From the NCBI RefSeq assembly GCF_040546585.1, contig NZ_JBEPOC010000001.1:2666001-2730000 (forward strand): DNA of 64,000 nucleotides, in the 5' to 3' direction. Positions 1-64,000 of this stretch are shown piece by piece. The notes beneath the pieces were generated by a model. It made no database searches. It had not been told where the DNA came from and worked only from the letters and a program-made list of their open reading frames with translations. Within the stretch, counting starts at the first letter, position 1, and each line of letters starts with the position of its first letter. Origin of the DNA: Marmoricola sp. OAE513. Lineage in GTDB: Bacteria; Actinomycetota; Actinomycetes; Propionibacteriales; Nocardioidaceae. The position numbers and the translations under genes are program-made.

Positions 1-2
1 AG

Positions 3-1272
3 CCGGTGGTCGTGGTCGAGCCGCCTCCGGTGGTCGAGCCGCCTCCGGTGGTCGAGCCGTCCCCGGTGGTCGAGCCTGCCGAGACCCCCGCACCCGTCGA
101 GCCTGAGTCGATTTCCGAGTCGTCCCTGGTGGTCGAGCTGCCTTCGGTGGTCGAGCCTGTCGAGACCCCCGCACCCGTCGAGCCTGAGTCGACTTCCGTG
201 CCGTCCCCAGAGCCCGAGGCACCTTCCGAGCCCGAGCCGCCCTCGGAGCCCGAGCCGTCCCCGGTGGTCGAGCCTGTCGAGACCCCCGCAGCCCGCCCGC
301 TCTTCGCCGACGAGCTCGCGGGCCCTGAGCCTGCGGCGGATGATGAGGACGGCGCCGAGGACCCTCAACCTCAGCCGCGCCTCGGCTTCCGTGCCCGCCG
401 CCGCGCTCGCAAGGAAGAAGCAGCCACCGCCGAAACCGCTCTCCCCGCGGTGGGCGAGCCCGCCGAACCCGCCGAGACCTCCGCGCCCGAACTCCCCCCG
501 GTGGTCGAGCCTGTCGAGACCCCCGCCTCCGAGCCCGACTTCGACGCCGACCTGCAGGCGCGCATCGACGCCGAGATCGAGCGCAAGCTCACCCTGCCTT
601 CCCGCCGCGCCCGCAAGGAGGCGAAGCAGGCCAAGGCCGCGGAGAAGGCGGCGGCGAAGGCCGCCGCTGCGGAGCCCGAGAGGTCCGAGCCGTCCGCCGT
701 ACAGATCTCTGCACTTCTGGACGCCCCGTCGGACGACTCCGACCCCGCTCCGGCCGCGCCAGAGATCCCACCGACCGACGCGCCCGAGAACACCGACGAA
801 TCCATCGCCCTGCCCCGACGCAAGGCCGAGCGGCAGCTCCCCGACCTCGGCTGGATGATCCCCGGCGGCCTGCTCCTGGTGCTCCCGGTCCTGGTGATCA
901 TCGGTGTCTTCGTCCTGGTCAAGGGACCGGGTGGTTCCAGCTACGGCGACAGCACCATCACGCCGCCGGCGAAGATCGACGAGGGCGACCGCTTCGATGT
1001 CGGTTCGTTCACCGCGGACGGCGGCTGGACGATCAGCCGGACCAGCCCGCTCTGGACCGTCAGCGGACTGAGGGTCACGAACGTGTCCTCGGCCCCCGAC
1101 ACCGCGTCGTTCACCCTGAAGCTCTACAAGCTCACCAAGGTGGTCGTCGTCCTCGACTGCACCACGGGCGAGCTCGCGCCCGAGCAGGACCAGGTGGTCA
1201 GCTGCAACGACCCGGCGAACATCCCGGTGACCGCGGACTGGAGATCGGATCACTGTTCAGCAGGCGTTCTAG
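3..1272 (+). CDS. Membrane-anchored protein with repeat-built acidic proline-rich N-terminus (5' partial, frameshifted)
   Basis: The gene enters from the left edge, so its true start is not seen. The N-terminal part is low-complexity Pro/Glu/Val sequence in which VVEPVETP or close variants recur at least four times. Arg/Ala/Lys-rich stretches follow. One transmembrane segment (GGLLLVLPVLVIIGVFVLV, about 865-920) leads to an outer domain of roughly 110 residues, predicted beta-rich. The open frame runs on to 1997 through the oppositely oriented acetyltransferase gene, which is not credible. Removing one A near 1242 restores a frame ending WDRITVQQAF and a stop at 1270-1272, six bases before the convergent gene ends. 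I read this as a one-base insertion. Function is unknown. The cytoplasmic tail appears to have grown from the dispersed repeat described in the findings. Confidence 0.6.
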
Positions 1273-1277
1273 GCGTC

Positions 1278-1775
1278 CTACAGCATCAGCTGGTAGATCG
1301 CGACGTCGATCATCCGGTCCTGCTTGTCGCCCACCTCGGACATCGTCCCGGCGAGCTCGAACCCGTGCCGCACGTGCAGCGCGACGCTGCCGTCGTTCGG
1401 CATCGCGATCAGGGCCAACGCCGTGTGGAACCCGGCCGCGCGGAGCCGTTCGAGCAGGGCGGCGTACAGCAGGCTGCCGGTGCCCGAACGTCGGGCGTCG
1501 GTGTGCAGGTAGACGGAGGTCTCCCGGGTCCGGTGGTAGGCCGGGCGGTCACGGAAGGGCGACGCGTAGGCGAAGCCGACCACCCGATCGCCGTCCACGG
1601 CGACCACGAACGGGTCGCCCGTGGTGAGCTTGTGCTGCCAGTCGCCCAGCGGTCGCTCCTCGGTCTCGAACGTGGAGTAGGCGTGCAGCGACTCGTGGGT
1701 GTAGATCGCGGCGACCGAGACGAGATCGGCCTCGACGGCGTCGCGGATCGTCACGGGGGCAGACATGGGATCCAT
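1278..1775 (-). CDS. GNAT N-acetyltransferase, phosphinothricin-acetyltransferase-like
   Basis: A 165-residue single-domain acetyltransferase. It begins with the strand TIRDAVEADLVSVAAIY, has the acceptor-side motif THESLHAYSTFETEERP typical of the PAT/MnaT branch, and carries an acetyl-CoA pyrophosphate loop of the form R-R-S-G-T-G-S near residues 95-101. Family members acetylate amines such as phosphinothricin or methionine sulfoximine. The substrate here cannot be read from sequence. Two in-frame ATGs (1775 and 1766) are possible starts, and I used the upstream one. It converges on the membrane protein to its left. Confidence 0.8.
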   Translation of the reverse strand: MDPMSAPVTIRDAVEADLVSVAAIYTHESLHAYSTFETEERPLGDWQHKLTTGDPFVVAVDGDRVVGFAYASPFRDRPAYHRTRETSVYLHTDARRSGTGSLLYAALLERLRAAGFHTALALIAMPNDGSVALHVRHGFELAGTMSEVGDKQDRMIDVAIYQLML

Positions 1776-1810
1776 GATCCCACCGGGGACCGGTGCGGCA
1801 GACTTGCGGT

Positions 1811-2872
1811 GTGGGCGATCGCATGGACGACCTCTTGGCGTCCCTCAAGGAACCGGGCCCCGTGCGCCAGTGGTCACTGGTCGCGGCGGTCCTGCTCGGG
1901 ACCGTTCTCGTCGGCGCCGTCATCGGCACCGCGATCGGCAAGGGCGCCGGCGGGGGTGGCACGAGCACACCGACCGCCGTCTTCCGCCCGGCCGTGACCG
2001 GTGAGCTGATCACCGCGCCCGGTGCGAGCCCGAAGAAGCTCGACAAGCCGTTGGCGCTCGGCTCGAGGAGCGCAGGCCTCGCCGTCGTCGCGCTCTCACC
2101 GGTCGACCGGGTGAAGACCGAGGACGGCGTCCGCCGACCTCCCGAGGGAAGCCGGATGGTCGCGTTCAAGGTCGCCGACTGGACCTGCGAGGACACCCCG
2201 TGCGAGTCCTGGGACACGCTGGACCCGCAGGTCTCCATCGACGGGACGACCTCGTCGTTGGAGTCCGGCCAGAACACCTACGTCGTCGTGGTGCCCCCCG
2301 GTACGGACGAGGTCGACCTGGTCGTCGACGCCGACGAATTCAGCCAGTCGGTCTCGCTGCTCGACGGTGAGCTCGGCGCGGACAACATCCTCTTGTTCGG
2401 CAAGCGCGGGTTGACCAAGCCGATCGACGTGCGGCAGAGCTTCCGGATCGGCGAGCGGACCAGCACCCCGCTGCTCGGCCCCGACGGACAGCCGACCGAC
2501 ACCTTCTTCCGCACCGTCAACGTCGGCGACGTCCAACGTCAGTTCTTCCTCGACGACCAGACGCCCTCGGACCCCGCGCGGACGTTCCTCACGTTGTCGA
2601 TCGCCTACACCTACGACGGTCAGCAACAGGCCAGCGCGTTCGACCCGAGCGAGATCAAGTTCGTCCTGGGCGACGGGCGGACCTTCCCGGCCAAGGACCT
2701 CGACCCCTCCCCGGAGAAGGCACTGCTGGGCTTCGAGATCCCGGCGAAGGCCAAGCGCGGCACGATCGTGATCGGCGGGACGTTCGAGAAGACCTCCACC
2801 ACCGGCGTCGCGTACTCCTCGACGCTGGGGACCAAGGAGATCGAGGTCGACCTCAAGCCGGCAGCGGGATGA
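1811..2872 (+). CDS. Single-pass membrane protein with large outer domain, function unknown
   Basis: About 353 residues. A short cytoplasmic N-terminus (DDLLASLKEPGPVRQW) precedes one transmembrane helix (VAAVLLGTVLVGAVIGTAIG). A glycine/serine/threonine linker and a roughly 290-residue extracytoplasmic region follow. The outer region contains two predicted beta-sandwich-like halves with alternating hydrophobic strands. It resembles the first gene in topology but not in sequence. The GTG at 1811 lies six bases after CAGACT, the spacing seen at other leaderless starts here. The ATG at 1823 is the alternative and leaves the membrane segment intact. No enzymatic motif is visible. Confidence 0.65.
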   Translation: MGDRMDDLLASLKEPGPVRQWSLVAAVLLGTVLVGAVIGTAIGKGAGGGGTSTPTAVFRPAVTGELITAPGASPKKLDKPLALGSRSAGLAVVALSPVDRVKTEDGVRRPPEGSRMVAFKVADWTCEDTPCESWDTLDPQVSIDGTTSSLESGQNTYVVVVPPGTDEVDLVVDADEFSQSVSLLDGELGADNILLFGKRGLTKPIDVRQSFRIGERTSTPLLGPDGQPTDTFFRTVNVGDVQRQFFLDDQTPSDPARTFLTLSIAYTYDGQQQASAFDPSEIKFVLGDGRTFPAKDLDPSPEKALLGFEIPAKAKRGTIVIGGTFEKTSTTGVAYSSTLGTKEIEVDLKPAAG

Positions 2873-2936
2873 GGGCGCAGCAAAGGCAGGAAGTCGCCGC
2901 ACTTCGGCAGGAAATGGGTGCGGGGCCTTCTCGGTG

Positions 2937-3473
2937 ATGGGGCAGACTGCACCGGTGGCCATCGAACCTGACACCAAGGACTGGACCTGGGTCCTCGAAG
3001 AGCGCTGCGACGAGTGCGGCTTCGATCCGGCAGTCGTGGACGTGCGCGCCCTGCCTGACCTGATCGCCGCGAACCTGCGCGGGTGGGACGGCGCGCTCGC
3101 CGATCCGGACGCCGCCGTCCGACCGGCGTCGAACGTCTGGTCCGTGCTCGAGTACGGCTGCCACGTCCGCGACGTGCACCGCCTGTTCGGCGAGCGGGTG
3201 CGGTTGATGCTCGAGGAGGACGACCCGCAGTTCGCGAACTGGGACCAGGACGAGACCGCGGTCGAGAGCCGGTACGACGAGCAGGACCCGGCCGTCGTCG
3301 CGGGTGAGATGGCCGAGGCCGCCGACCAGATCGCCGCTGTGTTCGCGGGCGTGCAGGAGGACCAGTGGGACCGTCCGGGCCGACGCAGCAACGGCTCGCG
3401 CTTCACGGTCGCCACCCTCGGGGCGTACTACCTGCACGACGTCGTCCACCACCTGCACGACATCGGTCGGTGA
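2937..3473 (+). CDS. DinB/maleylpyruvate-isomerase-like protein
   Basis: 178 residues. The opening DTKDWTWVLEERCDECGFD is characteristic of an actinobacterial subgroup of the DinB superfamily, a four-helix fold that includes mycothiol-dependent isomerases and transferases. Candidate metal-binding histidines lie in the middle (EYGCHVRDVHRLF) and near the C-terminus (YYLHDVVHHLHDIG), in the usual order for the fold. Substrate is unknown. Start choice is uncertain: ATG 2937 was used, but GTG 2955 would begin just before the conserved region. The stop overlaps the GTG start of the DUF3046 gene by four bases, implying translational coupling. Confidence 0.78.
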   Translation: MGQTAPVAIEPDTKDWTWVLEERCDECGFDPAVVDVRALPDLIAANLRGWDGALADPDAAVRPASNVWSVLEYGCHVRDVHRLFGERVRLMLEEDDPQFANWDQDETAVESRYDEQDPAVVAGEMAEAADQIAAVFAGVQEDQWDRPGRRSNGSRFTVATLGAYYLHDVVHHLHDIGR

Positions 3474-3664
3474 GGCACACCGAGTTCTGGGAGCGCCTCG
3501 ACGCGGCCCTCGGGCCGGCGTACTCGCGCTCCTGGGCGACCCTCTACGTCATGGCCGACCTCGGCGGTCGGACCGCGCAGGAAGCGCTGGACGCCGGTGT
3601 CCCGCCGAAGGAGGTCTGGCGCGCGGTCTGGGCTGCCCTCGACCTGCCCGCGAAGGAAAGGTGA
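3470..3664 (+). CDS. DUF3046 family protein
   Basis: 64 residues beginning (V)RHTEFWERLDAALGPAYS and ending WRAVWAALDLPAKER, recognisable as DUF3046. This family is found in actinobacteria, commonly next to recA. The GTG start lies inside the stop of the upstream DinB-like gene (GTGA overlap), and its own stop shares a base with the ATG of the following MFS gene. The three genes therefore look like one coupled unit. The biochemical role is not known. Here an MFS gene separates it from recA. Confidence 0.88.
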   Translation: MRHTEFWERLDAALGPAYSRSWATLYVMADLGGRTAQEALDAGVPPKEVWRAVWAALDLPAKER

Positions 3665-4938
3665 TGGGGGAGACCGTGGCCGGTGCGTCGACCGCGACCG
3701 CCGCGCTGCAGCGACGTACGGTTCAGACCTTGGTCGGGGCCCAGGCGTTCGGTGCCGTCGGCATCACCATCGGTGTCGCCACCGCGTCCCTGCTCGCCAG
3801 CGACCTCGCGAACTCCGAGACCCTTGCCGGTACGGCGCAGACCGCCCAGGTGCTCGGCGCCGGTGGGGCGTCCTGGCTCCTGGCACGGGTGATGGCGTCG
3901 CACGGACGCCGGATCGGGCTCGTGCTCGGCTACCTGCTCGGGGCGGCGGGATCAGCCCTCGCCGTCCTCGCCGGCGTCGTGGAGTCGATGCCGCTGCTGC
4001 TCCTCGGTGCCACCCTGCTGGGCGCCACCAGCTCGGCCAACTACGCGTCCCGTTACGCCGCCACCGACCTCGCGCCGGCAGCCGAACAGGGACGTGCACT
4101 CGCGATCGTGGTCTGGTCGACGACCATCGGTGCCGTCGCGGGCCCGAACCTGACCGGTCCCGCCGCGGACCTGGCCGCCGCCTGGGGGATCCCCGAGCTC
4201 ACCGGTCCGTTCGCGCTCGGCGCCTTCGGCATGCTGATCGCCGCGCTGGTGCTGTTCGTCCGGCTGCGGCCGGATCCCTTGCTCGCGGCCCGCCGGCTGC
4301 ACGCGGCCGCGGTCCAGGACGGTACGGCGACCGCGTCGTCGGCCCAGCCGATCCGGGAGATCCTGCGGGAGCGTCCGATCCTGGTCGCGGCGATGACCGG
4401 GCTGGCGGCAGCCCACGCGGTGATGATCTCGGTGATGGTGATGACGCCGCTGCACATGCGGCACGGGCACGCCGGTCTCAAGGTGATCGGGATCGTGATC
4501 AGCCTGCACGTGCTGGGGATGTTCGCCTTCGCGCCGCTCTTCGGCAGCGCGGTCGACCGGTTCGGAGCACCGGTGGTCCTCGCGCTCGGGGGAGCGGTGC
4601 TACTCGGCTCGCTGCTGTTCTGCGCGCTCTCGCCCGAGGGCAGCTCGGAGGCGATCTTCGTCGGCCTGTTCCTGCTCGGCCTCGGCTGGTCGATGGCCAC
4701 CGTCGCCGCCTCGACCCTCGTCGCGCAGCAGGCTCCGATCGCCTCGCTCACCGTCGTGCAAGGGACCGCGGACCTGGTGATGAGCCTCGCCGCTGCTGTC
4801 GGTGGCGCCGCCTCCGGCGTCATCGTCGGGGTCTTCTCGTTCTCCACGCTCGCGGCGTTCGCGTCGATCTTCGCCGTGGTCGGCCTGGTCGCCGCGCTCT
4901 GGTCGGCCAGGCTGGTCCGCGTTTCACCAGCGCTCTAG
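3664..4938 (+). CDS. MFS transporter, 12-TM type
   Basis: 424 residues rich in hydrophobic helices, with 11-12 membrane segments predicted by eye. The loop after helix 2 reads [12 protein letters not shown], a degenerate version of the MFS motif A (G-x-L-a-D-r-x-G-R-r). A central cytoplasmic loop with RERPI separates the two six-helix halves, and the second-half motif [12 protein letters not shown] is also MFS-like. It is probably a proton-coupled exporter or sugar/drug permease, but specificity cannot be assigned. The start ATG overlaps the preceding stop by one base. A strong terminator follows. Confidence 0.85.
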
Positions 4939-4956
4939 GCGGGTACTCGGGTGGCC

Positions 4957-4999
4957 GAACGGGGCACCTACTCCCTCCCCTCATGCAGGTGCCCCGTTC
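4957..4999 (+). terminator. Intrinsic terminator after the MFS gene
   Basis: A perfect 13-bp inverted repeat (GAACGGGGCACCT at 4957-4969 and its complement at 4987-4999) with a 17-base loop lies 18 bases after the MFS stop. There is no long T run, as is common in this phylum. Confidence 0.75.
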
Positions 5000-5043
5000 C
5001 CCGGCGTCTTTCCGCGCGACACGCGGACGCGATTGCTGGCAGT

Positions 5044-5059
5044 TCGAACACCTGTTCGG
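5044..5059 (+). promoter_or_regulatory. LexA (SOS) box upstream of recA
   Basis: TCGAACACCTGTTCGG matches the actinobacterial SOS palindrome TCGAAC-N4-GTTCGA at all but the last base. It ends one base before a TAACGT -10 candidate (5061-5066), so bound LexA would block RNA polymerase. Confidence 0.88.
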
Positions 5060-5125
5060 CTAACGTCTCTTCCACAGACGGTGCAAACCGGCGACTATCC
5101 ACCGGCCCTCCCGGGCGCGGAGCGA

Positions 5126-5149
5126 GTGTCGGGGGCCGTCTCTAGCGTC
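5126..5149 (+). promoter_or_regulatory. LexA-independent damage promoter of recA (RecA-NDp/PafBC type)
   Basis: GTGTCGGGG, then eight bases, then TAGCGTC. This matches the described RecA-NDp consensus TTGTCRGTG-N8-TAGNGT at six of nine upstream bases and all of the TAGNGT part. It lies between the LexA-box promoter and the recA ATG, the same relative order reported for mycobacterial recA P2 and P1. Confidence 0.75.
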
Positions 5150-5206
5150 TGGCAGACACGAGCTGCCGAAGACAGGCGCGCAGGACCTCGAGACAGGACG
5201 AAGGAC

Positions 5207-6296
5207 ATGGCTGGCACCAAGACCCCGATGGACAAAGAGCGGGACAACAAGGACAAGGCGCTCGACATGGCCCTTGCCACGATCGAGAAGAACTACGGCA
5301 AGGGTTCGGTGATGCGTCTCGGTGACGAGGTCCGCGCCCCCCTCGAGGTGATCCCCACCGGGTCGATCTCCCTCGACATCGCGCTCGGCCTCGGCGGTCT
5401 GCCGCGCGGTCGCGTCGTCGAGATCTACGGTCCGGAGTCCTCCGGTAAGACGACGGTGGCCCTGCACGCGGTTGCCAACGCGCAGGCCGCGGGCGGCATC
5501 GTCGCCTTCATCGACGCCGAGCACGCGCTCGATCCCGACTACGCCAAGGCGCTCGGTGTCGACACCGACGCGCTCCTGGTCTCGCAGCCCGACAGCGGTG
5601 AGCAGGCGCTCGAGATCGCGGACATGCTGATCCGTTCCGGCGCGCTCGACCTGATCGTCATCGACTCGGTGGCCGCGCTGGTGCCGAAGGCCGAGATCGA
5701 GGGCGAGATGGGCGACAGCCACGTCGGCCTCCAGGCCCGACTGATGAGCCAGGCGCTGCGCAAGATGACCGGTGCGCTGAACAACACCAACACCACGATG
5801 ATCTTCATCAACCAGCTCCGCGAGAAGATCGGTGTCATGTTCGGCTCGCCGGAGACCACGACCGGCGGCAAGGCGCTGAAGTTCTACTCCTCGGTCCGCC
5901 TCGACGTCCGTCGCATCGAGACCCTCAAGGACGGCACCGACATGGTCGGCAACCGGACCCGGGTCAAGGTCGTGAAGAACAAGGTCGCGCCGCCGTTCAA
6001 GCAGGCCGAGTTCGACATCATGTACGGCCGTGGCATCTCCCGCGAGGGTGGCTTGATCGACGTGGGTGTCGAGCAGGGCATCGTCCGCAAGGCCGGCGCC
6101 TGGTACACCTACGAGGGTGACCAGCTCGGTCAGGGCAAGGAGAACTCGCGCGGCTTCCTCAAGGACAACCCCGACCTCGCCAACGAGATCGAGAAGCGCA
6201 TCCTCGAGAAGCTCGGCATCGGTCCGACCCTCGACGCCCCGGCCCGACGCCGCCGCACCGCCGAAGGTGATCGACCCCGATGGCATCGATTTCTGA
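5207..6296 (+). CDS. recA: Recombinase RecA (C-terminal one-base frameshift)
   Basis: RecA polymerises on single-stranded DNA, drives strand exchange and triggers LexA self-cleavage. The protein starts [20 protein letters not shown]. Walker A is GPESSGKT (75-82), the L2-region motif [19 protein letters not shown] is intact, and the core is full length. Near 6240-6250 the frame breaks. The unshifted frame gives an Arg-rich tail that ends at 6310. A +1 shift gives [17 protein letters not shown] and a stop at 6294-6296, the acidic tail expected of actinobacterial RecA. One extra base there is the simplest reading, giving about 362 residues. With that correction recX starts inside the recA tail with a 17-base overlap. 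Confidence 0.97.
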
Positions 6297-6996
6297 TCCG
6301 GAGCAGGTAGCCAAGCTCTTCGGTGTCGCCCACGAGCCTCTCCTCGTGGGCGACGCCGCACCGGCGCGGTCGTCGAACGAGCCCCGGCGGACTCCTCACG
6401 AGCGTCGCTCGTCGAGCAACTCCCGGTCGTCGAGCTCGTCGAGACGCGGTGACGAAACCGCAGAGGCCATCGCCGACGACACTGACCGCGACCTCGGCCC
6501 CGAGGCCGATCCCGAGTCCGTCGGCCGCAAGATCCTGCTCGACCAGCTGACCGGACGCGCCCGAAGCCGTGCTGAGCTGGCGAAGAAGCTGGGGCAGAAG
6601 AACGTCCCAGCGGAGATCGCCGAGCGGCTCCTGAACAGGTTCGAGGAGGTCGGCCTGATCGACGACGCTGCGTTCGCTCAAGAGTGGGTGACCCAGCGGC
6701 AGGAGGGCAAAGGACTCGCTCGCCGCGCCCTCGCCCAGGAGCTCCGCCGCAAGGGTATCGACGACGAGGTCGCGCGGGCAGCGCTGGACACCGTCGAGAC
6801 CGAGGACGAGGTCGAAGCCGCGCGCCTGCTGGTGCAGCGCAAGCTGCGGTCGATGCGCGGACTCGACCAGCAGGTCGCGATCAGGCGTCTGGTCGGCATG
6901 CTCGCCCGCAAGGGTTACTCGAGCTCGATCTCCTTCCGGGTGGTCCGCGAGGAGCTCGACGCCGACCTCAACGACCCGGAGCACTCCGGCCTCTGA
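6280..6996 (+). CDS. recX: Regulatory protein RecX with repeat-derived N-terminal extension
   Basis: 238 residues. RecX binds the RecA filament and limits its activity. The conserved three-helix-repeat region starts around residue 80 ([20 protein letters not shown]) and runs to the C-terminus, including [16 protein letters not shown]. The first 80 residues are a low-complexity Ser/Arg/Asp extension. The DNA coding for residues about 48-58 (6423-6452) is a copy of the dispersed palindromic repeat, and the Ser/Arg stretch before it is probably related. The ATG overlaps the corrected recA 3' end, so the two genes should be translationally coupled and co-induced. Confidence 0.93.
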
Positions 6997-7000
6997 TCGC

Positions 7001-7120
7001 CGAGCGGGCTCAGATGTCCCGCCGAGCCCCGCCGAGCGGGCGCAGATGTCCCGCCCAGCCACTTCGAGCGGGCGCAGATGTCCCGCCCAGCCACTTCGAG
7101 CGGGCGCAGATGTCCCCTTT
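7001..7120 (+). repeat. 32-bp tandem repeat, about four copies
   Basis: CGAGCGGGCGCAGATGTCCC begins at 7001, 7033, 7065 and 7097, an exact 32-base period. The first copy has one substitution and the last decays after TGTCCC. It lies directly after the recX stop. Confidence 0.9.
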
Positions 7121-7173
7121 GGCTTTCTCGACGTTCTCCGGTGCGCCGGGCTCGGTTGCCCGACACTGGGAAC

Positions 7174-7875
7174 GTGAAGGAACGGGGATTCGTCGCTGCG
7201 GCCGCTGCTTCGCTGGTGCTGCTCGCCGGCTGCGGCGGCTACACCGGGCAGCGCCCGCCCGAGGACGAGCCGGGCGTAGCGAACGGGCAGGGCGCGAACG
7301 GCAACGGTGACGGTCCGGCCGTTCCGAACCTCTCCATACCGCCGGTGACAAGCCCGGCATCGGCCTCGACCGCGTCCAAGGCACCGGCCTCGGGGCCTGC
7401 GTCGGGATCGGCGAAGCCGTCGAAGGCTGCGACCAAGGCTTCCACGGGCTGCGGCAAGGTGGGCAAGGTCAACCTGATCGGTTTCGTCGCGACCAGCAAG
7501 ATCCGCAAGTCCGTGCAGAGCTTCCGGGTGACCCTGAGCCAGGGCACGTTGTCGCGGACGGCCTGGACCGCTGACGACCTGAAAAACCGCCACGGCTTCC
7601 CGGTGGTGCCCGGTGTCGGCGTGGAGGGTGACAACTTCACCTTCGTGCTCGGGGGCAGCGGCAACAGGCCGACCGCACTCCCGGGCTCTTGGAACGCCGA
7701 GACCAAGGCCACCTTGCTGATCGAGGGACTCGCTGGGGACGGCCGCTCGATCTACCAGCAGAGCCGGACCTTCAAGTTCAAGACGACCTACCCGAACGGG
7801 AAGGCCTGCGACAAGACGCCGGCGCTGAGCTTCGGCACGAAGTTGACCGAGGCGAACCGGATCTCGAAGAGCTGA
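7174..7875 (+). CDS. Secreted lipoprotein, function unknown
   Basis: 233 residues starting at a GTG. The signal peptide ends in the lipobox LLAGC, predicting lipid attachment and export. A disordered Pro/Ala/Ser/Gly-rich linker of about 70 residues follows. The rest is a soluble domain from about STGCGKVGKVNLIGF to the end, with strand-rich sequence and two cysteines that could pair. It probably sits on the outer face of the membrane. No catalytic motif is visible. The upstream 32-bp repeat separates it from recX, so it is probably transcribed separately. Confidence 0.72.
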   Translation: MKERGFVAAAAASLVLLAGCGGYTGQRPPEDEPGVANGQGANGNGDGPAVPNLSIPPVTSPASASTASKAPASGPASGSAKPSKAATKASTGCGKVGKVNLIGFVATSKIRKSVQSFRVTLSQGTLSRTAWTADDLKNRHGFPVVPGVGVEGDNFTFVLGGSGNRPTALPGSWNAETKATLLIEGLAGDGRSIYQQSRTFKFKTTYPNGKACDKTPALSFGTKLTEANRISKS

Positions 7876-7878
7876 GCG

Positions 7879-8373
7879 TCAGCCGCCCAGCGCCTTGAGC
7901 ATCCGCTGCCCGACCTCGCTCAGGGTCCCGTGCGCATCGGCGACCCGGCACCAGTCGCGCGTCATCGTGGCGAACTTCGCGGGGTTGTAGATGTCCTCTT
8001 CGCGGATCAACCCGCCCTCGTCGTCGAAGGTCAGGATCGTGATGTTCGATTCCTCGTGCACCGAACCGTCGCCCGGGTCGCGCATGATGTTGCGGACGTC
8101 GAGGATCACCCGGTTCGTCGGGTAGTCGAACACGTACCACTTCGGCGGGAAGCCGATCATCTCGTTGCCGGGGAACTCGTCGACCATGGTCTTGACGATC
8201 CAGGCGCGGATCTCCTCGCGACCGTTGAAGTCGCCGTACACGTGCTCGCAGTAGGTGGCGTCCTCGGTGAAGATATCCGCGAACTCTGACCAGTTCCGGG
8301 TCTGGCAGATCTCCTCGACCTTGTCGAGGTAGCGCTGGAAGCCGGACTGCAACACGTTCTCGTTTTCGCTCAC
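7879..8373 (-). CDS. SnoaL/NTF2-like protein
   Basis: 164 residues from GTG 8373. The pattern of an N-terminal helix, then WSEFADIFTEDATYCEHVYG, then a curved sheet, is that of SnoaL-like alpha+beta barrel proteins, which act as small isomerases, cyclases or dehydratases or simply bind ligands. ATYCEHVYGDFNGREEIRAW corresponds to the family's pocket entrance and the 'G-R-e-e-I' turn. The substrate is unknown. The gene converges on the lipoprotein gene, with three bases between the two coding regions. A TTTGAT box six bases upstream of the GTG would allow a leaderless start. Confidence 0.8.
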   Translation of the reverse strand: MSENENVLQSGFQRYLDKVEEICQTRNWSEFADIFTEDATYCEHVYGDFNGREEIRAWIVKTMVDEFPGNEMIGFPPKWYVFDYPTNRVILDVRNIMRDPGDGSVHEESNITILTFDDEGGLIREEDIYNPAKFATMTRDWCRVADAHGTLSEVGQRMLKALGG

Positions 8374-8407
8374 CGCGCCATCAAACCACTCGCGGCAGAA
8401 TGTGGGA

Positions 8408-9115
8408 ATGCACTTCGAGGTACTTCGTACGCAGGCACGAACAGGGGAGTCCTGGGCCGCCCTGGCCGACCGGCACCTGCCCGAGCCCGGGCCGGCTCTC
8501 GCGGTGGACCTCTCCGGCGACCCGCTGGTCTTCCGGACCGACCCGTCCCAGCGTCTCTCGGTCCGGCCGATGACGGCCGGCGACCTCGCCGACGTGACCC
8601 GATGGACCAACGAGCCGCACGTGGCCCAGTGGTGGGACGAGAACCGCTCGGCGGACCAGGTCGCCGCCTACTACGGGCCGGCGCTGGCGGGGGAGGATCC
8701 TACCCGGCTGTGGATCTGGGAGGTGAACGGGCGGTCGGTGGGCTTCGGTCAGGACTACCGGATCAGCGACCACCCCGAGTACGCGCTGCTGTCCTCGAAG
8801 CCTGACGCGGTCGGCATCGACTACGCGATCGGTGAGCCGGCGTTCGCGGGGCGGGGGTTGGGCACGAGCCTGATCTGGGTCTTCCTGCGCGACATCGTCT
8901 GGCCGGCGTACGCGGGGGTCACCGAGTTCTTCGCGGCGCCTGACCACCGCAACGCGGCCTCCCTCAGGCTGCTCGACAAGCTCGGCTTCACCCGCGGGCT
9001 CTGGTTCGACGAGCCGGGGTCCGACGGCAAGGTCGACACCGTCATCGGGTGCTCTCTCGATGTGGCGCAGGTCATGGGTCTTAACCTCTCGACCGCGGAG
9101 GTTACCGAGGAGTAA
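8408..9115 (+). CDS. GNAT acetyltransferase, AAC(6')/lysine-N-acyltransferase-like
   Basis: 235 residues. A roughly 45-residue N-terminal segment precedes the GNAT core, which contains RWTNEPHVAQWWDE near the start and the acetyl-CoA loop GRGLGT. The W-x-N-x-x-x-V-x-x-W-W pattern is shared with AAC(6')-Ib-type aminoglycoside acetyltransferases and with siderophore-related acyltransferases, so the substrate could be an aminoglycoside, a lysine side chain or another amine. I do not predict resistance from this alone. The last stop codon overlaps the -10 box of the next gene. Confidence 0.8.
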   Translation: MHFEVLRTQARTGESWAALADRHLPEPGPALAVDLSGDPLVFRTDPSQRLSVRPMTAGDLADVTRWTNEPHVAQWWDENRSADQVAAYYGPALAGEDPTRLWIWEVNGRSVGFGQDYRISDHPEYALLSSKPDAVGIDYAIGEPAFAGRGLGTSLIWVFLRDIVWPAYAGVTEFFAAPDHRNAASLRLLDKLGFTRGLWFDEPGSDGKVDTVIGCSLDVAQVMGLNLSTAEVTEE

Positions 9116-9118
9116 CAT
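9113..9118 (+). promoter_or_regulatory. -10 box, leaderless start of the hot-dog gene
   Basis: TAACAT followed by six bases and the ATG at 9125. The TAA is also the stop codon of the upstream acetyltransferase. Confidence 0.6.
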
Positions 9119-9124
9119 CTGGCC

Positions 9125-9613
9125 ATGGCCAACGTTGCTGATCTCTACAAAACCACCACCACGCTTCCAATCATCGGACCGCTGGTCGGTGAGCGCCTGT
9201 TCTCCCTCGCGTTCGCGCAGAAGGCGCCGTACTTCGCGAGCATCCACCCGCGGTTCACCAAGATCGAGCCGAATTACGCCGAGCTGGTGATCCCGAAGCG
9301 TCGTTCCGTGCAGAACCACATCGGCACGGTGCACGCGATCGCGCTGTGCAACGGCCTCGAGGCGGCGATGGGCGCGCTGGCCGAGTCGACCATCCCGAAG
9401 AACAAGCGGTGGATCCCCAAGGGGATGGACATCTCCTACACCGCCAAGGCGACCACCGACATCACCTGTGTCGCGGAGACCGATGCCGAGCAGTGGACCA
9501 GCGACAACCCCGACCTGCACGTGCGGGTCAAGGGCTACCGCACGGACGGCGTCGTGGTGATCGAGGGCGTCATCAAGCTCTGGGTGACCGAGAAGCCTTC
9601 GAAGGACGCCTGA
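9125..9613 (+). CDS. DUF4442 hot-dog fold protein
   Basis: 162 residues with the hot-dog pattern of the DUF4442/PaaI group: a central helix region IGTVHAIALCNGLEAAMGAL followed by the strands KGMDISYTAKATTDITCVAE and VRVKGYRTDGVVVIEG. Members are thioesterase-like and act on acyl-CoA or related thioesters, but many lack a defined substrate. The usual catalytic acid of active PaaI enzymes is not obvious, so activity is uncertain. It is probably transcribed as a leaderless mRNA. The dispersed palindromic element begins 25 bases after the stop. Confidence 0.82.
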   Translation: MANVADLYKTTTTLPIIGPLVGERLFSLAFAQKAPYFASIHPRFTKIEPNYAELVIPKRRSVQNHIGTVHAIALCNGLEAAMGALAESTIPKNKRWIPKGMDISYTAKATTDITCVAETDAEQWTSDNPDLHVRVKGYRTDGVVVIEGVIKLWVTEKPSKDA

Positions 9614-9638
9614 CCGCCAACGGTCGTCGGGCCGCCCC

Positions 9639-9740
9639 CGGTCGTCGAGCTTGTCGAGACGTCCTGACGTCGGCAGTGACCTCACTGCATCTCGGCAATC
9701 TCGATGACCGGGGCAGCTCGATGACCGGGGAAGCTCGAGG
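9639..9740. repeat. Bipartite dispersed palindromic element, copy 1
   Basis: The left arm GGTCGTCGAGCTTGTCGAGA (9640-9659) and the right arm CATCTCGGCAATCTCGATGA (9688-9707) are inverted repeats of each other with a short loop. Two extra right-arm fragments follow. It lies between two genes in tandem. Confidence 0.88.
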
Positions 9741-9823
9741 CCCGACCTGCATGACGCGCGTCACGTCCCGATTCGTACCGCAGTAGGACGCGCTCGGCCG
9801 GCCCGCGCCGGGACACTCTCCCC

Positions 9824-12823
9824 ATGAGCTCCGAAGCCGGTACGTCCTCCCCGCTGGCCCGGCTCGCGAGGTTCACCATCGCCAAGGCGCCGTGGATGAT
9901 CGGCGGCTGGCTGCTGTTCGTGATCGCCGTCAACGTGCTGGTGCCCCAGCTCGAGGTCGTCGTCGCGAAGGACAGCACCCCGTTCGTGCCCGACACCGCG
10001 CCGTCGCTGCGCGCGGTCAAGGACATGGACGCGACCTTCGGCAACGGCAAGAGCCGTTCATTCATCGTCGTGGTCGCCGAGCGCAAGGGCGGGCTGACCG
10101 CCGCCGACACGACCTTCGTCACGGGCCTGGCTGAGCGGCTGGAGAAGGACACCGAGAACGTCACCTACGTCCAGGACGTCAGCGAGCCGCAGCTGCGCGA
10201 GGCGTTGACCAGCAAGGACGGCGAGGCGACGTACTTCCAGGTCGGCCTGCCCGGCTACACCGGCGCCCCGACGTCGGTAGGACAGGTCGAGTCGATCCGC
10301 GAGGATGCCAAGTCCGGCAAGCCCGACGGTCTGGACATCAAGGTCACCGGTGCCTCCGCGACCGTCACCGACATGGTCGTCGAGGTCGAGAACAGCATCC
10401 TCAAGATCACCGCTGTCACGATGGTCGGGATCGCGCTGATCCTGTTCCTCATCTACCGCTCGGTCGCGACCACGGCCTTCGTGCTCGGCATCATCGGCGT
10501 CGCTCTCGGCGCCGCCCGCGGCATCACCGCCCTGCTCGGCAACGCCGACGTCTTCGACGTCTCGACCTTCACCGGCTCGTTCCTGACCGGTGTGGTCCTC
10601 GGCGCGACCACCGACTACGCGATTTTCCTGATCAGCAGGTACCACGAGCTGCGGCGCGAGGGCCTCGAGCCGGAGGAAGCCGCCCGTACGGCGTCCTCCC
10701 GCGTCTCGGCCGTCATCATCGGCTCGGCGCTCACCGTCGTCCTCGCCAACGCCTGCCTGGGGCTGGCCCACGTGGGCCTGTTCCGTACGACGGGACCGGC
10801 GATCGCGGTCAGCGTGCTGCTCGCGCTAGGCATCTCGCTCTCGCTCACCCCGCCGCTGCTGGCCATCCTCGGCAAGCGCGGCCTTCTGGAACCACGGAAG
10901 CGTCCGAGCAGCTCGCGTGGCTGGGAACGACTCGGCAAGCAGGTCGTCGCCCACCCAGCACGCGTCCTGGCCGCGGGCGTCGTCCCGCTCGTCGTCCTGG
11001 CGGCGTTCTTCCCGGCGTTCACCCCGAGCTACGACGAACGCAGTCCGCAGCCGAAGGACACCGAGAGCAACCTCGGCTACCGGGTCATGGACGCGCACTT
11101 CACCAAGAACGAGGCGCTGCCGGACTTCGTCTTGATCACCGCCGACCACGACCTGCGCAACCCGACCGATCTGGCCTCTCTCGAGCAGGCCTCGGCGGCA
11201 GCCGCCCGCGTGGACGGTGTCACCTCGGTGCGCGCGGTCACCCGCCCGACCGGTACGACGATCCAGCAGGCCTCGCTGCGCAACCAGACCGGCGTCATCG
11301 GCGACAAGCTCGAGGACGCGGGCAAGCAGCTCAAGGCGGGCGAGAAGAAGACCGACCGGCTCGTCGACGGAGCCGGTGAGCTCGACGAGGGCGCCACCCA
11401 GGTGGCCCGCGGGGCCGGCGACGCCGCGGACGGAGCCGGGCGGCTGCTCACGGGTGTCGAGAAGCTGCACGCGGGCCTGGAGAAGCTCGCCGCCGGAAGC
11501 GGATCCGCGGCCGGCGGCAGCACGCAGCTGCGGCAGGGAGCCGATCAGCTCGCCGACGGACTGGAGGCTGCTGTCAGTCAGACCCAGCTCGCGGTGGACG
11601 GCCTCGGCCTGGCTCACCAGGCACTGGGCAAGAGCCTCACCTGCGGGCTGGACCCCTACTGCAACGGCGCCCGCGACGGCATCAAGAAGATCTGGGTCGC
11701 CGAGCGGGACCAGCTCGTCCCGGGCCTGCGTGCTGCAGCGAAGGGCGCGCGTCAGCTCGCCGACGGCGCGGTCGACCTGGAGACCGGGCTGCGGAAGATC
11801 CGCAACGGCCTCGACACCGCCGAGAACGGGTCCGCCCAGCTCGTCGACGCCCAGCGCACCCTGTCCGACGGTCTCGGGAAGCTGGCCGACGGAACCGGTC
11901 AGGTCGCCGACGGCACCGGACTGGTCGCCGGCGGCACCAAGAAGCTGGCCGGATCGGTCACCGAGCTCCAGGCCGGGCTGAACGCCGCGGCGACGTACCT
12001 CCAGGGCGTGGCGAGGTCGACCCCGCCGTCCAGCGGCGGCTTCTACCTGCCGCCCAGCGCCCTGAAGGACTCCCGGTTCGCGCTCGCCAGCGGTGCCTAC
12101 CTGTCGCCGGACGGCAAGGTCGCCCGGCTGATCGTGCTCGGTGACTCCGACCCGTTCGGTCGCCCTGCCGCCGACCGTTCCGGTGACGTCACGGACGCGG
12201 TCACCGAGAGCCTCAGCGGAACGAGCCTGGAGGGCAGCAAGGTCGCGGCCACGGGCATGGCCTCCACGAACGCCGACATCGCCGAGCTCTCGCAGTCGGA
12301 CTTCCGGCTGGTCGCGATCGCTGCCCTGATCGCGGTCTACCTGGTCCTGCTGCTCCTGATCCGCAGCATCGTCGCGGCCACGTTCCTGCTTGCCTCCGTC
12401 GTGCTCTCGTACGCCGCCACGATGGGCCTGGCGATCCTGGTCTGGCAGATCATCGGCGGCACGCCGATCGAGTGGACGGTGGCCTGCATCGCCTTCGTCC
12501 TGCTGGTCGCGGTCGGGGCGGACTACAACCTGCTGCTGATCAAACGCGTGCACGAGGAGGCGCCGGACGGCTCCCGTGAGGGGGTGGCCCGTGCGGTCGC
12601 GCTGACCGGTGGCGTGATCACCGCGGCCGGCGTGATCTTCGCGGCATCGCTGTTCGCGATGATGAGCGGTTCGGTGACGACGCTGGTCCAGCTCGGCTTC
12701 ACCGCGGGCATCGGCCTGCTGATCGACACGTTCGTGGTGCGCACCCTGGTGGTGCCGGCGTTCGCGGCGATCGTCGGGCCGAAGCTGTGGTGGCCCTCGA
12801 AGGTTCCCGCGTCCACCGACTAG
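9824..12823 (+). CDS. MmpL/RND-family transporter with long DGA-repeat periplasmic coiled region
   Basis: 999 residues. It has two RND halves, each with one membrane helix followed by an outer domain and a block of five helices. The first block contains GATTDYAIFLISRYHELR and the second VGADYNLLLIKRVHEE, the Asp-Tyr pairs used for proton relay in MmpL proteins. The second outer domain (about 500-740) is unusually long and full of L-A-D-G-x-G-x-V/L repeats, the pattern of YhgE/Pip-type phage-infection proteins, suggesting a long helical stalk. It likely exports a lipid or cell-envelope product by proton motive force. A shared terminator separates it from the convergent amidase gene. Confidence 0.9.
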   Translation: MSSEAGTSSPLARLARFTIAKAPWMIGGWLLFVIAVNVLVPQLEVVVAKDSTPFVPDTAPSLRAVKDMDATFGNGKSRSFIVVVAERKGGLTAADTTFVTGLAERLEKDTENVTYVQDVSEPQLREALTSKDGEATYFQVGLPGYTGAPTSVGQVESIREDAKSGKPDGLDIKVTGASATVTDMVVEVENSILKITAVTMVGIALILFLIYRSVATTAFVLGIIGVALGAARGITALLGNADVFDVSTFTGSFLTGVVLGATTDYAIFLISRYHELRREGLEPEEAARTASSRVSAVIIGSALTVVLANACLGLAHVGLFRTTGPAIAVSVLLALGISLSLTPPLLAILGKRGLLEPRKRPSSSRGWERLGKQVVAHPARVLAAGVVPLVVLAAFFPAFTPSYDERSPQPKDTESNLGYRVMDAHFTKNEALPDFVLITADHDLRNPTDLASLEQASAAAARVDGVTSVRAVTRPTGTTIQQASLRNQTGVIGDKLEDAGKQLKAGEKKTDRLVDGAGELDEGATQVARGAGDAADGAGRLLTGVEKLHAGLEKLAAGSGSAAGGSTQLRQGADQLADGLEAAVSQTQLAVDGLGLAHQALGKSLTCGLDPYCNGARDGIKKIWVAERDQLVPGLRAAAKGARQLADGAVDLETGLRKIRNGLDTAENGSAQLVDAQRTLSDGLGKLADGTGQVADGTGLVAGGTKKLAGSVTELQAGLNAAATYLQGVARSTPPSSGGFYLPPSALKDSRFALASGAYLSPDGKVARLIVLGDSDPFGRPAADRSGDVTDAVTESLSGTSLEGSKVAATGMASTNADIAELSQSDFRLVAIAALIAVYLVLLLLIRSIVAATFLLASVVLSYAATMGLAILVWQIIGGTPIEWTVACIAFVLLVAVGADYNLLLIKRVHEEAPDGSREGVARAVALTGGVITAAGVIFAASLFAMMSGSVTTLVQLGFTAGIGLLIDTFVVRTLVVPAFAAIVGPKLWWPSKVPASTD

Positions 12824-12832
12824 GACGAACGA

Positions 12833-12857
12833 CCCCACGCCCGTGGGGAGCGTGGGG
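12833..12857. terminator. Bidirectional hairpin between MmpL and amidase genes
   Basis: CCCCACGC (12833-12840) pairs with GCGTGGGG (12850-12857) across a nine-base loop, placed between the two convergent 3' ends. Confidence 0.65.
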
Positions 12858-12877
12858 CCGTCCGAGCTTTCAGGTGA

Positions 12878-15712
12878 CTAGCGCACGACCTTGAAGGTGA
12901 AGGTCTTGCTGGCCGATGCCGTCCCTCCCGTGGGGTGCAGGACCACCTTGAGCGGGTAGCTGCCCGCGACGCTCTTCGCCGGCAGGAGGAAACCTGCGGT
13001 TCCCTTGTTGAGGACGAGCTCGTCCTTGATCAGCACGCCGGCGTAGTAGACGTCGATCGCGCCGGTGACCTTCGGGCCGAAGAGCGCACCGGTCGCCACC
13101 ACGATCCCCGGCTTCTTGTTGACCTTCCCCTTGAGCGGGAAGACCGCGATGGTCGTGCCGAACTTGGTGACCGCGACCTTGTTCGAGGTTGCTACCCCGT
13201 CAGCGTGGTCCTCCAGCGAGGCCGTCACCCGGACCGACAGCTTGTGCCCGACGTCCACCTTCTTCACCGTGTACGACGTCCCCGTGGCGTTCGCGATCGG
13301 GAGGCCGTCGAGCAGCCACTGGTAGCCGAGGGTGACACCGTCGAGGTCCCAGGTGCCGCCCTTCGCGGTCATCACGCCACCCGGCAGCGAGTTGCCCTCG
13401 ATCAGCGGGTCGGTGGTGGCCACGGCCGGGTCGAGCAGGGCGACGGCCACGTCCACCGAGCCAAGCGTGGACTCGGTGCTGGTGGTCAGGTCGGTCGCGA
13501 TCTTCCTGATCCCGTCGGCCGTCACCGTGGCGGTGCCGTCCTTCTTCGCCTTGAACTTCAGCTTCACCAGCGTGGCCTGACCGGTGGTCGCCGGCGAGGT
13601 GCCGAGCTTGGTGTGCACGACGTGCAGGTCACCGCTGCCGGTCTCGTCGACGTACGTCGCACCGCTGATGTCCGTGGTCGCACTGCCGGCCACGTAGCTC
13701 AGCTTGGAGGCGTCGAAGCCGAGGTCGAGGTCGTAGGCGTACAGGTCGGTGGCGCCGGTCGTGGCCACGGTGATCTCGACGGTGTCCCCGATCTTCACGT
13801 CGTTGTCGTCGACGGTGACCGTGTACGGCTCGACGCTGGCGGGGGCTGCCGCGACCGTCGGGCTGACCGGCGGAGCCGCGGGCGCGAGAGCCGGGTAGAG
13901 CGACGGTGCGGTGCGCCACTTGGTGGCCTGCTCGTAGGCGTAGGTCAGGCCGATGAGCTTGCCCTCGTCGTACGCGCGACCCAGGAACTCCAGGTTCACG
14001 CCCAGTCCGGTACCCAGGGCGGAGTTGTCGGCCGCGATGGTCTGGCCCATCGGGATCGACACCGCCGGCAGGCCGGTGTTCGGGCTGAGCCGGAGGTTGG
14101 TGCCGATGGTCGTGTAGACCCCGGCGCTCGGGTAGATCAACGCGTCGTAGGCCCCCTCGTCCATCGCCGCGGTGACGGTCGCGCGGCTGGTGTTGATCAC
14201 GTTGGTGTGCGAGGCCATCCAGCTCGCGTACTGCGTGGGCGTGATCACCTTGCGCTGGTTGAACGTCGAGAGCCGCGACGGCACGTACCTGCCGGAGTCG
14301 ATGATCCCCTGCATCGTGTTCGCCGTGACCCCCGGGTTGAGGTGGTTGGCGATGTAGATGTCGAGGTCGTGCTTCATCTCGCTCGTGCTGCCGCTGCCCT
14401 CGTTGAGCGTGGCGGAGATGTTCGGGATCGTGATCGGACTGACGGTCGCTCCGAGCTCGGTGAGCTTGGCGACGGCCTGGTCGAAGAGCCGCTTCGGCAC
14501 GCCGCTGGTCGGCACCATCGAGGCGACGTAGCCGAACTTCTTGCCCGTCAGGGCCTTCGGGTCCAGGTAGGACGTGTAGGACGTCGGCACCTTGCCCGAC
14601 TGCCCGGAGGTGACCGGGTCGTTGGGGTCGACGCCGGTGACCGAGTCGAGCGCGATCGCCGCGTCGGTGACCGACCGTGCGATCGGGCCGCCGGTGTCCT
14701 GCGACAGCGCGAGCGGGACGATGCCGTCGCGACTGGCCAGGCCGACTGTCGGCCGGATGCCGACGAGCTGGTTGTACGACGACGGGACCCGGATAGAGCC
14801 GCCGGTGTCGGTGCCGAAACCGATGGCGCCGAGGTTGGCCGCGATCGAGGCTCCGGTGCCGCCGCTGGACCCGCCGGCCGTGCTGGCGAGTCGGTACGGG
14901 CTCGCGACCAGCTTGGAGGTGCCGGACGGGAGGTAGCTGGAGTACTCGGACACGAAGCCGAACGCGAACTCGTCGAGCGTCGCCTTGCCCAGGATGATCG
15001 CGCCGTCGGACCTGAGCCCGTTGACCATGAACGCGTCGTCGGAGGTCTGGTTGGCGTCCCAGCAGCCGCAACCGGCCGTGGTGGGCATGTCCTTGGTGTC
15101 GTAGTTGTCCTTGAGCAGGATCGGGATGCCGTCGACCATGCTGCGCGGGCCGCCGTTCGCGGCACGGGCGGCGTCGCTGGCGGCGGCGGCCTCGAGCGCG
15201 ACGCTGCTGGCGGTGATGATCGAGTTCAGCGCACGACTGTGGGTGTCGTCGGTGAGCTTGTCGTACGCCGCGATCCGGTCCAGGTAGGCCTGGGTCAGCT
15301 GGACGCTGGTGACGACACCGGCATTCATCGCCTTCTGCATCTCCACGGCGTCGGACTCCAGCAGCTGGAACGGGCCGTCGTCGTACAGCAGGCGTCGGCT
15401 CAGGTCGGCGACGTCAGTCGCGGTGATGCTGAGGTCACCGTCGTAGTCCGCGGCGGACACGGCGCTCCAGCCGGCGTCGGTGCTGACGGTGCCGAGCGCG
15501 GCACCGAGCGCGTCGAGGTCCGCGCGGGTCAGCTGGCCGTCGCCGGTGATGTCGCCCTTCGTGTAGTACGGCGCGAGGAAGCCGGCCGAGGTGGCCGGCG
15601 CGGCCGGCGGGTCGGCCTCGGCCTTGCTGGCGCCGACGGCGAGGGCGGCGATCGACAGGCTGGTTGCCAGGGCGATCGAGGCGGTCTTGGCAACGGTTCT
15701 GCGTGACAGCAT
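12878..15712 (-). CDS. Secreted amidase with dockerin-like, cohesin-like and Ig-like domains
   Basis: 944 residues. The signal peptide carries a double Arg (LSRRTVAK) and ends near ASKAEA. Residues 53-110 form a dockerin-like pair of calcium loops (DITGDGQLTRAD and DYDGDLSITATD). Residues 115-605 are an amidase-signature domain with the triad Lys (ILLKDN, about 202), cis-Ser (GGSSGG, about 284) and nucleophile Ser (GTDTGGSIR, about 307). Residues about 628-760 look like a cohesin (YTVTVDDNDVKIGDTVEITV). An Ig-like domain with YQWLLDGLPI and a final beta domain follow. It should hydrolyse an amide or ester outside the cell. A GTG codon sits just before the chosen ATG, with GGAGG upstream. Confidence 0.88.
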   Translation of the reverse strand: MLSRRTVAKTASIALATSLSIAALAVGASKAEADPPAAPATSAGFLAPYYTKGDITGDGQLTRADLDALGAALGTVSTDAGWSAVSAADYDGDLSITATDVADLSRRLLYDDGPFQLLESDAVEMQKAMNAGVVTSVQLTQAYLDRIAAYDKLTDDTHSRALNSIITASSVALEAAAASDAARAANGGPRSMVDGIPILLKDNYDTKDMPTTAGCGCWDANQTSDDAFMVNGLRSDGAIILGKATLDEFAFGFVSEYSSYLPSGTSKLVASPYRLASTAGGSSGGTGASIAANLGAIGFGTDTGGSIRVPSSYNQLVGIRPTVGLASRDGIVPLALSQDTGGPIARSVTDAAIALDSVTGVDPNDPVTSGQSGKVPTSYTSYLDPKALTGKKFGYVASMVPTSGVPKRLFDQAVAKLTELGATVSPITIPNISATLNEGSGSTSEMKHDLDIYIANHLNPGVTANTMQGIIDSGRYVPSRLSTFNQRKVITPTQYASWMASHTNVINTSRATVTAAMDEGAYDALIYPSAGVYTTIGTNLRLSPNTGLPAVSIPMGQTIAADNSALGTGLGVNLEFLGRAYDEGKLIGLTYAYEQATKWRTAPSLYPALAPAAPPVSPTVAAAPASVEPYTVTVDDNDVKIGDTVEITVATTGATDLYAYDLDLGFDASKLSYVAGSATTDISGATYVDETGSGDLHVVHTKLGTSPATTGQATLVKLKFKAKKDGTATVTADGIRKIATDLTTSTESTLGSVDVAVALLDPAVATTDPLIEGNSLPGGVMTAKGGTWDLDGVTLGYQWLLDGLPIANATGTSYTVKKVDVGHKLSVRVTASLEDHADGVATSNKVAVTKFGTTIAVFPLKGKVNKKPGIVVATGALFGPKVTGAIDVYYAGVLIKDELVLNKGTAGFLLPAKSVAGSYPLKVVLHPTGGTASASKTFTFKVVR

Positions 15713-15873
15713 CACGGTGGGTCCTCCAGGTGAGCAGACAAGGGGTGGGCGTGGGAGACCGAGAGGGCAGTAGCAAACGCGCTCGCTGTTTCGCGGACGG
15801 GTCAGAACCGTTTCTCGCGGCGACGAGACCCGTGAACACTGTGTTGCAGCGAATGAGACAGGGGCGCGGCACG

Positions 15874-15879
15874 TAGCCT
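15874..15879 (+). promoter_or_regulatory. -10 box, leaderless start of GtrII-like gene 1
   Basis: TAGCCT, six bases, then GTG at 15886. The 17 bases around it are nearly identical to those before the paralog at 17407. Confidence 0.65.
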
Positions 15880-15885
15880 GCTGCG

Positions 15886-17322
15886 GTGACTTCCGGAGAC
15901 GCCCAGGCTGCGACGCAGTCCGAGCGACCCGACCGATCCGCCTGGCTCCCGGTCGCCCTCGGTCTCGTCCTCGTCGTTCTTGCGACGAGGGTCTACCTCC
16001 AGGTCGCGCACCCGTTCCTCTCCCACGACGACTGGGACTACCTGAATCCGGTTGAACCGGTGCGCGAGGAGTCGCAGCTGCGGCGGGTCCTGTGGGAAGG
16101 GCGCTGGCTCAACTACTACTGGTGGCGCGGGCCGGGGCACCTGTTCTCGCCCGTGGGCGCCGTGCTCCTGTTCCAGCTCTCGCTGCTGGTCTTCGCGGTG
16201 CGGATCGCCTGGACCTGGGCGACCGGCTGGCTGCGCCTCCCGGTGGTCGTCGCGGTGGCCGCGAGTCCGATGGTCACGGACCTCTCCTACTGGCCGGCGA
16301 CCCTCGACCTGACGATGCTGCTACTCGCGGTCTCGGTGTGCACCCTGCGCCGGTGCGCAGCGGATCCGCGGCTCCTGGTGCTCTGGATCGCGGCCTCGAC
16401 GCTCCTGATGTTCCTCACCTACCCGGCGAACGCGCTGCTCGTCCTGGTCGTCCTCTGCGTCGAGCTGCTGGACCGGCCGGTGCGCGAGCTCGTGCGGGTG
16501 GTCGTCGTGTTCCTCGCGTCGTACGGCTTGAGCACCCTGCTGGTCTTCTCGCTGAACAAGGCACAGTTCGGCGTCTTCGGCCTCGAGGTGCTGCCGTTCC
16601 GCAACCCGAACAAGCTGCGGAGCCTCGGCGACCTCGGCGAGAACGTCCGCCGCTCCCTCGACCAGCTCGGCGACCTGCTCGGGTACGCCACGGCTCCGCT
16701 GCTCCTCGGGGTCGCGGCGTACGGCGTGTGCCTGGCGGTGCCCGCGCTGCGCGAACGTGCGCTCCGCGTGCTCGCGCTGGCCGTGCTCTGCTTCGGCATA
16801 CATTCCTCGGCCACGATCCTGACCGGCGCGACGATCCCGTTCCGGTCGATGGGCTGGGTGTGGTTGCTCATCCTGCTGCCGTTCGTCTGGCTGGCGCAGA
16901 CCCGCCCGGTGCCGTCGCCGCGCCTGACGGCGATCGGAGCGACGGTGGCTCTCGTGCTCGTGGCGGGTTGGGGGGTCCGGTACGTGCGCGAGGGCGTCGA
17001 CTACAACCAGAACCGCCAGGACGTGCTCTCCTCGGTGGAGGACGAGGTCGTGGACGCGCTACGCGAGAACCCGGATGCCCCGGTGATCCTCTTCCGCACC
17101 CGCAGCCAGGTCGAGACTGGCCGGACTTCGAAGGAAGCGCAGTACCTCGGCGCGAAGATGTATCACGACCACCGGATCCGTGCGGTCAACTGCTCGCCGG
17201 AGACCTGCCGGTTCTTCGACTCTGCGGCGGCGCGGGCCGAGCGGAAGGGGAGCGTCCGCGTCGTCGACGGACAGATCCTCGTCGCTCCGCCGCATTTCAC
17301 CCCCTCCGGGCACGATGTCTAG
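15886..17322 (+). CDS. GtrII-like multi-pass membrane protein (putative GT-C glycosyltransferase), copy 1
   Basis: 478 residues with about ten membrane helices. The first outer loop holds HPFLSHDDWDYLNP. Paired acidic residues in this position are the metal/donor site of GT-C glycosyltransferases, and the overall pattern resembles the GtrII family that decorates surface polysaccharide from a lipid-linked sugar. Further conserved elements shared with its neighbour are GRWLNYYWWR, TDLSYWPAT and PFRSMGWVW. A C-terminal soluble domain of about 110 residues ends the protein. The donor and acceptor are unknown. It forms a tandem pair with the next gene. Confidence 0.7.
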   Translation: MTSGDAQAATQSERPDRSAWLPVALGLVLVVLATRVYLQVAHPFLSHDDWDYLNPVEPVREESQLRRVLWEGRWLNYYWWRGPGHLFSPVGAVLLFQLSLLVFAVRIAWTWATGWLRLPVVVAVAASPMVTDLSYWPATLDLTMLLLAVSVCTLRRCAADPRLLVLWIAASTLLMFLTYPANALLVLVVLCVELLDRPVRELVRVVVVFLASYGLSTLLVFSLNKAQFGVFGLEVLPFRNPNKLRSLGDLGENVRRSLDQLGDLLGYATAPLLLGVAAYGVCLAVPALRERALRVLALAVLCFGIHSSATILTGATIPFRSMGWVWLLILLPFVWLAQTRPVPSPRLTAIGATVALVLVAGWGVRYVREGVDYNQNRQDVLSSVEDEVVDALRENPDAPVILFRTRSQVETGRTSKEAQYLGAKMYHDHRIRAVNCSPETCRFFDSAAARAERKGSVRVVDGQILVAPPHFTPSGHDV

Positions 17323-17394
17323 GAGTGCGCCGCAGGCAGTTCTGGGGTGGGGCGACTCCGTCGTGGCGGCCCCTCTACCGCGCCACCCGCCACG

Positions 17395-17400
17395 TAGCAT
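17395..17400 (+). promoter_or_regulatory. -10 box, leaderless start of GtrII-like gene 2
   Basis: TAGCAT, six bases (GCTGCG), then ATG at 17407, matching the promoter of the upstream paralog. Confidence 0.65.
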
Positions 17401-17406
17401 GCTGCG

Positions 17407-18813
17407 ATGACCACGGACCAGCGCGCGCGTCTCCGCCTGCCGGGGGATCTCGGGCCGCTGGCTGTCGGCGTGACATTGGCCGTGCTCGTCACCGGGGCGT
17501 GGCGCCAGGTCGCGCACCCGTTCCTGGAGCACGACGACTGGGAGTTCCTGCTGCCGGTCAACCCGGAGCGGATCGACCAGCACCACTCCCGTCTGCTCGC
17601 CGAGGGACGCTGGTTCAACTACGCCTGGTGGCGGACCGTGGGACACCTGCTCACGCCGACCGTGGCTGCCCTCTTCTTCTCCGCGGTGCTGCTCCTGCTC
17701 GCCGTGCTGATCGCGCGCCGGTGGGCGCCCGGTTGGCTGTTCGTCCCGACCGTGGTGGCCCTGTTCTCCTGGCCGATGATCACCGACCTCTCCTACTGGC
17801 CGGCCACGATGGCGCCGTCGGTGCTGCTGCTGGCCGCCGCCGTCGCAACGCTCCCGTTCTGCACCGAGGACCGACGCCGGCTGATCGGGTGGGTGTTCGC
17901 CTCGACGGTCCTGGTGTTCCTCGCCTACCCGGCCCTGACCGTGATCGTGCTGGTGGTGCTGGTCGGCGAGCTGATCGACCGACCCCTGCGCGAGCTCGCG
18001 CTGCTCGTGGTCGCCTTCGGCATCGCGTACGCCGTCGCGACCGGCATCGTCTTCAGCCTCAACGGCTGGCAGCTGGGCACGTTCGGGGTCGAGGTTCGTC
18101 CGTGGCGCAACCCCAACCACCTCCACGACTTCGGCGACCTGGCGGAGAACATCAGCCGGGTCGGTGACCAGGTGCGCACCCTCCTCGGTACGGCCACCAT
18201 CCCGTTCGCGATCGGCGCCCTGGCCGTGCTGGCCTGCCTGCTGCGCCCGGAGGTCCGCGACCGCGGTATCCGGCTGGTCCTGCTCGGAGTCGTCGGCTTC
18301 GGGGTGCAGTCGTCCGCGACGGTGCTGACCGGGGTCAGCACGCCGTTCCGCTCGATGGGGTGGGCCTGGCTTCTCCCGGTGATCGCGCTGGTCTGGTTGG
18401 CCCAGGAGCTTGGCCTCCCGCGCTGGCAGCGGGCGACGGCAGTGGTCGGTCTGGTGCTGGTGGCGAGCTGGGGCGTGCGGTACGACCTCGGCGTGCTCGA
18501 CGACTACCAGGACCGGCGTGCGCGCTACGAGAAGATCCTGGACCGCGTCGACGTCCTGGTAGAGGCGCACCCCGGCGCTCGCATCCTGATCGTCGGGACG
18601 ACGGAGGACTGGGCGAACCCCGTCTTCACCCGCGAGGCGCAGTATCTGAGCCAGAAGGCGCTCGACGACGACGGCACCGTGATGGTCAACTGCCACCCGC
18701 CGGGCTGCGCGCCGGCGGCCAACGCGCGGGTCATGCGGCTCGCGGACCGCGGGGTGCGCGCGGTGATGAGCGGCCCCTACATCGTGGTCGTGCCCACCGC
18801 GCACCGGCGCTGA
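17407..18813 (+). CDS. GtrII-like multi-pass membrane protein (putative GT-C glycosyltransferase), copy 2
   Basis: 468 residues, a clear paralog of the previous gene along its whole length. Shared blocks are HPFLEHDDWEFLLPV, EGRWFNYAWWR, TDLSYWPATM, WRNPNHLHDFGDLAENI and PFRSMGWAWLLP. The membrane topology and the C-terminal soluble domain are kept. Because both copies retain the acidic pair and the aromatic motifs, both are probably active and may add different sugars or act on different acceptors. Its own promoter copy was duplicated with it, so expression of the two need not be coupled. Confidence 0.7.
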   Translation: MTTDQRARLRLPGDLGPLAVGVTLAVLVTGAWRQVAHPFLEHDDWEFLLPVNPERIDQHHSRLLAEGRWFNYAWWRTVGHLLTPTVAALFFSAVLLLLAVLIARRWAPGWLFVPTVVALFSWPMITDLSYWPATMAPSVLLLAAAVATLPFCTEDRRRLIGWVFASTVLVFLAYPALTVIVLVVLVGELIDRPLRELALLVVAFGIAYAVATGIVFSLNGWQLGTFGVEVRPWRNPNHLHDFGDLAENISRVGDQVRTLLGTATIPFAIGALAVLACLLRPEVRDRGIRLVLLGVVGFGVQSSATVLTGVSTPFRSMGWAWLLPVIALVWLAQELGLPRWQRATAVVGLVLVASWGVRYDLGVLDDYQDRRARYEKILDRVDVLVEAHPGARILIVGTTEDWANPVFTREAQYLSQKALDDDGTVMVNCHPPGCAPAANARVMRLADRGVRAVMSGPYIVVVPTAHRR

Positions 18814-18919
18814 CGACCGGTGTCTCCTGCCGGAAGTCGTATCAGGTACTGATCAGTCCCGTTTGTCGATGGACGGGCGGGGCAGGGGTGAGGTGCAAGC
18901 GCACCGCGAAGGAGACCCC

Positions 18920-19087
18920 ATGAAGACGCAGAACCCCCTCAGCGTCCCGGTACTCGTCGAGGACGAAGCAACCGGGCACCACCTCGACCACTCGGAGGAG
19001 AGCCCGACCCCCAGCCCGACGCACAGCCGGGCCGAGCAGGAGGATCCGCGCTGGGCGCTCTTCCTCCTGCGACACATGGGCCAGTGA
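18920..19087 (+). CDS. Small hypothetical protein, 55 aa
   Basis: Starts MKTQNPLSVPVLVEDEATG after a good ribosome site (GGAG five bases upstream of the ATG) and ends RWALFLLRHMGQ. Acidic and His-rich in the middle, with no membrane segment or known motif. The Shine-Dalgarno site plus an immediate terminator support a real single-gene unit. Function is unknown. Confidence 0.55.
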   Translation: MKTQNPLSVPVLVEDEATGHHLDHSEESPTPSPTHSRAEQEDPRWALFLLRHMGQ

Positions 19088-19092
19088 CGAGC

Positions 19093-19125
19093 GACGGGCC
19101 CGATGCGATCCGCATCAGGCCCGTC
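19093..19125 (+). terminator. Terminator after the 55-aa gene
   Basis: GACGGGCCCGATGC (19093-19106) pairs with GCATCAGGCCCGTC (19112-19125), 14 bp with one mismatch and a five-base loop. Confidence 0.75.
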
Positions 19126-19344
19126 GGGGTTGGGGCGCTCGCTGGAGCGTTCGTCCCGGTTCAACTACGTCCCGGCCATGGTGGGTCGCCGTGGTGAACG
19201 CACGGGCGATCACGTCTGAACGACGGGTGACACTTGGATCGTCTAGACAGACGCGCTGACAAGAGGCGATCTGACGGAGGTGTGATCTAGGTTCTCCACC
19301 GCGCCGTTCCCTTTCTGCGCGTCGATCCAGGAGTGGAGACACCG

Positions 19345-20370
19345 ATGAAGCCGTCCGCAAAGTTCCGCCTGTTTGCTCTTGCCGTCGCGAGCACCCTGGT
19401 GGGCGGGTTGCTGGTCGGTGCGCCTCAGCAGTCGGCTCAGGCCGCGAGCTCCGTGACGATCAAGAAGATCCCGACAGTGCGTGCCGGCTACACGGGCAAG
19501 GCGAAGGTGAAGCCGAGTTACAAGTCCGGGAAGGGCGTTGCTGTGTCGAGCGCACGCCTGACGGTGAAGAAGGGGCGAACGGTCGTCAAGAAGAACGCGA
19601 CCAGTGCCAGCCTCAAGCCCGGCAAGTACAGCGTCACGACCACCCTGAAGTACCGGAACTCGACGTTGACCAACAAGAACCTGACGCTCGCGCGGGGTCG
19701 TTACCTCGCCGGCTACTACGAGGGTTACCCGACAGGCGGTTTCTACACCCCGGGCGACTGCAAGGTCGTTTCCGTGGACCCCGAGAGTGCCAATCCTCGT
19801 ACGGCGAAGTTGTCGTGCGCGGTCCGCTGGGCGGTCGACGATCGGAACATCGACCGGTTCTTCGGCAACGCCGAGACAACCGCCTACGTGGAGACGATTG
19901 ATTTCGGCGAGGGCGAGGTCTACTACCAGTTCATAGTTGAAGGCATGGATCTCTTCTTCAATGAGTCCCCTGACACGAACAAGGCCGAGGACTTCGTCGG
20001 CTACACGGGCTACCTCCAGGCTGGGATGACGGTCGAGAAGTCGATCAGCAACTCGGTGCCTGTGCTCACCTACGGCAAGACGCAGACCGCAAAGCGCTCG
20101 CAGAAGCTCACTGTTCTCAAGGGACGCACCTGCGCCACGTACTCGGACTTCAAGAAGGTCGCGGTCGACTTCGATCAGCCGTCTGTGTACGGCACTCACA
20201 AGTCCGACGTGGCGCGCATCCTGCACGGAGCCGGCGTGCGCAACAGCTACACCGACGACGGCGAGGGCCAGATCATCGAGAGCCGGTACTACCGAACCTG
20301 CGACAAGTCGGCATCGCTCTACGTAATCTTCGAGAACAACTGGTCCTACGCGAAGCGGTACAGCAAGTAG
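19345..20370 (+). CDS. Secreted protein with N-terminal Ig-like region, function unknown
   Basis: 341 residues. A Sec signal peptide (FALAVASTLVGGLLVG, cleavage near AQAA) is followed by a Lys-rich beta domain of about 90 residues (VTIKKIPTVRAGYTGKAKVK) of the type often repeated on actinobacterial surface proteins. A second domain then runs to the end, with four cysteines and many Tyr residues. GGAG eight bases before the ATG sets the start. The second domain has no recognised family. The 257 bases upstream hold a TAGGTT box at 19288-19293 and nothing else I can name. Confidence 0.68.
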   Translation: MKPSAKFRLFALAVASTLVGGLLVGAPQQSAQAASSVTIKKIPTVRAGYTGKAKVKPSYKSGKGVAVSSARLTVKKGRTVVKKNATSASLKPGKYSVTTTLKYRNSTLTNKNLTLARGRYLAGYYEGYPTGGFYTPGDCKVVSVDPESANPRTAKLSCAVRWAVDDRNIDRFFGNAETTAYVETIDFGEGEVYYQFIVEGMDLFFNESPDTNKAEDFVGYTGYLQAGMTVEKSISNSVPVLTYGKTQTAKRSQKLTVLKGRTCATYSDFKKVAVDFDQPSVYGTHKSDVARILHGAGVRNSYTDDGEGQIIESRYYRTCDKSASLYVIFENNWSYAKRYSK

Positions 20371-20411
20371 TCCGTGCGGGGTTCGGGGTCACAACGACTC
20401 TGACTGCGCCG

Positions 20412-20417
20412 TAGGCT
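20412..20417 (+). promoter_or_regulatory. -10 box of miaB
   Basis: TAGGCT ends nine bases before the ATG at 20427, so any 5' leader would be two or three bases. Confidence 0.5.
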
Positions 20418-20426
20418 TGACCCGCC

Positions 20427-21908
20427 ATGTCTGAGCCTCGTACCTACCAAGTCCGCACCTACGGGTGCCAGATGAACGTCCACGACTCCGAGCGCCTCTC
20501 CGGCCTGCTCGAGGACGCCGGTTACGTCGCCGCGCCCGAGGACACCCAGGCTGACGTGGTGGTGTTCAACACCTGTGCGGTGCGCGAGAACGCCGACAAC
20601 AAGCTCTACGGAAACCTCGGCCACCTCGCGCCGATCAAGGCCAAGAACCCGGGGATGCAGATCGCGGTCGGCGGCTGCCTGGCGCAGAAGGACCGCTCGA
20701 CGATCACCTCGAAGGCCCCGTGGGTCGACGTGGTCTTCGGCACGCACAACATCGGCTCGCTGCCGGTGCTGCTCGAACGTGCCCGGATCGCGGAAGAGGC
20801 CCAGGTCGAGATCCTGGAGTCCCTCGACGTGTTTCCCTCTACCCTGCCCACCAAGCGCGAGTCGGCGTACGCCGCGTGGGTCTCGGTCAGCGTCGGCTGC
20901 AACAACACCTGCACCTTCTGCATCGTCCCGGCACTGCGCGGCAAGGAGAAGGACCGGCGTCCCGGCGAGATCCTCGCCGAGATCGAGGCACTGGTCGCCG
21001 AGGGCGTCAGCGAGGTCACCCTGCTCGGCCAGAACGTGAACACGTACGGCGTCGAGTTCGGCGACCGCCTGGCCTTCGGCAAGCTGCTGCGCGCCTGCGG
21101 CCAGATCGAGGGCCTCGAGCGCGTCCGGTTCACCTCGCCGCACCCGTCCTCCTTCACCGACGACGTGATCGACGCGATGGCCGAGACCCCCAACGTCATG
21201 CACCAGCTGCACATGCCGTTGCAGTCCGGCTCGGACAAGGTGCTGCGTGACATGCGTCGGTCCTACCGAGCCGAGCGCTTCCTCGGGATCATCGACCGTG
21301 TCCGCACCGCGATGCCGGACGCCGCGATCAGCACCGACATCATCGTCGGGTTCCCCGGCGAGACCGAGGAGGACTTCCAGGGCACCTTGGACGTCGTCGC
21401 CAAGGCCCGCTTCGCGAACGCCTTCACCTTCCAGTACTCCAAGCGGCCCGGTACGCCGGCCGCGGACCTGCCCGACCAGGTCGACCCGAAGGTCGTCACC
21501 GAGCGCTACAACCGGCTCGTCGCGCTCGTCCAGCAGATCTCCCTGGAGGAGAACCAGCAGCAGGTCGGCAAGGTCGTCGAGCTGATGGTGTCCGAGGGCG
21601 AGGGTCGCAAGGACGCCGAGACGCTGCGGCTCTCTGGCAGGGCTCCTGACAACCGGCTGGTGCACTTCACGCCGACCGCCGAGGACGGCTCGCCGCTGAG
21701 CATCCGCCCTGGCGACATGGTCGAGATCAAGGTCACCTACGGGTCGCCGACGTACCTGATCGCGGACGGTCCGGTCCTCTCCGTACGACGCACCCGTGCC
21801 GGCGACGTCTGGGAGAACAAGGCGGCGCCGCAACCGACCGGGGTCTCGCTGGGTCTGCCGGGGATCGGCGTACCGGCGCCGCTGCCGGACGCTCCCGCCT
21901 GTCGCTGA
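20427..21908 (+). CDS. miaB: tRNA-2-methylthio-N6-dimethylallyladenosine synthase MiaB
   Basis: 493 residues. A radical-SAM methylthiotransferase that adds a methylthio group to i6A37 of tRNA. The N-terminal domain has the three auxiliary cluster cysteines C14 (YGCQMN), C50 (FNTCAVRE) and C84 (GGCLAQ). The radical-SAM motif is C158-x3-C162-x2-C165 in [15 protein letters not shown]-terminal TRAM domain starts around residue 380. A proline-rich tail of about 30 residues is additional. Its substrate is made by the product of miaA, 1.7 kb downstream, so the pathway is clustered although four or five small genes lie between. Confidence 0.97.
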
Positions 21909-21967
21909 CGCGCAGCAGTTTCTCGGCTCGTCCGTAAGGGCGGCCCGGCTCCGGGGTCCTTGGGGGC

Positions 21968-22598
21968 ATGAACCCGCTGCGTGCACTTCTCGTCCTGACG
22001 TTCCTGATCGTCCTCGCCGGGTGCGGGGAGTCGAAGGTCGCGCCGACCGCCGACCGCTGGGACCCGAGCCTGGAGATCCCCGACCAGACCGACGACGTCA
22101 TGGTGAGCAGCGACGAGGTGGAGCCGGCCGACAACGTCGACCTGGTCAAGGTCGACGCCCGGGGCGTGGGTGAGGAGCTCCACCTGGTGCTGACGTACGC
22201 CGAGCCGATCGATCTCGGTTCCGACGCGCGCTGGGGCGTCCGGGATGCAGATCGGTCGCAGTGCGGGGGTGGTGCTCGACGGCAACTTCACCCACGAGTC
22301 CGGCGACGGCGCGGGCGCCTACCCGTTCGACATCGTGGGGGAGGTCCCGGGCTGCAAGGCCCGGATCAACCTGCCGCGCGACGAGGGCAGGCAGATCACC
22401 ATCAGGTTCGGGTCCGGGTGCCTGCCGAAGGCCGAGCCGGGAGCACGCCCCTGGGTCCGGTTCTCGTTCCTGGAGACCTTCGCCTCGGTGCACGTGGACG
22501 ACGACATCGTGTACACGACCGACCGGCTGTTCTCCCCGCGGACCACCGACGACACCGCGCGGCTCTACCTCGGCAGCCGCATCGCACCCTCGTCGTGA
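21968..22598 (+). CDS. Lipoprotein, function unknown (frameshifted)
   Basis: The N-terminal part MNPLRALLVLTFLIVLAGC is a lipoprotein signal with lipobox LAGC. The first frame loses sense after DLGSDARWGV near 22240. A +1 shift continues as GMQIGRSAGVVLDGNFTHES and runs to a stop at 22596-22598. Deleting one C in the run at 22240-22241 joins both halves into about 209 residues without loss. The outer domain is beta-rich with two cysteines (VPGCKAR and GSGCLPK) that may pair. It is either a one-base sequencing insertion or a recent pseudogene. Function is unknown. Confidence 0.62.
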
Positions 22599-22654
22599 AC
22601 GCCGACGCGTAATGGATCAGCCCGGAGGCGGTCCTAGGGGAGACTCATCCGCTC

Positions 22655-23011
22655 GTGAGGGGGCCCGCCGTGATCCTTGTCGACCTGTACCTGCCTGATG
22701 ACCTGCCCATCGACGTCGACGCCGAGCTCGGCCAGTCGTTGGCGGCCTTCGTCGAGGGCCTGCCTGACTCCCGCGACAGCGACGGGTGCATGGTCTACGT
22801 CCACCGACTGCCGGTGTACGGCGTCGTCACGGCGACCCGGGAGGGCGTACGAGCCGTTCGGGTCCACGTCGCCGTGAGCCAGCCTTTGCCTTCCGGCCTG
22901 CCGCTCTGGCTGCGTGAGCTCGTCGGGCGCTACCTGCACGACCGCAACCTCGAGCACGAGACCGAGGTCGTCGTGCAGGTCGCTCCGTTGGAGATGCCTG
23001 CTCCGGTCTGA
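22655..23011 (+). CDS. Hypothetical protein, 118 aa
   Basis: An alpha/beta protein beginning MRGPAVILVDLYLPDDLPID and ending EVVVQVAPLEMPAPV, with no membrane segment, cysteine motif or family I recognise. GTG 22655 and GTG 22670 are both possible starts. Codon use is like the neighbours (strong G/C at third positions), which favours it being real. It converges on the acidic small protein at 23030. Confidence 0.5.
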   Translation: MRGPAVILVDLYLPDDLPIDVDAELGQSLAAFVEGLPDSRDSDGCMVYVHRLPVYGVVTATREGVRAVRVHVAVSQPLPSGLPLWLRELVGRYLHDRNLEHETEVVVQVAPLEMPAPV

Positions 23012-23029
23012 CCCGGGTCGTTCCGAGGT

Positions 23030-23278
23030 TCAGCCCGGCGGTTCCGCGCTCGGGTCGTCGAGGTTCGCCTCGGAGTCCGGGCCCTCGGGCTCCTGGAGCT
23101 CGTCGGGGATCTGCTCCTGGTCGACGTGCTCCGACGCGGGCAGGTCCCGGGTGAGGGGAGTCTCCTCGGTCGACGGGGTGGGATCCTCGATCGCGTCGGT
23201 CCCGCCGGCGGCGTTGCCGGGGTCGGGGTTCTCGTCGATCGTCGGGGTGGTCGGCGGTCCGGGTACGGCAGCACTCAT
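23030..23278 (-). CDS. Small acidic, proline-rich hypothetical protein
   Basis: 82 residues (MSAAVPGPPTTPTIDENPDP onwards), almost all Pro, Asp, Glu, Ser and Thr, and likely disordered. It resembles in style the two small acidic proteins at 33329-33648. It lies downstream of the MT0933-like gene on the same strand, 36 bases apart, and may be co-transcribed. No function can be read. Confidence 0.4.
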   Translation of the reverse strand: MSAAVPGPPTTPTIDENPDPGNAAGGTDAIEDPTPSTEETPLTRDLPASEHVDQEQIPDELQEPEGPDSEANLDDPSAEPPG

Positions 23279-23314
23279 GCAGGTATCCGTACCCGGACCG
23301 ACGGCGTTCAACAC

Positions 23315-23518
23315 TCAGGCGATGTCGTCGTTCTTGCCGTCGAGCCCGTCGAGGGCGTCCTTCGCCTTGTCGGCGCCGGCGTCGATCTTGTCGCCGAACT
23401 TCCCGCCGGTCTTGTCGTTGATCAGGTCGGCGGCCTTGTCGAGCCCGTCACCGATCTTGTCGCCCTGACTGTCGACCGCGTCGGCCAGCTTGTTCTTGGC
23501 GTCATCGAGGAACCCCAT
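23315..23518 (-). CDS. MT0933-like antitoxin family protein
   Basis: 67 residues, MGFLDDAKNKLADAVDSQGD followed by Lys/Asp-rich helical repeats KIGDGLDKAADLINDKTGGK and KIDAGADKAKDALDGLDGK. This is the pattern of the Rv0909/MT0933 antitoxin-like family. In M. tuberculosis, Rv0909 is paired with the toxin Rv0910. No SRPBCC-type toxin lies next to it here, so it may have a stand-alone role, possibly stress-related. GGGAG lies eight bases upstream of the ATG. It is divergent from miaA. Confidence 0.8.
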   Translation of the reverse strand: MGFLDDAKNKLADAVDSQGDKIGDGLDKAADLINDKTGGKFGDKIDAGADKAKDALDGLDGKNDDIA

Positions 23519-23579
23519 GCTTGATCTCCCATTCCCTCTCGTCCGCACCGGTCGGTGCGGACTGCTCGCTGAGTATTGG

Positions 23580-23585
23580 CAGACT
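23580..23585 (+). promoter_or_regulatory. Candidate -10 of miaA
   Basis: CAGACT lies six bases before the ATG at 23592. The first base departs from TANNNT, but the spacing equals that of the leaderless set. Confidence 0.35.
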
Positions 23586-23591
23586 AGAGGC

Positions 23592-24497
23592 ATGTCAAAC
23601 GCGCCGATCGTTGCTGTGGTCGGCGCGACCGCGTCGGGCAAGAGCGACCTCGCGCTCGACCTCGCAGAGCGCCTCGGTGGCGAGATCATCAACACCGACG
23701 CGATGCAGGTCTACCGCGGCATGGACATCGGAACGGCGAAGCTGCCGGTCGCCGAACGCCGCGGGATCACCCACCACCTGCTCGACCTGCTCGAGGTCAC
23801 CGAACCGGCGACGGTCGCGAAGTTCCAGGACGTCGCGCGGGGGCTGATCGCGGACTGCCGCGGGCGGGGCGTCGTACCGGTTCTGGTCGGCGGTTCGGCG
23901 CTGTACACCCGCGCGATCCTCGACAAGTTCGACTTCCAGCCGACCGATCCCGAGGTCCGCGAGCGTCTCGAGGCAGAGCTCGCCGAGGTCGGGGCCGGGG
24001 TGCTGCTCGCCCGGTTGACCGAGCTCGACCCGGCCACCGCAGAGATCATGGGGGCCAACCCACGCCGGATCGTCCGCGCACTTGAGGTCATCGAGCTGAC
24101 CGGGGCGCCGTACGCCTCGACGCTGCCGGAGCCGACGTACGCCGACCCCGACACGGTCCAGATCGGCGTCGACATCGACCGGGCTGTCTCGGACGCACGG
24201 ATCGCCGAGCGGGTGCACGCCATGTGGACGGCGGGATTCGTCGACGAGGTGCGCGACCTCGAGGCCCGTGGCCTGCGTGACGGGGTCACCGCGTCACGTG
24301 CCATCGGGTACGCCCAGATCCTGCAGTTCCTCGCCGGGGAGATCAGCGAGGACGAGGCCCGCGAGCAGACCATCAACCGCACCCGCCGCTTCGTACGCCG
24401 CCAGGACGGCTGGTTCCGCAAGGACCCCCGGATCGTCTGGGTCGACCACGACGACCCGAACCGGGTCGAGAAGGCGATGAACGCCCTTCGGGCATGA
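23592..24497 (+). CDS. miaA: tRNA dimethylallyltransferase MiaA
   Basis: 301 residues. It transfers a dimethylallyl group from DMAPP to N6 of A37 in tRNAs that read UNN codons. The P-loop is GATASGKS (11-18), followed by NTDAMQVYRGMDIGTAK, which contacts substrate and tRNA. GGSALYTRAIL and the C-terminal FVRRQDGWFRKDPRI are family hallmarks. Length is normal. The aldo/keto reductase gene starts seven bases after the stop and is probably co-transcribed. Confidence 0.97.
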   Translation: MSNAPIVAVVGATASGKSDLALDLAERLGGEIINTDAMQVYRGMDIGTAKLPVAERRGITHHLLDLLEVTEPATVAKFQDVARGLIADCRGRGVVPVLVGGSALYTRAILDKFDFQPTDPEVRERLEAELAEVGAGVLLARLTELDPATAEIMGANPRRIVRALEVIELTGAPYASTLPEPTYADPDTVQIGVDIDRAVSDARIAERVHAMWTAGFVDEVRDLEARGLRDGVTASRAIGYAQILQFLAGEISEDEAREQTINRTRRFVRRQDGWFRKDPRIVWVDHDDPNRVEKAMNALRA

Positions 24498-24504
24498 TCG
24501 ACCT

Positions 24505-25515
24505 ATGGACTTCCGATACCTCGGCAACAGCGGCCTGAAGATCTCCGAGATCACCTACGGCAACTGGATCACCCACGGTTCCCAGGTCGAGAACGACGTC
24601 GCAGGGGAGTGCGTCCGCGCGGCGCTCGACGCCGGGATCACGACCTTCGACACCGCCGACGTTTATGCGAACACCGCGGCGGAGACCGTTCTCGGTGACG
24701 CCCTGGCCGGCGAGCGTCGCGAGTCCCTGGGAATCTTCACCAAGGTCTACTGGCCCACCGGTCCTGGTGGCCCGAACGACAGCGGTCTGTCCCGCAAGCA
24801 CATCCTCGAGTCGATCAACGGTTCGCTGCGCCGGCTGAAGACCGACTACGTGGACCTCTACCAGGCCCACCGGTACGACACCGAGACGCCGCTGGAGGAG
24901 ACCATGCAGGCGTTCGCCGACGTGGTTCGCCAGGGCAAGGCGCTCTACATCGGGGTCAGCGAGTGGACCGCCGACCAGATCCGCGCCGGTGCCGCCCTGG
25001 CCAAGGAGCTGAACGTCCAGCTCATCTCCAGCCAGCCGCAGTACTCGATGCTCTGGCGGGTGATCGAGTCCGAGGTGGTCCCGACCTGCGAGGAGCTCGG
25101 CCTGTCCCAGATCGTGTGGTCCCCGATCGCCCAGGGCGTGCTGACCGGCAAGTACCTCCCCGGGCAGCCGCCGCCGGCCGGCTCGCGGGCGACCGACGAG
25201 AACGGTGGCTCGTTCTTCATCCAGCGGTTGATGACCGACGACATCCTGAACGCCGTCCAGCGGCTCAAGCCGATCGCGGAGGGCGTCGACCTGACGCTGG
25301 CGCAGCTGGCGGTCGCGTGGGTGCTGCAGAACCCCAACGTCGCCTCGGCACTGGTCGGGGCGTCGCGTCCGGAGCAGGTCGCGGAGAACGTGAAGGCAGC
25401 CGGGGTGAAGCTCAGCGTTGAGACGATGGCCGCGATCGACGACGCGCTCGGTGACGTCGTCGTCGGCGACCCGTCGATGACCGCGAAGAGCGCGCCAGCG
25501 GGGCGACCGACCTAG
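24505..25515 (+). CDS. Aldo/keto reductase, Kv-beta-like
   Basis: 336 residues, a TIM-barrel NADPH-dependent oxidoreductase. The catalytic tetrad is visible as D49 and Y54 (FDTADVY), K80 (FTKVYW) and H122 (YQAHRYD). The cofactor region near the C-terminus reads VGASRPEQVAENV. GNWITHG at the start and WSPIAQGVLTGKYLPG place it in the Kv-channel beta-subunit-like group of AKRs. The physiological substrate is unknown, probably an aldehyde or ketone. It follows miaA by seven bases. Confidence 0.92.
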   Translation: MDFRYLGNSGLKISEITYGNWITHGSQVENDVAGECVRAALDAGITTFDTADVYANTAAETVLGDALAGERRESLGIFTKVYWPTGPGGPNDSGLSRKHILESINGSLRRLKTDYVDLYQAHRYDTETPLEETMQAFADVVRQGKALYIGVSEWTADQIRAGAALAKELNVQLISSQPQYSMLWRVIESEVVPTCEELGLSQIVWSPIAQGVLTGKYLPGQPPPAGSRATDENGGSFFIQRLMTDDILNAVQRLKPIAEGVDLTLAQLAVAWVLQNPNVASALVGASRPEQVAENVKAAGVKLSVETMAAIDDALGDVVVGDPSMTAKSAPAGRPT

Positions 25516-25518
25516 ACC

Positions 25519-25662
25519 TCAGACGTAGGCGCAGTCGCAGGCGGTGCAGATCCAGACGTCCTGCAGCGCGGGAGCCAGGTCCTCCACCGGGAGGAACACC
25601 GTCTCGGTGCCGCAGTCGTCACAGTGCCGGGTCTCGCCCCGGAGCATCAGCAAGGTGTCCAT
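25519..25662 (-). CDS. 47-aa zinc-ribbon protein
   Basis: Read from ATG 25662: MDTLLMLRGETRHCDDCGTE, then a short strand, then QDVWICTACDCAYV and a TGA at 25519-25521. Two CxxC pairs (HCDDC and ICTAC) about 24 residues apart give a rubredoxin-knuckle zinc ribbon. A fifth cysteine follows the second pair. It is convergent with the aldo/keto reductase and divergent from the reductase at 25734. CACCCT lies six bases before the ATG. It is probably a small zinc-binding regulator or chaperone partner, but the function is unassigned. Confidence 0.7.
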   Translation of the reverse strand: MDTLLMLRGETRHCDDCGTETVFLPVEDLAPALQDVWICTACDCAYV

Positions 25663-25733
25663 GGCTCGAGGGTGGAACAGACCCCCGACACATGTCCTCT
25701 GGAACTGTCCGAGGTCGCTGGCACGCTGAGCGC

Positions 25734-26264
25734 ATGGTCACCCAGTACTTCACCGCATCCAGCCTGGACGGCTTCATCGCAGCGGAGCCGGAGGACGGGC
25801 TCGCCTGGTTGCTCAGCCGGGACGTCGACGCCGACGGTCCGCAGGGATACAACGCCTTCATCGCCGACGTCGGCGCGCTCGCCATGGGGGCGACGACGTA
25901 CCAGTGGCTGCTCACCCACGCTCCGGACGAGTGGTACTACGAGATGCCGACCTGGGTGTTCACGCACCGCACCTTCCCGGCGGTGCCGGAAGGCCGGGAC
26001 ATCCGGTTCACTGCCGACCCGGTGCCGGAGGTCCACGCGCAGATGGCGGGGGCGGCCGGGGAGAAGAACGTCTGGATCGTCGGCGGCGGTGAGCTGGCCG
26101 GGCAGTTCCACGACCACGGCCTGCTCGACGAGCTCTGGATCCAGTACGCGCCGCTGACGCTCGGGGCCGGAGCGCCCCTGCTTCCTCGCCGGGCCGAGTT
26201 CGAGCAGATCGCGCTGGACGAGAACAGGGAGTTCGCCTGTCGCCGGTTGAGGGTCAAGAAGTAG
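25734..26264 (+). CDS. Dihydrofolate-reductase-family protein (RibD C-terminal type)
   Basis: 176 residues. Starts MVTQYFTASSLDGFIA, the usual first strand of this fold, with VGALAMGATTYQWLL after it and the nucleotide-binding glycine turn VGGGELAGQF near residue 115. Members are NADPH-dependent reductases related to RibD or DHFR, and most uncharacterised members have no proven substrate. It is separate from any riboflavin or folate genes here, so a pathway cannot be assigned. Confidence 0.85.
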   Translation: MVTQYFTASSLDGFIAAEPEDGLAWLLSRDVDADGPQGYNAFIADVGALAMGATTYQWLLTHAPDEWYYEMPTWVFTHRTFPAVPEGRDIRFTADPVPEVHAQMAGAAGEKNVWIVGGGELAGQFHDHGLLDELWIQYAPLTLGAGAPLLPRRAEFEQIALDENREFACRRLRVKK

Positions 26265-26271
26265 GGAGTCG

Positions 26272-26277
26272 TAGGCT
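26272..26277 (+). promoter_or_regulatory. -10 box, leaderless start of lipoprotein gene
   Basis: TAGGCT, six bases, ATG at 26284. Confidence 0.6.
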
Positions 26278-26283
26278 TCCCGA

Positions 26284-26913
26284 ATGCGCCTGAACCGTCG
26301 GCTCACCGCCGTTGTCCTGCTCGTGTGCCTGAGCGGCCTCGTGCTCACCGGGTGCGGCGGCGACGACAAGAAGGCCGAGAAGCCGGCTGCAGGGGAGACC
26401 ACCGCCGCCCCCGGCGGCGCCGAACCGTCGGACAAGCCGACCCCGAAGTCGGACAAGAAGCCGTCTGCGGCAGCAAAGCCGACGCGTCCGCCCGCAGACA
26501 CCTACACCCCGCTCGACGACGCCCGCTGCGCTCAGGTCAGCACCATCGCTGCGCGCGCGCTCGGCGCGCCCGTTCTCGAGTACCGCCCCGAGGGCGGCGC
26601 CTGCGAGAACCCGGACGACGCCTTCGAGGGCGACGACGTCGACGGCAGGGCCGTGCACGTCACCGTCAACACCCTGCCCGACCGGTTTCCGACGGGGGAG
26701 GCGTACGTCGCCGAACTCCGGGCCGAGGCCGACGCCGGGATGACCGAGCTGCGACTCGATGGCTGGTCCTACGCGACTCGGGTCGGGGCGGCGTACACGC
26801 TGGCTCGTGTGGTGGGGAAGAAGGTGCTGGTCTGCAGCGGCCAGGGTTACGGCAGCCAGACGAAGTTCGTCGGGTTCTGCGACGACGTGCGGGACGTGCT
26901 GCTCGCAGGCTGA
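26284..26913 (+). CDS. Lipoprotein, function unknown
   Basis: 209 residues with signal LTAVVLLVCLSGLVLTGC (lipobox LTGC). A Lys/Pro/Ala-rich linker to about residue 75 is followed by a compact domain with four cysteines. CAQVSTIAARALGA and CENPDDAFEG resemble the small DUF3558-like sensor or binding domains of actinobacterial lipoproteins, but the match is loose. Probably outer-face and membrane-anchored. The nuclease-like gene follows 35 bases downstream with its own promoter. Confidence 0.7.
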   Translation: MRLNRRLTAVVLLVCLSGLVLTGCGGDDKKAEKPAAGETTAAPGGAEPSDKPTPKSDKKPSAAAKPTRPPADTYTPLDDARCAQVSTIAARALGAPVLEYRPEGGACENPDDAFEGDDVDGRAVHVTVNTLPDRFPTGEAYVAELRAEADAGMTELRLDGWSYATRVGAAYTLARVVGKKVLVCSGQGYGSQTKFVGFCDDVRDVLLAG

Positions 26914-26936
26914 CTCAGACCGGCACCGGTCACCCC

Positions 26937-26942
26937 TACGCT
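26937..26942 (+). promoter_or_regulatory. -10 box, leaderless start of EEP-family gene
   Basis: TACGCT, six bases, GTG at 26949. Confidence 0.6.
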
Positions 26943-26948
26943 CGACCC

Positions 26949-27617
26949 GTGCGGATCGGGACCTGGAACCTGGAAGGCAAGTGGTCGGACGATCACGCCC
27001 GTCTGCTCGGCGAGCTCGCCTGCGACGTGTGGTTGCTGACTGAGAACGTGCCATTGGCTCGCCCCGACGGGTACGACCTGCACCTCACCGTGGACCGGAT
27101 GGGCGAAAAGAAGTACTGGGCGGGCATCGCATCGCGCTGGCCGATCGATCCACTGCCTGATCCGGACGTCGCATCGGCCCTCGGCCAGATCAGCGGGGTC
27201 CGCTTCTGCTCATCCGTGCTGCCGTGGAAACAGGCTGGTCAGTACTCGCCGTGGGGCGGTGGGTCCCACGGGAGGGAGATGGCCGAGGTCCTTGGGCGAC
27301 TCCGTCCGGTTCTCGCAGAACCTCCGGTCGTTTGGGGCGGTGACTGGAACCAGCCGCTCTCCGGCAACATCCAGGGGTTCACCCGCGATGCCCAGCGAGT
27401 CCTGCTAGGCGCCGTCGATGCAGCCGGGCTGGTGGTGCCCACCCAGCTGCTCCCGGGGCGACCGGCCGGACAGCAATCGATCGACCACATCGCCGTACCT
27501 GCGAGCTGGGAGGTCGTAGATGCTGGACATGTGGCGGTGACGCCGAGTTTGTCTGATCACGATGCGTACTGGATCGAGGTTGTCGCCCCGGGCTCGACCG
27601 CTCCCTCCCACACCTAG
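26949..27617 (+). CDS. Endonuclease/exonuclease/phosphatase-family protein
   Basis: 222 residues. The family motifs appear in order: (V)RIGTWNLEGKW at the start (Asn and Glu for metal binding), VVWGGDWNQPL in the middle (catalytic Asp and Asn) and the C-terminal SDHDAY with the catalytic Asp-His pair. Enzymes of this fold cleave phosphodiester bonds in nucleic acids or phospholipids. There is no signal peptide, so it is probably cytoplasmic. The substrate is unknown. Confidence 0.85.
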   Translation: MRIGTWNLEGKWSDDHARLLGELACDVWLLTENVPLARPDGYDLHLTVDRMGEKKYWAGIASRWPIDPLPDPDVASALGQISGVRFCSSVLPWKQAGQYSPWGGGSHGREMAEVLGRLRPVLAEPPVVWGGDWNQPLSGNIQGFTRDAQRVLLGAVDAAGLVVPTQLLPGRPAGQQSIDHIAVPASWEVVDAGHVAVTPSLSDHDAYWIEVVAPGSTAPSHT

Positions 27618-27620
27618 ACT
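27615..27620 (+). promoter_or_regulatory. -10 box, leaderless start of dapF
   Basis: TAGACT, six bases, GTG at 27627. It overlaps the stop codon of the upstream gene. Confidence 0.65.
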
Positions 27621-27626
27621 GGTCCG

Positions 27627-28466
27627 GTGGACATCTCCTTCGTCAAGGGTCACGGCACCGAGAACGACTTCGTGCTGATCCCCGATGCCAACGGCAAGCT
27701 CGACCTCACCGCCGAGCAGGTCGTGCGGCTGTGCGACCGCCGCGCGGGCATCGGCGGCGACGGGGTGATCCGCGTCGTACGGACCGATGCGACCGACGAC
27801 CCGGCCGCGGTCGAGTCGCGCGGGACCGCCCGCTGGTTCATGGACTACCGCAACAGCGACGGCTCGGTCTCCGAGATGTGTGGCAACGGCATCCGGGTGC
27901 TCGGCCTCTACCTGGTCACGCACGCCGACGCCGACCCTCGCGAGCCGCTGAAGATCGCGACCCGCGCCGGGATCAAGGTGCTGACCTTCGGTCGTGCCGA
28001 TGACGGGGAGCTGCGAATCACCGTGGACATGGGCAACCCGCAGGTCTTCGAGGAGACGAAGGTCAGCGTCGGCGACCGTTCCTGGCCCGCGACCAAGATC
28101 AGCATGGGCAACCCGCACGCAGTCGCGTTCGTCGAGTCGCTCGAGGACGCGGGCAACCTGTACGCCGAGCCCGAGTTCGACCGCTCGGTCTTCCCCGACG
28201 GTGTGAACGTCGAGTTCGTCGTCCGGGCGGGGGACAAGCACCTGTCGATGCGGGTCCACGAGCGCGGCTCGGGGGAGACCCGGTCGTGCGGCACGGGCGC
28301 CTGCGCGGTCATGGTCGCCGCAGCGATCGCCGACGAGGCCGAGCGAGGGACGTCGTACCGGGTGGACCTGCCGGGCGGCACCCTCGACATCGTCTGGACC
28401 GACGACGACCGGATCCTGATGACCGGTCCGGCCGTGCTCGTCGCCGAGGGCTTCACCAGCCTGTAG
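27627..28466 (+). CDS. dapF: Diaminopimelate epimerase DapF
   Basis: 279 residues. It converts LL- to meso-diaminopimelate for lysine and peptidoglycan synthesis. The two catalytic cysteines are present: C85 in EMCGNGIRV and C221 in SCGTGACA. The GTENDFV-like start KGHGTENDFVLIP and the middle MGNPHAV are also typical. Length is normal. It is transcribed from its own apparently leaderless promoter. A bipartite palindromic element separates its 3' end from the convergent thioesterase gene. Confidence 0.97.
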   Translation: MDISFVKGHGTENDFVLIPDANGKLDLTAEQVVRLCDRRAGIGGDGVIRVVRTDATDDPAAVESRGTARWFMDYRNSDGSVSEMCGNGIRVLGLYLVTHADADPREPLKIATRAGIKVLTFGRADDGELRITVDMGNPQVFEETKVSVGDRSWPATKISMGNPHAVAFVESLEDAGNLYAEPEFDRSVFPDGVNVEFVVRAGDKHLSMRVHERGSGETRSCGTGACAVMVAAAIADEAERGTSYRVDLPGGTLDIVWTDDDRILMTGPAVLVAEGFTSL

Positions 28467-28467
28467 T

Positions 28468-28571
28468 CCCGGTCGTCGAGCTTGTCGAGACGTGGTGAGG
28501 TCGGCGCGGAGGTCACCGCATCTCGGCAAGCTCGATGACCGGGCTGGCGATGACCGGGCTGGCTATGACCG
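28468..28571. repeat. Bipartite dispersed palindromic element, copy 2
   Basis: The left arm GGTCGTCGAGCTTGTCGAGA (28471-28490) pairs with the right arm TCTCGGCAAGCTCGATGACC (28521-28540). Inner GGTGA and TCACC extend the stem. Two further short copies of ATGACCGG follow. It lies between convergent dapF and the thioesterase gene. Confidence 0.9.
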
Positions 28572-28574
28572 GAG

Positions 28575-29018
28575 CTACAGCACCAAGCAGGTTGTCGTCC
28601 CGTGCGCGATCAGCTTCCCGTCGGCGCTGAACAGCTTGCCCTCGGCGGTCGCCTGCTTGCGGCCGCGGTACAGCACCGTCCCAGTAGCGCGCACCGGTCC
28701 CATGCCCGGCTGCATCGCGCGGAGGTAGTGCAGGTTGAGCTGCTGTGTCGTGTACGCCTCGCCCGGCGCCAGCGTCGTGTGCACCGCGCAGCCCATGCAC
28801 GAGTCGAGGATGGTGGCTGCGATACCGCCGTGGACCGTGCCGATCGGGTTCATCATCCGCTCGTCGGGGCTCAGCTCGAAGGTCGCGATGCCCTCGCCGA
28901 CCTCCACGACGCTCATCCCGAGCAGGACGGCGATGCCCGGCGGGGGCAGCTCGCCGTTCACGATCAGCTGCATGGTCTCCAGGCCGGTCAGGCTGGCGAG
29001 GTCCACGGTGGCGGTCAT
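28575..29018 (-). CDS. PaaI-like hot-dog thioesterase
   Basis: 147 residues from ATG 29018. The hot-dog signature is MNPIGTVHGGIAATILDSCM, with the HGG turn and the downstream Asp used by acyl-CoA thioesterases, followed by strands around YTTQQLNLHYLRAM and GRKQATAEGKLFS. It probably hydrolyses short or aromatic acyl-CoA. The ATG overlaps the stop of the upstream MFS gene (ATGA), so the two are translationally coupled and under the HxlR-type control described at 30485. Confidence 0.9.
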   Translation of the reverse strand: MTATVDLASLTGLETMQLIVNGELPPPGIAVLLGMSVVEVGEGIATFELSPDERMMNPIGTVHGGIAATILDSCMGCAVHTTLAPGEAYTTQQLNLHYLRAMQPGMGPVRATGTVLYRGRKQATAEGKLFSADGKLIAHGTTTCLVL

Positions 29019-30460
29019 GCGGGGTCTCCGATCGAGGCGGGGGTCAGGTCGGGCGTGATCTCGGGGGTGAAGGCGCGCTCCTTGCGCGGCAGGGCGAGCG
29101 CGGCCAGTGTGGTGAGCGCGCCGGAGATCACCAACATCCACCAGACGCGGTGGAAGTGGTCCAGCACGTTCAGCGGGGTGACGGTGCCGAGCAACGCGAC
29201 GGTGAGTGCGACCCCGAAGGTGGCACCGAGCTGTCGGACGGCCTGGTTCACCGCCGACCCGGCCCCGAACTGGTCGGCGGGCAGACCTTGGACGGCCGCG
29301 CTGGTCAGGTGCGGGATCACCATCGCAACGCCGAGCCCACCGAGCAGGGCGCCGGGCAGCAGGTGGCCGGCCCAGTTCGGCTCGGTCGTCATCACCGCGA
29401 GCATCCAGACGGCGCTCGACGCGTAGACGAGACCGCCGGGCACGAGCAGCGAGCGCTGACCGATCCGACCTGCCAGCCGTCCGAAGATCGGTGCGAGCAC
29501 CATCACGACGGCCGGCCCGGGCATCATCACGACGCCGGTCTTCACGATGCTGTAGCCCCAGACCTGGGTCAGGAAGAGCACCTGGGCGAAGAACATCGCG
29601 GTGAAGCCGATGGTGAACGCCGCCGTGGCGATGTTGGCCCATCGGAAGCTCGGCGACCCGAACAGCGTGAGGTCAAGAGCAGGGTGCGGGTGGTCGAGGG
29701 TCCGTACGACGAATGCCGTCAGCACCAGCAGGCCACCGACGAGCACGCCGATCGTGCGTGCCGATCCCCAGTGCCACTGGTCGCTCTGCACGATGCCGAG
29801 TGCCAGCAGGCTCAGGGCGCCGGCGAGCAGCAGGATGCCGATCGGGTCGGGGAAGCGCGCGGTGTGCGACTCCCGCGACTCCGGCATCGCGCGTCGGGCG
29901 AGCACGAAGGCGATGGCACCGACGGGCAGGTTGATCAGGAAGACCGAGCGCCAGCCCCAGCCGTCGACCAGCAGGCCACCCAGCGTCGGTCCGACGGCGG
30001 CGGCGAGCGCCGCGATCGCACCCCAGATCGCGACGGCGGCGGGCACCTTCTCCTTCGGGAACACCGTGAGCACGATCGCCAACGAGGCGGGAATCAAGGC
30101 CGCGGCGCCGAGCGCCTGGATCACCCGGAAGCCGACGAGCAGGAACGGCGAGGTCGCGGCCGCGCACAGGGCCGAGGCCAGCGTGAACGCGACCAGGCCG
30201 ACGAGGAACGTTCGTCGGCGCCCGAACCGGTCCGCGAGCCGCCCCGCGGGGACCAGGGCCGCGGCCAGCGCGATCGTGTACGCCGACAGGGTCCAGGACA
30301 TGGTCGCGAACGAGACCTCCGGGAAGCTCGCGGCGATGTCGTCGAAGGCGATGAAGAGGACCTGGGTGTCCAGGAAGACCATGAAGGCGGCCAGGCTGGC
30401 GATGCCGAGCACCGACCAGGGCTTCACGTCCTCCGGTCGTCGAGCTTGGGGAGACGTCAT
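29015..30460 (-). CDS. DHA2-type MFS transporter with repeat-derived N-terminus
   Basis: 481 residues with about 14 membrane helices, EmrB/QacA-like. Motif A is GRLADRFGRRRTFL and motif C-like glycine/proline residues occur in AAVGPTLGGLLVDGWGWRS. LDTQVLFIAFDDIA follows in helix 1. A proton-driven drug or metabolite exporter is likely. The first residues MTSPQARRPED are encoded by a copy of the dispersed repeat read on its reverse strand. A -10 box lies seven bases before the ATG. It is divergent from the HxlR-type regulator, which probably controls it. Confidence 0.9.
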   Translation of the reverse strand: MTSPQARRPEDVKPWSVLGIASLAAFMVFLDTQVLFIAFDDIAASFPEVSFATMSWTLSAYTIALAAALVPAGRLADRFGRRRTFLVGLVAFTLASALCAAATSPFLLVGFRVIQALGAAALIPASLAIVLTVFPKEKVPAAVAIWGAIAALAAAVGPTLGGLLVDGWGWRSVFLINLPVGAIAFVLARRAMPESRESHTARFPDPIGILLLAGALSLLALGIVQSDQWHWGSARTIGVLVGGLLVLTAFVVRTLDHPHPALDLTLFGSPSFRWANIATAAFTIGFTAMFFAQVLFLTQVWGYSIVKTGVVMMPGPAVVMVLAPIFGRLAGRIGQRSLLVPGGLVYASSAVWMLAVMTTEPNWAGHLLPGALLGGLGVAMVIPHLTSAAVQGLPADQFGAGSAVNQAVRQLGATFGVALTVALLGTVTPLNVLDHFHRVWWMLVISGALTTLAALALPRKERAFTPEITPDLTPASIGDPA

Positions 30461-30467
30461 GGCGAGG

Positions 30468-30473
30468 ACGCTA
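30468..30473 (-). promoter_or_regulatory. -10 box, leaderless start of the DHA2 MFS gene
   Basis: On the minus strand TAGCGT is followed by seven bases and the ATG at 30460. Confidence 0.6.
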
Positions 30474-30484
30474 GACCCATGCAG

Positions 30485-30518
30485 TTTAGAAAAGCAACTG
30501 ATTGATTTAGAAAAGCAA
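30485..30518. promoter_or_regulatory. Operator candidate: two 13-bp direct repeats
   Basis: TTTAGAAAAGCAA occurs exactly at 30485-30497 and 30506-30518, 21 bases apart (two helical turns). It is AT-rich in a high-GC genome, lies between the divergent MFS and regulator promoters, and ends seven bases before the regulator -10 box. Confidence 0.75.
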
Positions 30519-30524
30519 GCAACG

Positions 30525-30530
30525 TAAGGT
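30525..30530 (+). promoter_or_regulatory. -10 box, leaderless start of HxlR-type regulator
   Basis: TAAGGT, seven bases, GTG at 30538. Confidence 0.6.
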
Positions 30531-30537
30531 ACGTCAC

Positions 30538-31185
30538 GTGAGCAGCAAGACCTACGACCAGTACTGCACGATCGCCCGGGCCATGGACCTGATCGGCGAC
30601 CGCTGGACGCTGCTCGTGCTCCGAGAGCTCTCCTTCGGCGAGCAGCGCTTCACCGACCTGAAGGCGGGTCTGCCCGGCATCGCGACGAACCTGCTCAGCG
30701 AGCGGCTGCGCAAGCTCGAGGAGGCCGGGCTCATCGAGCAGCACGAGCTGCCCTCGCCGGCTGCCCGCTCGGTCTACCGACTCACCCGCGAGGGTGTCCG
30801 GATCCGTCCCGTGCTGCGCGCGGTCGCCCAGTTCGGGATGCCCTACCTCGAACCGCCCGCCGAGGGTCAGGTCCGTCCGCGGATGGCCGTCTTCGGCGGC
30901 ATCGGGGCGATGTTCGACCCGGTGGGAGCGGTCGGCGCCGACCTGCGGCTGCGGTTCGTGCTGGACGGCGAGGAGCACTGGCTGGAGGTCCGTGACGGCA
31001 AGCTCGTCCGCGCCGATGTCACCGCCGAGCCCGACCTCACCGTCACCGGGGGTGCGGCCGCTCTCTTCGAGCTCACCCGCGGCGTCGAGCTGGACGCGCT
31101 CGCGCCGCGACTGGTGGTCGAGGGCAGCGACGCGGCGCGGCGTACGTTCGCGCGGTGCTTCCCGGTCCCGGTTTACGTTCGTTAA
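30538..31185 (+). CDS. HxlR-family regulator fused to SCP2-like ligand domain
   Basis: 215 residues. Residues about 8-100 are an HxlR winged helix: YCTIARAMDLIGDRWTLLVL, then RFTDLKAGLPGIATNLLSER (recognition helix), then the wing. The family Cys is at position 9. Residues about 120-210 resemble an SCP2 sterol-carrier domain (LRLRFVLDGEEHWLEVRDGK, DLTVTGGAAALFELT), probably the ligand sensor. It likely represses the divergent MFS-thioesterase operon and itself through the 13-bp repeats. A lipid or acyl ligand would fit the adjacent thioesterase, by inference. Confidence 0.85.
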   Translation: MSSKTYDQYCTIARAMDLIGDRWTLLVLRELSFGEQRFTDLKAGLPGIATNLLSERLRKLEEAGLIEQHELPSPAARSVYRLTREGVRIRPVLRAVAQFGMPYLEPPAEGQVRPRMAVFGGIGAMFDPVGAVGADLRLRFVLDGEEHWLEVRDGKLVRADVTAEPDLTVTGGAAALFELTRGVELDALAPRLVVEGSDAARRTFARCFPVPVYVR

Positions 31186-31219
31186 CCGGACACCCTGCCG
31201 GAGCGCCACCTGGGGGCTC

Positions 31220-31225
31220 TAGGAT
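31220..31225 (+). promoter_or_regulatory. -10 box, leaderless start of SDR gene
   Basis: TAGGAT, seven bases, ATG at 31233. Confidence 0.6.
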
Positions 31226-31232
31226 CGCCGCC

Positions 31233-32009
31233 ATGGACATCAATGGAGCCAGTGCAATTGTCACCGGTGGCGCGTCCGGAATCGGAGCCGCCGCCGCCCG
31301 TCAGCTCGCCGCCAAGGGCGCGATCGTGGTCATCGCCGACCTGAACGCCGAGGCCGGTGAAGCCCTCGCCCAGGAGATCGGCGGCGCGTTCGTCAACGTC
31401 GATGTGACCAACACCGAGCAGATCCAGACCGCGGTCAACACCGCCGTCGAGCTCGCCCCGCTGCGTGCCGTGGTCAACTCGGCCGGCATCGGCTGGGCGC
31501 AGCGCACGATCGGTCGCGACGGGAACCCGGACTCGGCCCACAACCTGGATGCGTTCAAGAAGGTCATCGCGATCAACCTGATCGGCACCTTCGACGTGGT
31601 CCGCCTCGCGGCGACCGCGATGAGCCTGAACGAGCCGAACGAGAGTGGCGAGCGTGGCGCGATCGTGAACCTGGCGTCTGTCGCCGCGTTCGACGGCCAG
31701 ATCGGCCAGGCGTCGTACTCGGCCTCCAAGGGTGGCGTCGTCGGCATGACCCTCCCGGTCGCCCGCGACCTGTCCTCGGCCGGCATCCGGCTCAACACGG
31801 TCGCTCCGGGCCTGATCGACACCCCGATCTACGGCGAGGGCGAGGCCTCCGAGGCGTTCAAGGCGAACCTCGGCCAGAACGTGCTCTTCCCCAAGCGGCT
31901 CGGCACCGGCGACGAGCTCGCCAGCATGGTCATCGAGTGCATCACCAACTCGTACATGAACGCGGAGGTCATCCGCGTCGACGGCGGCATCCGGATGCCT
32001 CCCAAGTAG
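31233..32009 (+). CDS. SDR oxidoreductase, 3-hydroxyacyl-CoA dehydrogenase (HSD10)-like
   Basis: 258 residues. Nucleotide-binding motif TGGASGIG (11-18), NAG-like motif in VVNSAGIG, catalytic S149, Y162 and K166 in LASVAAFDGQIGQASYSASK. The C-terminal GQNVLFPKRLGTGDELASMV and the full layout match the type-10 17-beta-hydroxysteroid/3-hydroxyacyl-CoA dehydrogenases, which use NAD in beta-oxidation. Asp at the end of strand 2 (VVIADLN) predicts NAD preference. It is a single-gene unit with its own promoter. Confidence 0.92.
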   Translation: MDINGASAIVTGGASGIGAAAARQLAAKGAIVVIADLNAEAGEALAQEIGGAFVNVDVTNTEQIQTAVNTAVELAPLRAVVNSAGIGWAQRTIGRDGNPDSAHNLDAFKKVIAINLIGTFDVVRLAATAMSLNEPNESGERGAIVNLASVAAFDGQIGQASYSASKGGVVGMTLPVARDLSSAGIRLNTVAPGLIDTPIYGEGEASEAFKANLGQNVLFPKRLGTGDELASMVIECITNSYMNAEVIRVDGGIRMPPK

Positions 32010-32039
32010 TTCCATCTTAAGTTCAGCGGATTACTCGAC

Positions 32040-32045
32040 TATGCT
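32040..32045 (+). promoter_or_regulatory. -10 box, leaderless start of molybdenum oxidoreductase gene
   Basis: TATGCT, six bases, ATG at 32052. Confidence 0.6.
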
Positions 32046-32051
32046 GGCGGG

Positions 32052-33257
32052 ATGAACGCGACTCGGACATCTCGCAGGACAGTCGTCAAGGCAGCGGCCC
32101 TGGGCGCGGCGGTGGTCACCACCGGTGCACCCGGGGCCGCTCCGGGTTTCGCGGAACCCGCGACCGCGCCGGCCGGCCCGATCCTCAAGCCCCTGCCGGA
32201 GAAGTACTTCTACTCCTACGGCACCAACGCCGAGACCCGGTGGGACGCCGTGTCGTGGGCGCGCTACGGCACCGAGCAGAGTCGGCTCTTCGTGCGCAAC
32301 CACACCTCGACGCCGGTGATCGACCCGAAGACCTACAGCCTCGCGATCCACGGGTCGGGACTGCGCGACCCGCGGGGCGCCGACCAGCCGGTGCGTCTCA
32401 CCCTGGCGCAGCTCAAGCGGATCGGACGGACCTACCGCACGGCCGTGCACGAGTGCACCGGCAACGGCCGCAGCTACTTCGCCTCCCAGCAGGGTCAGAC
32501 GGTGTCCGGGACGGCCTGGAAGCTCGGAGCCGTCGGCGCCGTGACCTGGGAAGGCGTGCGGCTCGCCGACGTGCTGCGGCACGTCGGCATCTCGCCGGAC
32601 GCGGTGGACGTGCTGCCGACCGGTCTCGATGCGCCGTACGTCGACAAGGGTGTCGACTACGGTCCCGTACGCCGCCCGCTCCCGATCGCCAAGGCACTCG
32701 ACGACGCCCTGCTGGTCTGGGGCGCGAACGGTGAGCCTCTGCTCCCGGACCACGGGTTCCCGCTGCGCCTGGTGGTCCCCGGGTGGATCGGCATCGCCAG
32801 CATCAAGTGGCTGGGATCGCTGGAGGTCTCCGACACCGCGCTCACCTCCCCGTGGAACACGAAGTGGTACCGGATGACCGGTGGTGACTACCCCACGGAC
32901 TCGCCCCCGCTGACCGTGCTGCCGGTGAAGTCGGCCTGGGAGCTGCCCGAGGTGGCCACCCTTCCCCGCGGGGGAGGCAAGCTGCTGCACGGGCGAGCCT
33001 GGAGCGGCGCAGGCCGCATCGCCCGGGTCGAGGTGAGCACCGACGGCGGCACGCGCTGGAAGCGGGCCACCCTGCTCGAGCACGGACAGGCGTGGAGCAG
33101 GTTCTGGTTCAGGTGGCCGGGCGCCTCTCCCGGGGAGCACACGCTGATGGCGCGGGCGACCGACGTGGCCGGTCGAACCCAACCCCTGGTCACGCCGTTG
33201 AACAGCAACGGCTACTTCTTCGACGCCGTCGTGCGCCACCGGGTCCTGGTGAAGTGA
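32052..33257 (+). CDS. Exported sulfite-oxidase-family molybdopterin oxidoreductase
   Basis: 401 residues. The N-terminus TSRRTVVKAAALGAAVV is a twin-arginine signal, expected for a cofactor-loaded protein. The molybdenum-ligand cysteine is C135 in HECTGNGRSYF. PLRLVVPGWIGIASIKWL belongs to the Moco domain. The C-terminal domain (from about 290) is the beta-sandwich Mo-co dimerisation domain. It likely acts outside the membrane on sulfite or another oxo-acid, but no cytochrome partner lies nearby. A strong terminator follows. Confidence 0.88.
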   Translation: MNATRTSRRTVVKAAALGAAVVTTGAPGAAPGFAEPATAPAGPILKPLPEKYFYSYGTNAETRWDAVSWARYGTEQSRLFVRNHTSTPVIDPKTYSLAIHGSGLRDPRGADQPVRLTLAQLKRIGRTYRTAVHECTGNGRSYFASQQGQTVSGTAWKLGAVGAVTWEGVRLADVLRHVGISPDAVDVLPTGLDAPYVDKGVDYGPVRRPLPIAKALDDALLVWGANGEPLLPDHGFPLRLVVPGWIGIASIKWLGSLEVSDTALTSPWNTKWYRMTGGDYPTDSPPLTVLPVKSAWELPEVATLPRGGGKLLHGRAWSGAGRIARVEVSTDGGTRWKRATLLEHGQAWSRFWFRWPGASPGEHTLMARATDVAGRTQPLVTPLNSNGYFFDAVVRHRVLVK

Positions 33258-33274
33258 CGTGTGAAGTGACGTGC

Positions 33275-33316
33275 AAGAACGCCCGGCCGCACCCGAGATG
33301 GCGGCCGGGCGTTCTT
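33275..33316. terminator. Terminator after molybdenum oxidoreductase gene
   Basis: A perfect 16-bp inverted repeat, AAGAACGCCCGGCCGC (33275-33290) and its complement (33301-33316), with a ten-base loop, between convergent genes. Confidence 0.85.
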
Positions 33317-33328
33317 CGGAGGACGGGG

Positions 33329-33541
33329 TCAGTTCGCCGACTGCTCCGGCGGCGGATCGGCCGGTACGTCGTCCGCGGCGGCGACACCGGTCTCCTCGAC
33401 CCCGTGCGTCTGCGGTTCTGAGGAGCCGCGGACCTTGCCGACCCGTTCGCTGCTGACGCCCATCCCTCCGGCCAGACCGGCCGACCCACCCCCGTTGGGG
33501 TCGGAACCGGTCAGCTCGTCGGGGTCATCGGTGCCGGTCAC
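33329..33541 (-). CDS. Small acidic hypothetical protein, 70 aa
   Basis: Starts (V)TGTDDPDELTGSDPNGGGS from GTG 33541 and ends DDVPADPPPEQSAN. Rich in Gly, Asp, Glu and Pro, with GLAGGMGVSSERVGKV in the middle. Its GTG overlaps the stop of the 36-aa gene upstream (GTGA), so the two are translationally coupled. Function is unknown. The tight coupling and consistent third-position GC favour real genes over noise. Confidence 0.5.
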   Translation of the reverse strand: MTGTDDPDELTGSDPNGGGSAGLAGGMGVSSERVGKVRGSSEPQTHGVEETGVAAADDVPADPPPEQSAN

Positions 33542-33648
33542 GACGAGCCCTCGGACGGCTGGTCCAGCGAGGTCTCGGCGTTCTCCTCCTGGGCCTCCTC
33601 CTCCGACGGAGTCGGCTCGGCTGCGGGGTGGTTCGCGTTCGTCGTCAT
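33538..33648 (-). CDS. Very small acidic hypothetical protein, 36 aa
   Basis: MTTNANHPAAEPTPSEEEAQ, then Glu/Ser-rich sequence to QPSEGSS. Probably disordered. First gene of a two-gene coupled unit. TACGGC lies six bases before the ATG on the minus strand, close to the leaderless pattern. No known family. Confidence 0.4.
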   Translation of the reverse strand: MTTNANHPAAEPTPSEEEAQEENAETSLDQPSEGSS

Positions 33649-33696
33649 GCGGACGCCGTACCCGCAGGACCCGGGAACACACCCCCCTGGAACGAC

Positions 33697-33740
33697 CGAA
33701 CGCCCGGCCTGCGCTGCGTAAGGCAGGTACCGGGCGTTCG
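33697..33740. other. Hairpin in the divergent hflX intergenic region
   Basis: CGAACGCCCGG (33697-33707) and CCGGGCGTTCG (33730-33740) are perfect inverted repeats. The loop holds a second pair, CCTGC and GCAGG. It resembles the arms of the terminator at 33275 yet lies upstream of two divergent genes. Confidence 0.6.
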
Positions 33741-33808
33741 AGGTCCGTACCCGGCCGATACCCGACCAACCGGGTAGCCAAACGTCCACGCCGGCAAACC
33801 GTTCGCGG

Positions 33809-33832
33809 TTGTCGGTGGTCGCTGCCTACCCT
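33809..33832 (+). promoter_or_regulatory. hflX promoter, PafBC-like
   Basis: TTGTCGGTG (33809-33817) matches TTGTCRGTG exactly. Nine bases later comes TACCCT (33827-33832), then eight bases and the ATG. The described spacer is eight, so the fit is good but not exact. Confidence 0.5.
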
Positions 33833-33840
33833 GGAGGTCT

Positions 33841-35334
33841 ATGACGAACGCACCTGAACCCTTCGACCTCGACGCCGAGCTCGCGGAGACCAACGACTGG
33901 GCTCTCGACGACGAGCCCACCGGTTACGCGGACGAGGACCCCGAAGAGGTCACCGTCGGCTCGATGGAGCTCGCCGAGCGGCACGCGCTGCGGCGGGTCG
34001 TCGGCCTGTCCACCGAGCTCCAGGACATCACCGAGGTCGAGTACCGACAGCTGCTCCTCGAGCGCGTCGTGCTCGTCGGCGTGTGGACCGAGGGCACGGT
34101 CGAGGACGCCGAGAACTCGATGGCCGAGCTGGCGCTGCTCGCCGAGACCGCGGGCTCGCAGGTGCTCGAGAACGTCTACCAGCGACGTGACAAGCCCGAC
34201 CCGGCCACCTTCATCGGTCGCGGCAAGGTCGACGGCGTCCGCGAGATCGTCGAGGCCACTGGCGCTGACACCGTGATCATGGACGGCGAGCTCGCGCCCA
34301 GCCAGCTGAGGAACCTCGAGGACAAGCTCAAGGTCAAGGTCGTCGACCGGACCGCGCTGATCCTCGACATCTTCGCCCAGCACGCGAAGTCTCGGGAGGG
34401 CAAGGCTCAGGTCGAGCTCGCCCAGCTCAGCTACATGAAGCAGCGCCTGCGTGGTTGGGGTGGCCAGCTGTCCCGCCAGGCCGGTGGCCGGGTGGCGGGA
34501 GGTGAGGGCATCGGTGGCCGCGGACCCGGTGAGACCAAGATCGAGACCGACCGGCGTCGCATCAACGACAAGATCGCCAAGCTCCGCCGCGAGCTCGCGC
34601 AGATGAAGACCACCCGGGTCACCAAGCGCAGCGAGCGTCACCGCAACGCGATCCCGAGCGTCGCGATCGCCGGGTACACGAACGCCGGCAAGTCCTCGAT
34701 CCTCAACCGGCTCACCGATGCCGGCGTCCTGGTCGAAAACGCGCTGTTCGCGACGCTGGACCCGACGACCCGGCGCACGACGACCTCGGACGGCCGGGTC
34801 TACACGATGACCGACACCGTCGGCTTCGTCCGGCACCTGCCGCACCAGCTCGTGGAGGCCTTCCGGAGCACGCTCGAGGAGGTCGCCGACGCCGACCTCA
34901 TCGTGCACGTCGTCGACGGCTCGCACCCCGACCCCGAGGGTCAGCTCTCCGCGGTCCGCGGTGTCTTCGCCGATGTCGACGCCTCCGACGTCCGCGAGCT
35001 CGTCGTCATCAACAAGGCCGACATCGCCGACCCCCTGACCCTGGCCCGGCTCCAGCTGAACGAACCGCACTCGGTGGTCTGCTCGGCGAAGACCGGTGCC
35101 GGCATCGAGGACGTGCTCGCCGCCATCGAGGCGGACCTGCCGCACCCGGACGTCGAGATCACCGTGCTGCTGCCCTACAGCCGCGGCGACCTGGTCAGCC
35201 GGATCCACGACAGCGGTGAGGTGCTCTCCATCGAGCACACCGCCGACGGCACGCTGATCCACGCGCGGGTCAGCGAGGCGTTCGCGGGCGAGGTCGAGCT
35301 CTACGCGCTGGCGGGTCTGCCCGAAGGGGAGTGA
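33841..35334 (+). CDS. hflX: GTPase HflX
   Basis: 497 residues. A ribosome-associated GTPase that splits stalled 70S ribosomes. The HflX-specific N-terminal domain carries PDPATFIGRGKVDGVREIV and the glycine-rich region GRGPGETKIETDRRRI. The G domain has G1 GYTNAGKSS, G2 TLDPTTRR, G3 DTVGF and G4 NKAD. An acidic N-terminal stretch of about 40 residues is typical of actinobacterial homologs. GGAGG lies in the short upstream gap, so it may have a ribosome site even though the -10 box is close. Confidence 0.96.
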   Translation: MTNAPEPFDLDAELAETNDWALDDEPTGYADEDPEEVTVGSMELAERHALRRVVGLSTELQDITEVEYRQLLLERVVLVGVWTEGTVEDAENSMAELALLAETAGSQVLENVYQRRDKPDPATFIGRGKVDGVREIVEATGADTVIMDGELAPSQLRNLEDKLKVKVVDRTALILDIFAQHAKSREGKAQVELAQLSYMKQRLRGWGGQLSRQAGGRVAGGEGIGGRGPGETKIETDRRRINDKIAKLRRELAQMKTTRVTKRSERHRNAIPSVAIAGYTNAGKSSILNRLTDAGVLVENALFATLDPTTRRTTTSDGRVYTMTDTVGFVRHLPHQLVEAFRSTLEEVADADLIVHVVDGSHPDPEGQLSAVRGVFADVDASDVRELVVINKADIADPLTLARLQLNEPHSVVCSAKTGAGIEDVLAAIEADLPHPDVEITVLLPYSRGDLVSRIHDSGEVLSIEHTADGTLIHARVSEAFAGEVELYALAGLPEGE

Positions 35335-35397
35335 CCGGGGGTCGTCGATCGGCCTAGCCCACCGCGGCGAAGTGGGCCTCGCCATGTCCGATCTCGA

Positions 35398-35403
35398 TAG
35401 GGT
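35398..35403 (+). promoter_or_regulatory. -10 box, leaderless start of DUF2207 gene
   Basis: TAGGGT, seven bases, ATG at 35411. This rules against the in-frame codon at 35372 as the start. Confidence 0.65.
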
Positions 35404-35410
35404 TCGGCGC

Positions 35411-37156
35411 ATGAAGAAGCTGGTCGGAAGAATCCTCGGGCTGATCGTCCTGGCCGCGGTGATCGCCTTCGGCGCGGTCAACATCGACACCAGTACCGAC
35501 GAGGGCACCGACAGCGCCTCGATCACCGACTACAAGGCCGACTTCACGGTCGCGAAGAACGGCGACCTGACGGCGGTCGAGACGCTGTCGACCAACTTCC
35601 CGGCCTCGAAGCACGGCATCTTCCGGTTCTTCGACACCCGCGACCCGAACGTCCCGAAGAACAGGCTGATCCCGACCGACATCTCGGTGACCCGGGACGG
35701 CCGGGACGAACCGTTCGAGGTGCTCAAGGAGGGGCGCAACCGGTACCGCAACATCAAGATCGGCAGCGCCGACACGACCATCTACGGCCCGCACACCTAC
35801 GTCATCCGCTACAAGATCGAGGGCGCCCTGACGAAGGGCTCCGGCGACGACTCCACGCAGTTCTACTGGAACCTGATCCCGTCGGGCTGGAAGATGGCGA
35901 TCGACAAGTACGAGCTCACCGTCCACCTGCCCGCCGACGCCGGCAGAACCACCTGCGGGGTCGGGCTCGGCAGCGACCTGGACCCGTGCGTGCTCACCAA
36001 GCCCGACGCCGACACGATCGTGGTCACCGGAGGCAGTCTCTCCACCAACACCCCGGTCACCCTGAAGACCGGTCTGGACATCCCGACCCCGGAGGGCGAC
36101 ACCCGCCCGTGGGCCAGTGGGCTGGACCCGATCCTGGGGCAGAGCACCGGGATGCTGTTCTTCGTCCTCGCGCTCGCACTCCTCGTCGGCGCCGGCGGTT
36201 TCGCGCTGAGCATCTCGGTGGGGGAGAAGACTCCTCCCTACCCGCTCATGTACGCCCCGCCGGAGGGCATCGGGCCCGCGCAGGCGGCGTACATCCTGAC
36301 GGAGAAGGTCGAGAACAAGGCCTTCGTCGCGACGATGATGTACGCCGCGGAGAAGGGTGCGGTCACCCTCGACCAGAAGGACAAGTCCTGGACGCTGACC
36401 GGGACCGACAAGACCGACGTCTGGACCCAGGTCGACCAGGTCACCGCGCAGACCGGATCGTCGCTCGGCGTCGTGAACGCGGGCGGCTCGTTCCACGCCA
36501 GCGCCAACTCGGTCTCCTCCGGTGAGGACCTCAAGTCCGCTCTCGCCGCCTTCGAGTCCAACACCGACGGCTGGGCGAAGACCAGCGGCCTCATGGTGAC
36601 CAGCGGTCTCGGTGGTTTCGGTGGCATCGTGCTGCTGCTCGCCGCGGGCCTCGCGGTCTACCTCGGCGCGTTCAACCCGCTGAACATGTCGATCATCGCG
36701 CTGGTGCCCGGCCTGTTCGCCATCGGCGCCCTGGGCGTCGGTGTCTCCGGTGCCGGTACCAAGCGCACCCTGGCCGGCCGTGACCTGTGGTCCCGGGTCG
36801 GCGGCTTCCAAAGGATCCTCTCGACCCCCTCGGCCAAGGACCGCTTCGACTTCTCCGGGCGCAAGGAGCTCTACACCTCCTACCTGCCGTGGGCGGTCGC
36901 CTTCGACTGCGCCGACGAGTGGGCCAAGAAGTACCGGATCGAGACCGGTGAGGAGCCCCCGACGCCGAGCTACTTCCCGGCGTACGCGGGCGTGCACACG
37001 GGCACCTACGTCAGCCAGATGGTCGACTCGTTCGACTCCACCGTGTCCTCGGCGATCTCGTCGTACGAGGCGACGCAGAGTTCCTCCTCCAGCGGCGGGG
37101 GCGGCGGCTTCAGCGGCGGTGGCGGCGGTGGCGGTGGTGGTGGCGGCTCCTGGTGA
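35411..37156 (+). CDS. DUF2207 membrane protein
   Basis: 581 residues. A hydrophobic N-terminal helix (RILGLIVLAAVIAFGAV), an outer beta domain of about 220 residues opening ITDYKADFTVAKNGDLTAVE, a second helix (MLFFVLALALLVGAGGFAL), a cytoplasmic part with a winged-helix-like segment (EKVENKAFVATMMYAAEKGA), two more helices near residue 400, and a C-terminal poly-glycine tail ending in SW. This is the standard DUF2207 architecture. Its lemA neighbour 62 bases downstream is a recurrent partner. Role is unknown, probably envelope-related. Confidence 0.9.
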   Translation: MKKLVGRILGLIVLAAVIAFGAVNIDTSTDEGTDSASITDYKADFTVAKNGDLTAVETLSTNFPASKHGIFRFFDTRDPNVPKNRLIPTDISVTRDGRDEPFEVLKEGRNRYRNIKIGSADTTIYGPHTYVIRYKIEGALTKGSGDDSTQFYWNLIPSGWKMAIDKYELTVHLPADAGRTTCGVGLGSDLDPCVLTKPDADTIVVTGGSLSTNTPVTLKTGLDIPTPEGDTRPWASGLDPILGQSTGMLFFVLALALLVGAGGFALSISVGEKTPPYPLMYAPPEGIGPAQAAYILTEKVENKAFVATMMYAAEKGAVTLDQKDKSWTLTGTDKTDVWTQVDQVTAQTGSSLGVVNAGGSFHASANSVSSGEDLKSALAAFESNTDGWAKTSGLMVTSGLGGFGGIVLLLAAGLAVYLGAFNPLNMSIIALVPGLFAIGALGVGVSGAGTKRTLAGRDLWSRVGGFQRILSTPSAKDRFDFSGRKELYTSYLPWAVAFDCADEWAKKYRIETGEEPPTPSYFPAYAGVHTGTYVSQMVDSFDSTVSSAISSYEATQSSSSSGGGGGFSGGGGGGGGGGGSW

Positions 37157-37218
37157 GCGCGCTGCCAGCCCCTCATGCAGTTGAATAGGCCCAGACACTC
37201 CAACAGAAGAGGTGACTC

Positions 37219-37983
37219 ATGATCGCCGTGATCGTGATCGTCGTACTGCTCGTCCTGATCGTCGGCTTCGTGATCGTCGGCTTCAACAAGCTGCGCACCA
37301 CCGACATCGGCGCCCAGGAGGCGCTGGGTGGCATCGACGTCCAGCTGACCCGTCGTGCCGACCTGATCCCCAACCTGGTCGAGACCGTGAAGGGCTACGC
37401 GGCCCACGAGTCCGGTGTGTTCGAGGCCGTGACCCAGGCGCGCGCCGGTCTGGCCGCCGCCGCCAAGGGTGACGACGTGCAGGCGAAGGCCGCTGCCGAC
37501 CAGGCGCTGAGCCAGGCGCTCGTCCGCGTCAACGCGGTCGCCGAGGCGTACCCGGACCTGAAGGCCAACCAGAACTTCCAGGACCTGCAGAACCAGCTGA
37601 AGGACACCGAGGACAAGATCTCCTTCGCGCGGACCTACTACAACGACGCCGTCGCGACGCTGAACAAGCTCGTCGTCACGATCCCGTGGATGTTCCTCTC
37701 CGGCCTGGCCGGCGTGAAGACCCGCGAGTTCTACGAGGCGCCTGCCGGCGCGGACGTCGCCCCGACGGTGAACTTCGGTACGACGCCGCCCGCCCCGCCG
37801 ACGCCGCCGGCTGCACCTGCCGCCCCGCCGGTCCCGCCCGCTCCTCCGGCAGCTCCCGCGGCCCCGGCTGCTCCTCCGGCCGCCTCGCCTGCTGCTCCCG
37901 CTCCGCCGGCCCCGCCGGTCACCCCGCCGCCGGCCGCCGAGCCGCCGGCTGCCCCGGAGCCTCCGACGGCCCCGCCCGCCTGA
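37219..37983 (+). CDS. lemA: LemA family protein with Pro/Ala-rich tail
   Basis: 254 residues. An N-terminal membrane helix (VIVIVVLLVLIVGFVIVG) is followed by the LemA four-helix region: QEALGGIDVQLTRRADLIPN, LVETVKGYAAHESGVF, then ISFARTYYNDAVATLN. After residue 185 the protein is almost only Pro and Ala, a tail not needed for the fold. AGAGG lies upstream of the ATG. It is transcribed after the DUF2207 gene and probably forms a membrane complex with it. A bipartite palindromic element follows its stop. Confidence 0.92.
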   Translation: MIAVIVIVVLLVLIVGFVIVGFNKLRTTDIGAQEALGGIDVQLTRRADLIPNLVETVKGYAAHESGVFEAVTQARAGLAAAAKGDDVQAKAAADQALSQALVRVNAVAEAYPDLKANQNFQDLQNQLKDTEDKISFARTYYNDAVATLNKLVVTIPWMFLSGLAGVKTREFYEAPAGADVAPTVNFGTTPPAPPTPPAAPAAPPVPPAPPAAPAAPAAPPAASPAAPAPPAPPVTPPPAAEPPAAPEPPTAPPA

Positions 37984-37986
37984 CAC

Positions 37987-38067
37987 ACCGGTCGTCGAGC
38001 TTGCCGAGACGTGACGTTGGCTGGGACTTCAGTCGGCTCACCGCATCTCGGCAAGCTCGATGACCGT
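37987..38067. repeat. Bipartite dispersed palindromic element, copy 3
   Basis: The left arm GGTCGTCGAGCTTGCCGAGA (37990-38009) and the right arm TCTCGGCAAGCTCGATGACC (38046-38065) are inverted repeats. It fills the gap between convergent lemA and potC and overlaps no coding sequence. Confidence 0.9.
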
Positions 38068-38068
38068 T

Positions 38069-38878
38069 TTACGTCCGCGCGCCGATCGCCTCGTCACCCT
38101 GGCTCAACCGCTGGGCGATCCAGATCGGGATGATCGAGACGAAGATCAGGGCCGCCGCGATCACGTTGACCACCGGGGCGTCGTTCGGGCGGAACATGTG
38201 GTCGAGGATCCAGATCGGCAGCGTCTTGGTCCCGCCGCCCGCGGTGAACGTGGTCACGATGATCTCGTCGAAGCTGAGCGCGAAGGCCAGCAGGCCGCCG
38301 GCCAGGAGCGCCGAGCGCAGCACCGGGAAGGTCACCAGCCGGAACGTCGTGAACGTCCCGGCCCCCAGGTCCATCGATGCCTCCTCGAGGTTGCCGCCGA
38401 CGCGGCGCAGCCGGGCGAGCACGTTGTTGAACACGGTGACGATGCAGAACGTCGTGTGCGCGACCACGATCGTCCAGAACCCCAGGTTGATCCCGAGCAC
38501 CGAGCTGAAGACGTTCTGGAACGCCAGGCCCGTGACGATGCCGGGCAGCGCGATCGGCAGGATGATCAGCAGCGAGACGGCGTCGCGCCCGAAGAACCGG
38601 TAGCGCGCGAGCGCCAGTGCCGCCATCGTGCCGAGCACGAGCGAGATCACGGTCGCCACCGCCGCGACCTGGAGGGAGAGCCCGAGCGACTCGCGGACCT
38701 CGTCGTTGTGCCAGGCGGCGTCCCACCACTCGGTGGTCCAGCCGCTGGGCGGGAACGTGAACGAGCGCGAGGTGTTGAACGAGTTCAGCACCACGACTGC
38801 GAGCGGGACGTAGACGACCAGCAGGACGATGCCGGTCAGGACGCCGAGGACGGTCTTCGCCGTACGGGAGAGGATCAC
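38069..38878 (-). CDS. potC: Polyamine-type ABC transporter permease PotC
   Basis: 269 residues with six membrane helices. The cytoplasmic coupling loop reads EEASMDLGAGTFTTFRLVTF, the EAA motif of binding-protein-dependent permeases. The N-terminal VVYVPLAVVVLNSFNTS is typical of the PotC/YdcV branch. Its start overlaps the end of potB by four bases. It is the last gene of the potA-potD-potB-potC operon read on the minus strand. Specificity for spermidine/putrescine is by family only. Confidence 0.9.
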   Translation of the reverse strand: MILSRTAKTVLGVLTGIVLLVVYVPLAVVVLNSFNTSRSFTFPPSGWTTEWWDAAWHNDEVRESLGLSLQVAAVATVISLVLGTMAALALARYRFFGRDAVSLLIILPIALPGIVTGLAFQNVFSSVLGINLGFWTIVVAHTTFCIVTVFNNVLARLRRVGGNLEEASMDLGAGTFTTFRLVTFPVLRSALLAGGLLAFALSFDEIIVTTFTAGGGTKTLPIWILDHMFRPNDAPVVNVIAAALIFVSIIPIWIAQRLSQGDEAIGART

Positions 38879-39771
38879 AGGTTCTCCAGAGCTCCCGTCC
38901 GGCGTACGGCGGCGAGGTAGACCAGCATGATGACCACCGGGATGGTCGCCAGGGCGGCCGCGAAGGGCAGGTTGTTGCCGGTCAAGGCGCTGTCGTAGAC
39001 GGCGTTGCCGAGCATCTGGTTGGTGCCGCCGACGATCCTGACGGTGATGTAGTCACCCAGCGTCAGCGAGAACGTGAAGATCGAGCCGGCGAACACGGCC
39101 GGCCACAGGATCGGCAGGATCACCCGGCGCAGCGTCGTACCGCCGGAGGCGCCGAGGTCGGCAGAGGCCTCGAGCAGCGAGTTCGGCACCCGCTCGAGGC
39201 CGGAGTACATCGGCAGGATCATGTACGGCAGCCAGAGGTAGGCCAGCGTGATGATGGTGGCGGTGAGCCCGTAGCCGAGGTGCAGGCCTATCGGGTCGAG
39301 GATCTGGTTGACCGGGCCGGTCGAGGAGAACATCGCGCGCCACGAGTAGGCCTTGACCAGGTAGGAGGCCCACAGCGGCATCAGCACCGCGATCACCAGG
39401 ATGCGCTGCCAGCGCGCTGTGGCGACCTTGGCCATGAACAGCGCGATCGGGAAGGCGACCAGGGCGTCGAGCACGGTGACCGCGACGGCGATGCCGAGCG
39501 TGCGGAACGTGATGGTCCGGTAGACCTCGGCGTCGTTCAGCGCCCGGAAGTTGTCGAGGTTCCAGACCTTGACCAGGTCGCCGGTGAACTCGTTGGTGCT
39601 CCAGAACGCGGCGACGAAGAGCATCGCCAGCGCCGCCAGGTAGGCGACGCCGAGCCAGAGCATCGGGGGAGCGAGCAGCAGGGTCAGCCGCAAGCGGGGA
39701 CGGCGGTGCAGGACGCCCCGACGACGCTTGGTCGTCGGGGCGCCCTGCGCCGTTGCGGTGGAGGTGCTCAG
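38875..39771 (-). CDS. potB: Polyamine-type ABC transporter permease PotB (possible CTG start)
   Basis: 298 residues with six membrane helices and the EAA loop LLEASADLGASGGTTLRRVI. The reading frame has no ATG or GTG between the upstream stop and the first helix. CTG 39771 (LSTSTATAQGAPTT) lies three bases after the potD stop with AAGGG about seven bases before it, so a CTG start fits best. The alternatives are a TTG further in, or a start inside potD at 39849. It pairs with PotC to form the channel. Confidence 0.88.
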   Translation of the reverse strand: MSTSTATAQGAPTTKRRRGVLHRRPRLRLTLLLAPPMLWLGVAYLAALAMLFVAAFWSTNEFTGDLVKVWNLDNFRALNDAEVYRTITFRTLGIAVAVTVLDALVAFPIALFMAKVATARWQRILVIAVLMPLWASYLVKAYSWRAMFSSTGPVNQILDPIGLHLGYGLTATIITLAYLWLPYMILPMYSGLERVPNSLLEASADLGASGGTTLRRVILPILWPAVFAGSIFTFSLTLGDYITVRIVGGTNQMLGNAVYDSALTGNNLPFAAALATIPVVIMLVYLAAVRRTGALENL

Positions 39772-39773
39772 GG

Positions 39774-40952
39774 TCAGCCCTTCACGTCGGTCCAGGCAGA
39801 GGTCCACTCCTGGTACGTCGTGCACTTGACCTTGCGGCCGTCCAGGCACGTCGAGGTCGGCGTGGTCCAGTAGTGGATCTTCGAGGCGTAGTCGGCGTCA
39901 CCGGCGTGGTACGTCTCGCAGAAGCCCTTGGCGGCGATGGCGCAGGCCTTGCCGTTGGCGGGCGACTCCCCGAAGTACTGCGCGACCGCAGCGTTCGCCT
40001 TCGGGCTGATGATGTCGTTCATCCACAGGTAGGCGCAGTTCTTGTGCTCCGACTTCGTGGCGACCTGCCAGGTGTCCGACCAGCCGGTCGAGCCCGACTC
40101 GGGCAGGATCGCCTCGACCTTGGTGCCCTCGTCCTGCGCCAGGCTGGCGATGACCTGCCAGGTGGTGCCGACCACGGAGTCACCGGTCTTGAAGGCCGAC
40201 TGCTCCTTGGCGTAGTCCGACCAGTACTCGCCGATGTTCTCCTTCTGCTTCTTCAGCAGGTCGACGGCTGCAGCGAGCTGCTTCTTGTCCAGCGCGTACG
40301 GGTCCTTGATGCCGAGGTCCGGCTGGGTGTTCATCAGGTACAGCGCGGCGTCGGCGATGTAGATCGGGGAGTCGTACGCCGTCACCTTGCCCTTGTACTT
40401 GGCAGCTTCCTCGCCGAAGACGATGCTCCAGTCGGTCGGCGCGGGCTTCACGACGTCCTTGTTCCACATCAGCAGGTTGGCGCCGTAGCCGTGCGGGACG
40501 CCGTACATCTGACCGTCGACCGAGTTCCACGGCTTGTCCTTCAGGAAGTCGTAGACGTCGGCGTAGTTCGGGATCAGGTCCGTGTTGACCGGCTCGACGG
40601 TGCCGGCGGCGATCAGGCGCAGCGAGGCGTCACCGGAGGCGGAGACGACGTCGTAGTCGCCGGTCTTCATCAGGTTGACGGCCTCGTCGGAGGTGTTGAA
40701 CGTCTTCACGGTCGCCTTGCAGCCGGTGGCCTTCTCGAACGGCTCGACCCACTCCTTCTCGGCGTACCCGGCCCACGACAGGATGCTGACCGCGCCCTCG
40801 CCCTCGCCGAGCTCCTTCTTCATCTCGAGCTTGGGAGCCTTGAAGCCTCCGTTGGCCGAGCCGGAATCATCGTCGTCGGAGCCGCAGGCGGCCATGGTGA
40901 AGGCCAGCGCTCCGATCGTGGCGATGGCGGTCATCGTGCGAGTGCGTTTCAT
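39774..40952 (-). CDS. potD: Polyamine-type ABC transporter substrate-binding lipoprotein
   Basis: 392 residues. Signal peptide with lipobox MAACG, a Ser/Gly/Asp linker, then a PotD-like bilobal binding domain from about residue 45 (GAVSILSWAGYAEKEWVEPF). DVVSASGDASLRLIAAG, VPHGYGANLLMWNKDVV and the C-terminal NDIISPKANAAVAQYF are family-like. The protein has four extra C-terminal cysteines. GGAG precedes the ATG. The ligand is probably a polyamine, though related proteins bind other cationic solutes. Confidence 0.9.
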   Translation of the reverse strand: MKRTRTMTAIATIGALAFTMAACGSDDDDSGSANGGFKAPKLEMKKELGEGEGAVSILSWAGYAEKEWVEPFEKATGCKATVKTFNTSDEAVNLMKTGDYDVVSASGDASLRLIAAGTVEPVNTDLIPNYADVYDFLKDKPWNSVDGQMYGVPHGYGANLLMWNKDVVKPAPTDWSIVFGEEAAKYKGKVTAYDSPIYIADAALYLMNTQPDLGIKDPYALDKKQLAAAVDLLKKQKENIGEYWSDYAKEQSAFKTGDSVVGTTWQVIASLAQDEGTKVEAILPESGSTGWSDTWQVATKSEHKNCAYLWMNDIISPKANAAVAQYFGESPANGKACAIAAKGFCETYHAGDADYASKIHYWTTPTSTCLDGRKVKCTTYQEWTSAWTDVKG

Positions 40953-40987
40953 GCGGACTCCTCAGTGATGGCGGATTCGGTACTGCT

Positions 40988-42070
40988 TCATTCTGGTGCT
41001 GCTTCTTCTGCCGGGCTCGGGTCGAGCTCGATCACGTTCTCGGGGAGCCAGGCGATCTGCACGCGCTCCCCACGTGCCATGGCGGCGTCCTCGGCCTGGA
41101 TGTTCTGCCGCAGGACGGTCAACGAAGCCGGGGACGCCGCGGCGCCCTCGAACTCCAGGTCGACCACGAAGTGGTTGGCCGAGCCCAGGTAGACGACCTC
41201 GCGGACCACGCCGTGCGTGGTCACCGCGCCGTCCGGACTGGGCATCTCGGAAGGGGCGCCGAGGTGGATCTTCTCCGGGCGGATGCTGAAGGTGCCGTCG
41301 CGTCCGATCACGTGGCGGGCGGCGGCGTCGGTGAGCAGGTTCGAGGTGCCGACGAAGCCGGCGACGAACGCGCTGCTCGGGCTCTCGTAGAGGTCGCGCG
41401 GCGTGGCGACCTGCTGGATCTTGCCGTCGTTGAACACCGCGATCCGGTCGCTCAGGGTGAGCGCCTCCTCCTGGTCGTGGGTGACGAAGACGAAGGTGAT
41501 GCCGACGTCGCGCTGAATCTGCTTGAGCTCGATCTGCATCTCGCGGCGCAGCTTGAGGTCCAGCGCGCCGAGCGGCTCGTCGAGCAGCAGCACCTTGGGC
41601 CGGTTCACCAGGGCGCGGGCCAGGGCGACACGCTGGCGCTGGCCGCCGGAGAGCTGCCCGGGACGCCGCGTGCCGTGGCTGCCGAGCCGGACGGTCTCGA
41701 GCGCCTCGGCCGCCCGCTTGCGCCGTTCGGCCTTGGGCACCTTCTTCACGCGCAGGCCGTACTCGACGTTCTCCTGGATGCTCATGTGCGGGAACAGGGC
41801 GTAGTCCTGGAAGACGGTGTTCACGTCGCGGGCGAACGGCGGCCGACCGGTGACGTCCTCGCCAGCGAGGAACACCCTGCCGCGGGTGGGCTGCTCGAAC
41901 CCGGCGATCATCCGCAGCACGGTGGTTTTTCCCGAGCCGGACGGGCCGAGCATCGAGAAGAACTCACCATCGGCGATCTCCAGGTCGACGCCGTCCACGG
42001 CGTGGGTGGATCCGAAGCTCTTGGCCAGGTCCCTCAACTGGATCGATGGCGTCCCCGCCTCCGCACGCAT
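40988..42070 (-). CDS. potA: Polyamine-type ABC transporter ATPase PotA
   Basis: 360 residues. Walker A GPSGSGKT (42-49), signature LSGGQRQR, Walker [12 protein letters not shown], switch His in [15 protein letters not shown]. The C-terminal third is a TOBE-type regulatory domain ([11 protein letters not shown]). It powers the importer formed with PotB and PotC and is the first gene of the operon. A -10 box lies seven bases before the ATG. Confidence 0.94.
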
Positions 42071-42077
42071 GAAACCG

Positions 42078-42083
42078 ACCGTA
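42078..42083 (-). promoter_or_regulatory. -10 box, leaderless start of potA operon
   Basis: On the minus strand TACGGT is followed by seven bases and the ATG at 42070. Confidence 0.55.
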
Positions 42084-42161
42084 TTCAGGGAATCCTCAGG
42101 TTCGCTAGAGCGGGGGACAACGAATCAGTAACGGGTGCGTTCCCGCAACGACCCGGGCGAC

Positions 42162-42220
42162 TGCAAATGTCGCGCGCGGGGCCGGGGCGAGTCCCAGCCG
42201 TCCCGCCGGCGACATTTGCA
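42162..42220. repeat. Inverted repeat with TGCAAATGTCGC arms
   Basis: TGCAAATGTCGC (42162-42173) and its exact complement (42209-42220) flank a 35-base GC-rich centre, between the divergent potA and helicase genes. The arm resembles GCGCAGATGTCCCGC of the tandem repeat after recX. Confidence 0.8.
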
Positions 42221-42312
42221 TGCGCGGGGGCGGGGCCGTCCACCCGTACGACGTCCGCCTCGCCCGACCACAGCCCCTGCGACCGGGTGCCGCTCCCGTC
42301 GCCACCCCGTCA

Positions 42313-42318
42313 TAGGGT
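42313..42318 (+). promoter_or_regulatory. -10 box, leaderless start of helicase gene
   Basis: TAGGGT, six bases, GTG at 42325. Confidence 0.6.
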
Positions 42319-42324
42319 GCTCAG

Positions 42325-44274
42325 GTGCCCGAGACCTCGACCGACAAGCCGACGGTCCGGGACGTGCTCGGAGCGGCGGTTGCCGCCGTCAACGGCAAGG
42401 AGCGGCCCGGCCAGATCCAGATGGCCGAGGCCGTCACTGCGGCGATGGAGTCCGGGCAGCACCTGCTCGTCCAGGCGGGCACCGGCACCGGGAAGTCGCT
42501 GGGCTACCTGGTCCCCGCACTCCTGCACCACGAGCGCGTCGTGATCGCGACCGCGACCCTGGCGCTGCAACACCAGCTGGTTGAGCGCGACATCCCGGCG
42601 CTGGTCGCCGCGGCTGATGAGGTCCTCGACGAAAAGGCGACCTTCGCGGTGCTCAAGGGCCGCTCGAACTACGCCTGCCTGCACCGCGTCCGCGAGGGCG
42701 TGCCGGACGACCAGGGCGCGCTCGTCGAGCTGCCGAAGGGTTCGCTCGGGGCCGAGGTCGTCGCGCTGCGCGAGTGGATCGAGGAGGAGGCCACCGACGG
42801 CGGAACCGGCGAGAAGGACAACGCCCCCCGGCACACCGACCAGGTCTGGCGGCAGGTCAGCGTCAGCGCGCGCGAGTGCGTCGGCGCGGCCAAGTGCGCC
42901 TACGGCACCGAGTGCTTCGCCGAGCGCGCCAAGGAGAAGGCTGCGAAGTCCCAGCTCGTCGTCACGAACCACTCGCTGCTGGCGATCGACGCCATCGAGG
43001 GCATCCCGATGATCCCCGAGTACGACGTCGTGGTGATCGACGAGGCCCACGAGCTGACCGCGCGGGTCACCCAGGCGGCCACCGACGAGCTCTCCCCGGG
43101 TGACGTCGACCGGACGGCCCGCCGGTCCCAGCGCCAGATCGACGGGCCCGAAGCCGACGACCTCGCCGACGCCGGGGACGCCCTGCGCGACGCCTTGGCC
43201 GGTGCTCCCGGTGGGCGCCTCGAGCAGGTCCCGCAGGACATCTCCGACGCACTCGCGCTGGTGCGCGACGCCGCGCGTTCCTTGATCAGTGCGTTTCCCA
43301 AGGCGGCGCCGGGAGCCGAGGCCGACGCCGGCGCCACCCAGGCCAAGGGCTGGGCCCAGGAGCTGTTCGCGACCGCGGAGCGGATGCACGCGGCCTCGGA
43401 GTACGACGTCCTCTGGGTCTCCGAGCGCGAGCAGAAGCACGGCGGCAACCGGCTCTGCATCGCCCCGCTGAACGTGGCCGCCCAGATGCGCGACAAGCTG
43501 CTCACCGACAAGACCGTCATCTTCACCTCGGCGACCCTGATGCTCGGCGGCGACTTCTCGGTGGTCGCCGGCTCCGTCGGCCTGGACCGGGACAAGAACG
43601 GCGACACCTGGAAGGGCATCGACGTCGGCTCGCCCTTCGACTACGGCCAGCAGTCGATCCTGTACGTCGCCAAGCACCTGCCGCAGCCGGGGCGCGACGG
43701 TCTGCAGAAGGTCCAGCTCGACGAGATCGTCGACCTGATCGATGCCGCCGACGGGCGCACGCTCGGCCTGTTCTCCAGTCGTCGCGCTGCAGAGGCCGCC
43801 GCCGAGACCGTCCGCGAACGCCTGCCGCACCTGACCACGCTGTGCCAGGGCGACGCCCAGCTGCCCGAGCTCACGCGCCAATTCATCGGCGACCCGCACA
43901 CGAACCTCTTCGGTACGTTGTCACTCTGGCAGGGCCTCGACGTCCCCGGCGACACCTGCCAGCTGGTGCTCATCGACCGGGTGCCGTTCCCGCGTCCCGA
44001 CGACCCGCTGATGTCTGCGCGTGCGACCGCCGCCGACAAGGCGGGGGCCAACGGCTTCATGGCGGTCTCGGCGACCCACGCCGCGCTGCTGCTCGCCCAG
44101 GGCGCCGGGCGGCTGATCCGGACCACGAGCGACAAGGGCGTGGTGGCGATCCTGGATCCGCGTCTGGTCACCGCGCGCTACGGCTCGTTCCTGCGCGCGA
44201 GCCTGCCGCCGATGTGGATGACGACCGACCCGGCTGTGGTGCGCAAGGCGTTGAAGCGGCTGAGCGAGAAGTGA
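42325..44274 (+). CDS. dinG: DinG/XPD-like ATP-dependent DNA helicase
   Basis: 649 residues. Superfamily 2 helicase of the iron-sulfur group. Walker A AGTGTGKS (51-58), four candidate cluster cysteines C118, C185, C191 and C197 (ECVGAAKCAYGTECF), DEAH box at 239-242, and late motifs LWQGLDVPGDTC and QGAGRLIRT. It unwinds DNA 5' to 3', probably in repair or at R-loops. No LexA box is seen at its promoter, so SOS control is not supported. Its stop is adjacent to the stop of the convergent protease gene. Confidence 0.92.
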   Translation: MPETSTDKPTVRDVLGAAVAAVNGKERPGQIQMAEAVTAAMESGQHLLVQAGTGTGKSLGYLVPALLHHERVVIATATLALQHQLVERDIPALVAAADEVLDEKATFAVLKGRSNYACLHRVREGVPDDQGALVELPKGSLGAEVVALREWIEEEATDGGTGEKDNAPRHTDQVWRQVSVSARECVGAAKCAYGTECFAERAKEKAAKSQLVVTNHSLLAIDAIEGIPMIPEYDVVVIDEAHELTARVTQAATDELSPGDVDRTARRSQRQIDGPEADDLADAGDALRDALAGAPGGRLEQVPQDISDALALVRDAARSLISAFPKAAPGAEADAGATQAKGWAQELFATAERMHAASEYDVLWVSEREQKHGGNRLCIAPLNVAAQMRDKLLTDKTVIFTSATLMLGGDFSVVAGSVGLDRDKNGDTWKGIDVGSPFDYGQQSILYVAKHLPQPGRDGLQKVQLDEIVDLIDAADGRTLGLFSSRRAAEAAAETVRERLPHLTTLCQGDAQLPELTRQFIGDPHTNLFGTLSLWQGLDVPGDTCQLVLIDRVPFPRPDDPLMSARATAADKAGANGFMAVSATHAALLLAQGAGRLIRTTSDKGVVAILDPRLVTARYGSFLRASLPPMWMTTDPAVVRKALKRLSEK

Positions 44275-46569
44275 CTACTTCGCGCTGACGACCTTGGACG
44301 ACGACGAGGCGGGCGAGGCCCCCTTCACGTTGTACGCGACGACCTTGAACCGGTACTTGCCCTTCGCCAGCGCGAACGCGTAGGACCTGGCGCTGCCCGG
44401 CAGCGCCTTCGACACCTTCGTGCTGACCACCTTGCCCGCGCTGTTCACCTTCGACGCCACGACCTTGTACGACGTGATCGCGGCACCGCCGTTGCTGGAC
44501 GGCGCCGACCAGCGCGCCGTCGCGGTGTACGGCTTGCCGGCCTTGCCCGAGGAAGCGGCACCGATCCGGGGTGCCGACGGCTTGAGGGCGACCACGACCT
44601 TGACGGTCCGCGTCGGCACGGTCCCGGAGATCTCTGCCTCCATGTCGGCGGTCAGCTCCACGGTGTGCGTGCCGTAGGCGCTGAACGTCTTCTGGTAGCT
44701 GCGGACCGCGGCGGTCTGGGGGTACAGCTGCCCGTCGATCCTCAGCAGCCAGAAGTTCAGGTAGGCGTTGCCCTGGTTCGGCGGGAGCGTCCAGGTGAGG
44801 GTGGCGGTCAAGCCGCTGGTGGTCACCGTGACCGGGGGCGCCGTCGCGGGCAGCCACGACGCGACGTGCTGGACGAGGGTCTTCGGCTCGCTCCCGCCAG
44901 CGGCGTTCAGGGCGGTGACGGCCAGGGCGACGTCGTGGCCTCCCTGCACGGCGACAGCACGCGAGGTCGTCGAGGCGGGGACCTCGATCGGGCCGGAGTC
45001 GAGACCGGTGATCCGGTAACCGGTCGGGGCCGGACCGGAGGCCGGGGCCGACCAGGTCAGGGTTCCGGCGCCCCGGGTGCTGGTCAGGTTGATCGTCGCG
45101 GGCGCGTTCGGCGGCGTACCGTTCGCTGCCGCGCACCCGCTGACGGTCAGGGTGTAGGCGCCGACGCTGCCGTAGTCGGAGTAGCCGTCGGTCAGCGGTT
45201 TGCCGTTGCCGACGCCGTCGACCTTGACGAGGTACGTGCCTGCCGGCCCGGTTGGCGAGATCGTGTCGGCGTCCATCCCTGCGGCCGTCCGGTGCGCGAA
45301 GCCGCCGACGATGACCTCGCTCGACGGTGGGTCGGAGAAGGCGATCAGGTTGTCGTTCGCGGACCGGAGATCCACCCGCAGGTCCAGCCCGCTGCCCTGG
45401 CCGCCGCCGACGGCGCCGACCGACGGTGCCGCTGTGCACGGGCCGACCTTGTAGTAGTCCACGTCTCGGCTGGTGATGACGCCCTTCACCGAGTAGTCGG
45501 TCCGGGCGCCCAGGCTGGTAGCGGTGGCGGCCGTGTTGCCGGCGTCGTCGGGGAGGAGGGGAAGGCCCTTCGCCAGCATGCTCGCGAAGTCGTCCTGCTT
45601 GTTCGACGCGTTGGCGTAGTCGCCGTTGCTGAACTGGGAGATCCCGTGCGCACCCGACCCCATGATCGGCGTCCACGCGCCCTGCCCGGCGTAGTACTCC
45701 TCGCTCGGGGAGGTGCGGCCGTCGTGGTTGAGGCCGAGGGTGTGGCCGATCTCGTGCGCCGCGACCCGCGCCGCCTGGTGCGCGTTCGGCTGCCGGCGCA
45801 CCCACGTGGGCTCCAAGGAGTCCGCGTCGGCGCCCGACTCGCTCGGGTTGGCGAACTGACCGAAGACCGCGACGCCGGCGCAGTTGGAGCAGACCGGCCC
45901 CGAGTCGGGGTCGTCGCTGAACAGGACGTGGTCGCCGTAGGTGTCGTCAGCGACTCCTGCCCGGTTGTAGCCGTCCGGGCCCGGGTCATCCGTGGTCACG
46001 TCGACGTCGTAGGCGGCGTACATCTCGGCGAGGATCCGCCACACCTCCTGGATGTAGCCGTGCTCGTCGGAGCTGTACGTCGTCAGGTCCGGGTCCGAGA
46101 GCAGGGTGAAGCCGTCGTAGTGACCGTCGGGGATACCGGTCTGGTGGTTCCAGTAGGTATCGGTCACCTCCGCCCCGTCGAAGTCGAGGAAGATCGTGTG
46201 CTTCGAGCCGGGCCGGCTGTGCAGGGAGAAGGTCTGCGGCTCGGGGAACTGCGCCTCGGCGATCCGCGCGGCAGGGGCCTGCTCCGACTCCTCGAACGTG
46301 TCTTCGTAGACCAGGCGGCCGCCGCGCGTCACGACCGCGGAGTCGTCGGTGGCCAGGATCCGGCGCAGGGCAGGGGTGCTCAACCCGGAGCGGCGCGCGA
46401 TCCCGTCGAGGTCGTCACCGAGCTGCTGGATCGCCTGCTTGCCGTGCAGGGCCGCCGCCGGAGCCGGGTCTCGCTGAGCAGCCTCCGCGCCCGTGAGAGT
46501 CCCGGCGTACGTCGAACCGAGCACGAGCGCGGACAGGCAGGCAGCGGCCACGAGCCGAGAGGAGACCAT
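44275..46569 (-). CDS. Secreted metzincin-type metalloprotease with Fn3 domains, paralog 1
   Basis: 764 residues. Signal peptide, a propeptide-like region to about 105, then TIFLDFDGAEVTD and the zinc site HEIGHTLGLNHDG (H272, E273, H276, H282, with D283). WTPIMG provides the Met-turn (M303). After it come a PPC-like beta domain (DVDYYKVGP to DYGSVGAYTLTVSGC), then two or three fibronectin-type III domains ending KGASPASSSSKVVSAK. It probably cleaves protein outside the cell. It is one of three related genes within 8.8 kb. The protease family assignment is by motif, not by a named MEROPS family. Confidence 0.82.
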   Translation of the reverse strand: MVSSRLVAAACLSALVLGSTYAGTLTGAEAAQRDPAPAAALHGKQAIQQLGDDLDGIARRSGLSTPALRRILATDDSAVVTRGGRLVYEDTFEESEQAPAARIAEAQFPEPQTFSLHSRPGSKHTIFLDFDGAEVTDTYWNHQTGIPDGHYDGFTLLSDPDLTTYSSDEHGYIQEVWRILAEMYAAYDVDVTTDDPGPDGYNRAGVADDTYGDHVLFSDDPDSGPVCSNCAGVAVFGQFANPSESGADADSLEPTWVRRQPNAHQAARVAAHEIGHTLGLNHDGRTSPSEEYYAGQGAWTPIMGSGAHGISQFSNGDYANASNKQDDFASMLAKGLPLLPDDAGNTAATATSLGARTDYSVKGVITSRDVDYYKVGPCTAAPSVGAVGGGQGSGLDLRVDLRSANDNLIAFSDPPSSEVIVGGFAHRTAAGMDADTISPTGPAGTYLVKVDGVGNGKPLTDGYSDYGSVGAYTLTVSGCAAANGTPPNAPATINLTSTRGAGTLTWSAPASGPAPTGYRITGLDSGPIEVPASTTSRAVAVQGGHDVALAVTALNAAGGSEPKTLVQHVASWLPATAPPVTVTTSGLTATLTWTLPPNQGNAYLNFWLLRIDGQLYPQTAAVRSYQKTFSAYGTHTVELTADMEAEISGTVPTRTVKVVVALKPSAPRIGAASSGKAGKPYTATARWSAPSSNGGAAITSYKVVASKVNSAGKVVSTKVSKALPGSARSYAFALAKGKYRFKVVAYNVKGASPASSSSKVVSAK

Positions 46570-46635
46570 GGGGTGAAGTCTCTCCCGAAAAGTCCGATTA
46601 CATCCGTGAATGGGACAGAGCGGTCGGGCGTGGAC

Positions 46636-48981
46636 CTACTTGGCGGTGACGACCTTCGACAGACCGGAGGCCGGCGAGGCGCCCTTGGCGTTGTAGGCGA
46701 CCACGCGGAACTTGTACGAGCCCTTGGAGAGCTTGAACTTGTACGAGCGGGCACCGCCGCCGAGCGCCTTGGAGACCTTGGTGCTGACGACCTTGCCCTT
46801 CTTGATCTTGTAGGCGATCACCTTGTACGACGTGATCGCCGCGCCGCCGTTGCTGCCCGGCGCGGCCCACTTGGCCGTCGCGGTGACGGGCTTGCCGGAC
46901 TTGCCGGAGGACGCCTTGCCGATCCGCGGCGCTGACGGCTTCACCGCGAGCAGGAAGGAGACCGTGCGGCCGGGTGCGGCGCCACCGGTGTCGGAGGTGT
47001 AGTTCGGCGTGATCCTCAGGGTGTGCTTGCCGTACGTCGACCAGCTCGCGTTGACGCCGTACTGGAACTCCGGCAGTGGAAGGTCGTCCTCGGAGCTGCC
47101 CTCCCGGATGTTCCACCCCGTCAGCACGGCGCCGCCCGGGTTAGCCGGCGGAGCCCACCGGATCATCGCCGTGAGCACCTTCGTGGTCACCGCGACCGCA
47201 GGCAGCGCGGTCGGGACCCACGAGTCGACGTACGTCGTCAACGTGCCGGGAGCACTGACGCCGGCGTTGCTCAGGGCGAAGACCTGGTAGGTGAAGTTCT
47301 CGCCACCGTTGACGGTGACAGCCTTCGACGTCGCGGTGCCGGTCGTCTCGACCGGGCCGCCGGGCAGGCCGGTGATCCGGTAGCCGGTGATCGGGGAGGT
47401 GCCCGCCGAGGCCGGTGCGGTCCAGCTGATGGTCCCGGCGGCCTTGGTGTTCGAGAGCCCCACCATGGTCGGCGCTCCCGGGGCCGTGCCGTTGGCCGCG
47501 GCGCAGCCGCTGATGTTGAGCGTGTACGAGCCGATCGAGCCGTAGTCGCTGTAGCCGGTGGTGGCCGGGTTGCCGTTGCCCACACCGTCGACCTTCACGG
47601 AGTACGTCCCGGCACCGGATCCCGCGGTGATCGAAGCGTTCATGCCGACCGGCGTGTACGGCTCAGGACCGGACCCGGTCTGACCGGAGGTCGGGTTGTT
47701 GGTCCCGATCGCGGTCGAGCTGCCGTTCTTGAAGACGTCGAGCCGGATGTCCAGCGCGCTGCCCATGCCGCTGCCGGTGGCGCTGAAGGTCGGCGCACTG
47801 GTGCACGGCCCGACCTTGTAGTAGTCGACGTCCGCGCGGGTGGAGATGTTCGCCTTGATCGGGTCGTAGGTGCTCCGTGCACCCAGCGAGTTGGCGGTCG
47901 CCAGGGTGTTGCCGGCCTCGTCGGGCAGGCGCGGCAGACCACCGGCGTTGACGATGACGTTGAGGTCGTCCTCCCTGTTGCTGGCGTTCTTGTAGTCGCC
48001 GTTGCTGAACTGGTGGATCGCGTTGAAACCGGCGCCCATCATCGGCGTCCAGGCGCCCTGGCCTTCGTAGTACTCCTCCTTCGGGGAGGTGCGTCCGTCG
48101 TGGCTCAGGCCGAGCGTGTGACCGATCTCGTGGCTGGCGGCCATCGCGGCGTCGAACGCGTAGTCGTACTTCCGCACCCAGGACGGCTCGTAGTAGTCGT
48201 CGCCGTCACCGGGGTAGTTGACCTCGTCGAAGGTGTCCAGCCACGCCACCCCGCCACAGCCGTCGTCCGGGTCGCAGACCGGGAACGAGTCCGGGTCGTC
48301 GCTGAAGAGGATGTGGTCGCCGTACGTGGTGTCGCTCGGCGTGCTGCGGTTGTACGCCGCCGTGCCCGGGTCCTGGGTGGTGACGTTGACGTTGAAGGTC
48401 GCGTAGGTCTCGGAGACCAGGCGCCAGACCTCCTGGATGTACTCGTGCTCGGCGGCGCTGAACGCGCCGAAGTTGCCGTCGATCGAGAAGGCTGCGTAGG
48501 CCTTGCTCGGGATGTCGTCGGCCTCGTTCCAGCCGCTGTTCCCGACGAAGGCACCGTCGAAGTCGAGGAAGATCGTGCGCTTGGCGCCCGGGCGGCTGTT
48601 GAGCGTGAACGTCTGGGACTCCGGGAACTGGGGTGCAGCGGCCGACTTCTTCGGGCCACCGCCGGGCCGGATGACGGCCTGATCGGCGAAGGCGATCCGT
48701 CCCGTCGGGTAGACGCGCACGCTCGGGTCGTCGAGGACGAGCGCGGTGAACTCGGCGGTGCTCAGACCGTTGGCCGCGGCTGCCTCGTCGACGTTGTCGC
48801 CGAGGGCGCGCAGGGCGGCACGGCCGCTGGACTTCCGCTTCATCAGCTGCGACGGCTCCTTGGCTGCCGCAGCGAAGGTCGGTCGGTCGGTCTGCGGAGC
48901 TGCTTCGGCGTACGTCGTCGCGAGCACGGTGCCGAGACCGATGACCAGGGCGAGCGGGGCTGCCAGGAGAGAACGCTTCAT
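46636..48981 (-). CDS. Secreted metzincin-type metalloprotease with Fn3 domains, paralog 2
   Basis: 781 residues, the closest relative of the previous gene. Signal peptide ends near AEAAPQ. TIFLDFDGAFVGNSG, zinc site HEIGHTLGLSHDG (H284, E285, H288, H294, with D295) and Met-turn WTPMMG are kept. The PPC-like and Fn3 domains follow in the same order and the C-terminal 100 residues are nearly the same (KPSAPRIGKASSGKSGKP, KGASPASGLSKVVTAK). One cysteine pair in VCDPDDGCGG differs from paralog 1. The catalytic residues are complete, so it should be active. Confidence 0.82.
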   Translation of the reverse strand: MKRSLLAAPLALVIGLGTVLATTYAEAAPQTDRPTFAAAAKEPSQLMKRKSSGRAALRALGDNVDEAAAANGLSTAEFTALVLDDPSVRVYPTGRIAFADQAVIRPGGGPKKSAAAPQFPESQTFTLNSRPGAKRTIFLDFDGAFVGNSGWNEADDIPSKAYAAFSIDGNFGAFSAAEHEYIQEVWRLVSETYATFNVNVTTQDPGTAAYNRSTPSDTTYGDHILFSDDPDSFPVCDPDDGCGGVAWLDTFDEVNYPGDGDDYYEPSWVRKYDYAFDAAMAASHEIGHTLGLSHDGRTSPKEEYYEGQGAWTPMMGAGFNAIHQFSNGDYKNASNREDDLNVIVNAGGLPRLPDEAGNTLATANSLGARSTYDPIKANISTRADVDYYKVGPCTSAPTFSATGSGMGSALDIRLDVFKNGSSTAIGTNNPTSGQTGSGPEPYTPVGMNASITAGSGAGTYSVKVDGVGNGNPATTGYSDYGSIGSYTLNISGCAAANGTAPGAPTMVGLSNTKAAGTISWTAPASAGTSPITGYRITGLPGGPVETTGTATSKAVTVNGGENFTYQVFALSNAGVSAPGTLTTYVDSWVPTALPAVAVTTKVLTAMIRWAPPANPGGAVLTGWNIREGSSEDDLPLPEFQYGVNASWSTYGKHTLRITPNYTSDTGGAAPGRTVSFLLAVKPSAPRIGKASSGKSGKPVTATAKWAAPGSNGGAAITSYKVIAYKIKKGKVVSTKVSKALGGGARSYKFKLSKGSYKFRVVAYNAKGASPASGLSKVVTAK

Positions 48982-49120
48982 GGGGGAGTGTCCTAGGGGA
49001 TTGTTCCGAGAGGTGCGGGCCGAGACGGCCCCTGCACATTCTTGGTCAGAGCCGCGTGGAGCGGAACGGTTTCGCAGATCTGGGCTAGCGCACCGGCGTC
49101 GACGAGGTGGCCGGCTCGCT

Positions 49121-50374
49121 TCAGCCGCTCGCCGTCGCGGCGCCGTACCGGGTCCGCGTCGCCAACGCCCACCGGCACACCGGGCCGATCCCCGCCGCGG
49201 CCCCGAGAATCAGTCCGGCCAGGACGAACCAACCGGGTCGACCCCAGGAGATGCAGAGCAGCGCGATCAAGGTCGGTGCGACGACGTTGGCCATGCTGAA
49301 GGCCAGGCTGGCAAAGCCCTGGTACTGACCCTGGCGCTCCGAGGGCGCGAGCCCCATCGTCACGCCCCACTGACCCCCGCTGGTGATCATCTCGCCGACC
49401 ACGTGGATCGACGACCCGACGAGGAGCAGCAGCACGGCATCGGTCGCGCCGAGCCCGTCACTGAAACCGATCACCACGAATCCGACCGCGATCCAGAGTC
49501 CGCCGCGGAACATCGCACGTGCCGAGCTGGTGACGTCGTCGGCGCCGAGGGTCATCCGGACCTGGAACAGCGCGACCACCGCGGTGTTGAGGATCAGCAG
49601 CACCGCCACCATCGAGGTCGGCGCTTCGGTGTGCTCGCTGATCCACAGCGGGATGCCGACCTCCATGACGACGAAGTGCATGACGACGATGCCGTTGAGC
49701 AGCGTGACCACCACGTACGGCGCGTCCCGCAGGACCGCGAGCCGCGGCTCGCCGGCGCCGCCGGCAGGAGCGGGCTCGAGGTGGGGGAGCCGCGCGAACA
49801 GCAGGCCGGCCAGGATCGAGGAAGCGCCGTCGAGAGCGAAGGTGGCCAGGTACGCCCACGGCTCGTTGATCCAGAGCGCGAGTCCGCCCATCAGGGCGCC
49901 GAGCCCCATCGCGACGTTGGTGACTGCGCGCAGGTACGCCTTGAAGCGAACTCCCTGGCCGCCGACCGCGGCGCGCGCGATGTACCCGTTGCGCACCGAG
50001 TTGGCGACCGAGTCGAACGAGCCGATCAACGCCATCACGAGCGCGAGTGCCCACAGCTCGCGGGTGACGAGCAAGCCGAGGGTGGCCAGCCCGGTCAGGA
50101 CGCTGAACGTCTGCAGGACCTCCCGCGGTCCACGGAGGTCACCGAGGTGACCGCCCGGCACGGCCGCCACCATCCCGACGAGTGCGCCGATCGAGAGGGC
50201 CAGGCCGACCTGCGCGGGATGGATCCCTACCTCGCGGGTGAAGTACAGCGCGAAGGTCGTGACCAGGGCGCCGGCACCTGCGCGGTTGACCAGCGTGCCG
50301 ACGGCGAGGACGCGGAGCGTCGGGTCGATCGGTACGCCGCGGCGGGTGAGGGGTGCGGGTGAGTCCGAGGCCAC
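49121..50374 (-). CDS. MFS transporter, 12-TM type
   Basis: 417 residues with about 12 membrane helices, starting (V)ASDSPAPLTRRGVPIDPTLR at GTG 50374. The helix 2-3 loop GGHLGDLRGPREVLQTF is MFS motif A. It lies inside the protease cluster but has its own leaderless-type promoter overlapped by a palindrome. The substrate is unknown, and linkage to the proteases by position alone is not evidence of a shared role. Confidence 0.87.
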   Translation of the reverse strand: MASDSPAPLTRRGVPIDPTLRVLAVGTLVNRAGAGALVTTFALYFTREVGIHPAQVGLALSIGALVGMVAAVPGGHLGDLRGPREVLQTFSVLTGLATLGLLVTRELWALALVMALIGSFDSVANSVRNGYIARAAVGGQGVRFKAYLRAVTNVAMGLGALMGGLALWINEPWAYLATFALDGASSILAGLLFARLPHLEPAPAGGAGEPRLAVLRDAPYVVVTLLNGIVVMHFVVMEVGIPLWISEHTEAPTSMVAVLLILNTAVVALFQVRMTLGADDVTSSARAMFRGGLWIAVGFVVIGFSDGLGATDAVLLLLVGSSIHVVGEMITSGGQWGVTMGLAPSERQGQYQGFASLAFSMANVVAPTLIALLCISWGRPGWFVLAGLILGAAAGIGPVCRWALATRTRYGAATASG

Positions 50375-50380
50375 CGGTCG

Positions 50381-50418
50381 AACCTAGTTCGACGGCTCGG
50401 TCGCCGTCGAACTAGTTT
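50381..50418. promoter_or_regulatory. Operator-like palindrome over MFS promoter
   Basis: AACCTAGTTCGACGGC (50381-50396) is an inverted repeat of GCCGTCGAACTAGTTT (50403-50418). Its left end contains the -10 box of the MFS gene (minus strand TAGGTT at 50386-50381, six bases before the GTG). Confidence 0.7.
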
Positions 50419-50427
50419 GCCGACCCG

Positions 50428-50466
50428 GCTGGTTGAGGAGGTTGCGCAGCAACCGTCTCGAAACCC
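50428..50466. repeat. Dispersed palindromic repeat, GGTTGAGGAGGTTGC type
   Basis: GGTTGAGGAGGTTGCGCAGC then AACCGTCTCGAAACCCC. The centre GGTTGCGCAGCAACC is a short hairpin. It lies just after the 3' end of the third protease gene. Confidence 0.75.
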
Positions 50467-50474
50467 CGGGCGCC

Positions 50475-53015
50475 CTACCGGCTCTTCACCAGCTTCGAGT
50501 AGGCCGACGCCGGCGAAGCTCCCACCGCGTTGTACGCCACGACCCGGAACTTGTAGGACCCCTTGGCCAGCGCGAACTTGTACGAGCGCGTGCCGGCGGA
50601 GAGCGCCTTGGAGACCTTCGAGCTGACGATCTTGCCGTTCTTGATCTTGTAGGCGACGACCTTGTAGCTGGTGATGGCCGCTCCACCGCTGCTCGTCGGT
50701 GCGGCCCACTTGGCGGTCGCGTTCTTCGCGCCGCCCTTGGCGCCGGAGACCGCCGTACCGATCCTGGGGGCGGAGGGTGCAGCGTTGGTCTTGAAGTTCA
50801 CCGTCCGACCCGCGCCGGTGCCCGCGGAGTTCTTCGCGCCGATGAAGACCGAGTAGCTCTTGCCCGGGGTCAGACCGGGTGCGGTGTAGGTGAGCACGTT
50901 GCCGAGGTCTACGTTCCCGCCCGGGAGGCCGACCAGGACGTACCCGGTGACTGGGGCACCGCCGTCGAACGTCGGTGCGGTCCACGTCAGCGTGGCGCTC
51001 CTGCCGTTGGCAGCCGACTTCGCAGACCCGGAGGCAGGCGCGTTCGGTGCGGTGACGCTCCGCGTGACTCCTGCCGGGTCCGAGGCCGGTTGTACCGAGT
51101 CGAGGTCCGCTGTGTAGCTCGCCGTGACCTGGTACGTCGTGGTGCCGAACGTGACCGGATAGCTCTTGGTGAGCGTTGCTGCCGCGAGGTTCTCGTCTAC
51201 GGGTGAAGCGCCCGTGCCGACGACGTGCCAGCCGGTCAGCGTCGCGTTGCCGGGGTTTGGCGGTGCAGTCCAGGTGACCTTCGCAGTCGCGTCGGTCAGG
51301 GCGGCCGTGAGGCCGGGCTTGGTCTCGGGCTTCCAGGTCTGGACGTGGAGGGGCTTGCTGGTTCCGGTCGCCGAGGTGCCTGCGGAGTTCACGGCGTAGA
51401 CGGTGACGGTGTAGTTCGTTCCGGGGTTCAGTCCAGTCGCGTCGTAGTTCAGAACGTTTCCGACCGTCTTCGTACCGCCGGGAAGCCCGGTGATCTGGTA
51501 GCCGGTGATCGGGCTCCCACCGCTGTCGCTGGGCGCCGTCCAGTAGATGCCAGCTGTGGTGTTCTTGACGCCCGGATCGACCGTGACGGTGGCGGGAGGC
51601 CCGGGCACTGCTCCAGCGGGGCAGCCCGAGATCGTCAGTGTGTACTGGCCGATCGAGCCGTAGTCGGTGTAACCGGTAGTCGCGTTGCCCGCCGCGCTTC
51701 CCGCGGCGCTCCCGGCACCGTCGACCTTGATCCGGTACGTCGTGCCGGCGGTCGGGGACGCGAGTTTGGCTTCAGCGTTCATGCCGTCCACGACATAGAC
51801 CTGGTTGACGAAGTCGTAGTCTCCATCGGGGTCCAGGACCGTCGCAGGGTTGTCTCCCGCAGCAAGCACGACGTTGCTCGTGCTGAGGATGTCGAGCTTG
51901 ATGTCGAGAGCCTGCCCGGTACCGATCCCCTTCGCCGAGACCGTCAGCGGGCTGGTACAGGTGCGGGTGATGGAGAACAGGTCGTCGTCAGCGGCGTTGC
52001 TGATGACGCCGTTCACCGAGTACGACGTCTGGTCACCGAGGGCGGCTGCTCCGGTCGGGACACCGCCGCTGAGCGTGTAGTCGTCCGGGCGGTAGAAGGT
52101 GCCGGCCGTGCCCGCTACGCCGTTCGTCCCAATGATGGCGAGGTCGTCCTCTGTGTTGCTCGCGCCGGCGTACTCGCCCTTGCTGAACTGGATGATCGCG
52201 TTCTGGTTGCCGATGCCCATGATGGGCGTCCAAAGGTGGTTGCTGTGGCCCCCGTAGTACTCGTGTGTCGCGTCGCCGTCGTGATCGAGTCCCAGGGTGT
52301 GGCCGACCTCGTGGGCGATCGCGTGGGCGGCAACCGTGGGGAAGTCCGCGAGTCCCGCGGAGAACACCCATGCCAGCGCAAACTCCTGGGTGTCCCGGAC
52401 GTTCATCGGGTTCGAGGCTCCGGAAATGTTCTGCTGACGGCCGTCGAACAGGTCAACATTTGCAATGCCGCCGCAACCACCGCAGATCTGGTTCCTGGGG
52501 GCAGTGGCGTCGGTGATCACGACCTTCACCCCGTACGCCGCGTCTGCCGCGTCCGTCCGTCGCAGGGCCTCGGTGCCAGGGTCGACGGTGGTCACGTTGA
52601 CGTCGAAAGAGGAGTACTTCTCAGCGACGATCTTCCAGATCAAGGGGACGTCGGCGGTATCGGTGAACCCGGCGTAGGTGCCGGCGCTGATGAACTTTCC
52701 GCCGCCGTCCGGTTGGGTCCAGTCTCGACCGAACGAGCCGGCGGCCGACGACAGCGTGACACCGTCGAAGTCCAGATAGATCGTCCGGAGCGATGCCGGT
52801 CGGCTGCTCAGGGATGGGACCGCGAGGGCCGCCTGTCCGACGGCCTTCCGCGGCGACGGCTTGGTGCTCGGTGGGAGGTCGGGTGCCGGATCGACGACGC
52901 GTTCAACGTCCGGAAGCGGAGGGGCGTCAGCTGCCTGCGACGGAGCCATCACCACCAACGGCGAGAGCGCAAGCGCGCCGATGGTCAGTCCCAGCAAGCC
53001 CCGGCGTACTCCCAT
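50475..53015 (-). CDS. Secreted metzincin-type metalloprotease with Fn3 domains, paralog 3
   Basis: 846 residues, the most divergent of the three. Signal peptide to about QAADA, TIYLDFDGVTLSSAAG, zinc site HEVGHTLGLDHDG (H235, E236, H239, H245, with D246) and Met-turn WTPIMG (M266). The PPC-like domain is followed by three or four Fn3 domains, one or two more than in its paralogs, and the same C-terminal domain (APSAPRIGTAVSGAKGG). The start codon lies two bases after the T run of the lexA terminator. GAGACT seven bases before the ATG could be its -10. Confidence 0.82.
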   Translation of the reverse strand: MGVRRGLLGLTIGALALSPLVVMAPSQAADAPPLPDVERVVDPAPDLPPSTKPSPRKAVGQAALAVPSLSSRPASLRTIYLDFDGVTLSSAAGSFGRDWTQPDGGGKFISAGTYAGFTDTADVPLIWKIVAEKYSSFDVNVTTVDPGTEALRRTDAADAAYGVKVVITDATAPRNQICGGCGGIANVDLFDGRQQNISGASNPMNVRDTQEFALAWVFSAGLADFPTVAAHAIAHEVGHTLGLDHDGDATHEYYGGHSNHLWTPIMGIGNQNAIIQFSKGEYAGASNTEDDLAIIGTNGVAGTAGTFYRPDDYTLSGGVPTGAAALGDQTSYSVNGVISNAADDDLFSITRTCTSPLTVSAKGIGTGQALDIKLDILSTSNVVLAAGDNPATVLDPDGDYDFVNQVYVVDGMNAEAKLASPTAGTTYRIKVDGAGSAAGSAAGNATTGYTDYGSIGQYTLTISGCPAGAVPGPPATVTVDPGVKNTTAGIYWTAPSDSGGSPITGYQITGLPGGTKTVGNVLNYDATGLNPGTNYTVTVYAVNSAGTSATGTSKPLHVQTWKPETKPGLTAALTDATAKVTWTAPPNPGNATLTGWHVVGTGASPVDENLAAATLTKSYPVTFGTTTYQVTASYTADLDSVQPASDPAGVTRSVTAPNAPASGSAKSAANGRSATLTWTAPTFDGGAPVTGYVLVGLPGGNVDLGNVLTYTAPGLTPGKSYSVFIGAKNSAGTGAGRTVNFKTNAAPSAPRIGTAVSGAKGGAKNATAKWAAPTSSGGAAITSYKVVAYKIKNGKIVSSKVSKALSAGTRSYKFALAKGSYKFRVVAYNAVGASPASAYSKLVKSR

Positions 53016-53020
53016 GAAAA

Positions 53021-53061
53021 CCAGTCTCGCCCCGCGGGTCCGGCCGCGGGGCGAGAACTGG
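53021..53061 (-). terminator. lexA intrinsic terminator
   Basis: On the minus strand, a long GC stem (CCAGTTCTCGCCCCGCGG and CCGCGGGGCGAGACTGG) is followed by TTTT, 14 bases after the lexA stop. Confidence 0.85.
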
Positions 53062-53074
53062 AAACACCGGGACC

Positions 53075-53803
53075 TCAGACCTTGCGCAGCACCGCCGTGA
53101 CCTTGCCCAGGATCGTGGCGTGGGTGCCGTCGATCGGGTCGTAGGCCTCGTTGTGGGGAAGCAGCCAGACCTTGCCGTCCTTGCGCTGGAAGGTCTTCAC
53201 CGTGGCCTCGCCGTCGAGCATCGCGGCCACGATGTCGCCGTTGTTGGCGTCGGGCTGCTGGCGGATGACGACGTAGTCGCCGTCGCAGATTGCGGCGTCG
53301 ATCATCGACTCACCAGAGACCTCGAGCATGAACAGCGTGCCGTCGCCGACCAGCGACTTCGGCATCGGGAAGACGTCCTCGACGCGCTCCTCGGCAAGAA
53401 TCGGTCCACCGGCGGCGATCCGACCGACCAGCGGGATGTTGGTCGCGGTCGGGTTCGCGTCGCCGAAGCCGGTGACGTCCTGGCCGGCGTCGTCGGCGTT
53501 CGCCAGCGAGCGGCGGGCGGCGAGCACGTCGGGTAGGAACACCTCGAGGGCGCGGGGACGGTTCGGGTCGCGCTTGATGAACCCCTTGGACTCCAGGACG
53601 CGCAGCTGGTGCGCCACGCTGGAGGAGCTCGCGAGGCCGACCTCCTCGCCGATCTCGCGAATGCTCGGCGGGTAGCCGCGCTGCTCGATGGCATCGCGCA
53701 GCGTGGTCAGGATCCGCTGCTGACGCGGGGTGAGGCCGGTCGCGTCCGGGGGAGCGTCGGGGAGCTCGTGGACGTTGCCGAGGTCGTTTCCTTCAGTCGC
53801 CAT
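53075..53803 (-). CDS. lexA: LexA repressor
   Basis: 242 residues from ATG 53803. The N-terminal winged helix ([40 protein letters not shown]) binds SOS boxes. The self-cleavage site is A131-G132 (RIAAGGPI), the nucleophile S166 (EVSGESMID) and the base K203 (VKTF). It represses recA and its own gene until RecA filaments trigger cleavage. A -10 TACCGT lies six bases before the ATG, and an SOS box sits just upstream of it at 53836. Confidence 0.97.
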
Positions 53804-53809
53804 AGGTGG

Positions 53810-53815
53810 ACGGTA
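53810..53815 (-). promoter_or_regulatory. -10 box, leaderless start of lexA
   Basis: On the minus strand TACCGT is followed by six bases and the ATG at 53803. Confidence 0.6.
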
Positions 53816-53835
53816 GACCCATTCGCGGCTCGATT

Positions 53836-53851
53836 TCAAACATATGTTCGA
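53836..53851. promoter_or_regulatory. LexA box 1 (lexA autoregulation)
   Basis: TCAAACATATGTTCGA, one mismatch to the actinobacterial consensus, 20 bases upstream of the lexA -10. Confidence 0.85.
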
Positions 53852-53893
53852 TCCCGCGTGTCGGGGGTTCGTGCTCGACGGGAATCAATCTGT

Positions 53894-53909
53894 TCGAACA
53901 CCTGTTCTT
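53894..53909. promoter_or_regulatory. LexA box 2
   Basis: TCGAACACCTGTTCTT, in the lexA-LysM divergent gap. Confidence 0.8.
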
Positions 53910-53917
53910 GACAACGT

Positions 53918-53933
53918 ACGAACACCTGTTCTA
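53918..53933. promoter_or_regulatory. LexA box 3
   Basis: ACGAACACCTGTTCTA, 24 bases from box 2. Confidence 0.78.
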
Positions 53934-53936
53934 ACT

Positions 53937-53952
53937 TCGTACACGTGTTCGA
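53937..53952. promoter_or_regulatory. LexA box 4
   Basis: TCGTACACGTGTTCGA, 19 bases from box 3 and facing the LysM gene. The rest of the 304-base gap (53804-54107) holds a ribosome site and no other feature I can name. Confidence 0.75.
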
Positions 53953-54107
53953 TCGAACGTCTGATCGAGTCCCCGCCGCAATCCGCTCCGGATGAGTCGG
54001 GGGTCCTGGTTAGAACTAGCTCGACACAACAGAGGGGTCGCAACGAAACCGACCACCGGTGCTCCACCCAAAGACGGGAGCCCGGATCTTCCCCAGGAGG
54101 TTTGACC

Positions 54108-54473
54108 ATGAGCACGCTGACTATCTCTCCCGCCTTCGTTCCGGGTGCCGCGCAGACGCCGCGACTGACCCGCAACTCCACCGTGCGCCTGACCCGCCGC
54201 GGACGCATCGTCGTCCTGCTGGCGGCCCTGGCTGCAGCGGTCGTCGTCATGGTGAGCCTCAGCGGATGGGCGACCGCCTCGCTCGACAGCGGGACCCAGG
54301 AGCCGGTGCGGACCGTCGAGGTCCAGCCCGGCGACACCCTCTACGCGATCGCCGGCGAGATCGCCGGCCCCGGCGAGGTCCGCGACATGGTCCACCGCAT
54401 CAAGGAGCTGAACTCGCTGTCGGGCAGCGGCCTGACGGTCGGCCAGAAGCTGGCGGTTCCGGTTTCGCAGTGA
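54108..54473 (+). CDS. SOS-controlled LysM membrane protein, ChiZ/YneA-like
   Basis: 121 residues. A basic N-terminal tail (RLTRRGR) leads into one membrane helix (IVVLLAALAAAVVVMVSLSG), then a linker and a C-terminal LysM domain (RTVEVQPGDTLYAIAGEIAG to LTVGQKLAVPV) that binds peptidoglycan. LysM proteins divergent from lexA in actinobacteria and in Bacillus (Rv2719c/ChiZ, YneA) delay cell division during DNA damage. AGGAGG precedes the ATG by eight bases, unlike most promoters here, so a leader is used. Four SOS boxes precede it. Confidence 0.9.
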   Translation: MSTLTISPAFVPGAAQTPRLTRNSTVRLTRRGRIVVLLAALAAAVVVMVSLSGWATASLDSGTQEPVRTVEVQPGDTLYAIAGEIAGPGEVRDMVHRIKELNSLSGSGLTVGQKLAVPVSQ

Positions 54474-54543
54474 CGCCCGGCGGGCACACAACTCAAGACG
54501 TCCGTTGACTCCCTCGACCCGGGTCATCGGCAGTGTGGGAAGA

Positions 54544-54579
54544 AGAAGAGGCGGGGCCAGCGCTGGCCCCGCCTCTTCT
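54544..54579. terminator. Perfect 36-base palindromic terminator
   Basis: AGAAGAGGCGGGGCCAGC (54544-54561) is followed at once by its exact complement (54562-54579), 70 bases after the LysM gene. Confidence 0.9.
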
Positions 54580-54600
54580 ACGTTCACGTGTCGGTTGAAC

Positions 54601-54708
54601 TAGGTCCCGTCGGTTGGCTAGGTCCCGTCGGTTGGCTAGGTCCCGTCGGTTGGCTAGGTCCCGGCGGTTGGCTAGGTCCCGGCGGTTGGCTAGGTCCCGG
54701 TGGTTGAG
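54601..54708. repeat. 18-bp tandem array, six copies, joined to a dispersed repeat
   Basis: TAGGTCCCGTCGGTTGGC repeats head to tail at 54601, 54619, 54637, 54655, 54673 and 54691, with small changes in later copies. The last unit merges with GGTGGTTGAGCTTGCCGAAA (54700-54719), a copy of the dispersed element. Confidence 0.92.
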
Positions 54709-55412
54709 CTTGCCGAAACCCCAGCCCGCGCCGCACCCTCACTCATTAGCAGCTGCGCGGTCGTGTACGTCGCCATCACCGCCGACTCCAGCCGCGGCGG
54801 CGGGTTCTTCAGCAGGAACTTCCGGGTCCCGAGGATCGAGTCCGACAGCATGAACATCGCCGCGCCGGCCAGCGTGAGCCGGCGGGCCGACCGCGGCAGA
54901 GCCGGGTCCAGCTGTGTCGCCGTGGCGACTGTCGTCGCGAGCATCGCGGAATAGCCGGCGATCGTCGGCCCGAGACGCCGGTCGAGCTGGGAGGCCTTGA
55001 ACGCCATCACCGGCATCGTCGCGGCCCAGGCGCCGACGACGAGCTTGGCGCCCGGTCGCCGGGTCCTGCTGCGGTTCGCCAGGAACCCGCTGATGTACGC
55101 CGCGTGCCCGAGCGCGAAGGAACCACTTCCGGCGACGAAGTGCTTCGGCTCGTCGCCCATCAGCGCCAGGTCTCCGCCCCATCCACCGGCCTGCGCTGCC
55201 AGCGTGCTGGTGCGCAGGGGAGAGGTGGCGGAGTTCGGGTCGGTGATTAGTGAGGCCATCAGCGTCGGCATCAGCATCGGCTTGGTCAGCACCCGTGCGC
55301 GGTGGGCGCGCGGACTGGATGAGCCCGACAGCCAGGTGTCGGCAGCTGCGATCGCGACGTACGCGAGCTTGAGGCGTCGGGACGTGCTGAGTCGAGCGGT
55401 CGGTGAGGGCAC
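54690..55412 (-). CDS. YhhN/lysoplasmalogenase-family membrane protein
   Basis: 240 residues with about seven membrane helices. LMGDEPKHFVAGSGSFALGH and LLTLAGAA-like stretches near the C-terminus (LAGAAMFMLSDSILGTRKFL) match the TMEM86/YhhN pattern, with paired acidic residues inside the membrane. Some members hydrolyse the vinyl ether of lysoplasmalogens, but bacterial roles vary. The last ten residues (GVSASSTTGT) and the stop come from the dispersed repeat and tandem array, so the original C-terminus was probably replaced. A -10 box lies six bases before the GTG. Confidence 0.85.
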   Translation of the reverse strand: MPSPTARLSTSRRLKLAYVAIAAADTWLSGSSSPRAHRARVLTKPMLMPTLMASLITDPNSATSPLRTSTLAAQAGGWGGDLALMGDEPKHFVAGSGSFALGHAAYISGFLANRSRTRRPGAKLVVGAWAATMPVMAFKASQLDRRLGPTIAGYSAMLATTVATATQLDPALPRSARRLTLAGAAMFMLSDSILGTRKFLLKNPPPRLESAVMATYTTAQLLMSEGAARAGVSASSTTGT

Positions 55413-55418
55413 GAGCAG

Positions 55419-55424
55419 AACCTA
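55419..55424 (-). promoter_or_regulatory. -10 box, leaderless start of yhhN-like gene
   Basis: On the minus strand TAGGTT is followed by six bases and the GTG at 55412. Confidence 0.6.
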
Positions 55425-55435
55425 GTGGGTCCCGC

Positions 55436-55441
55436 TACCGT
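55436..55441 (+). promoter_or_regulatory. -10 box, leaderless start of DUF3052 gene
   Basis: TACCGT, six bases, ATG at 55448. It is only 12 bases from the divergent -10 box. Confidence 0.6.
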
Positions 55442-55447
55442 CTGCCC

Positions 55448-55843
55448 ATGGCTGGCTACTCAGGCACTCCGTTGGAGAAAAAGCTCGGGGTCAAGGACGG
55501 CATCACCGTGTTCCTCGACAAGCCGCCCGCCGGGTTCACCCTCGACGCGGAGACCACCACGCGACTGCCGAAGCTGGCCGCGATCACGCTGACCTTCCAC
55601 ACCGAGCTCGCCGCGCTGACCAAGCGGATGCCAACGCTGATCGAGCACACCGAGCAGGCCGGGATGATCTGGGTCTGCTGGCCCAAGAAGGCCGCCAGGA
55701 AGCTCGGCTACGAGACCGACATCGACGAGAACCTGGTCCGCCAGATCGGCTTGGACGCCGGTGTGGTGGACGTGAAGGTGTGTGCGATCGACGAGGTCTG
55801 GTCGGGGTTGAAGTTCGTACGTCGGCTCAAGGACCGTACCTAG
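55448..55843 (+). CDS. DUF3052 family protein
   Basis: 131 residues. MAGYSGTPLEKKLGVKDGIT at the start and GMIWVCWPKKAARKLGYETD in the middle are typical of DUF3052, a small actinobacterial family. The first half resembles a short Rossmann-like alpha/beta unit, and IWVCWPKK...DIDENLVR is the most conserved part. Function is not established. It is divergent from the YhhN gene with both promoters packed into 35 bases. Confidence 0.85.
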   Translation: MAGYSGTPLEKKLGVKDGITVFLDKPPAGFTLDAETTTRLPKLAAITLTFHTELAALTKRMPTLIEHTEQAGMIWVCWPKKAARKLGYETDIDENLVRQIGLDAGVVDVKVCAIDEVWSGLKFVRRLKDRT

Positions 55844-55908
55844 GTCGCGAGGGTCCCGCGTATGGCGAAACGGCTGCGGCTGGCGTACGGATCGTCGACG
55901 CTGTCTGG

Positions 55909-56586
55909 ATGCTCCGCACCGCTGCCTCCGCTCTCACCATCGCCCTGCTCGTGACCGTCGCGCCCGTCGCGACCGCGTCCGCCCAAGAGTCTGCTCCGCG
56001 TCCGACCGCGGTGAAGGCCAAGGTCGTGCGCTGGTCCGACGGCGACACCGTGGTCACCTCGTTCGGCAAGATCCGCGTCATCGGCGTCGACACCCCCGAG
56101 ACCGGGAAGTGCGGGGCGAAGAAGGCCAAGGCGCTCGCCCTCAAGCTGGCGCCGGTCGGCTCGATCGTCACGCTGGGCAATCCGGCGTCGGTCCAGGACA
56201 CCGACCGGTACGGGCGCAAGCTCCGGTACGTGAACCGCGGCAAGATCGACATCGCGTTGCGGCAGATTAAGGCCGGCTCGAGGGCCCGGTACGACTCGAA
56301 GGACGGCTACGACCACCACCCGCGTCAGGCGAAGTACCGGAAGGCCGACAAGAAGTACAAGAACTACCTGTGCGCGAAGTCCTCGGGCTCGCATGGCACG
56401 TCGTACGCGCCGGTCGCCGGCACCTGGAACTGCCCGTCGTACGCCCGGATCAAGGGCAACCGCGGTTCGAACGGCTGGATCTACCACGTGCCGGGTCAGC
56501 AGTACTACAGCAAGACGAACCCCGAGGAGTGCTTCAAGACCGAGGCCGCCGCGCGCGCTGCGGGCTACCGCAGGTCGAAGGTCTGA
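55909..56586 (+). CDS. Secreted thermonuclease-like protein with C-terminal sunset domain
   Basis: 225 residues. Signal peptide to about ASAQ, then a staphylococcal-nuclease fold: VRWSDGDTVVT, IRVIGVDTPE (R56, D61, E64) and DRYGRKLRYV (R103) supply the metal and catalytic residues. Residues about 170-225 form a small domain with GTWNCPSYARIKGN, IYHVPGQQYYS and PEECFKTEAAARAAGYR, matching the sunset/Excalibur-like calcium-binding modules often fused to nucleases. It is likely exported and able to cut extracellular nucleic acid. The SNase part is shorter than usual between R103 and the linker. Confidence 0.85.
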   Translation: MLRTAASALTIALLVTVAPVATASAQESAPRPTAVKAKVVRWSDGDTVVTSFGKIRVIGVDTPETGKCGAKKAKALALKLAPVGSIVTLGNPASVQDTDRYGRKLRYVNRGKIDIALRQIKAGSRARYDSKDGYDHHPRQAKYRKADKKYKNYLCAKSSGSHGTSYAPVAGTWNCPSYARIKGNRGSNGWIYHVPGQQYYSKTNPEECFKTEAAARAAGYRRSKV

Positions 56587-56598
56587 CACGCTGGCCGC

Positions 56599-56949
56599 AT
56601 GGAACGCGTACTCGGCATCGGCGGCTACTTCCTGCGCGCGGCCGATCCCGTCGCACTCGGGGTCTGGTACCGCGAGGTCCTCGGGCTCAACGCCGACAAC
56701 TACGGCCAGTGGGCGCAGGACGAGGGGCCGACCGTCTTCGCGACGTTTCCGGCCGACAGCGACTACTTCCCGGCGGAGCAGCGCGTGATGCTGAACTTCC
56801 GGGTGCGGGATCTTGACGCGATGCTCGTGCAGTTGAGGGCGGCGGGAGCTGATGTCGTGGACGACATCGGTGACATGGAGGGCGTCGGGCGGTTCGGGTG
56901 GGTCATCGACCCGGAGGGCAACCGTGTCGAGCTCTGGCAGCCGGTCTGA
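56599..56949 (+). CDS. VOC (glyoxalase/bleomycin-resistance-fold) protein
   Basis: 116 residues. Two beta-alpha-beta-beta-beta units: GIGGYFLRAADPVALGVWYR then EVLGL, and LNFRVRDLDAMLVQLRAAGA then the closing strand WVIDPEGNRVELWQPV. The terminal Glu (E in VELWQ) is the usual metal ligand. The first His is replaced by Tyr/Phe, so metal binding may be altered. The substrate cannot be told. It starts 12 bases after the nuclease stop and may be co-transcribed. Confidence 0.87.
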   Translation: MERVLGIGGYFLRAADPVALGVWYREVLGLNADNYGQWAQDEGPTVFATFPADSDYFPAEQRVMLNFRVRDLDAMLVQLRAAGADVVDDIGDMEGVGRFGWVIDPEGNRVELWQPV

Positions 56950-56995
56950 GTTACCGTGCGGCGGTCGTGTCGGCTCGTCGTCGGCCTCGCAGTCC

Positions 56996-58336
56996 TCAGC
57001 GCAGAGCGAACTCGGAGTACTCGACGCTGCGGGGGTCTAAGAAGGTCGACATGATGTGGACGTGGTCGCTGTCGATCTCATCGAGCTCGCCGTCCTGGTT
57101 CTTCGCGTAGGTCCGGACGGTGATGTACCACCGGAACTCAGCTGGTTCTGACTCCTGGTCTCCTGTTGGAGCAGTGCACTCGAAGCAGTGCGCCTCGAAC
57201 CACTCATGACGGTCGCAACCATCGCCGACTGGTTCGGTGGCGTAGCCGGGTGCCCACAGCGATCCTGCGGGTGGCCACTCAATCTCGCACAACTCGTCAG
57301 CCTCGACCTCGGACTGAAATGCGTCAAGAACCAACTTCTCCTGGACTTCATCCCAGTCGAGTCGCGGTTCCAGCGCATAGTCCTCAGGGCAACTTGGCCG
57401 ATCGAAGTCTCCGTAGCCGTACCGCTCCACACGGACACCGCCGTTCTCGGCCCAGGTCTCCACGAGTTCTGGACCAGGCCAACCGACTAGTGGCGCCTGT
57501 GGCTCGTGGCGCATGTCATGCAGGTCTGGAACGTCTGACCAATAGGGGTGCTGATGGAACGCACGAACCGTACCCGGTTCGACGCGGTAGATCTGTTCGG
57601 CGCGGTAGCGGCTCTCGTAGGAGCGCTCGACCCGAGAGCCGAATTGGCTGAGTACGGTGTCGATCGCGACGCCCTCCGACATCAGCCGCTCGTAGACCGG
57701 CCAATCTGAGAACGGCAGGCCGGCGCGCACAAAATCGAGGACGCGCCCGGGAGCGAATCCCGACTCACGCAGGTCGTGTCGCAGGTGCCCGAGCCCGAGG
57801 TCGTCGACCGGGCCACCGTGCACCAACTCGGCTGTTTCCTCGTCGAGCAGTACTGCGAGAAGGTCACGCTGCCAGAACGTCCAGCCTGCGTTCTCGTACG
57901 CAGCAGCATCGACGACGTCTTCCCGCTCCAGCCAAGGCTCGGCGCGCTCAGGTGAGAAGCCCGCGCCAGCCCACGAGCGTGCCGTAGCCGGGGTGTCGTC
58001 CTCGTCGAAGTCGAGGACGTCCATCCACGCGTGTGCGCCTTGTGGGTCGAAGCCCGCAACTATCCAGCTCGAAGCGATCGCGATCTGCTCTTCGTTGGTC
58101 CAAGCGACGCTCCCGTAATTCTTGTCCAGGAAGCCGACCCAGCCCGCGGCCTGGCTGCTGACGAACCCTGCCGCTCGCCACGCAAGCAATGCATCGGGAT
58201 CGTCACAGAGCGGTTCTGGCCAGTGCCTGGGGTCGCGCTCGCGCGTCACCCAGTCGGGATCCAGGAAGAGCATGTCCACGGTGCGTTCCTCGTCATCGGC
58301 AGAGCGGAATGCGATGGTCTCATCGGTACCCGACAC
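56996..58336 (-). CDS. Hypothetical protein with repeated W-x3-GF helical units
   Basis: About 446 residues from GTG 58336 (alternatives ATG 58273 and GTG 58417). Residues about 35-180 contain a degenerate repeat: LLAWRAAGFVSSQAAGWVGF, SSWIVAGFDPQGAHAWMDVL, RSWAGAGFSPERAEPWLERE, AAYENAGWTFWQRDLLAVL, each a pair of short helices with a central G-F/W. Later come a cysteine pair (HEWFEAHCFEC) and a C-terminal beta part (FRWYITVRTYAKNQ). Third-position GC is visibly lower than in neighbours. No family is recognised. The repeat suggests a solenoid or binding scaffold. Confidence 0.65.
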   Translation of the reverse strand: MSGTDETIAFRSADDEERTVDMLFLDPDWVTRERDPRHWPEPLCDDPDALLAWRAAGFVSSQAAGWVGFLDKNYGSVAWTNEEQIAIASSWIVAGFDPQGAHAWMDVLDFDEDDTPATARSWAGAGFSPERAEPWLEREDVVDAAAYENAGWTFWQRDLLAVLLDEETAELVHGGPVDDLGLGHLRHDLRESGFAPGRVLDFVRAGLPFSDWPVYERLMSEGVAIDTVLSQFGSRVERSYESRYRAEQIYRVEPGTVRAFHQHPYWSDVPDLHDMRHEPQAPLVGWPGPELVETWAENGGVRVERYGYGDFDRPSCPEDYALEPRLDWDEVQEKLVLDAFQSEVEADELCEIEWPPAGSLWAPGYATEPVGDGCDRHEWFEAHCFECTAPTGDQESEPAEFRWYITVRTYAKNQDGELDEIDSDHVHIMSTFLDPRSVEYSEFALR

Positions 58337-58394
58337 ATGTCCGGGCGTTGCGTCGAATGGCGCCCAATGCCTCGTTCGCCACGACAGGACGGAG

Positions 58395-58715
58395 CTACTT
58401 CCGGGCCCGGCGCCCACCGGGGATCCGCGTCACCACGACCTGCTCCTCGCCCTTCATCAGCAACCTCAGCTTGTTGCCCAAAATCATCGTGAGGAACATG
58501 CACGCTGTCGCCCCCAGCGTCGCCAGGAACACGAACAACCACGCCACGCCCTGACCATCACGCGCCTTGCCGGCGAGGTCGACCGCCGCGACGACGAGGA
58601 AGCCCCAGGCCACCAACGTGGCTGTGACGCCACCTGCGAGAGCCAGCATCTTGCGGGCGTGCGGGATGTGCATCTCTGGTTCGTGCTGACCCGAGTGCTT
58701 TCCCACGTCGGACAT
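58395..58715 (-). CDS. Small two-helix membrane protein
   Basis: 106 residues. A His-rich start (MSDVGKHSGQHEPEMHIPHA), two membrane helices (LALAGGVTATLVAWGFLVV and AWLFVFLATLGATACMFL) and a basic tail ending GGRRARK. The pattern resembles many unclassified actinobacterial small membrane proteins. It precedes the repeat-containing hypothetical on the same strand and may be co-transcribed with it. Confidence 0.65.
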   Translation of the reverse strand: MSDVGKHSGQHEPEMHIPHARKMLALAGGVTATLVAWGFLVVAAVDLAGKARDGQGVAWLFVFLATLGATACMFLTMILGNKLRLLMKGEEQVVVTRIPGGRRARK

Positions 58716-58965
58716 TGTGGCCGAACCTCTTCAACGGTCCCCGGAGGCGCGACGGGGGAGGGTTCTCCACAGGCTTCGTAGGTGTCCGAATGGACCCTTC
58801 TGGGCACGTCTGCGAAGTGTCGGTGCCGGCTGGAAGAGTGAGCGACACGCCGGATTTCAGGAGGCTTCCGTGGCCCTGACCTGCACGTTTGTGCGAGTTG
58901 AGGATTCCAGCCGAACTTTTTCGGGGGCGCTGTTGCGTAGGTCACGCGCCAGGCGTACGGTTACC

Positions 58966-58981
58966 CCTACATCTAGTAGTT
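58966..58981. promoter_or_regulatory. NrdR-like box 1
   Basis: CCTACATCTAGTAGTT, an imperfect palindrome around CTAC and GTAG. Confidence 0.65.
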
Positions 58982-58996
58982 ACACGGATGTAGTTA

Positions 58997-59012
58997 TCCA
59001 CATCTAGTTCCA
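58997..59012. promoter_or_regulatory. NrdR-like box 2
   Basis: TCCACATCTAGTTCCA. The shared ACATCTAGT cores of the two boxes are exactly 31 bases apart, three helical turns, the usual spacing for tandem NrdR boxes. Confidence 0.65.
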
Positions 59013-59128
59013 CAGATTCACCGGCTTACGCACAGCAAATCGCGGTTTTACCGGTGGAATCCACAGCTCGATGCACATGTTTTACATCTCGACAGGATCG
59101 ATCACCGAGGCGCGAAAGGAGACCCGCG

Positions 59129-59617
59129 ATGCACTGCCCGTTCTGCCGCAGCACCGACACCCGGGTCCTCGACTCGCGCGTCGCCGAGGACGGCTCCGCG
59201 ATCCGCCGCCGGCGTACCTGCCCGACGTGCGAGAAGCGGTTCACCACCGTCGAGCAGATGCAGCTCACGGTCCTCAAGCGCAGCGGCACCTCGGAGCCGT
59301 TCAACCGCGACAAGGCCGTCGCTGGAGCCCGCAAGGCGCTCAAGGGCCGCCCGGTCACCGAGGACGACCTGGCCCGCCTGGGCCAGACCGTCGAGGACAC
59401 GCTGCGCGCCGGCGGATGGGCCGAGGTTCCCTCCAACGAGGTGGGCCTCGCGATCCTGAACCCGCTCAAGGCGCTCGACGAGGTCGCGTACCTCCGGTTC
59501 GCGTCCGTCTACCGCGGCTTCGAGTCGGCCGACGACTTCGAGTCCGAGATCGCGGCACTCCGTGCCGAACGCATTACGTCGCCTGAGTACGACGAGACGC
59601 CTCAGCCCACGGGCTGA
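59129..59617 (+). CDS. nrdR: Ribonucleotide reductase regulator NrdR
   Basis: 162 residues. A zinc ribbon (C3 and C6 in MHCPFC, C31 and C34 in TCPTCEKRF) is followed by an ATP-cone ([20 protein letters not shown] to VYRGF) that senses ATP and dATP. NrdR represses ribonucleotide reductase genes and often its own. AAAGGAG lies seven bases before the ATG. The gene is directly upstream of nrdJ and behind two NrdR-like boxes, so autoregulation of both is likely. Confidence 0.97.
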
Positions 59618-59746
59618 CCAAGAACTGCCCGGAGGGGTGTGGTGGGGAAGCCGCTTCCCTCCGGGCTACCAACACAGAGTCACGAGCACCACCAGCAACA
59701 CCTGCACCAAACACCAGCCGAAGAACGAGAACAAGGGGAACGACGC

Positions 59747-62657
59747 ATGACCGAGACCGTGAGCGGATCAGCAAAGGGGCAGACCCGTCGCAAGGGCCTG
59801 AAGATCGAGCGCATCTTCAGCACCGAGGGTGTCCACCCGTACGACGAGCTCACCTGGGAGCGTCGCGACGTCGTCCAGACGAACTGGAAGACCGGCGAGA
59901 CCGTCTTCGAGCAGCGCGGCGTCGAGTACCCCGACTTCTGGAGCGTCAACGCCTCCACCATCGTCACCACCAAGTACTTCCGCGGCGCGGTCGGCACCGA
60001 CGTCCGCGAGTGGAGCCTGCGTCAGCTCATCGACCGCATCGTTCTCACCTACACCAAGGCCGGCCAGGAGCACGGCTACTTCGCGACCGTGAAGGACGCG
60101 GAGACCTTCGAGCACGAGCTCACCTGGCTGCTGGTGCACCAGTACTTCTCGTTCAACTCCCCGGTCTGGTTCAACGTCGGCACCGCCTCTCCCCAGCAGG
60201 TGTCCGCGTGCTTCATCCTGTCGGTCGACGACTCGATGGACTCGATCCTCAACTGGTACAAGGAAGAGGGCTTCATCTTCAAGGGCGGCTCCGGCGCCGG
60301 CCTGAACCTCTCCCGCATCCGCTCGAGCAAGGAGCTGCTGTCCTCCGGCGGGACGGCGTCCGGTCCGGTGTCGTTCATGCGCGGTGCTGACGCCTCGGCG
60401 GGCACCATCAAGTCCGGTGGCGCCACGCGTCGCGCGGCCAAGATGGTCGTCCTCGACGTCGACCACCCCGACATCGAGCAGTTCGTGATGACCAAGGCGC
60501 GCGAGGAGGACAAGATCCGCGCCCTGCGTGACGCCGGTTTCGACATGGACCTCGGCGGCGAGGACATCACCTCGGTGCAGTACCAGAACGCCAACAACTC
60601 GGTGCGCGTCACCGACGAGTTCATGCGTGCGGTCGAGGACGGCACCGACTTCGGTCTGCGCTCGCGCAGCACCGGCGAGGTCATCGAGACCGTCGACGCC
60701 CGCGACCTGTTCCGCAAGATCAGCGAGGCCGCCTGGGCCTGCGCGGACCCGGGCCTGCAGTACGACGACACGATCAACGACTGGCACACCAACCCGGAGA
60801 CGGGCCGGATCACCGCGTCCAACCCGTGCTCGGAGTACATGTCGCTGGACAACTCCTCGTGCAACCTGGCGTCGCTGAACCTGCTGAAGTTCCTCAAGGA
60901 GGACGACACCTTCGACGCCCCGCTGTTCGCGAAGGCCGTCGACCTGATCATCACCGCGATGGACATCTCGATCTGCTTCGCCGACTTCCCGACCGAGGCG
61001 ATCGGCAAGACCACCGTCGACTACCGCCAGCTCGGCATCGGCTACGCCAACCTCGGCGCGCTGCTGATGGCGATGGGTCTGGGCTACGACTCCGACGGTG
61101 GCCGCGCGATGGCCGCGACCATCACCTCGCTGATGACCGGACAGTCCTACAAGCGCTCGGCCGAGCTCGCCGGCGTCGTCGGCCCGTACGCCGGCTACGC
61201 CCGCAACGCCGAGGCCCACAAGCGGGTCATGCGCAAGCACCAGGCCGCCAACGACGTCGTGCGCACCCTCGCGGTCGCCGACAGCCAGGTGCACAAGCTG
61301 GCCACGAAGGCCTGGGCCGACGTGCTCAAGCTCGGCGAGAAGAACGGCTTCCGCAACGCGCAGGCCTCCGTGCTCGCGCCGACCGGCACCATCGGCTTCA
61401 TGATGGACTGCGACACCACCGGCATCGAGCCGGACTTCTCGCTGGTCAAGTTCAAGAAGCTCGTCGGTGGCGGCTCGATGCAGATCGTCAACCAGACCAT
61501 CCCGCGGGCCCTGCGCAAGCTCGGCTACCAGGAGGAGCAGGTCGAGGCGATCGTCGAGTTCATCGCCGAGAACGGTCACGTCATCGACGCGCCGGGCCTG
61601 AAGACCGAGCACTACGAGGTCTTCGACACCGCGATGGGCGCCCGCGCGCTCAAGCCGATGGGCCACGTCCGGATGATGGCGGCCACCCAGCCGTTCCTCT
61701 CCGGCGCGATCAGCAAGACCGTGAACCTGCCGGAGACGGCCACGGTCGAGGAGATCGAGGACGTCTACATGCAGTCCTGGAAGCTCGGGCTCAAGGCGAC
61801 CGCCGTCTACCGCGACAACTGCAAGGTCGGCCAGCCGCTCTCCGACGCCAAGGCCAAGTCGTCCGACGCCGAGGTCAAGGACGAGGACGCCTCTGCTGTC
61901 CAGGTCGTCGAGATCCACAAGCCGTTCCGCAAGCGTCTCCCGAAGAGCCGCGTCTCGCGGACCACCTCCTTCACGGTGGGCGGCGCCGAGGGCTACATGA
62001 CCTCCGGGGCGCACGACGACGGCGAGCTCGGCGAGGTCTTCCTCAAGCTCGGCAAGCAGGGCTCGACCCTGGCCGGCGTGATGGACGCCTTCTCGATCGC
62101 GGTCTCGATCGGCATGCAGTACGGCGTCCCGCTGGAGACCTATGTCTCCAAGTTCACCAACCTGCGCTTCGAGCCGTCCGGCATGACCGACGACCCGGAC
62201 GTCCGGATGGCCCAGTCGCTCATGGACTACGTCTTCCGCCGCCTGGGCGCTGGACTACATGTCCTTCGACGAGCGCTCGGCCCTCGGCATCTACTCCGCC
62301 GAGGAGCGCCAGCGTCACCTCGAGACCGGCTCCTACGAGCCGGTCGAGGAGACCGGTGGCGCGGACGAACTGATCTCATCGGTCGTCGAGCCTGTCGAGA
62401 CGTCGGAAGTTCCCACGCTTGCTGCCCGTGCGAAGTCCGAGCCGGTGGACGCCCAGGCCGTCGAGACCGTCGACCTGCCGGAGATCAAGCTGGAGAAGCC
62501 GGCCCCGGCCGAGGCCCACACGACCGCCGAGCTGCTGGAGAAGATCTCCGGTACGGCGATCGACTCGCCCCTGTGCATGACGTGCGGGACGAAGATGCGG
62601 CCGGCTGGTAGCTGCTACGTGTGCGAGGGTTGCGGCTCGACCAGCGGTTGCAGTTGA
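59747..62657 (+). CDS. nrdJ: Adenosylcobalamin-dependent ribonucleotide reductase NrdJ (one-base frameshift, repeat insertion)
   Basis: Class II reductase that makes dNTPs without oxygen dependence. Core motifs: NSPVWFNVGT, FKGGSGAGLNLSRIRSSKEL, NPCSEYMSLDNSSCNLASLN and APTGTIGFMMDCDTTGIEPD. The frame breaks at the GGG run 62245-62247. Deleting one G yields RRLALDYMSFDERSALG and reads on to a stop at 62657, about 969 residues. The C-terminus CMTCGTKMRPAGSCYVCEGC binds zinc and recycles the active-site disulfide. The linker holds a dispersed-repeat copy read as SSVVEPVETSEV. AAGGGG precedes the ATG. Confidence 0.96.
62379..62402. repeat. Dispersed palindromic repeat inside nrdJ
   Basis: CGGTCGTCGAGCCTGTCGAG then ACG, in frame, coding for VVEPVET in the linker before the zinc tail. 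Confidence 0.85.
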
Positions 62658-62776
62658 TGTGAAGTTGCGCGAAAGTGTCGCGCTCACGTTGCGTGAAATG
62701 TCATCGAGTTGTGTGGGTGACAAACACCATCATTATGAAAGCGCCTAGTTGAAAGTGATGATGACCGTGAGCAAGT

Positions 62777-62815
62777 ACCCGGCCCGGGCCCCCCATGTGG
62801 GAGCCCGGGCCGGGT
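62777..62815 (+). terminator. Terminator after nrdJ
   Basis: ACCCGGCCCGGGC (62777-62789) pairs perfectly with GCCCGGGCCGGGT (62803-62815), 13-base loop. Confidence 0.8.
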
Positions 62816-62909
62816 GCGTTGCGAGGACAATCCGTTGGCAGTTCGTCGGTGGCGCTTGGTCTCATGGAGTGCGGCCGACAGGCAGCGTGGTTGAGGGAGG
62901 AGGTGCGTG

Positions 62910-62966
62910 ATGCCCGAGCAGGAAGACCCGTTCGAGGTGATGGAGAAGCTGAAGCGCGCCCGGTGA
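62910..62966 (+). CDS. 18-aa peptide coupled to the next gene
   Basis: MPEQEDPFEVMEKLKRAR from ATG 62910, after a very strong ribosome site (GGGAGGAGG). Its TGA overlaps the GTG start of the following gene (GTGA). It may be a leader that sets translation of the next gene, or a short gene with its own role. No homology can be read from 18 residues. Confidence 0.4.
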   Translation: MPEQEDPFEVMEKLKRAR

Positions 62967-63598
62967 GCCCGCTCGACCAGATGATGCTGTTCATCACCCC
63001 CGAGGACCTTGTCGGGTACCGGATGCCCGTGGAGGACGTGGCCAGGCTCATCTCTGAGGTTCCGCTCGAGCACGCGGTGAACTGGGCGTGCAGCATCGTC
63101 GGGGCGATCTACAACCCCGGGAGGGACCGTCGCGAGGTCGAGCTCGAGTACTTCGAGCGGTACTACTCCGAGGACCTGAAGGTCCAGGCCCGGAACCTGC
63201 TGCGTGAGCCCACCCGGGTCCTGCCCATCCCGCAGGCGCTGATGGTGTTCGTGAGGCTGGCGTTCGCCGTGTGCAAGCCGTGCAACGACCCAGCCATGGA
63301 GGCGGAACTCCGCCCGATGGTCCTCGCCATCATTCGGCGTTTCGGACTAAGTGCGATGGTGGCGTCGTCTAGGTCTTTGTCGGGCTTGGTGGACGTCAGC
63401 GCGGTGGATTCCGGCGGCGCTCCTCGTTCTTGGGCCGCTATTTTGAACGCTTTGAGCCCTGCGACTTTTTCGCCGCCCGTTTCGTGGCCGCTGTCTTTTT
63501 GCCGATTGGCGGTTTTTTGGGCGTCGACGCCGATGCGCCGACTAGGTGGCTTATTCGAAGGTTGTAGTTGTTGCCGTTGCCGTCCTTGCGCTTATTGA
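62963..63598 (+). CDS. Hypothetical helical protein, probably 3'-truncated at a junction
   Basis: 211 residues as read. The first 130 or so are coherent and GC-rich in third positions: (V)SPLDQMMLFITPEDLVGYRM, EHAVNWACSIVGAIYNPGRD, EVELEYFERYYSEDLKVQAR. After about 63340 the composition changes, the sequence becomes low-complexity Ser/Ala, and the frame overlaps the minus-strand gene at 63438-63998. The real protein probably ended near 63340 before the rearrangement. No family is recognised. Confidence 0.4.
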   Translation: MSPLDQMMLFITPEDLVGYRMPVEDVARLISEVPLEHAVNWACSIVGAIYNPGRDRREVELEYFERYYSEDLKVQARNLLREPTRVLPIPQALMVFVRLAFAVCKPCNDPAMEAELRPMVLAIIRRFGLSAMVASSRSLSGLVDVSAVDSGGAPRSWAAILNALSPATFSPPVSWPLSFCRLAVFWASTPMRRLGGLFEGCSCCRCRPCAY

Positions 63599-63998
63599 GT
63601 TCGGCGATTGCGGTGGCTGGCTTGTGGTCGGACGTCTTGCAGTACAGGATCCCTTCCTTCGGCTTGAGTCCATCCTTAACGAAGCCATCCCACTGACAGA
63701 CCAGTTGATACACGTCGTCCACGGTCCCACGAACTGCCTTCACCTCGAAGATTTGGGCAACAGTCGTCCTAGATGCAGTCTCGTAGACGACGATATCGGC
63801 AGTTGTCGCGCCGGCCCACGTGCCGACTTGCTGAGCTACGAGTGCAGGGTCTGCGACTTGAACCCTTAGATGTTCGGCAAGTTGGTCTTCAATCGATTTC
63901 TCGGTCTGCTTAGGAGACGTCTTTTCGGGGGTGTACGGGCCGTCCTTGTCACCGAGTACATCGACGAGTGCTTGCCAGGCGGGATCGTTCGGATCCAT
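63438..63998 (-). CDS. Putative PD-(D/E)XK-type nuclease-like protein (possibly 5' partial)
   Basis: 186 residues from ATG 63998, two bases from the window end, so it may start further right. Residues about 55-90 read VGTWAGATTADIVVYETASR then TTVAQIFEVKAVRG: an Asp on one strand and E-V-K on the next, the D...(D/E)xK arrangement of restriction-endonuclease-fold enzymes. The C-terminus is very Lys-rich (KKPPIGKKTAATKRAAKKSQ), suggesting DNA contact. GC content and codon use differ from the rest of the window. A defence, repair or mobile-element nuclease is possible, but one motif is not proof. Confidence 0.5.
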   Translation of the reverse strand: MDPNDPAWQALVDVLGDKDGPYTPEKTSPKQTEKSIEDQLAEHLRVQVADPALVAQQVGTWAGATTADIVVYETASRTTVAQIFEVKAVRGTVDDVYQLVCQWDGFVKDGLKPKEGILYCKTSDHKPATAIAELNKRKDGNGNNYNLRISHLVGASASTPKKPPIGKKTAATKRAAKKSQGSKRSK

Positions 63999-64000
63999 AC

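Follow-up and report, generated by a model that had tools for sequence, protein, structure and literature searches.

A REP-like hairpin family in Marmoricola sp. OAE513 and its association with solo GIY-YIG nuclease genes

The hairpin elements and their basic unit

The window, by which we mean the whole 64-kb stretch of Marmoricola sp. OAE513 DNA that was analysed, carries three palindromic elements between genes. All three palindromes named in the original prediction were present, and two of them (elements 2 and 3) lie between convergent genes, as had been claimed; element 1 lies between co-directional genes. Gene coordinates in the window were obtained with a home-made gene caller, and gene names were taken from Pfam. 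The predicted inverted-arm architecture was also confirmed, each element folding as one long hairpin with 0/200 shuffles as good. The DNA fold energies of elements 1, 2 and 3 were -26.8, -31.1 and -30.2 kcal/mol (z = -5.56, -7.00 and -6.43), and the start-to-start distances of their arms were 50, 50 and 56 nt. The features of the window are as follows.

65..519, + strand: four GGTGGTCGAGCCTGYCGAGA units, at 65, 146, 263 and 500 (arm search)
6425..6444, + strand: single unit overlapping a called ORF (arm search, gene calls)
9125-9613, + strand, and 9824-12823, + strand: DUF4442 and MMPL genes, neighbours of element 1
9622..9632, + strand: 5' half-unit with one mismatch, outside the left unit of element 1 (spacing 18)
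9637..9712, + strand: element 1, inward unit pair, one long hairpin (sequence, fold z -5.56)
9640..9661, + strand: left unit of element 1, GGTCGTCGAGCTTGTCGAGACG (sequence, arm search)
9688..9709, - strand: right unit of element 1, reading GGTCATCGAGATTGCCGAGATG on the - strand (sequence, arm search)
9716..9726, - strand: 5' half-unit outside the right unit of element 1 (spacing 17)
27627-28466, + strand, and 28575-29018, - strand: dapF and thioesterase genes, neighbours of element 2
28468..28543, + strand: element 2, inward unit pair between the convergent dapF and thioesterase genes (sequence, fold, gene calls)
28471..28492, + strand: left unit of element 2 (sequence, arm search)
28519..28540, - strand: right unit of element 2 (sequence, arm search)
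28541..28574, no strand: degenerate half-units, formed by short tandem repeats of outer unit sequence plus right flank (by eye)
30435..30454, + strand: single degraded unit in a divergent gap (arm search, gene calls)
37219-37983, + strand, and 38069-38878, - strand: LemA and ABC permease genes, neighbours of element 3
37989..38066, + strand: element 3, inward unit pair between the convergent LemA and ABC permease genes (sequence, fold, gene calls)
37990..38011, + strand: left unit of element 3 (sequence, arm search)
38044..38065, - strand: right unit of element 3 (sequence, arm search)
62381..62400, + strand: single unit overlapping a called ORF (arm search, gene calls)

One reading frame of the GGTGGTCGAGCCTGYCGAGA units at 65-519 gives VVEPVET, so that such units may be part of a repetitive gene; the final gene caller placed no gene there.

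When the window was searched for the arm GGTCGTCGAGCTTGTCGAGA with up to three mismatches, 14 matches were found, against a mean of 0.01 in shuffles, and 0/100 window shuffles attained this number. The same search of the 3.89-Mb genome gave 265 matches (144 + 121), compared with 10 (4 + 6) for the reversed pattern. A strand bias of the arms was considered and rejected, the + strand being over-represented among the matches listed. Rfam gave no match within the 64-kb window, a plasmid search with element 2 returned one weak match, and the sole named match to the exact two-unit pattern was a Marmoricola sp. MAG. One stem type, searched phylum-wide, occurred in 17/296 genomes and was numerous only in the genome of the window (159 copies), G088 (36) and G367 (7); several genomes of the same genus had 0 to 2 unit copies.

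Unit statistics were determined on a 915,637-bp genome sample, made up of 55 segments picked around listed arm matches and therefore not random. From 211 arms with up to two mismatches in this sample, we obtained the unit consensus CCC-GGT-[CGTC]-GAGCYTGYCGA-[GACG], in which a 4-nt stem and its partner enclose a near-constant 11-nt loop; TGGTGA often follows on the 3' side of the second stem half. The stem varied in a paired manner among the 211 arms: pair 5-21 was G-C in 152 and A-T in 44, pair 4-22 was C-G in 176 and G-C in 20, and pair 7-19 was C-G in 202 and T-A in 5. Across all 77 distinct 22-mers, 29 cells were changed on both sides versus 7.8 in shuffles (0/500 with as many); sliding the partner gave no more than 7. 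Fifty-five hand-picked unit sequences gave the same outcome, and two further measures on the 77 22-mers, pairs with a double change and further pair types, showed no excess over shuffles. The strands adjoining the stem read YGAG and CGAR (unit core YGAG...CGAR), which would allow tandem G-A pairs. A lone unit folded no better than shuffles (z -0.74) in a folding program that does not model G-A pairs in the assumed way and did not show them.

Arrangement and placement of the units

The units of the sample formed 126 clusters, comprising 75 single units, 37 clusters of two and 14 larger ones. The two-unit clusters were mostly inward (25/37), with 6 outward and 6 in the same direction, and the commonest inward spacing was 50 nt (9/25). 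The bipartite element of ~70 bp is real and consists of two inward units; the unit also occurs alone, in 75/126 clusters, and in tandem arrays, and is accompanied by half-units. The basic unit is one arm rather than the two-unit palindrome put forward in the original prediction. Tandem arrays with a period of ~31-66 bp, flanks included, were observed at G000:C1:877094-877353, 1526423-1526699, 3081376-3083015 and 3296799-3297016. Such arrays with flanks are a sign of local amplification.

Many units, on both strands, are accompanied on their outside by 5' half-units (GGTCRTCGAGC), in tandem and separated by a short spacer. The half-units were polar: the 5' half stood alone 87 times and the 3' half 15 times, with 18 and 5 for the reversed-pattern controls. 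Exact 5'-anchored matches ended at base 11 in 41 cases, at base 12 in 45 and at base 13 in 2 (shuffled 3, 1 and 1), and those ending at bases 7-10 numbered 645, 586, 147 and 81 versus 389, 231, 35 and 17 in shuffled sequence. The 3'-anchored matches ending at 10-12 showed no excess (19 vs 19 shuffled). The half-units may be the trace left by nicking within the loop.

With respect to genes, 72 of the 126 clusters were intergenic, 51 overlapped called ORFs and 3 were at segment edges. The intergenic clusters fell into 30 convergent, 36 tandem and 6 divergent gaps, while the 495 background gaps of at least 20 nt comprised 81 convergent, 275 tandem and 139 divergent ones. Convergent gaps were therefore enriched (p = 4e-6) and divergent gaps depleted (p = 1e-4, Fisher), in a sample chosen around listed matches and with home-made gene calls. 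Of the tandem-gap clusters, 26/36 lay at most 27 nt from the upstream stop codon, and 15/19 single units in tandem gaps had the sense orientation. Copies far above chance and a non-random placement were thus the outcome of the genome-wide arm search and placement check proposed in the original prediction. Such a placement can be accounted for either by tolerance or by a role at RNA 3' ends. A scan for a T-run intrinsic terminator, limited to 28300-28700 around element 2 and to terminators with a T-run, found none.

Solo GIY-YIG genes between inverted hairpins

By inspecting the ORFs between nearby unit clusters, we found a solo GIY-YIG gene in the genome of the window (C1:877313-877678, 121 aa), flanked by six units on one side and, in inverted orientation, by three on the other. 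Its product matched PF01541 with E = 1.4e-19, and Y5, Y15, G17, R25, H29 and E62 were present in 61/61 aligned GIY-YIG proteins. The PDB relatives, 1zg2 (BH0048) and 1ywl (EF2693), are UPF0213 proteins and are both named hypothetical proteins; the product resembles them in having a single catalytic domain and, by sequence, the same fold family. The partner protein is accordingly classified, from its sequence, as a putative GIY-YIG nuclease of the UPF0213 type. The genome has a second GIY-YIG gene (L145, within G000:C1:1584000-1588000), which is bracketed by single inverted units of a different loop type, TGGTCGAGCGTAGTCGAGACCA; the 915-kb sample contains 2 exact copies of TGGTCGAGCGTAGTCGAGACCA and 5 with up to two mismatches.

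Across 81 family genomes, 50 GIY-YIG matches were found, distributed over 34 genomes. One gene at a contig end (G041) was left out of the bracketing count, and the frame of G040 contains a stop. The 52 scored rows were reduced to 49 distinct genes, as L163 (two rows) and L164 list the genes of L133 and L131 a second time. Of the distinct genes, 46/49 were flanked on either side, at a distance of no more than 460 bp, by inward stem-YGAG...CGAR-stem' hairpins. Inward motifs numbered 92 + 98 and outward motifs 32 + 18, with a background of 56 per 95,445 bp on both strands; 13/49 genes also had outward motifs on both sides. The three exceptions were L150, bracketed on its left side only, and L161 and L162, which are ~40% identical to the query. 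Of four additional solo GIY-YIG genes, three were bracketed and one (G379) failed the strict motif test. As a control, 18/762 genes of the genome of the window were bracketed, and among genes of similar size 2/112, one of which is the GIY-YIG gene itself. These counts indicated a strong association of the hairpins with the GIY-YIG gene within one family.

The GIY-YIG gene and hairpins occupied different sites in different genomes, and only 8/1225 pairs among the 50 GIY-YIG loci shared a flanking ORF. The site of element 2 was compared across relatives. Both dapF and the thioesterase gene were retained at 8/20 loci, that of the window included, and the relatives are ~80% identical at this site, too distant for junctions to be read. 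The gap is 114 bp with element 2 in the window, 8 bp in G060 and 20 bp in G375. In G379 it is 516 bp and holds a GIY-YIG gene between degraded inverted hairpins, which are visible by eye and fail the strict motif. The 166-bp gap of G383 contains pieces that align locally to both ends of the G379 gap and to the start of its GIY-YIG frame, with the middle missing. Judged from this alignment, G383 appears to be a clear case of an internally deleted remnant of a GIY-YIG element, at a hairpin type other than that of the window. The gap of G071 measures 393 bp and holds two motifs per orientation, and those of G386 (130 bp) and G053 (538 bp) are without a motif. The few shared flanking ORFs, together with the variable states at the dapF site, fit a moving element.

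We then compared the hairpin type at the gene with the type dispersed in the genome. In G375 and G383, the units on either side of the GIY-YIG gene are of the types CGTC/GACG and CATC/GATG, which are also those scattered through the genome of the window, and both genomes carry dispersed copies aligning to the window's element. The stem CCCT/AGGG, predicted from the G078 gene, was present 22 times in G078, including twice at the gene, and 0-4 times in each of nine other genomes of that genus from the same draw; G074, of another genus, had 48 such units. The gene was present in 13/16 genomes with at least 10 units versus 21/65 others among the 81 genomes, and in 13/14 unit-rich genomes versus 19/48 others among the 62 better ones, both counts being uncorrected for kinship. 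In 7 of the 13 unit-rich genomes with the gene, a gene has bracketing hairpins of the dispersed loop type (G000, G011, G040, G049, G051, G053 and G072), and in 6/13 this is not so (G004, G013, G023, G043, G046 and G071); in G071, the type beside the GIY-YIG gene is also present at the dapF site. A solo GIY-YIG gene was not found in the unit-rich genomes G074 (48 units), G050 (38) and G088 (36), where matches occurred only in long frames, nor in the incomplete genomes G017 and G065. By analogy, G074, G050 and G088 are possibly orphans like genomes that have REPs without RAYT.

A known proteobacterial repeat, CCGTTCG-[stem]-GAGCYTGTCGA-[stem'], was found in plasmids. It resembles the window family in its 11-nt loop, covarying stems and inward pairs and differs from it in the 5' tag, the stems and the rarity of half-units. 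In 8 plasmid records chosen from matches, the loop pattern occurred 132 times versus 12 for the reversed pattern; the stems differed yet stayed paired (48/51 distinct units with at least 3 pairs), and 5' half-units were seen in 2/48, one with the same break as the half-units of the window.

A GIY-YIG match was present in 39 plasmid records, of which 20 were examined for inverted repeats. Inverted repeats bracketed the gene in 10/11 alphaproteobacterial loci, 0/200 shuffles reaching each score; three Sphingobium loci share a single site, as do two Shinella loci, leaving ~seven independent loci. The association is thus clear in Alphaproteobacteria, and inverted-repeat bracketing was found in 0/9 plasmid loci outside them. 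The bracketing repeats were CGTC-tagged hairpins such as CGTCACCCCGGGCTTGACCCGGGGT in Novosphingobium, Shinella and Sphingobium and, in Sphingomonas parapaucimobilis, CTGAGCGAAGTCGAAG, which is close to the motif of the window. Copies of one CGTC-type core numbered 12 vs 1 in the control for the Shinella record, 5 vs 0 for the Sphingobium record and 5 vs 2 for S. meliloti pSymB, with 0-2 in the other four plasmid records. In Methylobacterium (L165 and L166), the genes are bracketed by inverted repeats with a different palindrome, CCTCAGGATGAGG. Among the unbracketed genes, one of Planktothrix agardhii p1 (L176, 18847-19131) is flanked by an MmeI-type restriction-modification gene and by DISARM drmA, and those of two Variovorax plasmids (L173 and L230) lie near a gene for a DNA/RNA non-specific endonuclease.

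Relation to known repeats and a candidate mechanism

REPs count among the commonest repeats of bacteria, RAYT being, to our knowledge, the enzyme tied to them so far. The units of the window have REP features in the broad sense, with 265 arms versus 10 in the control, 72/126 clusters intergenic and 25 inward pairs. Like GTAG REPs and REPINs as presented in excerpts of PMC2817692, they are short, high-copy, mostly extragenic palindromes that form dimers and arrays; like the REPtrons of the same excerpts, they can enclose an enzyme gene between two inverted units, with unit and enzyme often mutually specific. The bracketing that characterizes the RAYT system was found here (46/49) with a GIY-YIG gene instead of RAYT. 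Unlike that system, however, the enzyme would be a GIY-YIG hydrolase and not a Y1/HUH transposase, and unlike GTAG REPs, the units have no GTAG tag (the 5' flank is CCC-GGT) and combine a near-constant 11-nt loop core with a variable stem and 5' half-units. The hairpins thus behave like a REP with a resident enzyme but fail two defining tests of the RAYT system, tag and enzyme, and we have classed them as a family of REP-like hairpins partnered by a GIY-YIG protein.

CGTC REPs form a second point of comparison. In excerpts of a 2013 survey (PMC3733652), these repeats are described as not associated with transposase genes and seemingly without a dedicated transposase. They are likewise described there as mostly head-to-head dimers in convergent and tandem gaps, without RAYT, as are the window units, and REPs are reported to be enriched between convergent and unidirectional genes. 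Their definition in these excerpts, however, is an unpaired CGTC tag, an 8-9 bp stem starting A-T and a 4-5 nt loop, and the window units differ in stem length and loop. Membership of the CGTC REPs was rejected for the window units, in which CGTC is a paired, covarying stem half and is often CATC or GGTC. Like MITEs, the window units lack coding capacity, and the G383 element would derive by internal deletion from an enzyme-bearing element; unlike MITEs, their basic unit is a single hairpin and not a terminal-repeat pair. A literature search, its scope lying outside preprints and most subscription papers, found no paper pairing GIY-YIG proteins with repetitive extragenic palindromes, none naming two of YhbQ, UPF0213 and GIY-YIG together and, for wider combinations, nothing relevant among the matches listed, and a text search with the loop sequence gave no title on repeats among the matches listed. 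Excerpts of PMC10928387, PMC7272566 and PMC12306157 held nothing bearing on such a pairing; in those of the last, a REP survey tool, the words nuclease and transposase were absent.

Taken together, we consider it probable that the elements are non-autonomous REP-like hairpins, that their cognate enzyme is the solo GIY-YIG nuclease (UPF0213 type) and that the gene between inward units is the autonomous form. Mobile non-autonomous units, one of the three roles offered in the original prediction, are therefore supported, with GIY-YIG as the likely partner enzyme; the terminator and RNA-stability roles are compatible with the placement, but no T-run terminator was found around element 2 and 51/126 clusters overlap called ORFs. 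The nuclease would recognise the unit hairpin in single-stranded or cruciform DNA and nick the loop near GAGC^YTG, a position chosen because the 5' half-units stop there. Host repair would then copy from the free 3' end, giving rise to new copies, arrays and half-units. Most insertions that persist would be those just downstream of a stop codon or in a convergent gap, where they may double as RNA 3' hairpins. The association was observed, and cutting and movement are inferred from it; the nuclease is the likely driver of hairpin spread. Counting against this reading are the unit-rich genomes in which no solo gene was found, the loop-type mismatches, the unbracketed plasmid loci outside Alphaproteobacteria, the genes that also have outward motifs on both sides, the weak fold of a lone unit, the rarity of half-units in the proteobacterial repeats and the excess of shorter 5'-anchored matches.

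Three other explanations were weighed against this reading. A host-type GIY-YIG nuclease might trim, resolve or silence hairpins spread by another agent, or be autoregulated by them. GIY-YIG enzymes hydrolyse DNA and are not known to rejoin it, which counts for this explanation, as do the unit-rich genomes without the gene and the repeat-free solo GIY-YIG genes in ordinary operons, e.g. yazA of B. subtilis. However, the genomic location of the gene differs between most relatives, gene and hairpins are present or absent together at one site, and internally deleted remnants have been left, as with a mobile element; we regard this explanation as unlikely. Alternatively, selected terminators or mRNA 3' hairpins could have been multiplied by ordinary duplication, the link to GIY-YIG being incidental. 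The enrichment of convergent and depletion of divergent gaps, the proximity of tandem cases to upstream stops, the strong element folds and the sense orientation of most tandem-gap single units all agree with this, but it leaves the bracketing of the GIY-YIG genes unexplained, and the 51/126 clusters overlapping called ORFs, the missing T-run at element 2 and the 0 to 2 copies in several same-genus genomes make it quite improbable. Least probable, and only marginally credible, is a RAYT or other transposase moving the units in trans with the GIY-YIG gene as a passenger: the high copy number, palindromes, dimers and arrays are RAYT-REP-like, and the family-wide transposase survey covered PF01797 only, but the Y1 transposase (RAYT) domain PF01797 had 0 matches in the genome of the window and was present in 2/81 family genomes, both unit-poor, and there is no GTAG tag; RAYT as the mobiliser was rejected on these counts.

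The GIY-YIG reading may also extend beyond the family. Solo GIY-YIG nucleases could be the enzymes so far missing for REP-like hairpins across phyla, the CGTC REPs included. These would form a hairpin-homing class of mobile DNA, in which a hydrolytic nuclease nicks the loop of a G-A-mismatched hairpin and host repair makes the copy, in parallel with RAYT and REPs and with unrelated chemistry. We give this extension an even chance, because of the loop-type mismatches (6/13). The main facts against a universal claim are the orphan genomes G074, G050 and G088, these mismatches and the 0/9 loci outside Alphaproteobacteria, which could reflect gene loss, action in trans, several hairpin families per genome or a different driver.

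The small nuclease between matched hairpins in Actinomycetota and Alphaproteobacteria provides a concrete candidate enzyme for CGTC REPs. If the proposal is true, palindromes in genomes without RAYT would be explained, short hairpins would spread in a homing-like manner, and part of the UPF0213 family would have a role.
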